In this document: positions 1-34,370 of the stretch, in pieces
Position numbering within the stretch: the stretch's first letter is position 1
How the letters are laid out: each line of letters begins with the position of its first letter
Source: Alphaproteobacteria bacterium
Lineage (GTDB): Bacteria > Pseudomonadota > Alphaproteobacteria > SHVP01
Length of the DNA stretch: 34,370 nt
Assembly: GCA_029936875.1 (NCBI GenBank)
Contig: JAPYRS010000014.1
Location: forward strand, 1-34,370
Reading direction: 5' to 3'
Program-made: the position numbers and the translations under genes
Notes under the pieces: generated by a model
Databases searched by the model: none
What the model saw: the letters and a program-made list of their open reading frames with translations, nothing else
Told to the model about the DNA's origin: nothing

Positions 1-40
1 TTGACGAGTTTCAAGCAAAACATCCGGCGAGGGTCTGATC

Positions 41-1006
41 ATGCGCCCACCAATTGATGCGACCAGCGACGACCAGCACACCCATTCGCTGCCGGACAGC
101 TACCTTGTTTACGAGCAGCGCAAATACGGCATGGACCATGACTTCTACGATTGGTCGATCCTGCCGCGCCGGAAGCCGGTGACCTGGCCGAATGATGCCC
201 GCATTGCCCTTTGGGTGACGCCGGTGCTCGAATTCTTCCCGCTCAATACGCCGGTGAAGCCGTTCAAGGCGCAGGGCGGCATGGTGACGCCGTATCCTGA
301 TCTCCGGCATTTCACCTTGCGCGAATACGGCAACCGGGTCGGATTGTTCCGGGTCTTAAAAATCATGGATGAACTCGGCATCAAAGGCACCGTGCCGATG
401 AACAGCGACGTCGCCAAGCGCATGCCGTTTCTAGTCGAGGAGGTCGTCCGCCGCAATTGGGAAATCATCGCCCACGGCGTCAACATGGGAAAACTTCATT
501 ATTCCGGATTGGACGAGGCCGAAGAACGTGCCCAGGTCCAGGAATCGCTTTCGACGCTGCGGGAAATTTCCGGTCAAAAGGTGCGCGGCTGGTTATCGCC
601 GGCGCGGTCTGAATCCTACAACACGCCCGATCTCGTCGCCGCCGAAGGTGTCGATTACCTGTGCGACTGGATCAATGACGACATGCCGTATCCGTTCCGC
701 ACCAAGTGGGGCGGCGTGACCGCGATGCCGCATCAGCACTGGATATCTGATGTCCAGATCCTGTTCTTTTACAAGCAGAGCGGCGACGAATTCGTCCAGC
801 AGGTGAAGGACCAATTCGACACGCTTCACCGCGAAGCTGGCGAACAGGGCGGCCGCATTATGGCGATCACCATTCACCCGTGGATGTCGGGCCAACCGCA
901 CCGGATCAAGTATCTCGAGAAGGCGCTGGAATATGTCATGGGCCAATCGGGGGTCTGGACCGCGACCGGCTCCGAGATATTGGATAGCTGGAAAGGCCAG
1001 CAGTAA
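41..1006 (+). CDS. Polysaccharide deacetylase family protein (NodB/PuuE-like)
   Basis: A 321-residue cytoplasmic protein with no signal peptide. The NodB-type barrel runs from about residue 50 to 315: a beta strand with 'ALWVTPVLEFFP', the segment 'EIIAHGVNMGKLH' (H145, H153), the 'RGWLSPARSESYNT' strand near 182-195 and the late 'ITIHPWMSGQPHR' motif with H279. This arrangement is typical of the PuuE/allantoinase-like branch that acts on small amide or ureide substrates rather than on cell-wall sugar. The classical HxxxxH metal pair of chitin deacetylases is not obvious. The start at 41 follows a weak GAGG about 8 bases upstream; a later in-frame ATG at 131 also exists. The gene converges on the methyltransferase, with a shared terminator between them. 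Substrate unknown. Confidence 0.85.
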   Translation: MRPPIDATSDDQHTHSLPDSYLVYEQRKYGMDHDFYDWSILPRRKPVTWPNDARIALWVTPVLEFFPLNTPVKPFKAQGGMVTPYPDLRHFTLREYGNRVGLFRVLKIMDELGIKGTVPMNSDVAKRMPFLVEEVVRRNWEIIAHGVNMGKLHYSGLDEAEERAQVQESLSTLREISGQKVRGWLSPARSESYNTPDLVAAEGVDYLCDWINDDMPYPFRTKWGGVTAMPHQHWISDVQILFFYKQSGDEFVQQVKDQFDTLHREAGEQGGRIMAITIHPWMSGQPHRIKYLEKALEYVMGQSGVWTATGSEILDSWKGQQ

Positions 1007-1031
1007 CGGGCCACTCCACAATCAAGACAAA

Positions 1032-1059
1032 AAAACGGGCGCTCGAGGGCGCCCGTTTT
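1032..1059. terminator. Bidirectional intrinsic terminator
   Basis: A perfect 11-bp inverted repeat (1032-1042 with 1049-1059; core CGGGCGC/GCGCCCG) and a 6-base loop. It is flanked by A residues on the left and T residues on the right, so it can stop transcription from both sides. It lies between the convergent deacetylase (ends 1006) and methyltransferase (ends 1079). Confidence 0.85.
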
Positions 1060-1078
1060 GATTCGTAAGGGCTAAAAA

Positions 1079-2236
1079 CTACCGCTTCCAGGCGCCGAAG
1101 ATGAACCAGCCACCCGGCGCTTCCCGGTACGGATTGTCGTCGGTCGGCGAGCAGTATTTCGCCATTTCCATAATGATGTCGTCGTCGTGGAAACCGGCAC
1201 GCCGTGCCACGTCCGGCAGATCCATATCGTGCATCGGGCCCCAGAACGGCTCGTTGTTGTTGTGGGTATCCCAGTCGCGAATGAACTGATCAAACGGATC
1301 GTCGAACCACTTGAACGGCGGCTGTTCGACATGAACCATCAACCCGCCCGGCTTCAGCAGCCGGTGGCATTCCTCGACGATGTTGTGCACGGCGCGGTTT
1401 GACGTCTCGTGCAGGAACATGGTCGAAACGACGAGATCAAAGCTCTCCGGCTCGTATTCGGTATGCTCCGCATCCCGTTGCGCGAAATGAATCTCGTAAC
1501 CGAGGCTTTCCGCGCGGCGATGGGCATAACGCAGCACCGGCGCGCCGATGTCGATTGCATTAACCTCGGCATCCGGCCAAGCATATTTAAACGGAAGCGT
1601 ATTGCCGCCAGCCGTGCAGCCTTCATCCAATACGCGTTCCGGTTTGAATTCCGGATGATTTTCGTTCAGCCAATGGACAACCGCGTGGCCGGCACCGTCG
1701 TTGTATTTGCCAATTGTGCCCGAAAGCGCAATGTAGAGCCCGCCGGTGTCGTACATGGCACCAGCGGCGACATCACCCTCAGCACGCTCGGTGTAATAAC
1801 TGCCCGGCATCCAATGCATGTCGAGCGCCTTCTGATACCTCGGAACCTCAAAATCAGGATCGATTTCCACGGTGCCTAAATCATCGTCACGCGGCTTTGC
1901 CTCTTCGATCAGGTCGCTCAGCTGGCGATTGATGATTTCGCGGCGAATGTCATAGCTTTTGCCTTGGCCGTAGAGGCGAAGGTGGCTCCAGAATTGAAAA
2001 TACGGGTCCTTCAACATCGCCTTCCGCACTTCATGGCGGGTCTCCGGCTCGCGGCCGTTTTCTTTTTCAAACTTCGGTTTGACGCGTTCGTCATAAACCT
2101 TGCGATGCCCCGGCGCGACATTGCGGCCAAGGTGCCGGTAAAAGCTCATGATGAAATCCATGTTCGCCGTCTCGTCGTGATTCATGTCGGCGCGCATACC
2201 GTGTTGGCCAAATCCAGCCCATGTTGCTTCGCTCAT
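1079..2236 (-). CDS. Class I SAM-dependent methyltransferase with long N-terminal extension
   Basis: A 385-residue protein. The Rossmann methyltransferase domain occupies roughly residues 195-340: motif I 'VLDEGCTAGGNT' (202-213), an acidic strand-2 end 'VNAIDIG' (226-231), 'FDLVVSTMFLHE' (motif IV, near 266-277) and 'LLKPGGLMVHVEQP' (post-motif). About 190 residues precede it and do not match a domain I recognise; they are rich in charged residues and contain 'PGSYYTERAEGDVAAGAMYDTGG'. The ATG at 2236 follows GAGG, and a consensus -10 box lies about 33 bases upstream of the start codon. Transcribed in the same direction as the 2339-4978 cassette, 102 bp downstream of it. The methyl acceptor, probably a small molecule, is unknown. 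Confidence 0.85.
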   Translation of the reverse strand: MSEATWAGFGQHGMRADMNHDETANMDFIMSFYRHLGRNVAPGHRKVYDERVKPKFEKENGREPETRHEVRKAMLKDPYFQFWSHLRLYGQGKSYDIRREIINRQLSDLIEEAKPRDDDLGTVEIDPDFEVPRYQKALDMHWMPGSYYTERAEGDVAAGAMYDTGGLYIALSGTIGKYNDGAGHAVVHWLNENHPEFKPERVLDEGCTAGGNTLPFKYAWPDAEVNAIDIGAPVLRYAHRRAESLGYEIHFAQRDAEHTEYEPESFDLVVSTMFLHETSNRAVHNIVEECHRLLKPGGLMVHVEQPPFKWFDDPFDQFIRDWDTHNNNEPFWGPMHDMDLPDVARRAGFHDDDIIMEMAKYCSPTDDNPYREAPGGWFIFGAWKR

Positions 2237-2268
2237 AACCTCAATCCCCGTGTGGCTCAGTTGATTTC

Positions 2269-2320
2269 ATTATAGCGGATATCCACACCAATGGGTGCGA
2301 CCCAAAAAGTGGGTGATATC
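2269..2320 (-). promoter_or_regulatory. Promoter with nested inverted repeats upstream of the methyltransferase
   Basis: Read on the minus strand, a perfect TATAAT sits at 2274-2269, about 33 bases before the methyltransferase start. I see no good -35 hexamer at 16-18 bases. That position holds alternating arms TGGGT (2292-2296), ACCCA (2300-2304) and TGGGT (2310-2314), which can form two mutually exclusive hairpins, all flanked by GATATC palindromes at 2278-2283 and 2315-2320. A weak -35 covered by symmetry suggests binding of a regulator, but this is inference. Confidence 0.45.
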
Positions 2321-2338
2321 AATGTTTTAAGATCGATC

Positions 2339-3223
2339 TTATAGATCGAAATTCTCTGCGTCGTAGCGCCCACCTGCGGCCAGCACTGATTCCGTGCCGA
2401 GCACGTCCTGGAGCTGATCAAAATCGAGCATCCGGTTGCGGTAGGCGTTGGTGGAGCCGGTCTCGTGCAGCGAGCTCAAATATTCGCTCGCCATATAGGA
2501 ATAGGCGCGAATTAGCCCGCCCGGGAAAATCACCAGCGAATATCCGAGTTCCTGCAATTCGGCGGCACCCTTCATCGGTGTTTTTCCGCCCTCAACCATG
2601 TTGGCGAGCAACGGCACGCGGTCCCGGAACTGGGCGGTCAGTGTTTTCATCTGCTCGTCATTTTGCGGCGCTTCGATGAACAGAACGTCAACGCCGGCTT
2701 CAACGTAGCGCTCCGCTCTTTCCAAGGCGCTCTCGAACCCTTCGACGGCGATTGCGTCGGTGCGGCCGATGATCAGTGTTTGTTCGCTGCGGCGGGCGTC
2801 GACGGCGGCCTTGATCTTGCCGACCATTTCAGAGGCTGAGACCAGCGTCTTCCCGTTCAGGTGGCCGCAACGTTTCGGCATCGTCTGGTCTTCCAGCTGG
2901 ATTCCATTTGCGCCGGCGCGTTCAAACAGACGCACCGTCCGCTGCACGTTGAGCGCATTGCCAAACCCGGTATCACCGTCAACAACCAGCGGGATATCGT
3001 TGTATTCGGAGATCGAACTCACGGTTTCGGCGACTTCATGCATGCTGACCAGGCCAATGTCGGGCCGGCCGATGCGGGTGAAGGAAACGCTCGCCCCGGA
3101 AATATAGGCGACCGAAAAGCCGGCCTTCGCCACCAGCATCGACGAAAAGGCGTCGTAACAGCCGGGTGCAACGACAATGTCGTCGCGGCTGAGCAGTTCT
3201 TTCAACGGAACATAATTGGTCAA
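2339..3223 (-). CDS. Isocitrate lyase/PEP mutase family lyase (dimethylmalate lyase-like)
   Basis: A 294-residue TIM-barrel enzyme of the ICL/PEPM superfamily. Visible signatures are 'APGCYDAFS' (19-27), the Mg2+-binding 'VDGDTGFGN' (81-89; D82, D84), 'IQLEDQ' (108-113) and the catalytic-loop motif 'KRCGH' with C119. Family members cleave a C-C bond in 2-hydroxy di- or tri-acids (methylisocitrate, dimethylmalate, oxaloacetate) or act on phosphonates. The start is TTG at 3223, preceded by AAAGGAAAG at good distance; the upstream small-subunit stop TAA is one base away. Coupling to an aconitase-type large/small pair argues for dimethylmalate lyase-like chemistry rather than PrpB, which is normally linked to methylcitrate synthase. 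Substrate is inferred. Confidence 0.85.
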   Translation of the reverse strand: MTNYVPLKELLSRDDIVVAPGCYDAFSSMLVAKAGFSVAYISGASVSFTRIGRPDIGLVSMHEVAETVSSISEYNDIPLVVDGDTGFGNALNVQRTVRLFERAGANGIQLEDQTMPKRCGHLNGKTLVSASEMVGKIKAAVDARRSEQTLIIGRTDAIAVEGFESALERAERYVEAGVDVLFIEAPQNDEQMKTLTAQFRDRVPLLANMVEGGKTPMKGAAELQELGYSLVIFPGGLIRAYSYMASEYLSSLHETGSTNAYRNRMLDFDQLQDVLGTESVLAAGGRYDAENFDL

Positions 3224-3224
3224 C

Positions 3225-3710
3225 TTACTTTCCTTTCAACTTCTTCTTGAGATGCGGCAAGAGGCCGCCGTCCCGTACAATTTCCATCAGGTGAGGGGGC
3301 ACCGTTTCGCACGCATAGGTCTCACCGCGGGTCAGGTTCTCGACCTTACCTTTTTCAGCGTCGATACGAAGTTCGTCGCCTTTTTGGACCTTACCTGCGT
3401 CCTCGCAAACCAGGGGGATAACACCGAGGTTGAAGGCGTTGCGATAAAAAATTCGCGCAAAGCTTTTTGCGACGACGACGTTCACGCCCAAAATCGAAAG
3501 ACTTTGCGCGGCCTGTTCGCGCGACGATCCAATGCCAAAATTATCACCGCCAACGACGATATCGCCCGGCGCGACAGTGGTCGCGAAGTCCGGGTCAATG
3601 CTTTCAAGACAATGTTTCGCCATCTCCTCGACCGAGCCCTTGAGATAGGCACCGGGCGCGAGCACATCGGTGTTGATATCGTTGCCGTAAACCCAGGCGG
3701 CACCGGTCAT
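3225..3710 (-). CDS. Aconitase-family hydro-lyase small subunit (LeuD/DmdB-like)
   Basis: A 161-residue swivelling-domain subunit, the usual size for short LeuD, HacB and DmdB proteins. It shows 'YGNDINTDVLAPG' near the N-terminus (8-20) and the substrate-loop signature 'GDNFGIGSSREQA' (55-67), followed by 'AKSFARIFYRNAFNLGVIPL'. The frame is open further upstream, but the ATG at 3710 is chosen because it overlaps the large-subunit stop in an ATGA arrangement, typical of translational coupling for obligate heterodimers. Together with the 3707-4978 subunit it should form a [4Fe-4S] hydratase or isomerase. Isopropylmalate isomerase is the common annotation, but the adjacent lyase favours a 2,3-dimethylmaleate-type substrate. 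Confidence 0.88.
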   Translation of the reverse strand: MTGAAWVYGNDINTDVLAPGAYLKGSVEEMAKHCLESIDPDFATTVAPGDIVVGGDNFGIGSSREQAAQSLSILGVNVVVAKSFARIFYRNAFNLGVIPLVCEDAGKVQKGDELRIDAEKGKVENLTRGETYACETVPPHLMEIVRDGGLLPHLKKKLKGK

Positions 3711-4978
3711 GCGACGTCTCCGACTTCGCGTGGGTCGATGATGCGGCCGGCAACGGCGGCGGCGGCAACGGCGTAGGGCGATCCGAGATAAACCTTGGCG
3801 TGCGCTGACCCCATGCGGCCTGGAAAGTTTCGGTTGGTGGAGGATATGCACGTATCGCCCGAGGAAAGAATGCCGGCACCCAATCCAGCGCAAGCGCCGC
3901 AACCGGACGGAAGCAATATTGCGCCCGCGGCGGTAAGCGTGGCTAACGTGCCATCAGCTGCTGCGGCCGCGGTGATGCGGGTTGAGGCCGGGGCAACAAG
4001 GAAGCGCGTATCGGTTGCCACCGTCTTGCCCTTGATCACGGCCGCGGCCATTTGCAGGTCTTCCAGTTTCGCACCGGTGCAGGCACCGATGTAAGCCTGC
4101 TGCACGGCAATGTTCTTGTAATCCTCGACCGGTGCGGCATTGGCCGGGCTGTGCGGGGCTGCGACCTGCGGCGACAACGTGCTCGCATCGAAATTCAAGG
4201 TGTCTTCGTATTCGCAGTCAGAATCGCTGAACCAGTCGAGCGCGCCCTCGGTTTTTGCGCCGTGCTCTTCGAGCCAATCGACCGTCACCTGGTCGGGCGC
4301 GATGATGCCGGTTTTTGCGCCGACTTCCGCCGTCATGTTGGGCAGAACCATGCGTTCATCCATCGACAGTGACGTGACACCGTCACCGGCAAATTCGACG
4401 ACCTTGTAATTAGCGCCGTTGAGGCCAATTTCGGCACACAGTTTCAGCATCATGTCTTTGGCGGTGACATATTTTGAAAGCGATCCGCTCCAGTTCACCA
4501 GAATGGTCGGCGGCACGTTGATCCAGATTTCGCCGGTGACCAAAACGCCGGTCATGTCGGTCGCACCGATGCCGACCATGAACGAGCCGAACGCGCCGCC
4601 GGTCGGTGAATGCGAATCGCCGCCGACTGCAAAAAGTCCGGGATGAAGATGTCCGCGCTCCGGCAATACGATGTGACAGATGCCCTGCATATCGTAAAAA
4701 TGCGGAATGCCTTGGTCCTTAACCCAATCGCGGGTGATTTTCAGAATTTCAGCGCTGAGCGCATCCACCGCCGGAACGTAATGGTCGGTAATGACGACGA
4801 CCTTGTTGGGGTCCCAGACGTCGACGCCGAGTTCCTTGAGGCGGGGTTCCTGCCTGCGCGCGCCACTCGAATCGTGAGTCATCGCGAGGCCGACCTTGCA
4901 GGTGACGATTTCGCCGGGCCGGACAATGTCCTGGCCGCAGGCATCCGCAATTATCTTTTCCGAAAGCGTCATGCCCAT
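3707..4978 (-). CDS. Aconitase-family hydro-lyase large subunit (LeuC/DmdA-like)
   Basis: A 423-residue protein, the length of the short LeuC2/homoaconitase/DmdA class. 'TCKVGLAMTHDSSG' and 'VVITDHYVPA' lie in the first third; 'FAVGGDSHSPTGGAFGSFMVGIGATD' is the classic family block near 116-141. The three [4Fe-4S] ligands are C300 ('YIGACTGAK') plus C360 and C363 ('GCGACAG'); the usual 'SCTNSR' and 'CGPC' wording is altered to 'ACTGAK' and 'CGAC', a divergence from true LeuC. The ATG at 4978 has a perfect AGGAGG at 4988-4993, nine bases away. First gene of the three-gene cassette; the 198 bp upstream separate it from a divergent gene and probably hold its promoter, which I could not pinpoint. 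Confidence 0.88.
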   Translation of the reverse strand: MGMTLSEKIIADACGQDIVRPGEIVTCKVGLAMTHDSSGARRQEPRLKELGVDVWDPNKVVVITDHYVPAVDALSAEILKITRDWVKDQGIPHFYDMQGICHIVLPERGHLHPGLFAVGGDSHSPTGGAFGSFMVGIGATDMTGVLVTGEIWINVPPTILVNWSGSLSKYVTAKDMMLKLCAEIGLNGANYKVVEFAGDGVTSLSMDERMVLPNMTAEVGAKTGIIAPDQVTVDWLEEHGAKTEGALDWFSDSDCEYEDTLNFDASTLSPQVAAPHSPANAAPVEDYKNIAVQQAYIGACTGAKLEDLQMAAAVIKGKTVATDTRFLVAPASTRITAAAAADGTLATLTAAGAILLPSGCGACAGLGAGILSSGDTCISSTNRNFPGRMGSAHAKVYLGSPYAVAAAAVAGRIIDPREVGDVA

Positions 4979-5176
4979 TGGGGCCTGCCTCCTCTACTCA
5001 AAAATGTGGGGTCTCAACGGGTCCCGGGGGCACCGGGTGAGCCGCTCCAAAACTAGTGTTTGGGCGGGAGGCGGTAAAGCCCTAACCGTGCGCAATTTCG
5101 CTATTTTGGTGAGGCCGGGCTTGACCGCCGTCTGCGGCCCGCTACTGTTCCCGGTCCCGCGAAGGATTGGCCAAAT

Positions 5177-5413
5177 ATGCCGACAAAGTACAAGATTCTA
5201 ACCTCGCTCGTATTTGCCGGTGTTGTGGTCTTCGCTGCCGCGATATTTGGCATGAGCTGGTTCAATTCGACCGGTGCACCGTGGCTGGCCGAACGCAGCC
5301 TCTCGATATTGATGTTGCCGGGGGCCCTCGGCGTTCTTTTTTTGATGGGCTTTGTCTGGTACCGCCTGTTTTTGCTGGCGATGGGAATTCTACGCGTCGA
5401 TCTCGATGAATAG
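5177..5413 (+). CDS. Small two-helix membrane protein
   Basis: A 78-residue protein with two hydrophobic segments, about residues 8-28 ('LTSLVFAGVVVFAAAIFGMSW') and 44-67 ('ILMLPGALGVLFLMGFVWYRLF'), and a short charged C-terminus ending in 'RVDLDE'. It has an AAGGA about 10 bases before the ATG. No family recognised. It starts divergently from the aconitase cassette and is followed 40 bp later by an NTF2-like gene. A second, overlapping frame of similar length was judged a shadow because only this frame gives coherent membrane segments. Confidence 0.6.
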   Translation: MPTKYKILTSLVFAGVVVFAAAIFGMSWFNSTGAPWLAERSLSILMLPGALGVLFLMGFVWYRLFLLAMGILRVDLDE

Positions 5414-5453
5414 GGGTCGAGGCGCAACGAATGGATTTAAGTCACTTGAGGAG

Positions 5454-5888
5454 ATGTCCGTGTCTGAAGCCGTATTGAATGAAACTTCGCTTGAACCCGC
5501 CGACCTTCCAGAAGGCTCGCCCGAACGTTTGGTCGCGACCTACCTCCGGACGATGGAGGCACGAGATTTTGACAGGGCCAAGGCGATGCTGGCACCGGAT
5601 TTCAGCATGCTCTTTCCGGGCAGCCGCGCCTACACGAAGTTGGAAGACCTCGCCGGATATTCAAAGGGCCGCTACAAGGGCGTCAACAAATTCTTTGAAC
5701 GGTTTGATGTGGCGGAAACACCGGACGGCCACATCGTCTTCAGTATTGGAACTTTGCAGGGCCAATGGCTCGACAATACGCCGTTTTCCGGCATTCGTTA
5801 TGTCGATCGCTTCCGCATTGTGAACGGTAAATTTGTCGAGCAATGGGTGTGGAACGACATGGCCGAACATCCCAAGTTTCAAAGGTAA
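5454..5888 (+). CDS. NTF2-like/SnoaL-like family protein
   Basis: A protein of about 144 residues with the NTF2 fold pattern: helix 'ERLVATYLRTMEARDFDRAKAMLAPDFSMLFPG', then strands ending in 'IRYVDRFRIVNGKFVEQWVWNDMAEH'. Such proteins bind small hydrophobic ligands in a cone-shaped pocket, and some are hydratases, isomerases or cyclases. Catalytic residues are not conserved enough to assign a reaction. The frame is open from 5352, but GAGGAG at 5448-5453 supports a start here. It touches the ATG at 5454, so the GTG at 5460 (six bases away) may be the true start. Confidence 0.75.
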   Translation: MSVSEAVLNETSLEPADLPEGSPERLVATYLRTMEARDFDRAKAMLAPDFSMLFPGSRAYTKLEDLAGYSKGRYKGVNKFFERFDVAETPDGHIVFSIGTLQGQWLDNTPFSGIRYVDRFRIVNGKFVEQWVWNDMAEHPKFQR

Positions 5889-5972
5889 CGGCGGACGGAC
5901 TCAGGCGCACGTACGATCAGCGGTGCACCCACATCGCCGCGCAAAAAATCGGCTCGGAAAGAATGTCGGAAG

Positions 5973-6361
5973 TTAGTCGGCCTTGACCGCCACCACTTCA
6001 ACTTCGATATGCCAGATCGGCGCGGCCAATCCGGCGACGTACACCAGTGTTGACGCCAGGGCATGGTCGCCGAAATGTTTGGCCCGCGCTGCGCCAACCT
6101 TGGCCATATCTTCCGGTCGCGTCATGTATGTGTGAGCTTGACAATGTCGGTCGGCTCCATCCCGGCGTCGGCCAGCACCTTCACCACATAGGAAAACGCG
6201 TTGTCGGCCTCACTCTCGAAGTCTTCCGGCGTCTTTCCGTCAAGGTCCATGCCGACCTGACCGGCGACATAAAGTGTGCGGCCGCCGGGCGGTACTTCGA
6301 CGCCCTGTGAATAAACCGCCTGCGGTGGAAATACCGTATCCGGATTGAAATGACGGTTCAT
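5973..6361 (-). pseudogene. Frameshifted RidA/YjgF-family gene
   Basis: The ATG at 6361 has a good GGGAGA site. The frame reads a normal RidA N-terminal two thirds ('NRHFNPDTVF', 'LYVAGQVGMD', 'ADAGMEPTDIVKLTH') and then hits TGA at 6124-6122. The next frame continues the family exactly: 'MTRPEDMAKVGAARAKHF', 'STLVYVAGLAAPIWHIEVE', stop TAA at 5975-5973. Restoring one T near 6127-6128 gives 'KLTHYMTRPEDM', the normal spacing, and a 129-residue protein. RidA proteins hydrolyse reactive enamines or imines; the usual active-site Arg near the C-terminus is not evident here. Last gene of the SDR-hydrolase-CMD run. Either a recent pseudogene or a single-base sequence error. Confidence 0.85.
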
Positions 6362-6388
6362 TGTTCGTCTCCCCAAATGATTTTGTTT

Positions 6389-6481
6389 TTATTCCGCGGC
6401 AACCCGCGGATAAATCGGGCGATTGCGCGGCGACGCGCGGAATGATCGGGCTATTCCGCAGCAACCCGCGGTACAATCGGA
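6389..6481 (-). repeat. Three degenerate tandem copies of a 31-bp unit at the 3' end of the CMD gene
   Basis: Units at 6389-6419, 6420-6450 and 6451-6481 align without gaps around the core 'CCGC-GCAACCCGCGG' and end in ATCGG. The third unit is the coding end of the CMD gene ('PIVPRVAAE' and stop). The other two encode 'PIIPRVAAQ' and 'PIYPRVAAE' in shifted frames because 31 is not a multiple of 3. The copies are therefore duplications of the gene's own last codons. Confidence 0.8.
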
Positions 6482-7023
6482 CAATTCGCCTCTCTTTCAA
6501 CGAGATCGAAAACGAACAGGAACTTCGCCATGCCGGTGAGGACGGCGGCGGTTACGCCGAGTTCAAAAATTTCGCCGTCTGAAAAATGCGGCTTGAGCTC
6601 GGCATATAGCGCCTTGTCGAGCGTGCCGCTCATATTCGGAATGGCGATCTGATCGGCGAGTTTAAGGATCGCGGCTTCAGCCGGTGTAAACACCTCACTT
6701 GATTCGTTCATGATGTTGGCGAGCTGCGCTTCGGTTACGCCAGCATTCATCGCCGCGCCACTGTTGCCCTTGTTGCAGAAGGCGCAGCCATGGGTCATCG
6801 AAAGGCGATAGCGGAGCAGCTCCTTGATCTTCACTTCGACCCGGCCGCCGTAAAAAACCTTGGCGTAAAAGCTGTCGTGATACCAATCGAGAATCTCCGG
6901 CGCATGGGCACCGATCTCGAAGAACGTCGCATCGTCGCGAACTTCCATTGCGGTATCGTGGCGTTCGGCCAGATTGGCGGGCATGTCATCGCGCGAAACG
7001 CGCGGCATTACGGGATCTGGCAT
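6451..7023 (-). CDS. Carboxymuconolactone decarboxylase/AhpD-family protein
   Basis: A 190-residue protein with the AhpD-like helical fold. The core reads 'IKELLRYRLSMTHGCAFCNKGNSGAAMNAGVTEAQLANI' with a CxxC pair C80/C83 and an upstream Glu (E68), the arrangement of peroxidase-type members that relay thiols. A second half ('PAEAAILKLADQIA ... ELGVTAAVLTGMAKFLFVFDLVE') completes the fold. The frame extends upstream to 7125, but the ATG at 7023 with AAGG upstream fits the family start. Predicted cytoplasmic. It lies 128 bp after the GT9 gene and before the RidA-like gene. It could act in peroxide or disulfide chemistry, or as a decarboxylase; the CxxC favours redox. Confidence 0.85.
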   Translation of the reverse strand: MPDPVMPRVSRDDMPANLAERHDTAMEVRDDATFFEIGAHAPEILDWYHDSFYAKVFYGGRVEVKIKELLRYRLSMTHGCAFCNKGNSGAAMNAGVTEAQLANIMNESSEVFTPAEAAILKLADQIAIPNMSGTLDKALYAELKPHFSDGEIFELGVTAAVLTGMAKFLFVFDLVEREANCPIVPRVAAE

Positions 7024-7151
7024 GGTTCTAACCTTCTGTATTTCAACTTCAATTGTGGCCCGCCGATAGTCCGTAGGCAATCCCCAGCTGGCAATCCTCC
7101 AGACGCCTGCGCTGATCTGGCTCAACTTGGCCCCAACCGGATTATGGCGAT

Positions 7152-8117
7152 CTACGTTTTGTCATCCTGATTGCCACGAAAGGCCGGAACAAATTCGGCA
7201 AGTTCAGTAATAACCCGCGCCACGCCTAGGTTTTCGAGCGACGGCGATTCGATGATCTTGACCGTTTCACCACGCGGCGAGGTTTGGACCGGCACACTTT
7301 CATCCGAAAACAGCACGAGGGTGGGACAGCCCGAACCTGAAATGAGGTGCATTGGTCCGGTATCGTTGCCAATCGCAACCACGGCACCGCGCGCCAATCC
7401 GGCAATGTCGGCAAACGTCGTGTCTTCACACAGGTTTTCAGCCGTCGGCACGCGCTCCTTAATCTCATCGAGTGCGTCTGATTCGGCGAGCGTTCCGATC
7501 AGGACGGGCTGCACGTCCCGGTTCTGCAGCCAAATCGCAAGCGCCGCATATCGGCTCGGTGGCCAGCGTTTGCGGGGCCGGTGCGGGGCGCCGCCCGGGA
7601 CCAAAAGTGCGTAGCGATCCGCCAGATGAAACCGCGCCGGATCAGATTTCAGCCACGACAAATCTGTCGGCGGCGTGCTTGCGATGCCGGCCGCTGCAAG
7701 TTGTTCGGCTTGCCGTTCAATGGTGTGAATCTTGTCGCGGTTGGGATTGTCATGCGGGTGTGACGCGCCTTTAACGATCCCCGACCATTCTGGTTTTGGA
7801 TTGCCGAACATACGAAAATACAGGTGCGAGCGATCCGTGTGCTGGAGATCGTAGACGCGATCAAATTTGGCAGCCCGCAGCATCTTTCGGAGGCCGAGCC
7901 AGGATATCATTTGCCAGATCTTCGGTTTGTCGTCGATCCAGATTTCGTCGAACCAACCGCATGTCTCCATCAGCTTTGCATAGGGCTTGGTTGTCAGAAG
8001 CGTGATGTGGGCGGACGCATGGTGATCGCGAATGGCGCGGAACGGCCCCGTCGCCAGCACGATATCGCCGAGCGCGCCGTGTTTAATGATGAGAATGCGT
8101 TCCGGTCGGTCAGTCAC
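7152..8117 (-). CDS. Glycosyltransferase family 9 (heptosyltransferase-like)
   Basis: A 321-residue GT-B enzyme. The N-terminal 'ILIIKHGALGDIVLATGPFRAIR' (8-30) and the C-terminal nucleotide-sugar block 'AVVAIGNDTGPMHLISGSGCPTLVLFS' are the GT9 hallmarks, together with 'ALLVPGGAPHRPRKRWP' in the middle. GT9 proteins add heptose or related sugars to the inner LPS core at the inner membrane face. The start codon is GTG at 8117 with no strong ribosome site. It is the only envelope-related gene in this run of catabolic-looking genes, 29 bp downstream of a double-hydrolase gene and probably co-transcribed with it. Confidence 0.88.
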   Translation of the reverse strand: MTDRPERILIIKHGALGDIVLATGPFRAIRDHHASAHITLLTTKPYAKLMETCGWFDEIWIDDKPKIWQMISWLGLRKMLRAAKFDRVYDLQHTDRSHLYFRMFGNPKPEWSGIVKGASHPHDNPNRDKIHTIERQAEQLAAAGIASTPPTDLSWLKSDPARFHLADRYALLVPGGAPHRPRKRWPPSRYAALAIWLQNRDVQPVLIGTLAESDALDEIKERVPTAENLCEDTTFADIAGLARGAVVAIGNDTGPMHLISGSGCPTLVLFSDESVPVQTSPRGETVKIIESPSLENLGVARVITELAEFVPAFRGNQDDKT

Positions 8118-8146
8118 GGCGTCGATCGTTTAAGCGAATGTTGAAT

Positions 8147-9808
8147 TTACGAATCAAGAAATTCCGAAATAACTTTGGCGTCGGCTTCCGGGTTGCCCGG
8201 CAATGGCACCGCGTCCGACCCGGCGAGGTTCGAAACAAAACCCGCGAAGATATCGTTCTCACGCGCACATACTAACGTTGGTATATCGGCAGAGGCGAGG
8301 CTTTCGGCGATCGGATAATTGAAGGCCTCCGACCATATGTCGGCGTAGTTCCCATAGTGCTTCATAATGCCGGTGAGTTTGAACGATAGAAAATCCGGAT
8401 CGATTTCCGGCTCGATATTACGAATGCTTTCAACCGATTCGACAAACCATGGCGAGAACAGTTGTTCATTGCGCAATGCGTGCCAAAGGTGAACGAGATG
8501 GGTTCCGTCCCATTTCGGTTCAATTTTCGAGGCATAACCGTTCCGCCACGTTTCGCGGCTTTTATCGTCAAGCGCCATCGGGCCATCGAGGACGATCCGA
8601 CCAACCTCGCTTGAGTCGTGGACGAGAAAGGCGGCGACAATCGACGCCCCGGAGTTTCGCCCATAAAGATCGTAATCCTTGACCGACAGCTTGCTTAGGA
8701 CTTGATGCAGCGCGCCCGCATAAGCCTGAATGTTGTTCGGCAAAAAATCCTCGCTATCGCCGTTGCCGGGCGGATCGAAGGCGATCACGCGCCGCGTCGT
8801 GCCGAGTTCCAGCATCATCGGTTCGAGAACGTCAGACGCGCCCGGCACGTGCGGCACCATCACCAGAGGCCGCGCTTCCCCGGCTCCGGTCATGCGCACA
8901 AATACCTGGCCGATACCGAAATCGACAAAGCCGCATTGCACGCGGCCCGGCAGTTCTGCGGGGTCCGGCGGCGGCGGCGCGTCACCCGGTTCGAGATGTT
9001 CCTTGAATATCTCGGCGTAGCGTTCGTCAGCGGCACCTTTGTCGCGACCGAGCGTCTCAATCCAGCAGCAATCCGGCAGATCCTTCAAAAGATCGAACGC
9101 TTTGACCAGCGAATCATCTTCGCGCGCAGCAAAGCAGGTTTTTGATTTCAACTCGTAGGGCGCGTCCAGGCCCTTGTAGCGAAATACCGACGAATAACCG
9201 ACAGCGTAATCGCGTCCGGTCATCAACCGCGGCAGCACGCCAGCCTGGGTGCGGACGGGGTCGGTCGGCACGGCGTTCGAACGGTTATCTTTGTGGTGCC
9301 GGAAGGTCGGCGAAAAAATAAATTGCTCGCGAAATTTCATCCACAGATGCAACAGGTGGCTTCCGTCCCACCTCGGTTCGTAGGGCGGCATGTAAAATTT
9401 CGTCATGTCGGCCCGGTATTCGTCGGTGTAACCAGGGTAGCCGTCGAACACGGTGATGGACGCGCGTTCCGGATAGCGGCGAATGAATTCAATCGCGATG
9501 CTGGCGCCGGTGTGCGACCCGTAAATGCCGCAGCGTTCAATGCCGAGCGCGTCGAGCGTGTCTTTGAGCGACTCCGAATAGTCGGGGATCTCCGGCACTT
9601 CCTTATCGAGCAAATCGGAGAGGCCATAACCCGGTGTGTCGAGCGCAATCGCCGTAAAATTCTTGGCGAATGCCTTAATCGTCGGAATGATGCCGCCGGA
9701 CCAGCTTGGGCTCGCATGAAGCATGATCACCGGCGGGCCTTCGCCCGCGCGGCGGTAGTGGACGCGGCGTGTGCCGACGGTGACAAAATGACGTGTTATG
9801 CGGCTCAT
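8147..9808 (-). CDS. Double-domain alpha/beta-hydrolase-fold protein, nucleophile replaced (H/N)
   Basis: A 553-residue protein made of two fused alpha/beta-hydrolase domains (about 1-265 and 290-553) joined by a proline-rich linker near 276-285. Domain 1 has 'VIMLHASPSWSGG' (oxyanion region), 'ALDTPGYGLSD' and the elbow 'YGSHTGASIA', where the nucleophile position is H99. Domain 2 has 'FDPPGNGDSE' and the elbow 'YGRNSGASIV', where it is N385. Neither has the Ser, Asp or Cys expected of a hydrolase or dehalogenase. Both share a 'WDG(S/T)HL(L/V)HLW' block, showing descent from one duplication. The ATG at 9808 follows GGGGACC; 15 bp after the related 9824-11503 gene. Function unknown: non-hydrolytic lyase, oxygenase-like or binding role possible. 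Confidence 0.85.
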   Translation of the reverse strand: MSRITRHFVTVGTRRVHYRRAGEGPPVIMLHASPSWSGGIIPTIKAFAKNFTAIALDTPGYGLSDLLDKEVPEIPDYSESLKDTLDALGIERCGIYGSHTGASIAIEFIRRYPERASITVFDGYPGYTDEYRADMTKFYMPPYEPRWDGSHLLHLWMKFREQFIFSPTFRHHKDNRSNAVPTDPVRTQAGVLPRLMTGRDYAVGYSSVFRYKGLDAPYELKSKTCFAAREDDSLVKAFDLLKDLPDCCWIETLGRDKGAADERYAEIFKEHLEPGDAPPPPDPAELPGRVQCGFVDFGIGQVFVRMTGAGEARPLVMVPHVPGASDVLEPMMLELGTTRRVIAFDPPGNGDSEDFLPNNIQAYAGALHQVLSKLSVKDYDLYGRNSGASIVAAFLVHDSSEVGRIVLDGPMALDDKSRETWRNGYASKIEPKWDGTHLVHLWHALRNEQLFSPWFVESVESIRNIEPEIDPDFLSFKLTGIMKHYGNYADIWSEAFNYPIAESLASADIPTLVCARENDIFAGFVSNLAGSDAVPLPGNPEADAKVISEFLDS

Positions 9809-9823
9809 ACAGGGTCCCCGAAA

Positions 9824-11503
9824 CTAGGCATCCAAAAAGTCGCGCAGGATTTGTGCGGCGTCGTCGGTAATAACATCGAACCAAGCGTGGCCATAGGTCT
9901 TGATGGTGTGGATGCGCCCATTTTTGAAATTGCCTTCGGCGCGTTTTGTTTGTTCGGTGAGATCGTCGTCGAGGTTGATAATCAGCATCTCCTGATCGAT
10001 CTCGCCCATCCGCTTTAGCATCGGATAATTGAAGGCGGCGCGATGTCCCCAGTGTGAAATTGGTCCGCCGCGTAATCCTTCCGCGTAGTTTCGCAGCAAA
10101 ATATTTCGCGGCACTGTCGGCCCATAAAACGGAATCATGTTGAGCCAGCGTTTGACGAGATGCGAGCCGTCGTCAGAAAAACTCGGCGGGGAATAAAGCC
10201 CACGAAATTCTTCGAGCTCCTCATCACTGAAGATCGGCGCCGAATTCATGACAATCTTTCGAATCAGATCGGGGCGCTGACGCGCGACTTCGACGCAGGT
10301 CTCAGAGCCGGTGTGGTAGCCCATGAGATCGACTTGGCCATACCCCAAGGCCTCGATCACGTGAATGATCGCGCGTGCGTAATCCTCAATTTCCGGCGGC
10401 TCCGCCGGTGCCTCCGATTCGCCGAAACCCGGTGTATCAACTGCCACCACGGCGCGTTCCTTGCCGAGGGTTTGCAGGATGGCTTCATAAATGCGGCCTG
10501 AATTGGGGCTCGAATGAAGGCAGAAAAACGGGATTGCGGTCGCATCTTCAGGTTCAATGAGGCGAAGGTGGAGCTGTCCTGAAGGGCCGTTGATAAAGCG
10601 CTTGGTGAAACCAATATCGGTACCTGCTTTTTGATCGGGCGTTGGCTTCCCATCTCCCGGCGCGGATGCTGCCTCGTCGCTATCAAAAATGCTCCGGAGG
10701 ATTTCCGCGACTTCCTCGGTGTGCGTGTCGAGCATGCCGTGGCCGGCCCAATCCGGCATCTCCACAACCTGCCCGTTGTTGAGGTATTCGGTCGCTCGTA
10801 GAGTTTGTTCGTATAGATCGTCTTTCGGGCAAAGGATGGTTATCGGCTGGCTCGCCTTCGGCAGATTTTCGGCGTGAAGATAGTTGAATGCGGCTCGGTG
10901 CCCCCACGGCAGCGCGTCCCCGGCACGAAGCGATTCAGCAATCTCGCGGTGCAGATAAAGGGACGTGGCGTCTTTTGATTTCCAATTCGACTGGCCGTCC
11001 CAGCTTGCCTGCAGGAATTTGCCTGCGTCGTCCGGCTCGCGGCCGGAATAATCGCGGCGCTGGCGGCTAAGCTCTTCCTCGGTGTAGATCGGCGCGGAGA
11101 CCAGAATGCACCGCCTTACTTGTGCCGGGCGTTGGAGCGCGAGCTCAAGTGCGATTTTGGAGCCGGTGTGGTAGCCCATCACATCGACTTCGCCGATGTC
11201 GAGCGCATCGAGCAGGTCGCCCATCGCAGCTGCATAATCCTCGATCTCGGGAGGCTCAGCCGGCGCATTCGAATCACCAAAACCGGGTGTGTCAGGTGCG
11301 ATTGCAATCCGGTCTTTGCCCATTTCGCTAAGCAGCTGTCCGTAAATCCGTCCGGAACTTGGACTCATGTGAAAACAGATCAGTGGTGTTTTCGACGGTT
11401 TTTCCGGCTGCGCGATGCGGTAATGGATTTGCCCAAAACGCGCGTCCGCATAATCCCGACGCACACTTGGTGCGGGCCGCCAGAATTTTTCGTCGTCATT
11501 CAT
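9824..11503 (-). CDS. Double-domain alpha/beta-hydrolase-fold protein, both nucleophiles replaced by His
   Basis: A 559-residue protein from the ATG at 11503. The longer frame to 11545 would overlap the SDR gene, and GGGAA precedes 11503. Two alpha/beta-hydrolase domains (about 20-275 and 300-559) are strikingly alike: each has 'DTPGFG-S-APAEPPEIEDYA', the elbow 'MGYHTGS' and 'WGHRAAFNY'. At the elbow the nucleophile position is H112 in domain 1 and H397 in domain 2. The rest of a triad looks present (acids near 228-229 and 512; H255 in 'WAGHGM', H539 in 'YGHAWF'). The linker near 276-295 is rich in Ala, Gly, Pro, Asp and Lys. Soluble, no signal peptide. Lies between the SDR and the second double protein; likely one operon. 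Reaction unknown. Confidence 0.87.
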   Translation of the reverse strand: MNDDEKFWRPAPSVRRDYADARFGQIHYRIAQPEKPSKTPLICFHMSPSSGRIYGQLLSEMGKDRIAIAPDTPGFGDSNAPAEPPEIEDYAAAMGDLLDALDIGEVDVMGYHTGSKIALELALQRPAQVRRCILVSAPIYTEEELSRQRRDYSGREPDDAGKFLQASWDGQSNWKSKDATSLYLHREIAESLRAGDALPWGHRAAFNYLHAENLPKASQPITILCPKDDLYEQTLRATEYLNNGQVVEMPDWAGHGMLDTHTEEVAEILRSIFDSDEAASAPGDGKPTPDQKAGTDIGFTKRFINGPSGQLHLRLIEPEDATAIPFFCLHSSPNSGRIYEAILQTLGKERAVVAVDTPGFGESEAPAEPPEIEDYARAIIHVIEALGYGQVDLMGYHTGSETCVEVARQRPDLIRKIVMNSAPIFSDEELEEFRGLYSPPSFSDDGSHLVKRWLNMIPFYGPTVPRNILLRNYAEGLRGGPISHWGHRAAFNYPMLKRMGEIDQEMLIINLDDDLTEQTKRAEGNFKNGRIHTIKTYGHAWFDVITDDAAQILRDFLDA

Positions 11504-11516
11504 ATTGCTGTTCCCA

Positions 11517-12308
11517 TCATTCCGGGTCGGAAGCGCGCAGGTCATCCTGCGAAAAAATCAGTCCCGTCGAATCAAAGCCGCCGTCAACATTCAACGTTAC
11601 GCCGGTGGTAAAGTCGCACTCCGGCGAGACGAGATAGGCAACCGCTGCCGCGATCGCCCCTGTCGTGCCGTAGCGGCGCATCGGAATGCGGTCGAGGTAA
11701 CTTGAGACCGTGCCTTCGCTGTGGTCGGTGATGTCGGTCCGAATCGGGCCGGGTGCAATCGCGTTCACGGCAATATTTTCCGGTGCAAACTCGACCGCCA
11801 TGATCCGGGTCAGCATCAACATGCCGGCTTTGGATGTGCCGTACGCGCCGCGTCCGGTGCCGCCCCGTTGCCCGGAAATTGAGGCGATGTTGACGATGCG
11901 GCCACCGCCGCGCTTTGCCATGACGGGGGCGGCGGCTTTGCAAAACAAAAACGTGCCGGTGAGATTAACGCGAAGTACGCGCTCCCATTCTTCTAGCGTC
12001 GTGTCGAGCACCCGCCGGTTGGGCGCGATGCCGGCGTTATTTACCAGAATGTCGATGCCGCCGTAGGTCGATGTGGCGAACGCAATCGCCTCGTCACCTG
12101 AATGTTCGCCGGCAACATCAATGGCGAGAGGCGTGGCAGTGCCGCCGTCTTTGTTGATCGCGGCCGATGATTCCATTGCCGTCTTCCCATCGATTTCGAC
12201 GATGATGAGGCTGGCGCCGTCGCGGGCAAGGCGTTCGGCAATGGCGCGGCCAATGCCGCGACCGGCACCGGTCACCAGCGCAACTTTACTTTCAAGAACT
12301 GGCATCAT
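11517..12308 (-). CDS. Short-chain dehydrogenase/reductase (SDR)
   Basis: A classical SDR of about 263 residues: 'VALVTGAGRGIGRAIAERLA' (TGxxxGxG NAD(P) motif), acidic 'IIVEIDG' after strand 2 (suggesting NAD+), 'ILVNNAGIA', catalytic Ser in 'IVNIASISGQRG' and 'YGTSK' (YxxxK), then 'NAIAPGPIRTD' and the usual C-terminal 'GVTLNVDGGFDSTG'. It oxidises or reduces an alcohol/ketone pair. AGGGAGG lies directly before two consecutive ATG codons at 12308 and 12305; a GTG at 12329 is also possible. First gene of the minus-strand run to 5973 and 13 bp ahead of the double hydrolase gene, so the two probably serve the same substrate. Confidence 0.9.
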   Translation of the reverse strand: MMPVLESKVALVTGAGRGIGRAIAERLARDGASLIIVEIDGKTAMESSAAINKDGGTATPLAIDVAGEHSGDEAIAFATSTYGGIDILVNNAGIAPNRRVLDTTLEEWERVLRVNLTGTFLFCKAAAPVMAKRGGGRIVNIASISGQRGGTGRGAYGTSKAGMLMLTRIMAVEFAPENIAVNAIAPGPIRTDITDHSEGTVSSYLDRIPMRRYGTTGAIAAAVAYLVSPECDFTTGVTLNVDGGFDSTGLIFSQDDLRASDPE

Positions 12309-12508
12309 CCTCCCTAAGCTCGTATTCACCCGGCCCCGTCATCAAGATGCAGGTGTTTTTCTGAAATCGACTGTGCCGGGCGGAACGGTGCCTCGTCAAC
12401 GGCAAAGCAACCGCAGATTTAATATGCATTGATTGCGAAATTGATCAGAGGCGCGCTAGTGTCCGCCCCGGTTATTGGTCACGCGCATTGAAGGGGCTAG
12501 GGGAAAGC

Positions 12509-13177
12509 ATGGACTGGACAACTTTTTGGATTTTCATCCACATCTTGGTGATGGCGTTTTGGCTCGGCGGCGACATGGGAGCTTACTACGCAGCCAAGCT
12601 TTTCGTGCGGACGGAATATTCACCCGAGACCCGCGCTGTGCTCGCCCGTGTGATGCAGGGCGTCGATATCTTCCCGCGCCTCTCGATGGTGCTGGTCCTG
12701 CCTACGGGCATGACGCTCGCCGCTCGCACCGGCATCTCGCTGGTCGATGGCGGGTGGCTGACCTTGCTTTGGATCTTGAGCCTCACCTGGCTGTTTCTCG
12801 TCTGGAACGTGCACCGGCCGACCGCGCCCGAATGGGGCAAAAAACTTCAGGGCCTCGACACATTGATAAACTGGGTTTTGCTGGTGGTCGTCATGGTCGC
12901 GGCAATCGGCTCGCTGGTTTCAAACCATCCGTTCACCGAAACCTGGCTCGCGGTCAAAGTATTTTTCTACGGCATCACGTTTGTGATTTTGATTGCCGTC
13001 AACATGATGCTGAAGCCGTTCGGCCCGGCGTTTGCGCGCTTGCTTTCGGAAGGGTCGAGCCCGGAAGTCGAAGCCATCATCAAAGGCTCGATCGATAAAT
13101 CAAAACCGATGATCTGGGCGATCTGGGCCATCGTCGTGATCAATACGGCGATTGGGCTGTTTAAACCCGTTTTCTGA
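12509..13177 (+). CDS. Multi-pass membrane protein (CopD/DUF2269-like)
   Basis: A 222-residue inner-membrane protein with about five hydrophobic segments: residues 3-25 ('WTTFWIFIHILVMAFWLGGDMG'), about 50-70, 80-100, 117-140, 150-170 and a last one around 200-219. A histidine in helix 1 and the 'FWLGGD' turn resemble CopD/DUF2269-type proteins, some of which bind heme or copper. I cannot confirm a ligand set. The ATG at 12509 is preceded by AGGGGAA at ideal distance; an upstream ATG at 12488 lacks one. It stands alone, divergent from the SDR run and convergent with the nitrilase (8 bp between stop codons). Confidence 0.75.
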   Translation: MDWTTFWIFIHILVMAFWLGGDMGAYYAAKLFVRTEYSPETRAVLARVMQGVDIFPRLSMVLVLPTGMTLAARTGISLVDGGWLTLLWILSLTWLFLVWNVHRPTAPEWGKKLQGLDTLINWVLLVVVMVAAIGSLVSNHPFTETWLAVKVFFYGITFVILIAVNMMLKPFGPAFARLLSEGSSPEVEAIIKGSIDKSKPMIWAIWAIVVINTAIGLFKPVF

Positions 13178-13185
13178 TTCGCAGA

Positions 13186-14925
13186 TTAAGTGGTTGGGTT
13201 GGGCGACGTAATCGCGTCCATGAGCCACCACGGTCGGCTGTCGACCAGATCGGTGTTGAGGGTGATGGTCCGGTTTTCGGAGCAGATCGGGTAGATTGTC
13301 GCCTGTGTCAGGCCCGGCGCGCCATCGGTTCGGGTGACAATCGGTGTATTCAGATTGCCGTCAAAGGGACGGTGCTTCCATTCGGTCCAAAGCGTGAAGT
13401 CTTCGTCGGTCGCGAGGATCGCACTGGCGCCTGCCGGGCCGGGCTGGCTCGCCATGACGAGGTTCATGCGGTTCTCGGCCGCTCTCTCAAGAAGTCCGGT
13501 GGTCAACTCCCAGGTCTCGAGTGTTTTCGATGGCAGGGCGGCAATCGCCACATCTTTCAAAGCCAGCAGGCGAAACGTTTCCGGGAACACATTGTCGCCG
13601 CCAACAACGACGGCAATTCGCCCCCAGGACAGATCAAGGGTCGGCTGTTCGTTGCCGAGTGACGTCACCCAACTTTGATGACGACCGGCGACATGAATTT
13701 GGCTCTGGCGAAGCCGAATGCCGCCAGCACTGATCAGCACGCCGACATGGGCAACGCCGTCATTGCGACGTTCGACAATTGAGGTCGAGACCAACCTGTC
13801 GTCGTCAGATCCTTCGAGTGCTTTGGCAATCGCGTCTGTGGCCCGCACCGAAAGCGCGATGGCCGCGTCAACATCATCGACGACACCGTCTTCGAGAAAA
13901 AACAACTCGGGTAGCACAACAAGCGAGACGCCGTTCTTTATTGCTTCGGCTGCTGCCGTTGCGGCCTCGTCAATCGCAGCTTCCCCGACCATTTCCGGCT
14001 GATACACGGCGGCTTCAACCTGATCCGCGCCTGGCAGAATGTTACGGGGGCCGGGCTTGGCGGCAAGCGGGGCGTACAGTTCGGGACGCCGTGCCTTAAA
14101 TACGTCGGTGCCGTCAGGACGGACCTTGTCGTCTGCTTCGGCCACCTCGATGTCGGCGAAGATCACCGCCTCGACGCCGCGCGGTGCAATCGCCAGCACG
14201 GTGCCGTCCGGCGCAACGATTTGGCTTTCACCAGTCCCCGACATCTGGTCTTCGGATATTTTTAGGCGTTTGGTAGCAACCGGTAATATTTCGTCGGAAA
14301 CTAGTTGACCGACTTTGTTGGCCGAAACGACGAAGACTTTATTTTCTGCGGCGCGAACTGGAATATGAAGCGTAGCCTCGTCGTCGCCGAAAGAATTGAG
14401 ACTGTTGCAAAGGATATGCGCGCCGCGCAGCGCGATGCCCCGTGCGGTCTCCATGATCACCCCGTCCATGCACGAATAAAGTGCGACGTTGCCAAACGGC
14501 GTCTCAACGATTGGCGACACCTCTTCCGCGGTTTCCAAAAAATTCGTTTCGTTGCCCATCAGCACCTGCTTGTCTGCGGTGGCGACAAGTTTGCCTTCAG
14601 GGTCAAACAGAATGTTTGTGCCGGTGACGGCATTGTTGCGGCGGCGCACAGTGCAGTTCGCCATGATGTAACATTTATGCTCGCGCGCTTTGGCGCCGAT
14701 CCCGCTGAGGAATGATCCGTCGAGCGATGTCGCAACCGTGTAGGCGTGGTCTTCATCCCGCCACCACGACTGGTGATTGAGAAATTCCGGAAGCACGATG
14801 AGGTCGGGCTTGTTCGCCGCCGCTTCGTCGATCATGCGCTGGCAGGTCTTAAGGTTCTCGTGTTCGTCAATTCCGACTGCGAACTGAACCGCAGACACAC
14901 GTACCTTTTCACCTAGCTTAGACAT
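13186..14925 (-). CDS. Tandem nitrilase-superfamily protein: active first domain, degenerate second
   Basis: A 579-residue protein with two carbon-nitrogen hydrolase domains (about 8-285 and 300-565). Domain 1 keeps the triad: E47 ('IVLPEFLN'), K119 ('TADKQVLMG') and C152 ('LYSCMDG'), so it should cleave an amide, carbamoyl or nitrile bond. Domain 2 keeps E340 ('VVLPELFF'), but the Lys position is Q409 ('RQSQIHVAG') and the Cys position is G442 ('VVVGGDNVFPET'), so it cannot form the thioester and is probably structural or substrate-sensing. Single nitrilase domains are about 270 residues, so this is a fusion. The ATG at 14925 has a weak AAGAGA upstream. It lies 12 bp after a VOC gene and is likely co-transcribed with it. 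Confidence 0.87.
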   Translation of the reverse strand: MSKLGEKVRVSAVQFAVGIDEHENLKTCQRMIDEAAANKPDLIVLPEFLNHQSWWRDEDHAYTVATSLDGSFLSGIGAKAREHKCYIMANCTVRRRNNAVTGTNILFDPEGKLVATADKQVLMGNETNFLETAEEVSPIVETPFGNVALYSCMDGVIMETARGIALRGAHILCNSLNSFGDDEATLHIPVRAAENKVFVVSANKVGQLVSDEILPVATKRLKISEDQMSGTGESQIVAPDGTVLAIAPRGVEAVIFADIEVAEADDKVRPDGTDVFKARRPELYAPLAAKPGPRNILPGADQVEAAVYQPEMVGEAAIDEAATAAAEAIKNGVSLVVLPELFFLEDGVVDDVDAAIALSVRATDAIAKALEGSDDDRLVSTSIVERRNDGVAHVGVLISAGGIRLRQSQIHVAGRHQSWVTSLGNEQPTLDLSWGRIAVVVGGDNVFPETFRLLALKDVAIAALPSKTLETWELTTGLLERAAENRMNLVMASQPGPAGASAILATDEDFTLWTEWKHRPFDGNLNTPIVTRTDGAPGLTQATIYPICSENRTITLNTDLVDSRPWWLMDAITSPNPTT

Positions 14926-14937
14926 TTTATCTCTTAA

Positions 14938-15447
14938 TTATCTGGTTGCGCGATTGGGGTCGGTGCCCGCTGGCGCATTTGCGGGTGCCGCCGTTGGCTC
15001 ACCCGCATCCAGTTTTGGCGGCGCCCGTCCGGCAGCGGCCGCAGAATTCGCCATGCCGACCAGCGCGTTGGACGCAATGATCGCGGTTTCGTCGCGCTGG
15101 GTTATGCCGAGTGCCGCACCTGTCGGGTCCTGAATAAAAGGGATGAACCCGGAACCGGCAACGGGCGTTTTCGGAACCAGCACCGTCCCGCCCAATTGGA
15201 CGACCCTGTAGAGCGATTCATCAATATTCATAACCTGCACGTAGACGTGCCACATCGACGGAACAGAGGGACTCGTCGCCGGCATGATCCCGCTCGACGG
15301 CCCTTCGGGCTGCTTGATTATGGTTTGGACAAGGTTGTTGCCAATCGGCGTATCTTCGACTTTCCAGTCAAACAGCTGCGAATAAAACTCTTTGGCTTTC
15401 TCGTGATCGTTGCTGATCAACTGCATGTAATCGAATGGATTAGGCAT
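14938..15447 (-). CDS. VOC (glyoxalase/bleomycin-resistance) family protein with Ala/Pro tail
   Basis: A 169-residue protein. Residues 1-115 form one VOC module pair: 'FDYMQLISNDHEKAKEFYSQLFDWKVED', 'SMWHVYVQVMNIDESLYRVVQLGGTVLVPKTPV' and 'FIPFIQDPTGAALGITQ'. The last 50 residues are a low-complexity Ala/Pro/Asp tail without a recognised fold. VOC proteins bind a metal and small substrates (lyases, dioxygenases) or sequester toxins; too few metal ligands are evident to choose. The ATG at 15447 has GGGAGAAGC in good position; the frame extends to 15495 without a site. Directly upstream of the tandem nitrilase, in the same direction. Confidence 0.82.
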   Translation of the reverse strand: MPNPFDYMQLISNDHEKAKEFYSQLFDWKVEDTPIGNNLVQTIIKQPEGPSSGIMPATSPSVPSMWHVYVQVMNIDESLYRVVQLGGTVLVPKTPVAGSGFIPFIQDPTGAALGITQRDETAIIASNALVGMANSAAAAGRAPPKLDAGEPTAAPANAPAGTDPNRATR

Positions 15448-15683
15448 TCGCTTCTCCCAAAGCGGGTGGCAGCAAGGCTCGGCGCCCTGTTCCAAGTTTT
15501 GAGGGGTCAGCTGCCAGAATTAACAACAACATGACAGTCCCCAAGGTGGTCTTCAAGTGCCAGCGCAAGGCAGTAGGCCGCTTGAGACGATAAACGCGCT
15601 TTGCAATATCGCTGAATAAGGTTAACCGTTACCTAGGCATTCTGCCGAATTTCGGGGGAATCGAATAATAATAAGGGGATGGT

Positions 15684-16586
15684 ATGGCGGTTGATTTCGG
15701 CCTTGGGCCTATTTTACTGGCGACCGTGAGTGTCGAAAATGCCGCGGCCGCTGCGGACCTCTATGCCGCCTCCTTCGGGTTTGAAATCATTCAGTCCGGC
15801 ATCCTTACAGATGAGCAGACTGCCAGCTGGGCCACGCCGGGCCTGACCGGCGCAAACTTCACCATCGTCGCACCGCCGGGCCGCGCACCGGGCTGGATTC
15901 GATTTATCGAGAGTCCGGGTGCCGGTGCTTACCGGCCATTGGGTAGCTCGGGCTGGGCGGCAATCGAGATTCTCGTCCAGGATACCGACGCCGTCGCAAG
16001 AAGCCTTGAAGGGTCGCTGTTCGAGGTTATTGGCGAGCCGAAGAGCCTGACCAACTTTCCGGAAATTCGGGCGATGCAGGTGATCGGGCCGATGGGCGAG
16101 GTGCTCTATCTCACCACTTTGCCGGAAAGTGTCGGCGATTTTCGCCTGCCGACCGCCGTCGATGCCATCGACCGCGTCTTCATCGTCATCTTGGCCACCC
16201 GCAATTTCAAAGGTGTCACCGAAGGTTTCGCTGCCGACTTCTCAATACCGATTGGCAACATCCGAAAGCGCGGCGTCTATTTCGAGGGTGAGACCTACGG
16301 CCACGAACCCGCCGAAGATATGTCGATGACGACACTACAGATGAATCGGCACAGTCTGATTCAGGTTGATGAATACCCGAACGCGGTGCCTGATCGGCCG
16401 GAGGTCGCGGGCGCTCTCCCGTCCGGGTTTGCCGTGGCAACGTTTGCGGTGCCGTCAATTGAACCGTTCATCGCGCGCGCTCTTGGCCCCGTCGTCAGGC
16501 TGGATGACGAGCCCTATACCGGTCGGCGCGCCCTGATGATCCGCAACCTGGAAGGCTGGCTCACCGAACTGGTCGAAACGGGATAG
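15684..16586 (+). CDS. Two-module VOC family protein
   Basis: A 300-residue protein with two glyoxalase-like halves. The first spans about 6-125 ('LLATVSVENAAAAADLYAASFGFEII ... AMQVIGPMGEVLYLT'). The second spans about 145-298 ('DRVFIVILATRNFKGVTEGFAADFSIPIG ... RRALMIRNLEGWLTELVE'). This is the length of two-module VOC enzymes such as extradiol dioxygenase relatives, but no clear H-H-E iron triad is visible. AAGGGG at 15673-15678 precedes the ATG by five bases. It is divergent from the 14938-15447 VOC gene; the 236 bp between them probably hold both promoters, with no motif I can defend. It converges on the GST gene. Confidence 0.78.
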   Translation: MAVDFGLGPILLATVSVENAAAAADLYAASFGFEIIQSGILTDEQTASWATPGLTGANFTIVAPPGRAPGWIRFIESPGAGAYRPLGSSGWAAIEILVQDTDAVARSLEGSLFEVIGEPKSLTNFPEIRAMQVIGPMGEVLYLTTLPESVGDFRLPTAVDAIDRVFIVILATRNFKGVTEGFAADFSIPIGNIRKRGVYFEGETYGHEPAEDMSMTTLQMNRHSLIQVDEYPNAVPDRPEVAGALPSGFAVATFAVPSIEPFIARALGPVVRLDDEPYTGRRALMIRNLEGWLTELVETG

Positions 16587-16601
16587 GCGGTATTCTTCGG
16601 G

Positions 16602-17585
16602 TTACGTAGCGCCCCGGCCGTGGGCCTCAGTAAAATCGATGATCGGCCCCTTCGGGACAATGCCGGAGGGATTTCGTTCGGCGCTTTTCGAGTAATAACC
16701 GGCCTTGTAAATCTGCGGATGGACGGTTTCACCGATACCCGGAACTTGAAAAAGTTCGCGCGTGTACGGCCATAGGTTCGGATAATCCATCAGCCGGCGA
16801 AGGTTGCATTTAAATGCGCCGTAATAGGCCGAATCGAATCGCACCAATGTTGGAAAGAGACGCCAGTCCGCTTCGGTAATTTGGTCGCCAGCGATATAGC
16901 GGTTTTTTCCGAGGTGTTGATCGAGCGCATCGAGCGTATCAAACAGCGCATCAAAACTGGTCTCGTAGGCTTCCTGAGTTTTTGCAAAGCCGGTGCGGTA
17001 GACACCGTTATTGACCGTCGCGTAAATGCGCTCATTCCACGAATCGATTTCTGCGCGCGCGGCTTCCGGGTAATAGTCTTTGTCATCGTCGGTGAAGGCC
17101 GCGAACTCGGTATTCAGCATGCGAATAATCTCGGACGATTCGTTGTTTACGATCACGCCCCGTTCTTTGTCCCACAAAACAGGCACGGTGACGCGCCCGG
17201 TATAGTCCGGATGGCCCTGTTGGTAGATTTCGTACAGCGCGTTTTTGCCGAACAGGTGATCGACAAAGTCGGGATCGATATTGTCGAAGATCCAGCCGCG
17301 CGAATCGCGTCGTGGCAGCACATAAGACATCGAGATGACGTCGCTGAGGCCTTTCAGCAGACGGAATATCATCGTCCGGTGCGCCCACGGGCAGTTGATC
17401 GCCACATAAATATGGTAGCGGCCCTTGGCCGCCGGAAATCCGCCTTCCCCCGAAGGACCGGCGCTGCCATCCGCCGTCACCCAACTGCGAATAACCGAAT
17501 CGGCGCGGCGGTACTGACCGTCCTTGGCCGCGGTTTGCACGGTCGGTTCGTCTGCAATCCACTTTCCGTCTACGAGCAGTCCCAT
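16602..17585 (-). CDS. Glutathionyl-hydroquinone reductase-like GST (xi/omega class)
   Basis: A 327-residue protein of the YqjG/PcpF class: long N-terminal part, then 'YVAINCPWAHRTMIFRLLKGL' with catalytic C65 in the CPWAH motif, 'YTGRVTVPVLWDKERGVIVNNESSEIIRMLN' (glutathione-binding cis-Pro and ES pair), and an all-helical C-terminal half with 'AGDQITEADWRLFPTLVRFD'. Such enzymes reduce glutathionyl-hydroquinones back to hydroquinones and so rescue quinones from chlorophenol or aromatic breakdown. Cytoplasmic. The ATG at 17585 gives the family N-terminus. The racemase-like gene lies 98 bp upstream on the same strand. Confidence 0.9.
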   Translation of the reverse strand: MGLLVDGKWIADEPTVQTAAKDGQYRRADSVIRSWVTADGSAGPSGEGGFPAAKGRYHIYVAINCPWAHRTMIFRLLKGLSDVISMSYVLPRRDSRGWIFDNIDPDFVDHLFGKNALYEIYQQGHPDYTGRVTVPVLWDKERGVIVNNESSEIIRMLNTEFAAFTDDDKDYYPEAARAEIDSWNERIYATVNNGVYRTGFAKTQEAYETSFDALFDTLDALDQHLGKNRYIAGDQITEADWRLFPTLVRFDSAYYGAFKCNLRRLMDYPNLWPYTRELFQVPGIGETVHPQIYKAGYYSKSAERNPSGIVPKGPIIDFTEAHGRGAT

Positions 17586-17683
17586 TCGAATTCCATCCCA
17601 AAATTTATGTGCTTGGCGACGTTACCTTGCCGAGGCGACGCCGCAGATCACGATGCCGCGAACGCTTTGGCGTGCTTGGGCGC

Positions 17684-18448
17684 CTAAAAGCCGTCAACCT
17701 TGGCGCCGCCGTCCATCATCGCGTGGGTCAGTTCCTTCTTCCACACCGTCGGATGCGCATAGGCCAACCGGCTATGGGTGAGGCCAAGATCGAGAACCGT
17801 TTCAACCAGCTTGTAGGTCAACGGACCGGGGTTCATCACCGGCACCGGCAGGTTTTCGGCGAGAAACGAATGCGCTTCGTGCATCGTGGTCGAACCAAGA
17901 CAAATCGCCTGCGCACCGTCTTCCACGCATTGCAGGCCGCACTCGAGCAGCAACGGAAACACGACATCTTCTTTGCCGCCGAGCAGGTTGGTTGGGTCGG
18001 GCTGAAGGTTGGGCGAGCGGATCGACACGCATTTGTCGGCGAGGCCATATTCCTGCAGCGTTTTTTCGTAAATCAGTTTCCACGGGTCCCATTGCGTCAG
18101 AACCGAAAACCGCCGACCCAGCAAAAGGCACATCAGGTACGACGCTTTGCCGGGCGAAATTACCGGAATATCGACCGCGGACCGAAGCGCGTTCATGCCG
18201 GAATCGCTCATCGTATCGATGCAAATGGCGTCGTAACCTTCGTCCTGCGCGGTGAGGCCAGCCTCAAACATGCAGACGTCGGCGAGCGCGAAATCATGAT
18301 AGCTGTCGTAGAAGGCGGGGCCGGCTTTGACGGCGCGAAAATCAAATTCGATATCGGGCCCAAGCCGTACGGCTTTGACCTGAGCGCGGCGTTTTTCGAT
18401 CCCGTCCTCATCCATTGCGACGGGAACCAACACAAGTACCTTGGACAC
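17684..18448 (-). CDS. Asp/Glu racemase-superfamily protein without the usual catalytic cysteines
   Basis: A 254-residue protein starting at GTG 18448, which has GGGGAGG six bases upstream. The two-lobe pattern of hydantoin racemase, maleate isomerase and arylmalonate decarboxylase is clear: 'YDAICIDTMSDSGMNALRSAVDIPVISPGKAS' and 'GAQAICLGSTTMHEA ... VPVMNPGPLTYKLVE'. In hydantoin racemases the two acid/base cysteines fall three residues before 'DPG' and in 'LGCAGM'; by eye these positions are T79 and S186 here. C76 is three residues off. The protein may use another mechanism or a single residue. Divergent from the NmrA-type gene. Confidence 0.8.
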   Translation of the reverse strand: MSKVLVLVPVAMDEDGIEKRRAQVKAVRLGPDIEFDFRAVKAGPAFYDSYHDFALADVCMFEAGLTAQDEGYDAICIDTMSDSGMNALRSAVDIPVISPGKASYLMCLLLGRRFSVLTQWDPWKLIYEKTLQEYGLADKCVSIRSPNLQPDPTNLLGGKEDVVFPLLLECGLQCVEDGAQAICLGSTTMHEAHSFLAENLPVPVMNPGPLTYKLVETVLDLGLTHSRLAYAHPTVWKKELTHAMMDGGAKVDGF

Positions 18449-18575
18449 GAAATCCTCCCCTAATTTTTTTCCTGCGACGCGAGGTGCTAAGTTGCTATAG
18501 CGGTTCGCTGTGCCCCCTGTCTATTGGGCCGGGTCGGCAAACAATAAATTCTGGCAAATCCTAAGGGGGAAGCAG

Positions 18576-19448
18576 ATGACGGTCGATATCCTGGTGACCG
18601 GCGCAAATGGTCGCACCGGAAAATATATTGTGGAAGGGTTTGTCAAAGCGGGCCGCGCGTTGCGCGTATTTACGCGGAGCGCCGAACACGGCCAGAAATT
18701 GATCGAGGCCGGGGCCGCTGAAGCGGTCGAGGGCGATCTTTCGAGCGAAGCCGATGTTGCGCGCGCGATGGACGGGGTAAAATTCGTCTACCACATTCCG
18801 CCCAACATGAACCCGAAGGAAATCGAATTCGGTAAACGCCTGGTCGAAGGCGCGGTTGCAGCCGGCATCGAGCATTTCGTTTATCACTCGGTTCTGCATC
18901 CGGGCCTGCAGGGTCTTCCCCATCACTGGAACAAACTTTTTGTCGAAGAAGCGCTGATTGAGTCGGGGCTTAATTTTTCGATTCTTCAGCCGTCGTCCTA
19001 CATGCAGAACACGGCGATGGACTGGGACCGGATCACCAATCAAGGCATTCACGCCATGGCATTTAAGGCGAATGTCCTTATGAGCCTGGTCGATCTTCAG
19101 GACATCGGCGAAATTGCCGCAATGATTACCGGCAATCCCGATCATTATTCGGCGGTTTACCAAATGGCCGGACCGGCGGCACTTTCGACCATTGATAAGG
19201 CGGCGATCCTCAGCAAAGAGCTGGGCCGCGAAGTTCGCGGCGAGCAGGAGCCGATTGAGAAATGGCGCGCGGCCGCAAAAGCGTCGGGGATTCCGGATCA
19301 CGTCATTGCCGGGCGCGAGAAGATGTTTGCCCACTACGACGAAGGCGGGCTCGCCGGTAACGGCCAAGTCATGAATTTTTTGTTGGGGCGTCCGGCCACA
19401 ACATTTGCTGAATATGTTCGCCGCACCATCAAGGAACAATCCGGTTAG
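18576..19448 (+). CDS. NmrA-like NAD(P)-binding protein (atypical SDR)
   Basis: A 290-residue protein with the Rossmann start 'ILVTGANGRTGKYIVEGFVKAG' (GxxGxxG at 9-15), a basic residue after strand 2 ('LRVFTRS', suggesting NADP(H)), 'HFVYHSVLHPG' and 'LNFSILQPSSYMQN'. This is the TMR/NmrA branch of SDRs, which includes quinone reductases (QOR2-type) and redox sensors; the classical YxxxK is absent. AAGGGGGAA precedes the ATG at 18576; the frame extends to 18510 without a site. The 127 bp shared with the divergent racemase gene probably hold both promoters. The mmcB gene follows after 20 bp. Confidence 0.85.
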   Translation: MTVDILVTGANGRTGKYIVEGFVKAGRALRVFTRSAEHGQKLIEAGAAEAVEGDLSSEADVARAMDGVKFVYHIPPNMNPKEIEFGKRLVEGAVAAGIEHFVYHSVLHPGLQGLPHHWNKLFVEEALIESGLNFSILQPSSYMQNTAMDWDRITNQGIHAMAFKANVLMSLVDLQDIGEIAAMITGNPDHYSAVYQMAGPAALSTIDKAAILSKELGREVRGEQEPIEKWRAAAKASGIPDHVIAGREKMFAHYDEGGLAGNGQVMNFLLGRPATTFAEYVRRTIKEQSG

Positions 19449-19468
19449 AGGCCGGCGTCCGAAATAAA

Positions 19469-19915
19469 ATGAACAAGATGCCGGCGATTCCGATCGCGCA
19501 GTTACTCACCCGTGGAATCTCCCGGCATTTGCGGGATTGCGGATTTGATTGTCTGCAGGAATTCAAACTCGCCGACCGCCGGCGCGCGGATGTCATCGGC
19601 CTCAACCGCAAAGGCGAATTCAGCATCGTCGAGATCAAATCCTCGGTGGCTGATTTTCAAAGCGATAACAAATGGACTGAGTATTTGGCCTGGTGCGACC
19701 GGTTCTATTTTGGTGTCGGCGCGGATTTCCCGGTGGAAATATTGCCGCAAGATGTCGGGCTGATCATCGCCGATGCTTACGGCGGCGAAACGCTAAGAGA
19801 GCCGGATTTTGAAAAACTCCCGGCAGTGCGGCGTAAGGCGCTTACGCTCAGGTTCGCGCAAACGGCAGCGCGGCGATTACAAGCGGACCGCGAGACCGGA
19901 ATTATTGAAGGCTAG
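19469..19915 (+). CDS. mmcB: MmcB family DNA repair protein
   Basis: A 148-residue protein matching the alphaproteobacterial MmcB (DUF1052) family along its whole length: 'LLTRGISRHLRDCGFDCLQEFKLADRRRADVIGLNRKGEFSIVEIKSSVADFQSDNKWTEYLAWCDRFYFGV'. The E..D..ExK pattern is that of a PD-(D/E)XK nuclease fold. In Caulobacter, mmcB is linked to SOS-regulated tolerance of mitomycin-type damage; I did not find a clear LexA box here. The ATG at 19469 has a poor ribosome site; the ATG at 19478 is an alternative. The last three bases overlap the convergent IorB-type stop codon within the palindrome CTAG. Confidence 0.92.
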   Translation: MNKMPAIPIAQLLTRGISRHLRDCGFDCLQEFKLADRRRADVIGLNRKGEFSIVEIKSSVADFQSDNKWTEYLAWCDRFYFGVGADFPVEILPQDVGLIIADAYGGETLREPDFEKLPAVRRKALTLRFAQTAARRLQADRETGIIEG

Positions 19916-22188
19916 ACGGACAGCCCTTCGGCATTGCTGAGCGGCAGCGTCCGGTGGCGCACGCCGGTCGCATCAAATATCGCATTGATCAGGGCCGGGG
20001 CTGCGGGCGGTGTTGATGGTTCACCCATGCCGCCGAGGAATGTCCCGCTTTCCAAAATATGCGTTTCGATCTTTGGCACGTTGGCCATGCGGATCATTTC
20101 GTAATCGGGGAAGTTATTCTGTTCGACCCGGCCTCCATCGACCGAAATTTCGCCAAATAATGCTGCGGTCAATCCGTAGATGATGCCGCTTTCGGATTGT
20201 TGCTCGACAATGCCCGGATTGATGGCGAGGCCGCAGTCGACCACGGCAATGACGCGATCAATCTTGAGCTGCCCATCGGTGACGGTGACTTCGGCCACCT
20301 CGCCGACGATCGATTCAAAACACTGATGAATGGCGACGCCGCGTCCCCGGCCGGGGCCAAGCTCCGCCGACCAGTCGGAAACGTCGCGCAGTTTTTCCAG
20401 CACCGCCTGGTGGCGCGGATCGTTGCCCAATAATGCAATCCGGTAATCAATCGGGTCGGTCCCGGCTTTGGCTGCCAGTTCATCTAAAAAGACTTCGTTG
20501 AAGAACCCGGCGTAGGAATTACTCACGCTTCGCCAATTGCCCAACGGCACCGGCGTTTCGCTCGGCACCCAGTTCACCAATAAATCAGGCGTTTTGTAAC
20601 GCCAGTTAAGCGCTTCGCCGATCTCAATCGCGTCGCCGAAACCGCCCATTTTGCCGGCGAACCAGCCCATGTTGCGGGCGGCAAATTGACCGAATGTTGG
20701 CGGCAGCGCGACACGATGCTCGACCGCCTTCGGTCGGCCACGGCCATCGAGGATTGCCCGGAAGCGTGAAAGTGCTGCTGGCCGGTACATGTCGTGCTGC
20801 ATGTCTTCTTCGCGCGACCAGATTAATTTTACCGGCCGCCCCTTCATCGCCATTGCAACCGTCACGGCCTGTTTGGCCACGTCGACTTCAAGCCTTCGCC
20901 CAAATCCGCCGCCGAGAAACTTGACGTGGACCTGCACGCGATCGGCAGAAAGCCCGGTCAGTTTGGCGGCGGAGTTACGAACGAAATCAGGAACCTGCGT
21001 ACCAATCCAGATTTCGCAGGCCTCACCGGTGACAAGGGCTGTGCAGTTTTGTGGCTCCATCGTCGCGTGGGCGAGGAACGGCACGCGGTACTCCGCCTCC
21101 AGAATGTCATCGGCTGAGGCAAGCGCTTCTGCCACGTCACCTTCCTCATGCAGATCTTTACCATTGTCATTGTCGAGATCGCGGGCGTATTGGGCAAATA
21201 TCGTGTCGCTGGAAACGGTGTGATTACCGTCAGTTTCGAATTCCAACTCAAGCGCGTCGGCGGCGGTCTTTGCGTGCCAATAGGTATCGGCGACCACCGC
21301 AACACCGCCCGGCACTTCGAGAATTTTTTCGACGCCCGGCATCGCCTGCACCGTGCGGCCGTCGTAAGCCTTAACCCAGCCGCCAAAGACCGGCGTATTG
21401 CGAACGGTTGCGATGGCCATGCCCGGAAGTTTTACGTCGATGCCAAATTCAGCCGTGCCGGTTGATTTGGCTTCCGCATCAAGCCGCGGCACTGAGGTAC
21501 CGATGTAGCGGAAGTTTGCGCTGTCTCGGAACTCCGGATTGGACGGCGGCGACCCATTTGCCGCCGCATCGGCAAGTTCGCCGTAACTCAAACGCCGGTT
21601 CGAACCCTTGTGCACAACAAAACCCGGTTCGGTTGTCGTCTCGGAAAAGTCGACGCCCAATGCCTTTGCGCCGGCAGCCCGCAACATGTGACGTGCCGCC
21701 GCACCGGCAAACCGCATCGAATTCCAGCCGTCGCGCACGCTCGATGACCCGCCGGTCATCTGCATGCCCATGACATTCTTGATCATGAAACGCATCAGGC
21801 CGCCGGTGCTCGGAATGTCGGCGACTTTGACCTCGGCCATGATCGCGCCGTAGTTGACATATTCGTCGCCGACCGGGGCTGCTTCTGCGCGGACGTTTTC
21901 AATATCGACATCGAGTTCTTCGGCCGCCAGCATCGGCAGGCTGGTGTAGACGCCCTGGCCCATTTCCGTGCGCGGCACCAAAATCGTTACTAGTCCGTCG
22001 GTGTCGATGGCGATGCGGGCATTGAGAAGAATTTTTCCGTGGGTCTCGCCGTCATGTGCGAGCGCCGCAGGGATCGGGCCCTCGCCTGATCCAGTTCCGA
22101 CGCCAAGCAGGAAACCGCCACCGACGGCGGCACCGGTGACAAGAAAACCGCGCCGCGAGATCGAGAATTTTTCCAAGATCTGATTCAT
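19912..22188 (-). CDS. Molybdopterin-binding subunit of IorB-type molybdenum hydroxylase (Tat-exported)
   Basis: A 758-residue protein from the ATG at 22188, preceded by AGAGGGG; the 22230 start would overlap the small subunit. The N-terminus carries a twin-arginine signal, 'SRRGFLVTGAAVGGG' (11-25). The body has xanthine-oxidase-family blocks: 'PRTEMGQGVYTSLPMLAAEELD', 'KFLGGGFGRRLEVDVAKQAV', 'WSREEDMQHDMYRPA' and the active-site 'GGMGEPSTPPAAPALINAIF' with Glu at about 723. The enzyme inserts water-derived OH into N-heterocycles or aldehydes (isoquinoline oxidoreductase, nicotinate and aldehyde dehydrogenase relatives). It pairs with the 2Fe-2S subunit at 22199-22648. No adjacent XdhC-type chaperone or cytochrome c gene is present. 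Confidence 0.92.
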   Translation of the reverse strand: MNQILEKFSISRRGFLVTGAAVGGGFLLGVGTGSGEGPIPAALAHDGETHGKILLNARIAIDTDGLVTILVPRTEMGQGVYTSLPMLAAEELDVDIENVRAEAAPVGDEYVNYGAIMAEVKVADIPSTGGLMRFMIKNVMGMQMTGGSSSVRDGWNSMRFAGAAARHMLRAAGAKALGVDFSETTTEPGFVVHKGSNRRLSYGELADAAANGSPPSNPEFRDSANFRYIGTSVPRLDAEAKSTGTAEFGIDVKLPGMAIATVRNTPVFGGWVKAYDGRTVQAMPGVEKILEVPGGVAVVADTYWHAKTAADALELEFETDGNHTVSSDTIFAQYARDLDNDNGKDLHEEGDVAEALASADDILEAEYRVPFLAHATMEPQNCTALVTGEACEIWIGTQVPDFVRNSAAKLTGLSADRVQVHVKFLGGGFGRRLEVDVAKQAVTVAMAMKGRPVKLIWSREEDMQHDMYRPAALSRFRAILDGRGRPKAVEHRVALPPTFGQFAARNMGWFAGKMGGFGDAIEIGEALNWRYKTPDLLVNWVPSETPVPLGNWRSVSNSYAGFFNEVFLDELAAKAGTDPIDYRIALLGNDPRHQAVLEKLRDVSDWSAELGPGRGRGVAIHQCFESIVGEVAEVTVTDGQLKIDRVIAVVDCGLAINPGIVEQQSESGIIYGLTAALFGEISVDGGRVEQNNFPDYEMIRMANVPKIETHILESGTFLGGMGEPSTPPAAPALINAIFDATGVRHRTLPLSNAEGLSV

Positions 22189-22198
22189 GCGGCCCCTC

Positions 22199-22648
22199 TC
22201 ACGCCTGTGCAGCGCTGTGAATGGCGGCACGAATCCGCTGGTAGGTGCCGCAACGGCAGACGTTTGTCATGTGAGCGTCAATTTCTGCGTCGCTCGGATT
22301 TGAATTTGAGTTGAGCAACGCCGCCGCTGCCATCACCTGACCCGATTGGCAATAGCCGCATTGCGGAACCTGATGCTTGATCCAGGCTTGCTGAACTTTG
22401 TGCAAAGTTTCGCCGTTCGCAAGACCTTCCATTGTCGTGACGCTGAGCCCTTCGACGTCTTCCACCGGCAATACGCAGGTCCGGGTGGCAATACCGTTCA
22501 CATGCACCGTGCAGGCGCCGCAGGAGGCGACACCGCATCCAAACTTGGTGCCGGTCATGCCGAGATTGTCGCGCAGCACCCAAAGCAGCGGTGTGTCGCC
22601 TTCAACCTCGACCGAAACGGGTGATCCGTTGAGGATGAACTGAAACAT
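22199..22648 (-). CDS. 2Fe-2S subunit of IorA-type molybdenum hydroxylase
   Basis: A 149-residue protein. The plant-ferredoxin-like N-terminal domain has '[15 protein letters not shown]' and a following Cys ('TRTCVLP') for the first cluster. The helical C-terminal domain has '[17 protein letters not shown]' and '[16 protein letters not shown]' for the second. These eight cysteines are the standard set of the xanthine-oxidase small subunit, which passes electrons from the molybdenum site to an external acceptor. It has no export signal and is expected to be carried out with the Tat-tagged large subunit. The stop is 10 bp before the large-subunit ATG, so the two are co-translated. Confidence 0.95.
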
Positions 22649-22824
22649 TTTCGTGCCCCGTGCCCTATCGATTTACCAAGCGCCGGTGCATCGCACAGCA
22701 CCTAACGTCAAACTGAATATTATCCCTTTGTTTCGCCGTTGTCCGAATATGCGCTTTCAAAAGGAATTGATTAGAGTCCCTGCAGCGGATTCTGAAAATG
22801 AGGCTGAGGTTGGGGAGGCGCGTG

Positions 22825-23208
22825 GTGAAACGGTTTTCATTTTGGGTCGATCTTCCAGAAATCGACGAATTCCTTGTCGCCCAAGTGATGGGCGGCAGCA
22901 AAACTGGCACCGCGCGGCCAAAATCGAGTTGGGGCGTACCGCTTCACCAATGGGATTCGGCCGAGTTCGAAGTGGGCGAGGTGGCCGAGTTTTATGATTT
23001 CAGCCATAACAAACGCGCGCGTATCAAATTTACCGACGTGTATGAATTCAGCTTTGGGGAAATTCCCGAGAAACTATGGCGGGCCGAAGTCTGCACCAGC
23101 GCTAAACATTTTCAGGACGACCACCGCACGGGCTGGCCCGACCTTGAGCTCACGCCTAATTTCGCGCTGATGGCGATCCACTTCGATATCGTCGCGAAGG
23201 AAAGTTGA
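22825..23208 (+). CDS. ASCH-domain protein
   Basis: A protein of about 127 residues. 'DEFLVAQVMGGSKTGTARPKSSWG' and 'FEVGEVAEFYDFSHNKRARIKFTDVYEFSFGEIPEKLWRAEVC' match the ASCH beta-barrel pattern (basic loop after a short helix, then a G-x-I-P-E/W block). ASCH proteins are related to PUA domains and bind RNA or act on modified nucleosides. The frame opens at ATG 22798, but GGGGAGG at 22812-22818 sits six bases before GTG 22825, which I prefer (GTG 22822 also possible). One base separates its stop from the next gene, so it heads the 22825-26022 operon. The 176 bp upstream, to the divergent IorA gene, should contain its promoter. Confidence 0.75.
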   Translation: MKRFSFWVDLPEIDEFLVAQVMGGSKTGTARPKSSWGVPLHQWDSAEFEVGEVAEFYDFSHNKRARIKFTDVYEFSFGEIPEKLWRAEVCTSAKHFQDDHRTGWPDLELTPNFALMAIHFDIVAKES

Positions 23209-23209
23209 A

Positions 23210-24361
23210 ATGGCATTTGTGAAATTGCGTGCGGTCCTAACGACGGTCGGGCTATCGGTGCTGATTTTCGGCAGCACGATGGCGGCACCCGCCTTCGCCG
23301 CCTCGTCGATCACGATTGAGCGCGCTTTTCCCAATCTAACTTTCAAGAGACCTATTTTGGCAATCCAAGCGCCGGACCAAATCGCGCGCTGGTACGTGGT
23401 CGAGCAGGGCGGCCGCATTCTCACGTTTGAGGACCGGGCCGATGTCGAACGCTTTTCGGTGTTCGCCGACATTCGGCGTGCCGTCGATGCCAATCATAGC
23501 GAAACAGGCTTGCTCGGGGCCGCCTTTCATCCCCGTTTTGCAGAAAACGGCGAAATCTTTTTGTCTTACACGCGGACAGCGCGGTCACTTGAATCGATCC
23601 TGTCCCGTTTTCAGGTTGGTGCAGAAGGGACCCTTAACCGCGATAGCGAAGAGATATTGCTGAAGGTCCCGCAGCCGTTTCGCAATCATAACGGTGGCCA
23701 CATCGCATTTGGGCCGGACGGATTTCTCTATTTTGGATTGGGCGACGGTGGCGCCGGCGGCGATCCGCGCGGTAACGGCCAAAACAAAAATTCGCTGCTT
23801 GGCGCGATGCTCCGCCTCGACGTCGATTCAGGCGTGCCCTATTCGATTCCTGCCGATAATCCGTTTGCGAGCGGCGGTGGCCGTCCGGAGATTTATGCTT
23901 ACGGGCTTCGCAATCCGTGGCGCTGGAGCTTTGATCGCGAAACCGGCCAGTTGTGGGCGGCAGACGTTGGCCAGCGTCGGATCGAAGAAATCGACATCAT
24001 TCAGAACGGCGGCAATTACGGCTGGAACATTCGCGAGGGAACCGAGACCTATAAGTCGGCTCCGACTTCAGAAACCCTGATCGCTCCGATTGTCCAATAC
24101 AGCCACAATCTTGGTTGTTCGGTGACCGGTGGCTATGTCTACCGTGGCGACACGCTTGCGGCGCTTCAGGGCACCTACCTCTTTGGCGATTTTTGCAGTG
24201 GGCGCATCTGGGGGTTGGACAGCGATTCCGGAAGCAGAGGCGGCGCCACCGAACTAATCAGGACCGATCTCAATATCTCCTCATTCGCCGAGGCACGGGA
24301 TGGCCGAATATTCGTCATTGACCTCAACGGCGGCATTTATGAAATTAGCGGCGCCAAATAG
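23210..24361 (+). CDS. PQQ-dependent sugar dehydrogenase family protein (GSDH/Hhip-like), secreted
   Basis: A 383-residue beta-propeller protein with a signal peptide (hydrophobic core near 8-25, cleavage probably after 'APAFA' at about residue 30), so periplasmic. Family blocks: 'RWYVVEQGGRILTF', 'ETGLLGAAFHPRF', 'NHNGGHIAFGPDGFLYFGLGDGGAGGDP', 'YAYGLRNPWRWSFD', 'ADVGQRRIEEIDII', 'GGNYGWNIREG' and 'SVTGGYVYRG'. These fit soluble aldose sugar dehydrogenases that use PQQ and Ca2+. AAGGAAAG lies at the end of the ASCH gene. The next gene starts 25 bp after the stop. Electron acceptor and sugar unknown. Confidence 0.9.
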   Translation: MAFVKLRAVLTTVGLSVLIFGSTMAAPAFAASSITIERAFPNLTFKRPILAIQAPDQIARWYVVEQGGRILTFEDRADVERFSVFADIRRAVDANHSETGLLGAAFHPRFAENGEIFLSYTRTARSLESILSRFQVGAEGTLNRDSEEILLKVPQPFRNHNGGHIAFGPDGFLYFGLGDGGAGGDPRGNGQNKNSLLGAMLRLDVDSGVPYSIPADNPFASGGGRPEIYAYGLRNPWRWSFDRETGQLWAADVGQRRIEEIDIIQNGGNYGWNIREGTETYKSAPTSETLIAPIVQYSHNLGCSVTGGYVYRGDTLAALQGTYLFGDFCSGRIWGLDSDSGSRGGATELIRTDLNISSFAEARDGRIFVIDLNGGIYEISGAK

Positions 24362-24386
24362 GGAGGGTGCCAACAAATGGGGAACT

Positions 24387-25238
24387 ATGCCTGATTTTAC
24401 CGAAGAGAATTTCAAGACCCGCGACGGGCTATCGATTTATTACCGCGATTACGGCGAACCGAAAACGACCGCCATGCCGGTTCTGATTCTGTCGGGTTCA
24501 ACCAGTAATTCGAGAAGCGCCGATACGGTCGCCAAACACATAGCCAAGGGGCGGCGGGTTCTTAGCATGGACTGGCGCGGTCATGGTCATTCCGACTGGG
24601 ACCCCGACTACAAAAATTATCTTTATGAAACCGACGCTGAAGATGTGCTCGAATTACTCGCCCACGAGGGCATGGCGAGCGCGATTTTGATTGGCTCGTC
24701 CCGCGGCGGAATAATTTCGATGCATCTTGCTGACTCCAATCCTGAAGTTTTGGCCGGTGTCGTCCTCAACGACATCGCCCCCGTTGTTGCCCCGGCTGGC
24801 CGGGCGCGATTGCAGCGGACGGTTGGCTATGCTGACGACTACGACAGTTTTGAAGATGCCGGTGTCGCTTGGCGCGACAGCCACGGCGGCGGCGTTGAGG
24901 GGCTCAGCGCCGACGACTTCACCCGGATCGCCAAAGTCTATTTCCGCAAAAATGACGAAGGCAGAATTGTTGCCGACTGCGACCCCGGTTACGCCCGCGC
25001 TTTTCGCGAAATTCCCCGCATGTCAGATCTCTGGTCCAAGTTTGAGGGCCTGAAGCCGATCCCGGTCCTGGCCCTGCGCGGCGCAAATTCCGATATCGTC
25101 GACGTAGAAACCTTCAAGCAGATGGCCGAGGTCAAACCAGATATTCAGCAGGCAACGATTCCCGGACGCGCCCATTGCCCGTTCCTCGATGAGCCCGAAA
25201 GCCTGACGGCGATCGACGCCTTTCTCGCGCAGTACTGA
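24387..25238 (+). CDS. Alpha/beta hydrolase with intact catalytic triad
   Basis: A 283-residue single-domain hydrolase. 'VLILSGSTSNSRS' is the oxyanion region, 'MDWRGHGHSDWD' the classic DxRGHG strand, and 'IGSSRGGIIS' the nucleophile elbow with S105. The acid is probably D236 ('RGANSDIVD') and the base H263 ('GRAHCPFLDEPE'). So, unlike the double-domain proteins at 8147-11503, this one should hydrolyse an ester, lactone or C-C bond. The frame runs up to 24300 inside the previous gene; the ATG at 24387 with GGGGA just upstream fits the family. One base separates its stop from the phosphatase start. Confidence 0.9.
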   Translation: MPDFTEENFKTRDGLSIYYRDYGEPKTTAMPVLILSGSTSNSRSADTVAKHIAKGRRVLSMDWRGHGHSDWDPDYKNYLYETDAEDVLELLAHEGMASAILIGSSRGGIISMHLADSNPEVLAGVVLNDIAPVVAPAGRARLQRTVGYADDYDSFEDAGVAWRDSHGGGVEGLSADDFTRIAKVYFRKNDEGRIVADCDPGYARAFREIPRMSDLWSKFEGLKPIPVLALRGANSDIVDVETFKQMAEVKPDIQQATIPGRAHCPFLDEPESLTAIDAFLAQY

Positions 25239-25239
25239 C

Positions 25240-26022
25240 ATGCCACATCATCCGAAACGGCGCATTCCAATGGAAGGCGCAAGCAACTTTCGTGACCTCG
25301 GTGGTTATCAGACAACCGATGGCCGGAGTGTGAAGTGGCATCGGTTGTTTCGCTCGAACGCTCTGGCGTGGCTGACGGAATCGGATCTCGCGACTGTCTC
25401 GGACATTGGCATTCGCCTGATCTGTGATTTTCGCAGCGACGATGAGTTCAACAACTTACGCACGCGCCTGCCGGCGAGTTCGCCGCCTGAAATCCTCCGC
25501 CTGCCCATTTATCCGAAGGCGGTTCACGCGATGCGAAAGATGGTTGTCGAAGGGGATGCCGATCTCGATAAAGTAATCGCCGGTTATGTCGGTGTGTACC
25601 GCGCCTATGCCACCGAGCACGGTGCCGAGTTTTCAAAGTTTCTCCATCGCCTTGTTGATGAAGAAAATCACGCGGTGCTGTTTCATTGCTCGGCTGGAAA
25701 AGATCGTACCGGATTTGCGGCGGCTCTCATTCTGACGGCGCTTGGTGTGCCGCTCGAGACCGTATTTGCCGATTATTTGCTGACCAATGAATTGTGGAAG
25801 CCGCTCGGATTCGATCCGGAGGGTAATTCACCATTCGCAAGCATCATTGAAGAGATGGACGAAGAAACCCGCACTGCTTATCTCGGCGCCCGTCCCGAAT
25901 ATTTGCAGGCGGCGCTCGATGCGATTAATGAGACGCACGGTTCTTTCGATAACTTTTTTCGGGATCACCTGGGCGTAAATGATGATATGCGGGCGCGGCT
26001 ATGCGAGCTGTTTCTCGATTGA
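25240..26022 (+). CDS. Tyrosine/dual-specificity phosphatase family protein
   Basis: A 260-residue protein of the bacterial Y_phosphatase3 group. The N-terminus has 'MEGASNFRDLGGYQT' and 'RLFRSNAL', a middle strand has 'GIRLICDFRSDDEF' and the P-loop is 'FHCSAGKDRTGFAAAL' with C150 and R156 (CX5R). The lysine in 'AGKDR' is typical of lipid- and phosphotyrosine-dephosphorylating relatives such as LipA and MptpB; substrate unknown. Cytoplasmic, no signal peptide. Last gene of the compact ASCH-GSDH-hydrolase-PTP unit; 68 bp separate it from thrH. Confidence 0.9.
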   Translation: MPHHPKRRIPMEGASNFRDLGGYQTTDGRSVKWHRLFRSNALAWLTESDLATVSDIGIRLICDFRSDDEFNNLRTRLPASSPPEILRLPIYPKAVHAMRKMVVEGDADLDKVIAGYVGVYRAYATEHGAEFSKFLHRLVDEENHAVLFHCSAGKDRTGFAAALILTALGVPLETVFADYLLTNELWKPLGFDPEGNSPFASIIEEMDEETRTAYLGARPEYLQAALDAINETHGSFDNFFRDHLGVNDDMRARLCELFLD

Positions 26023-26090
26023 CGGGCTCGCCGTCGATCTAAAATTTTGGTCAAAACCGCTGAAACGACGGCGAAGAGGGAGAATACTAA

Positions 26091-26696
26091 GTGGACATTG
26101 TTTGTCTCGATCTTGAAGGCGTTTTGATTCCGGAAATTTGGGTGGCCCTTGCCGACCGCACCGGCATCGCTGAACTGCGGGCAACAACGCGGGACGAGCC
26201 GGACTACGACAAGTTGATGGCGTTTCGGCTCGATGTCCTCAAAAAGAATGCGCTTGGCTACCGCGAAGTCGATGAAGCCGCCAAATCCATAGACCCGCTA
26301 CCCGGTGCCGCCGACTTCATGGCGGCGCTAAGAGCCCAATATCAGGTCATCATTCTGTCAGATACGTTTTATGAATTGGCGGCGCCGGTGATGGTGAAGC
26401 TCAATCATCCGACGTTGTTTTGTCATCGCCTTGACGTCGGCCAAAGCGGCGAGATTGACGGCTATACGTTGCGCATGACGGACCACAAAACCAAGGCCGT
26501 CCACGCGCTTCAAGCCCTGAACTTCAGGGTCTTTGCCGCCGGTGATTCCTTTAACGATACGGGCATGCTCGGTGCTGCGAATGCTGGATTTTTCTTTATG
26601 GCGCCCGACAATGTAATCGCGGATTTCCCGGATTTTCCGCCAGTCCGGGGTTACGACGATTTGCTGGCTGCTTTCGCTGACGCGGCCAAAGCTTAA
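26091..26696 (+). CDS. thrH: ThrH: phosphoserine phosphatase / homoserine phosphotransferase
   Basis: A 201-residue HAD-family enzyme that matches ThrH of Pseudomonas throughout: 'CLDLEGVLIPEIW' (nucleophile D7; E9 in place of the usual second Asp, as in ThrH), 'ATTRDEPDYDKLM', 'VVILSDTFYE'-type motif II (here 'QVIILSDTFYE', S90), K133 or K135 as motif III lysine, and 'AAGDSFNDTGML' (D152, D156). ThrH dephosphorylates phosphoserine and can move phosphate to homoserine, linking serine and threonine synthesis. The start is GTG 26091, with GAGGGAGA upstream. It ends 8 bp before the convergent sulfotransferase remnant. Confidence 0.93.
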   Translation: MDIVCLDLEGVLIPEIWVALADRTGIAELRATTRDEPDYDKLMAFRLDVLKKNALGYREVDEAAKSIDPLPGAADFMAALRAQYQVIILSDTFYELAAPVMVKLNHPTLFCHRLDVGQSGEIDGYTLRMTDHKTKAVHALQALNFRVFAAGDSFNDTGMLGAANAGFFFMAPDNVIADFPDFPPVRGYDDLLAAFADAAKA

Positions 26697-26704
26697 ATCA
26701 GCCG

Positions 26705-27737
26705 CTACATCTTCCAGTCAAATCGGGCGGCGAGATCGTCCGGTATCATCGCGTTCGCGGCTCTTTCCTGTTCGGGTGAAAAAACCGAGCGCCATTCGTC
26801 CAATTTGTCCTTTCGACGGTGTAGACGCTGATCTGAAATCGCTATTAATTTGAAATTGAATTTCTCGAGCGGGATTTCGTACACTTCGAGAATACCCTTA
26901 AAGAAACTCTCATCGTCTGTTCGAAGATCTTCGTGCGCGGTGAAATGAATGTCGATACCGGTATTGCGGTAATCGGCGGCATCCACCCAGGCACGCGTCC
27001 ACTCGATCAACAACGGCAAGTGATTTTCGATCTGCCAATCGATTTTCTCATTAAATTCCAGTGCATCGTAATAATCCGGGATAGGCGGCGAAATTAGTTG
27101 TCGGAGGTGCAGGCGTTTGCCGAACGTCGATTCGACGTGGTGTACCCATCAGCGTCGCCTGGCGGGGATCACGAGTATGAACGCAGAGCTTGTCTATCCC
27201 GGCCTCTCGCAGATGCGCCAGATTTTCAGGCGAAGCGTCGATGTGCTCCTGCGCGACGGTCCCGCCTGTCGCCAACGTCCGCGCCCAACATGGAATTACA
27301 TGGTCTTTGGGAAAGAGATTAAGCGAGACATGGCTCACCGGTATGCTAAGTCCGGTCGAGAGCCTCATCAGTATGTAGAGGCTTCCGGTTCTTGGCATCG
27401 TCACGACCAGCATGTCCGGAAGATCATTGGCGATCGCTCTTTTCTGAAGGAAGGCGAAAGCCGTTAGCCGTTCCAGCGGCATCGAAGGATTTTCTATGAG
27501 GGCCCGTTCGAAGATGGAAACCAATTCCTCCGCGCGACCCGATAGAATCATCGGATTCTTGAGGCGGAGGTATGCATCTGGAAGGTTTGGTTCGATTTCA
27601 ATCGTTCGGAGAAAGTATTGCGGCGCGTTTGGCCAATCCGGAAGTCCGGTCGCAATATTACCGGCGAGAAATTGCACTGCGGAATTCTTGGGATCCAGCA
27701 CGGCGGCAAGTGTGACAAATTTCGAGGCGTCATCAAG
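26705..27737 (-). pseudogene. TPR-sulfotransferase remnant (5' truncated, frameshifted)
   Basis: Read from 27737 downward: a TPR-like stretch ('AVLDPKNSAVQFLAGNIATGLPDWPNA ... IEIEPNLPDAYLRL'), then the PAPS-binding loop 'VVTMPRTGSLYI' and 'VHTRDPRQATL' (3'-phosphate motif). Here the frame breaks: the next frame continues 'WVHHVESTFGKRLHL ... PDYYDALEFNEKIDWQIENHLPLLIEWTRAW' to the stop at 26705. The family reads 'RDPRQATLSWVHH', so two bases are missing (or one extra) at 27149. Upstream of 27737 the frame is open but only antisense to an AHSA1 fragment, so the N-terminal TPR repeats and start are gone. Sulfotransferases of this class move sulfate from PAPS to small molecules or peptides. Confidence 0.8.
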
Positions 27738-28004
27738 GGCGGCGCCGTGTCCTGTTACGGCGGCTATATTTCCGCGATCAATATTGAGCTGAATCCCGGA
27801 AAAACAATTGTCCAAGCCTGGCGCACACAGGGCTGGCCTGCCGGTCATTGGTCGATTCTCAGACTTGTTCTGAAAGCGGCAAAGGGTGGAAAGACAAAAG
27901 TGACCATGACCCACGATGCTGTGCCGAAACGGAAGGTCAATGATATCGCCAAGGGCTGGCACTTTGCCTATTGGACGCCGATGAAAAAGTATTTCGCGAA
28001 GTAG
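27738..28004 (+). pseudogene. AHSA1/SRPBCC-domain gene, 3' fragment
   Basis: From 27738 the plus strand encodes 'GGAVSCYGGYISAINIEL', 'PGKTIVQAWRTQGWPAGHWSILRLVL', 'GGKTKVTMTHDAVP' and 'IAKGWHFAYWTPMKKYFAK', which is the C-terminal two thirds of an activator-of-Hsp90-ATPase-homologue (START-like) domain, about 88 residues. The usual N-terminal helix and strand ('..DP.KHA.FTG..') are missing. The upstream open frame (from 27618) is antisense to the sulfotransferase and carries no AHSA1 similarity. There is no plausible start at the junction. A strong terminator follows at 28029, so this was once the end of a transcription unit. Confidence 0.75.
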
Positions 28005-28028
28005 CTTTCGACGCGACGGAATTCTCTG

Positions 28029-28069
28029 ACCGCGGCCCCAGGTCGAGACATTGGGTGCCGCGGTTTTTT
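28029..28069 (+). terminator. Intrinsic terminator after the AHSA1 fragment
   Basis: ACCGCGGC (28029-28036) pairs with GCCGCGGT (28057-28064), extended inward by CCCA/TGGG with one bulge, and is followed by five more T residues. It faces the convergent nitroreductase gene ending at 28075. Confidence 0.85.
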
Positions 28070-28074
28070 CTCGC

Positions 28075-28806
28075 CTAATCGATTTTTGATTCGTCCCTGT
28101 ACATCACCTTGTGGCGATCTTCCTTGATCCACTTTTCGATGCCGGCCTGATCGACGTAGACGTCCATGTTGAACGAATCCCAACTGCGAATTTCGTCGAG
28201 GCTTTTCTTCCAGCGTTTGTAGGGCGCCTTTAACGGCGCGCCGAATGCCATGATGTCGATCACCGACAAATCATCCGGTACACCGAACAACGGCTTCAAA
28301 GAATTTTGCGCGGCCTCCTGGCCAATTGCGGTCACCCACCAGACGCCGTAACCGAGTGCGCTTGCGGCGAGGTGGGCAGACATTGTTGAGGCGGCAACAC
28401 TTTGCAGCAAAATCCGCATCGCGTTTTCTTTGTACATCTTATCGAGATCGGAATCGTCGTTGAGAACCGGAAACGCGTTGATGTAACGAAAATCGGCAAC
28501 AACAACGATTAACCCCGGCGCAGTTTCAAGGCCCCGGTAGTTCGGTGTGGGAAATTTCATTTTGCTTTTCGCGCGCGCGGTCGCTTCGGCAACAAAATAA
28601 TCAGCGAGCGATTTCTTTTTGGCGGCGTCGGTCACAATGATGTAGTGCCACGGCTGCGCGTTGGCGCCGGACGGGCCATGCCGCGCCGCTTCGAGGATCA
28701 GATCAAAGTGTTCGCGCGGGATTTCCTGTGCCGGATCAAAGGCACGGCTGGTCAATCGCGTCCGGCAGACGTCGATGAAAGTTTCGTAGGTGCTGAGATT
28801 GGTCAT
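28075..28806 (-). CDS. Nitroreductase family protein
   Basis: A 243-residue FMN enzyme. 'CRTRLTSRAFDPAQEIPREHFDLILEAARHGPSGANAQPWHYIIV' is the N-terminal FMN-binding block (R-S-R and PSGANAQPW). 'SVAASTMSAHLAASALGYGVWWVTAIG' is the central dimer helix and 'DLSVIDIMAFGAPLKAPYKRWKKSLDEI' the C-terminal FMN phosphate region. Members reduce nitro groups, quinones or enones with NAD(P)H; some dehalogenate or desaturate. The ATG at 28806 is preceded by GGGGGGA. It is followed by the convergent terminator at 28029; the MFS gene lies 128 bp upstream on the same strand. Confidence 0.9.
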   Translation of the reverse strand: MTNLSTYETFIDVCRTRLTSRAFDPAQEIPREHFDLILEAARHGPSGANAQPWHYIIVTDAAKKKSLADYFVAEATARAKSKMKFPTPNYRGLETAPGLIVVVADFRYINAFPVLNDDSDLDKMYKENAMRILLQSVAASTMSAHLAASALGYGVWWVTAIGQEAAQNSLKPLFGVPDDLSVIDIMAFGAPLKAPYKRWKKSLDEIRSWDSFNMDVYVDQAGIEKWIKEDRHKVMYRDESKID

Positions 28807-28934
28807 GGCGTCCCCCCGGACAAATTCCCGTCTCGGGTCAAACCCGATTGGCTGTTAGCCTAACGCCAATCGCGACAGTACGAACAAAGAATTCCACCAA
28901 CGGGGATCGTGGCCCCGTAAATTTAGGGGGTTGG

Positions 28935-30140
28935 TCACCGCCCGATGTCCGCGCGCCGAACGAAAATGAGAGCGCCCGCGCCGACCAGTGCGAACCCGCC
29001 GACCAGCGGCAGGACCGTGCCGTCATAGCTGAGACCGATTGCGGACCCGAGCACCAGAGAGATGAATCCGGTCAATGAACTGACGACGGCCGCGCCAACA
29101 CCGGCGATATGGCCGAGCGGCTCCATCGACATGGCGACGAGGTTGCCAAACAGGATGCCCATGCAAAAGAAGGTCGCGATGCCGTAGGTCATAAAGGCCC
29201 ACAGCGGCGGTACGCCCGACATTGCCGCCGCGATAACAAAAAATACTGCCGATAACCCGATGAGGGTGATCAGCGCGCGTCCCGAAAGCAGCCGCATGCC
29301 AAATCGCATGACGAGAAGGGCGTTAAGAAACGAGGCGCCGCCAATGGCGATGGCGAGAATGGCAAAAAACACCGGGAACATCGTTCCAAGTTGGTATGTG
29401 TCCTGAAATATTTGCTGCGCCGATGTGAGGTACCCGATCATGGCGGCGAAAACGAAGCCCGCTGCCACCGCATTGCTGAAGGCTACTCGGGTTCTGCAAA
29501 CTTCAATTATGGCCCGGCCGATTCGGCCAAAAGAAAACGCCTGGCGTTTTTCAACGGGCAGCGTTTCCGGTTGGCGCAGGCCAAACCAGATCAGGGCGAC
29601 GATCGCGAGGCCCAGAAAGAAAACAAAGATCGCTCGCCAATCGGCAACAAACAGAATTGCCTGGCCGAGCGCCGGTGCAGCCACGGGCACGAGAATAAAT
29701 ACCGTCATGACAAATGACATGATGCGCGCCATCGCCCTGCCGCCGTGTTGATCACGGATCAGGGCGACGGCCACCGTCCGCGGCGCGGCGACGCCGAGCC
29801 CCTGAAGGGCGCGACCGGCGAGCATCGTCGGGAAGTCGGTCGCAACAATTGAAAGCAGGCAACCCAACATGAACAAAACCATGCCGATATAAATGGCGGG
29901 CTTGCGGCCAATGCTATCGGACAGCGGGCCAAACAGCATCTGGCCGGCGGTGAGACCAAGAAAAAATATCGAGACCACCAGCTGCGCATTGTTCGCACCG
30001 GTGATGCCGAGGTCATCACCGATAAACGGCAGCGCCGGCAGCATCGCGTCGGTCGAGAGCGCGACCAGCGAAATGATCAAAGCCATGAGGGCGACAAATT
30101 CGCCGAGCGAACGCTGTGGTACCGGCGGGGCCTCGTTCAA
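28935..30140 (-). CDS. MFS multidrug exporter (Bcr/CflA type)
   Basis: A 401-residue protein with about 12 membrane helices. 'STDAMLPALPFIGDDLG' in helix 1, 'GQMLFGPLSDSIGRKPAIYIG' (MFS motif A after helix 2), 'AGRALQGLGVAAPRTVAVALIRD' (motif B with the DHA1-type Arg) and 'VPVAAPALGQAILFVADWRAIFVFF' (motif C-like) place it in the Bcr/CflA drug-efflux group of proton antiporters. The start codon is TTG at 30140, with AGGGAAAC about nine bases upstream. The EamA gene ends 45 bp upstream of the start, so both may share a transcript. Confidence 0.9.
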   Translation of the reverse strand: MNEAPPVPQRSLGEFVALMALIISLVALSTDAMLPALPFIGDDLGITGANNAQLVVSIFFLGLTAGQMLFGPLSDSIGRKPAIYIGMVLFMLGCLLSIVATDFPTMLAGRALQGLGVAAPRTVAVALIRDQHGGRAMARIMSFVMTVFILVPVAAPALGQAILFVADWRAIFVFFLGLAIVALIWFGLRQPETLPVEKRQAFSFGRIGRAIIEVCRTRVAFSNAVAAGFVFAAMIGYLTSAQQIFQDTYQLGTMFPVFFAILAIAIGGASFLNALLVMRFGMRLLSGRALITLIGLSAVFFVIAAAMSGVPPLWAFMTYGIATFFCMGILFGNLVAMSMEPLGHIAGVGAAVVSSLTGFISLVLGSAIGLSYDGTVLPLVGGFALVGAGALIFVRRADIGR

Positions 30141-30184
30141 AATTCTTGTTTCCCTATTGCAGGACAGTGAAGTTGCGCCGCCGC

Positions 30185-31036
30185 TTACGAACTTCGTGCT
30201 TCACGGCGGATCGAATAATAATTTCCGGCGAAGATGATCGCGGCCCCGACCAAAACCAGAATGTCGATCGATTCGTTGTAAACCATAAAGCCGACAACGG
30301 CGATTAGCGGCAAGCGTAGAAAGTCGACCGGCATCACGAGCGACGCATCGGCGAGTTTCAATGCGTTGGTCATCGAAAAGTGCGCGCCCAAACCGGTGAC
30401 GCCGACAATGATGACCCAGTGCAGTTCTTCAAAAATGATCGGCGTCCAGGAGAACGCCGCCGGAATGGCTGCCATCGGACCTTGGATCACCGACATCCAA
30501 AATAGCACGGCTATCACGCTGTCGGTGCGGGTCAGCGCTTTGGTCGAGGCATTGGCGACGGCAAATCCAAGCGCCGCACCGATCATTATGACTTCGCCCA
30601 ATCCAACCGAGGTCACGCCGGGGCGCAGAATAATTAGAATTCCGATAATACCGAACAGAAGCGCGATGATACGGCCCTGGCGCAGCTTTTCGCCGAGAAA
30701 CAAGACCGCGAGCAGCGCGGTCCATACCGGCGTCGTGAATTCAATGGCGAAAACTTCGGCCAAGGGCAGCATCGTCACGGCCGCGTACCAGCCGACGGTC
30801 GCGCCGAAATGCGACACGTTCCGAAACACCTGAAGTTTGATATTGCCGCTTCGCACCGAACGAAAGCCCATCCGCATCACCAGCGGCAGCAGGATCAGCA
30901 TGCTGATGCCGTGCCGCATCACCTGCAGTTCCATCGGATCGTGACGCGGCGCGAGCTCGCGCGCGGCCACCGCCAGCAGCGACAGCGACCCGACCATGCC
31001 GAGCATCCATACTGCGCCCTTAACCTGCGGGTTCAT
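30185..31036 (-). CDS. EamA/DMT family transporter
   Basis: A 283-residue membrane protein with ten predicted helices in two EamA repeats. Repeat 1 includes 'MELQVMRHGISMLILLPLVM' and 'FAIEFTTPVWTALLAVLFLGEKL'. Repeat 2 includes 'VGLGEVIMIGAALGFAVANASTKALTR' and 'VMPVDFLRLPLIAVVGFMVYNE'. The 'PVWTALLAVLFLGEKL' signature is characteristic of drug/metabolite exporters of the RhtA/YdcZ-like set. It probably exports amino acids or similar metabolites. The ATG at 31036 is the family start. Together with the MFS and nitroreductase genes it forms an efflux/detoxification group on the minus strand. Confidence 0.88.
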   Translation of the reverse strand: MNPQVKGAVWMLGMVGSLSLLAVAARELAPRHDPMELQVMRHGISMLILLPLVMRMGFRSVRSGNIKLQVFRNVSHFGATVGWYAAVTMLPLAEVFAIEFTTPVWTALLAVLFLGEKLRQGRIIALLFGIIGILIILRPGVTSVGLGEVIMIGAALGFAVANASTKALTRTDSVIAVLFWMSVIQGPMAAIPAAFSWTPIIFEELHWVIIVGVTGLGAHFSMTNALKLADASLVMPVDFLRLPLIAVVGFMVYNESIDILVLVGAAIIFAGNYYSIRREARSS

Positions 31037-31356
31037 GGCGCGCGCACTCTCTGGCGTGAATTCAAAATGGCGGTGGGAAGCAGGAGGGTGACTTTCGTGG
31101 GGAGGAAAAAACCGGAACGGGTTCGATCAATAAAATATCCGTGGCAACAGATCAATTACTCAGATCATCGCCAGCGCTGCCGACTTCAGGGCGCGGCGCG
31201 CCTTGTCTTAGGTCGTGTTGCGGCGGATAACCTTGCCAGCGCTGGGCGGCGCGACAAGGATCTTCGCCACATCGTCGCAGTCGGACTGGGCGCGCCAAAT
31301 TACTTCAGAGGGTCGAACCGTGCACCGACCCGCGAGCGGGAAAGTGGGTCAGAGAG
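31037..31356. other. Intergenic gap between EamA gene and cyclase remnant
   Basis: 320 bp between divergent genes. An open frame crosses it on the plus strand, but it is mostly antisense to the EamA gene and its product in this gap matches no family I know. Base composition resembles coding DNA rather than an AT-rich promoter, so it may be decayed gene sequence. I see no terminator or RNA gene. Confidence 0.4.
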
Positions 31357-32311
31357 ATGACCGGTAAAATACGTGTTTACTGTGGCCTCGTCCTTTTTAC
31401 CTACGTAACGGTCCATCTGATCAATCACTCGCTCGGTTCGATATCGTTTGACGCCCTAAGCGCCGGGCTGAAAATACACTTGGCGGTTTGGCGATCCTGG
31501 CCCGGAACTGTGCTGCTGTATGGTGCGCTGACCGTACATATTGCGCTTGTTTTGTGGCGGCTCTACACGCGGCGCAACTTCAAATACAAACGTTGGGAGG
31601 CTTGGCAGGTCGTTCTCGGCTTTTCCATCCCGATCTTGCTCGGGGGCCACGTTTTCTTTCAGCGTGTGGGCTCGTCCATGCTGGGCATCGCCCCAAGTTA
31701 TGAATTACAGCAACTTTCTATCTGGGTATTTTCGCCCGTAATCGCCGTGATCATGCCGCTCGGACTTATCGTCGTGTGGACGCATGGTTGCATCGGCATT
31801 CACTTTTGGTTGCGCCTTAAGCCGTGGTGGGGGGATGTGTGGGGGCGGCATTTGTGGTGGCGCTCCTGTTGCCGACGCTGGCGCTGGCCGGTTACGTCGC
31901 GTCCGGCGTCGAAGCCACCCGGCAGGCGCTGGATCCGGCGTGGATTCAACAGGTGCTCACCCAGGCAAACTTCGATCCAAGCAAAGCGGGCGAGGGAGCC
32001 AACCCGAATTATTTCGCGCCGGCTGTTTTGGCGATCCTCTTGGCCATCGTCTTCGCCGGGCGCTGGGTTCGTGCCGCGATTGCCGCGCGTAAGCCGAAGT
32101 ATCGTGTTCACTATCGTGATTTCCGCAACAACCGCATTCTTGATGCGCGCCCCGGCGAAACGGTTTTGGAAACGCTGCGCGCTGCCGGAATCCCACATGC
32201 ATCGGTTTGCGGCGGCCGCGGCCGCCGTTCGACCTGCCGCGTCAAAGTCGGTAAGGGCGCACGCCGACTGCACCCAAGAACTGCGCAAGAAGAAAAAGTC
32301 GCGCAGCGTTT
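31357..32311 (+). pseudogene. Redox-type adenylate cyclase remnant (CyaC-like membrane anchor plus ferredoxin domain)
   Basis: The ATG at 31357 opens a multi-helix anchor resembling succinate dehydrogenase cytochrome b, with paired histidines in helices ('VTVHLINHSLG', 'TVHIALVLWRLY', 'LLGGHVFFQRVG', 'WTHGCIGIHFWLRL'). After 'LKPWW' the frame is lost at a G6 run (31829-31834). One added G restores 'GGCVGAAFVVALLLPTLALAGYV', then a further helix and a 2Fe-2S domain ('ILDARPGETVLETLRAAGIPHASVCGGRGRRSTCRV'). In relatives the motif is CGGRGRCSTC; here the second Cys is Arg (CGT for TGT). Similarity ends near 32311 at 'EEKVAQRLTG'. The class III cyclase catalytic domain is absent. Membrane-anchored redox-responsive adenylate cyclases of this kind (CyaC of Sinorhizobium) are the closest match I know. 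Confidence 0.75.
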
Positions 32312-32698
32312 GACCGGATATGGAACCAGCGGGACTTCACCGCCATGGCGCAAATCTACGAGGCCGGATTTCATTTTGAAGGCCCGACCAATCGGAAATT
32401 TACCGGCACCACCGCCTACAGCGCATTTGTAACCACGCTACTGACAGCGTTTCCGGATTTCGCAATCCAAGTCGATGAGGTCTACTGGATGGGCAACGAC
32501 GCCGAGGGCTATTTGGTTTCGACGCGGTGGAGCGCAGAGGCGACCCATAGCGGCGGAGGCGCCTACGGGCAACCAACCGGGCAGCAGGTTCAGATATGGG
32601 GAATAACCCAGCAGGAAATTAGAAACGGCTTGGTGACTCGAGAATGGATGCTGTTCAACGAATTGGATCTGATGATCCAGATCGCCAGCTCTGATTAA
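32312..32698 (+). pseudogene. SnoaL-like (NTF2-fold) gene, 5' truncated
   Basis: The frame encodes 'FDRIWNQRDFTAMAQIYEAGFHFEGPTNR' and continues 'AYSAFVTTLLTAFPDFAIQVDEVYWMGNDAEGYLVSTRWSAEATHSG ... IWGITQQEIRNGLVTREWMLFNELDLMIQI', a near-complete SnoaL/polyketide-cyclase-like protein. The first dozen residues and start codon expected before 'FDRIWN' are replaced by cyclase sequence. An internal ATG at 32345 could give a 117-residue product lacking helix 1, but no ribosome site precedes it. The family binds small hydrophobic substrates and includes aldol cyclases and hydrolases. Confidence 0.7.
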
Positions 32699-33049
32699 AG
32701 GGTGCTTCGCCGGGGCAATCTAAATGCAGATACCTGCCAAGGTCCGCTTTGGGTCAGGAGCGGAAGTTGTTCGAGGTCATCTGAATGTCGGCTCTTGGCC
32801 CAATAGCTGACCTTGACCCACAACTACCCACAAAGAAAATGGCGTCGTTGTGACGATTCGCCTCACCTCAAAAGGGGCCGCGGTCAGTACGGCTCACCAG
32901 AACCAATGGGCGCTTCCTGGGCATCCAAAGCGACCAACGCTGGTCACTCTGTGGTCACTCGAGGTCGCTGGCCGAGAGACCTTTTACCACCCCTGTTGCT
33001 GCCCAAAACGTTGCTCGCGAAGTGGCCGAAACGAAACTCGCAGAAACTA
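32699..33049. other. Intergenic region before tRNA-Thr
   Basis: 351 bp without a credible gene. It holds two related hairpins (32743-32764 and 32787-32811) and a short direct repeat, TGGTCACTC at 32941-32949 and 32952-32960. Open frames through it run into tRNA-Thr antisense sequence and are not genes. No integrase or attachment-site pair is visible. Confidence 0.5.
32743..32811. repeat. Pair of similar intergenic hairpin elements
   Basis: Copy 1: TCCGCT (32743-32748) pairs with AGCGGA (32759-32764) around TTGGGTCAGG. Copy 2: GTCGGCT (32787-32793) pairs, with one G-T wobble, with AGCTGAC (32805-32811) around CTTGGCCCAAT. The two are in opposite apparent orientation and resemble a short TCCGCTT...AAGCGGA element I recall from intergenic DNA of rhizobia and other Alphaproteobacteria. 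Confidence 0.4.
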
Positions 33050-33125
33050 TGGTGCCGGGTGCAGGAGTCGAACCCGCGACTTCTTGATTACAAATCAAGC
33101 GCTCTACCAACTGAGCTAACCCGGC
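33050..33125 (-). tRNA. tRNA-Thr (anticodon UGU)
   Basis: A 76-nt cloverleaf including an encoded CCA (33052-33050). Acceptor GCCGGGT/ACCCGGC, D-arm 'AGCTCAGTTGGTAGAGC', anticodon stem CTTGA/TCAAG with loop TTTGTAA (anticodon TGT, 34-36) and T-arm 'GCGGGTTCGACTCCTGC'. It reads ACA and, by wobble, other threonine codons. Confidence 0.97.
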
Positions 33126-33145
33126 GTGCCAAATTTCTTGCCGCT

Positions 33146-33175
33146 TCTATAGCGCAGCCGGGTGGCATGGTCATC
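33146..33175 (-). promoter_or_regulatory. Probable promoter of tRNA-Thr
   Basis: On the minus strand GATGAC (33175-33170) and TATAGA (33151-33146) are 18 bases apart, placing transcription start about 10-15 bases before the tRNA 5' end at 33125. Confidence 0.4.
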
Positions 33176-33250
33176 CCTCGAAGTGGCGCTTTAAACGGTG
33201 GTCGGACCGAGGAGCGGGGCCACTCGCGTCGAACCTAGTTCAGACGCAAT

Positions 33251-34114
33251 TCATTGGAATTCCCCCGGCCCAAACAGTTGCGAGAGGGCGACGGCGGCTG
33301 CATTTGAGACATTAAGACTCCCAATGCCGCCTCCGTCCGGGGTACTGCCCAACATCCCAGTGGCGTCGCAGGCCTCGCGGGTGAGCCGCCGCAGGCCGGA
33401 CCCTTCCGATCCCAGAACAAGCGCAATCGGTCCGCTTCGCGCCGCGTCCGGCAAAGTGCTGGCTGCGTCGGCCTCAAGTGCGACGGCCCAATATCCCATC
33501 TCTTTTAGTCGGCCCATCGCCCGGGCAAGGTTTGGCACCCGCACCAACGGCACGGATTCAAGTGCACCAGACGCGGCTTTGGCGAGGGTCCCGGTTTCCT
33601 GCGGCGCATGCCGGTCTGCCGTCACAATGCCAATCGCACCGAAAAAGGCGGCGGACCGCATGATCGCGCCAATATTATGGGGATCGGTAATCTGGTCCAT
33701 CACCACCACAACATGGCGGTGGCTCTGATTATGGGATTCGGGCGCGAGATCCTCGATTCCAACATCGGGAAGCGCACCCGCCAGTGCCGCCAACCCCTGA
33801 TGCACCGAATCGCGAGGCAGAAGGCCCTCCAAGGCCCGCTGTTCCATTTTTTCGGTGCGAATATCTTCGGGTCGTTCGTCCAGCGCGGCTGTCAGCGTGT
33901 CGCCGAATCGCTCCATTGCCGCCGCCGTCACGGCGAGGCGATGGATCGGACGATCATGATTTTCGAGCGCCGCCAGCACCGCATGGGCGCCAAAAAGCCA
34001 GAGTCCGCCTGGGTTTTTGCCGCGTCCGCGGAACGCACGGCGGCGTTCGGTTTTGGGCCTATCGGCGCCTGGAATCTCTATTTTTCTTGCCTTGCGGCGG
34101 TGCTTGCTTGCCAT
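33251..34114 (-). CDS. rlmB: 23S rRNA (guanosine-2'-O-)-methyltransferase RlmB (TrmH/SpoU family)
   Basis: A 287-residue SPOUT methyltransferase. The N-terminus is a basic tail ('ASKHRRKARK') followed by the substrate-binding domain starting 'LWLFGAHAVLAALEN'. The C-terminal knot has the three SpoU motifs: 'VMDQITDPHNIGAIMRSAAFFG', 'PIALVLGSEGSGLRRLTREACD' and 'GSLNVSNAAAVALSQLFG'. It should 2'-O-methylate G2251 in the ribosomal P-loop. The ATG at 34114 is chosen over an upstream start at 34141 because the basic tail begins there; the ribosome site is weak. It lies between tRNA-Thr (same strand) and tRNA-Tyr (opposite strand). An inverted repeat TTCCTT/AAGGAA (34167-34182) lies in its upstream region. 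Confidence 0.93.
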   Translation of the reverse strand: MASKHRRKARKIEIPGADRPKTERRRAFRGRGKNPGGLWLFGAHAVLAALENHDRPIHRLAVTAAAMERFGDTLTAALDERPEDIRTEKMEQRALEGLLPRDSVHQGLAALAGALPDVGIEDLAPESHNQSHRHVVVVMDQITDPHNIGAIMRSAAFFGAIGIVTADRHAPQETGTLAKAASGALESVPLVRVPNLARAMGRLKEMGYWAVALEADAASTLPDAARSGPIALVLGSEGSGLRRLTREACDATGMLGSTPDGGGIGSLNVSNAAAVALSQLFGPGEFQ

Positions 34115-34216
34115 GACTGTCTTTACTATATTGCACAGCACAATTGGTGAACGGCCAAAACGTCGATTCCTTAAAAAAGGAAGGGAGGCGCACGGTTCTG
34201 TTTGCTCATTTTGGCG

Positions 34217-34244
34217 TTGACTTAAGGGCGCGCATCCGCATATT
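34217..34244 (+). promoter_or_regulatory. Probable promoter of tRNA-Tyr
   Basis: TTGACT (34217-34222), a 16-base spacer and CATATT (34239-34244), a typical strong alphaproteobacterial stable-RNA layout. Expected transcription start is about 35 bases before the tRNA. Confidence 0.5.
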
Positions 34245-34284
34245 GCGGGCGCTTATTCCGGGATTTCAGAGTTATCGAGATATT

Positions 34285-34370
34285 GGAGGAGTGCCCGAGT
34301 GGCTAAAGGGGACGGGCTGTAAACCCGTTGGCGTACGCCTACGTTGGTTCGAATCCAACCTCCTCCACCA
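34285..34370 (+). tRNA. tRNA-Tyr (anticodon GUA)
   Basis: An 86-nt class II tRNA with long variable arm and encoded CCA ending exactly at the window edge. Acceptor GGAGGAG pairs with CTCCTCC; anticodon stem ACGGG/CCCGT encloses CTGTAAA (anticodon GTA); variable arm 'TGGCGTACGCCTACG'; T-arm 'GTTGGTTCGAATCCAAC'. Confidence 0.97.

Follow-up and report, generated by a model that had tools for sequence, protein, structure and literature searches.

The two proteins described here are members of a bacterial family of alpha/beta-hydrolase-fold proteins that is large, widespread and apparently undescribed and that conserves a His-for-Ser swap at the nucleophile elbow, a swap that points to what may be an unstudied active-site chemistry. 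They are encoded side by side in a marine alphaproteobacterium (Alphaproteobacteria bacterium, GTDB SHVP01; assembly GCA_029936875.1, contig JAPYRS010000014.1), on a stretch of 34,370 nt that was analysed as a whole and that we call the window. Our best explanation, which we put forward tentatively, is that they are enzymes with a rearranged Ser(HxSP)-His(elbow) site, encoded in a degradative operon.

Two tandem proteins with histidine at the nucleophile elbow

The genes and the active-site positions considered below are as follows, in window coordinates.

9824-11503, minus strand: P0002, 559-residue tandem alpha/beta-hydrolase-fold protein, GxHTG in both domains
8147-9808, minus strand: P0001, 553-residue tandem alpha/beta-hydrolase-fold protein, GSHTG in domain 1 and a degenerate GRNSG in domain 2
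11168-11170, minus strand: H112, elbow of P0002 domain 1 (GYHTG)
10313-10315, minus strand: H397, elbow of P0002 domain 2 (GYHTG), aligned with the nucleophile position of a DhaA variant (HDWG)
9512-9514, minus strand: H99, elbow of P0001 domain 1 (GSHTG)
8654-8656, minus strand: N385, elbow of the degenerate P0001 domain 2 (GRNSG)
11363-11365, minus strand: S47 of HMSP, oxyanion-loop Ser of P0002 domain 1, co-varying with the elbow His
10508-10510, minus strand: S332 of HSSP, oxyanion-loop Ser of P0002 domain 2, aligned with the Asn of DhaA HGNP
9710-9712, minus strand: S33 of HASP, oxyanion-loop Ser of P0001 domain 1
10820-10822, minus strand: D228, strand-7 acid of P0002 domain 1, 40/40 in the alignment of the 559-residue type
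9965-9967, minus strand: D513, strand-7 acid of P0002 domain 2, 38/40 in the same alignment
10739-10741, minus strand: H255, late His of P0002 domain 1, 27/40, Met in 8
9887-9889, minus strand: H539, late His of P0002 domain 2, 24/40, Tyr in 8

An alternative upstream ATG would extend P0002 to 573 residues. The first-pass annotation of this DNA had read His at three elbows and Asn at the fourth, and the minus-strand open reading frames confirm H112, H397, H99 and N385; the Ser, Asp or Cys of the classical hydrolases is found at none of them. The further claim that these domains have no serine nucleophile holds for the elbows, but the active site may still contain a serine, contributed by the oxyanion loop (S47, S332 and S33). 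That the late His and the acid are mostly kept is correct for both domains of P0002 (pairs D228/H255 and D513/H539) but not for P0001, in which the late His is missing from both domains and the acid D232 is kept in domain 1.

Both proteins are members of the alpha/beta-hydrolase fold. Each has two stretches that match Pfam Abhydrolase_1 (PF00561; 60.6 and 93.8 bits against a curated cut-off of 25.8), and AlphaFold2 models built on homologues, with mean pLDDT values of 94.2 (P0002) and 93.8 (P0001), place all of the elbow residues at strand-to-helix turns. Foldseek comparison with solved structures gave E values down to 1.5e-16, the nearest being carbonyl hydrolases, C-C hydrolases and dehalogenases. 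We found no solved structure closer to P0001 or P0002 than the canonical enzymes, and in the 60 best profile matches this elbow was not recognised in any solved relative. Membership in a known curated family was rejected, since every NCBIfam score fell below its cut-off: none of the named equivalogs (HsaD, PcaD, MenH, RutD and others) was reached, and the best scores were 73.1 for HsaD (cut-off 400) and 91.1 for PcaDC (cut-off 390). Existing annotation of the family reads simply "alpha/beta hydrolase" or hypothetical protein. We also rejected a phage origin; matches in PHROGs were limited to generic esterases/lipases plus a single FabG-like family, and scanning viral contigs with a single protein gave no match.

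Distribution of the family

A search for other GxHTG proteins was positive, and 40 proteins of the 559-residue type and 32 of the 553-residue type were aligned. We assembled 300 non-identical homologous domains, 291 of which could be scored at the elbow: the elbow is HTG in 226 and has another residue in 65. What we call the HTG clade is recognised by an HxS/TP oxyanion loop together with a GxHTG elbow in at least one domain, and both P0001 and P0002 have these features. The window's own genome contains about a dozen genes with an HTG-type elbow, and profile searches of three relatives in its taxonomic family returned 42, 43 and 13 domain matches per genome; the family is strongly expanded there.

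Scans of genome contigs with a single protein and with a broad alignment gave no matches, but a profile scan with a close alignment revealed 330 loci in the genome collection that encode relatives. The 80 of these that were kept are mostly marine or freshwater Alphaproteobacteria by label, although the labels of metagenome-assembled genomes may be wrong, and they also include Steroidobacteraceae, Nevskiaceae, Sphingomonas, Hyphomonas, Nocardioides and others. On annotated plasmids, relatives occur in Novosphingobium, Variovorax, Comamonas, Azospirillum, Shinella, Rhodococcus and Streptomyces, and the best-matching protein of every one of these plasmid loci has GxHTG. With six candidates scored per genome, a strict threshold was reached by at least 30 of 385 sampled genomes of the class and by at least 6 of 399 of the phylum. 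Members are present in Alpha-, Beta- and Gammaproteobacteria and in Actinomycetota. The suggestion of a new system is not supported in the sense of one confined to this DNA: P0001 and P0002 have relatives at hundreds of loci.

A separate side group has TPLSS in the oxyanion loop and an elbow that reads STG in the window's own genome and ATG in relatives (L084:3571-4440, minus strand; L074:6115-6909, plus strand; L096:11726-12532, plus strand).

Probable maintenance of three elbows and decay of the fourth

In the first domain of the 559-residue type the elbow is HTG in 39 of 40 proteins and HGG in the other, in the second domain it is HTG in 38 of 40, and in the first domain of the 553-residue type it is HTG in 29 of 32, at a mean pairwise identity of about 38-43% in these three domain sets. 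The second domain of the 553-residue type is different: over the 32 proteins its elbow drifts across G, W, Q, N, K and other residues, and its mean pairwise identity is 29%, against 38% for the first.

In a tree of the domains, every HTG domain falls within an HTG-rich group that excludes 17 canonical outgroups, the edge isolating this group having a weak support of 0.24. Two subfamilies within it are supported at 0.975 and 0.999. Each of them contains both first and second domains, which suggests that two independent internal duplications took place. P0001 domain 2 falls in a clade of 29 second domains, most of which have lost the elbow (support 0.957).

From the elbow counts and the tree placement, three of the domains look maintained and the fourth, that of N385, looks decayed. 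The view that the elbow His is maintained by selection and is not decaying, already voiced in the first-pass annotation, is supported by these alignments. Decay as an account of all four domains was rejected for three of them on the same grounds and accepted for the fourth, and so the idea of a new chemistry does not extend to P0001 domain 2, which belongs to a decayed lineage.

Gene neighbourhood

The neighbouring genes in the window are the following.

11517-12329, minus strand: SDR-family dehydrogenase, 13 bp upstream of P0002
7152-8117, minus strand: glycosyltransferase-9-family (GT9) protein, 29 bp downstream of P0001
6451-7125, minus strand: carboxymuconolactone decarboxylase (CMD)/AhpD-family protein
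12488-13177, plus strand: 229-residue protein, hydrophobic by sequence, no Pfam or NCBIfam match
13186-14925, minus strand: tandem carbon-nitrogen hydrolase (nitrilase family)
3707-4978, minus strand: aconitase/isopropylmalate-dehydratase-family large subunit (LeuC/DmdA-like)
3225-3902, minus strand: LeuD/DmdB-family small subunit
2339-3223, minus strand: PEP-mutase/isocitrate-lyase-family C-C lyase (methylisocitrate/dimethylmalate lyase-like)

The genes for the SDR, P0002, P0001, GT9 and CMD proteins share one orientation and are separated by 13, 15, 29 and 26 bp. The adjacency of the SDR, pointed out earlier as the sign of a functional unit, recurs outside the window, an SDR homologue lying directly before the P0002 homologue in five other loci of the window's taxonomic family. 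GT9 homologues occupy the same neighbourhood in several genomes, as does the tandem nitrilase in several of the family's other P0002 loci, and the closest homologue of the 229-residue protein (56-62%) adjoins a P0002 homologue in four other genomes. LeuC homologues (67-70%) and LeuD are found near the P0002 homologue in several close relatives. Operon content varies outside the window's taxonomic family, where LeuC/LeuD-family genes lie near HTG genes on two sphingomonad plasmids, LeuCD and a PEP-mutase lie near an HTG gene on an Azospirillum plasmid, and single-domain HTG members are surrounded by degradative genes on plasmids from several bacteria.

We read the cluster as a putative degradative gene set. 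Its nearest described counterpart among pathways may be the nicotinate-type dimethylmaleate route (DmdAB hydratase and 2,3-dimethylmalate lyase), in that the window and the Azospirillum plasmid share LeuC/LeuD-family and PEP-mutase/ICL-family genes, together with an HTG gene; the likeness is one of family-level matches only, and the lyase of the window scores below the prpB cut-off.

Several other observations were made in the course of examining the neighbourhood. By eye, the second half of the tandem nitrilase has neither the Lys nor the Cys of its catalytic triad, and the protein therefore looks, as P0001 does, like one intact and one degenerate domain. A 300-residue protein (15684-16586, plus strand) has a weak glyoxalase-fold hint and no PDB match, and its homologues are also near HTG genes on sphingomonad plasmids. 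Homologues of a PuuE-like polysaccharide-deacetylase-family protein (41-1006, plus strand) are likewise near HTG genes elsewhere, one of them, on a Comamonas plasmid, being 55% identical. The 385-residue SAM methyltransferase (1079-2236, minus strand) belongs to a family that is common at HTG loci and of which genomes in the window's taxonomic family carry 15 to 61 copies each. Given these copy numbers, a functional link between methyltransferase and HTG genes was rejected as no better than chance: in G006 a methyltransferase is near 5 of 21 HTG loci, where 2.8 would be expected (p 0.13, with coordinates for 35 of the 40 copies).

Co-variation around the elbow and a proposed active site

The identity of the elbow residue is coupled to that of the oxyanion loop. 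At the position two residues after the loop His, Ser or Thr is present in 215 of 222 domains with an HTG elbow, and Ser in about 15% of domains without the elbow His; the few His-elbow domains that depart from HxSP Ser/Thr have Ala or Asn instead. The Thr after the elbow is present in 29% of domains without the His against 100% of those with it, the latter figure following from the definition of the HTG group. In first domains of the 553-residue type, Ser is kept at the S33 position in 30 of the 31 that have a residue there; in the second domains the equivalent residue is A, G, L, V, S, I, D or P, so that the elbow and oxyanion-loop positions drift together in P0001-type second domains. Part of the co-variation is shared ancestry, many of the His-less domains forming one second-domain clade. 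The third element, the strand-7 Asp, is nearly invariant in the 559-residue type (40/40 and 38/40), even though the late His (27/40 and 24/40) is replaced in about a third of these proteins, frequently by Met or Tyr.

In the haloalkane dehalogenase class, the side chains of the HGNP Asn and of the nucleophile both line the pocket. Alignment with DhaA (HGNPTSS...HDWG against HSSPNSG...YHTG) places the family's Ser at the Asn of HGNP and its elbow His at the nucleophile position. From this placement and from the co-variation we infer an active Ser-His pair, to which the Asp may be added. The clade combines a conserved elbow His with a conserved oxyanion-loop Ser/Thr (HxSP...GxHTG). In the proposed mechanism, the His would be the catalytic base, acting on the neighbouring Ser/Thr or on water, and in proteins that lack the late His it would be oriented by the strand-7 Asp; the usual Ser-His-Asp set would be rearranged and not lost. 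The 559-residue protein would have two such sites, and the 553-residue protein one, with its decayed second domain retained as structure. With an SDR, a tandem nitrilase, a CMD-family protein, a LeuCD-type hydro-lyase and a PEP-mutase/ICL-type C-C lyase as its companions, the operon role would be degradative, and we infer that the most likely substrate is an intermediate with a carbonyl group: an ester, lactone or amide, or a compound of the kind that C-C hydrolases cleave.

It is possible, if rather unlikely, that the site works as a general base with no serine at all, the elbow His, alone or together with the late His and Asp, taking a proton without formation of an acyl-enzyme, as in decarboxylation, retro-aldol or retro-Claisen cleavage, elimination or cofactor-free oxygenation. 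Carboxy-lyases of the same fold use a D/E-H dyad without serine, according to the sections of the superfamily classification drawn on here (PMC11878206), many members of the family keep the late His and Asp, and CMD-family, hydro-lyase and C-C lyase genes are among the neighbours. This reading leaves unexplained, however, why the HxSP Ser/Thr and the elbow His are lost jointly, and at least a third of members have another residue in place of the late His, which is normally the base in dyads of this kind. The same replacements make it decidedly doubtful that the elbow His is itself a covalent nucleophile, forming an acyl- or alkyl-imidazole intermediate while the late His/Asp serve as general base: the model and the DhaA alignment do put it at the nucleophile position, and many members of the 559-residue type keep the late His and Asp, but the elbow His persists where the late His is absent (553-residue protein) or is Met or Tyr (part of the 559-residue type), and we found no precedent for this fold in the open-access literature.

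A metal site built from the elbow His, the late His and the acid is highly improbable. Two His and a carboxylate do meet at the classical triad place in the 559-residue type, but a large share of the family has no late His and still keeps the elbow His, and we recognised no further family-specific invariant His beyond positions that are commonly His in ordinary members too. The disappearance of every canonical nucleophile from the elbows could also mean that these are non-catalytic ligand-binding or sensor proteins derived from hydrolases, in which the His and Ser only shape the pocket, and the expansion of duplicated, divergent paralogues in the window's taxonomic family resembles a binding-protein repertoire. 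We consider this unlikely; the pocket residues rank among the most conserved columns, and single-domain members are part of the plasmid degradative gene sets described above.

Relation to known enzymes

The best matches in both sequence and fold are canonical Abhydrolase_1/_6 enzymes (HsaD, BphD, PcaD, AidH and E-2-(acetamidomethylene)succinate hydrolase). With P0001 and P0002 they share the fold, the strand-turn-helix elbow, an HGxP-like oxyanion loop, the cap and the strand-7 acid; the canonical elbow is Ser, whereas in the HTG family it is His, the oxyanion residue is fixed as Ser/Thr and the late His is dispensable. Also near the family in sequence and fold are the haloalkane and fluoroacetate dehalogenases and the epoxide hydrolases, which have an Asp elbow. 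Where the dehalogenases have an Asp nucleophile and the halide-binding Asn of HGNP, the HTG family has His and Ser. Two genomes encode proteins that resemble haloalkane dehalogenases and have HGNPTSSYLW, with a Gly standing where the nucleophile Asp would be (GHGWG; L095:11018-12067, minus strand, and L062:10274-11209, minus strand), and each of these loci also holds a P0002-type paralogue.

In the open-access literature we found no described enzyme of this fold with a His elbow, in agreement with the first-pass annotation, which knew of none with this architecture. The sections of the 2024 superfamily classification (PMC11878206) drawn on here name none either; they describe elbows of Ser, Asp or Cys, or serine-less dyads, and do not mention His. 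The serine-less carboxy-lyase dyad enzymes and CGI-58, treated in those sections, resemble the HTG family in having no elbow Ser and offer a precedent for other chemistry, but unlike the HTG family they are not reported there to have a conserved elbow His or its coupling to an HxSP Ser/Thr.

Significance of the family

Few enzyme scaffolds have been studied as thoroughly as the alpha/beta-hydrolase fold, whose elbow nucleophile is assumed to be Ser, Asp or Cys. A large clade that fixes a His at the elbow and a Ser/Thr opposite it would, if our reading is true, mean that this fold allows its catalytic set to be rearranged. Dozens of paralogues per genome in these marine alphaproteobacteria, currently labelled as plain hydrolases, would also gain a function.
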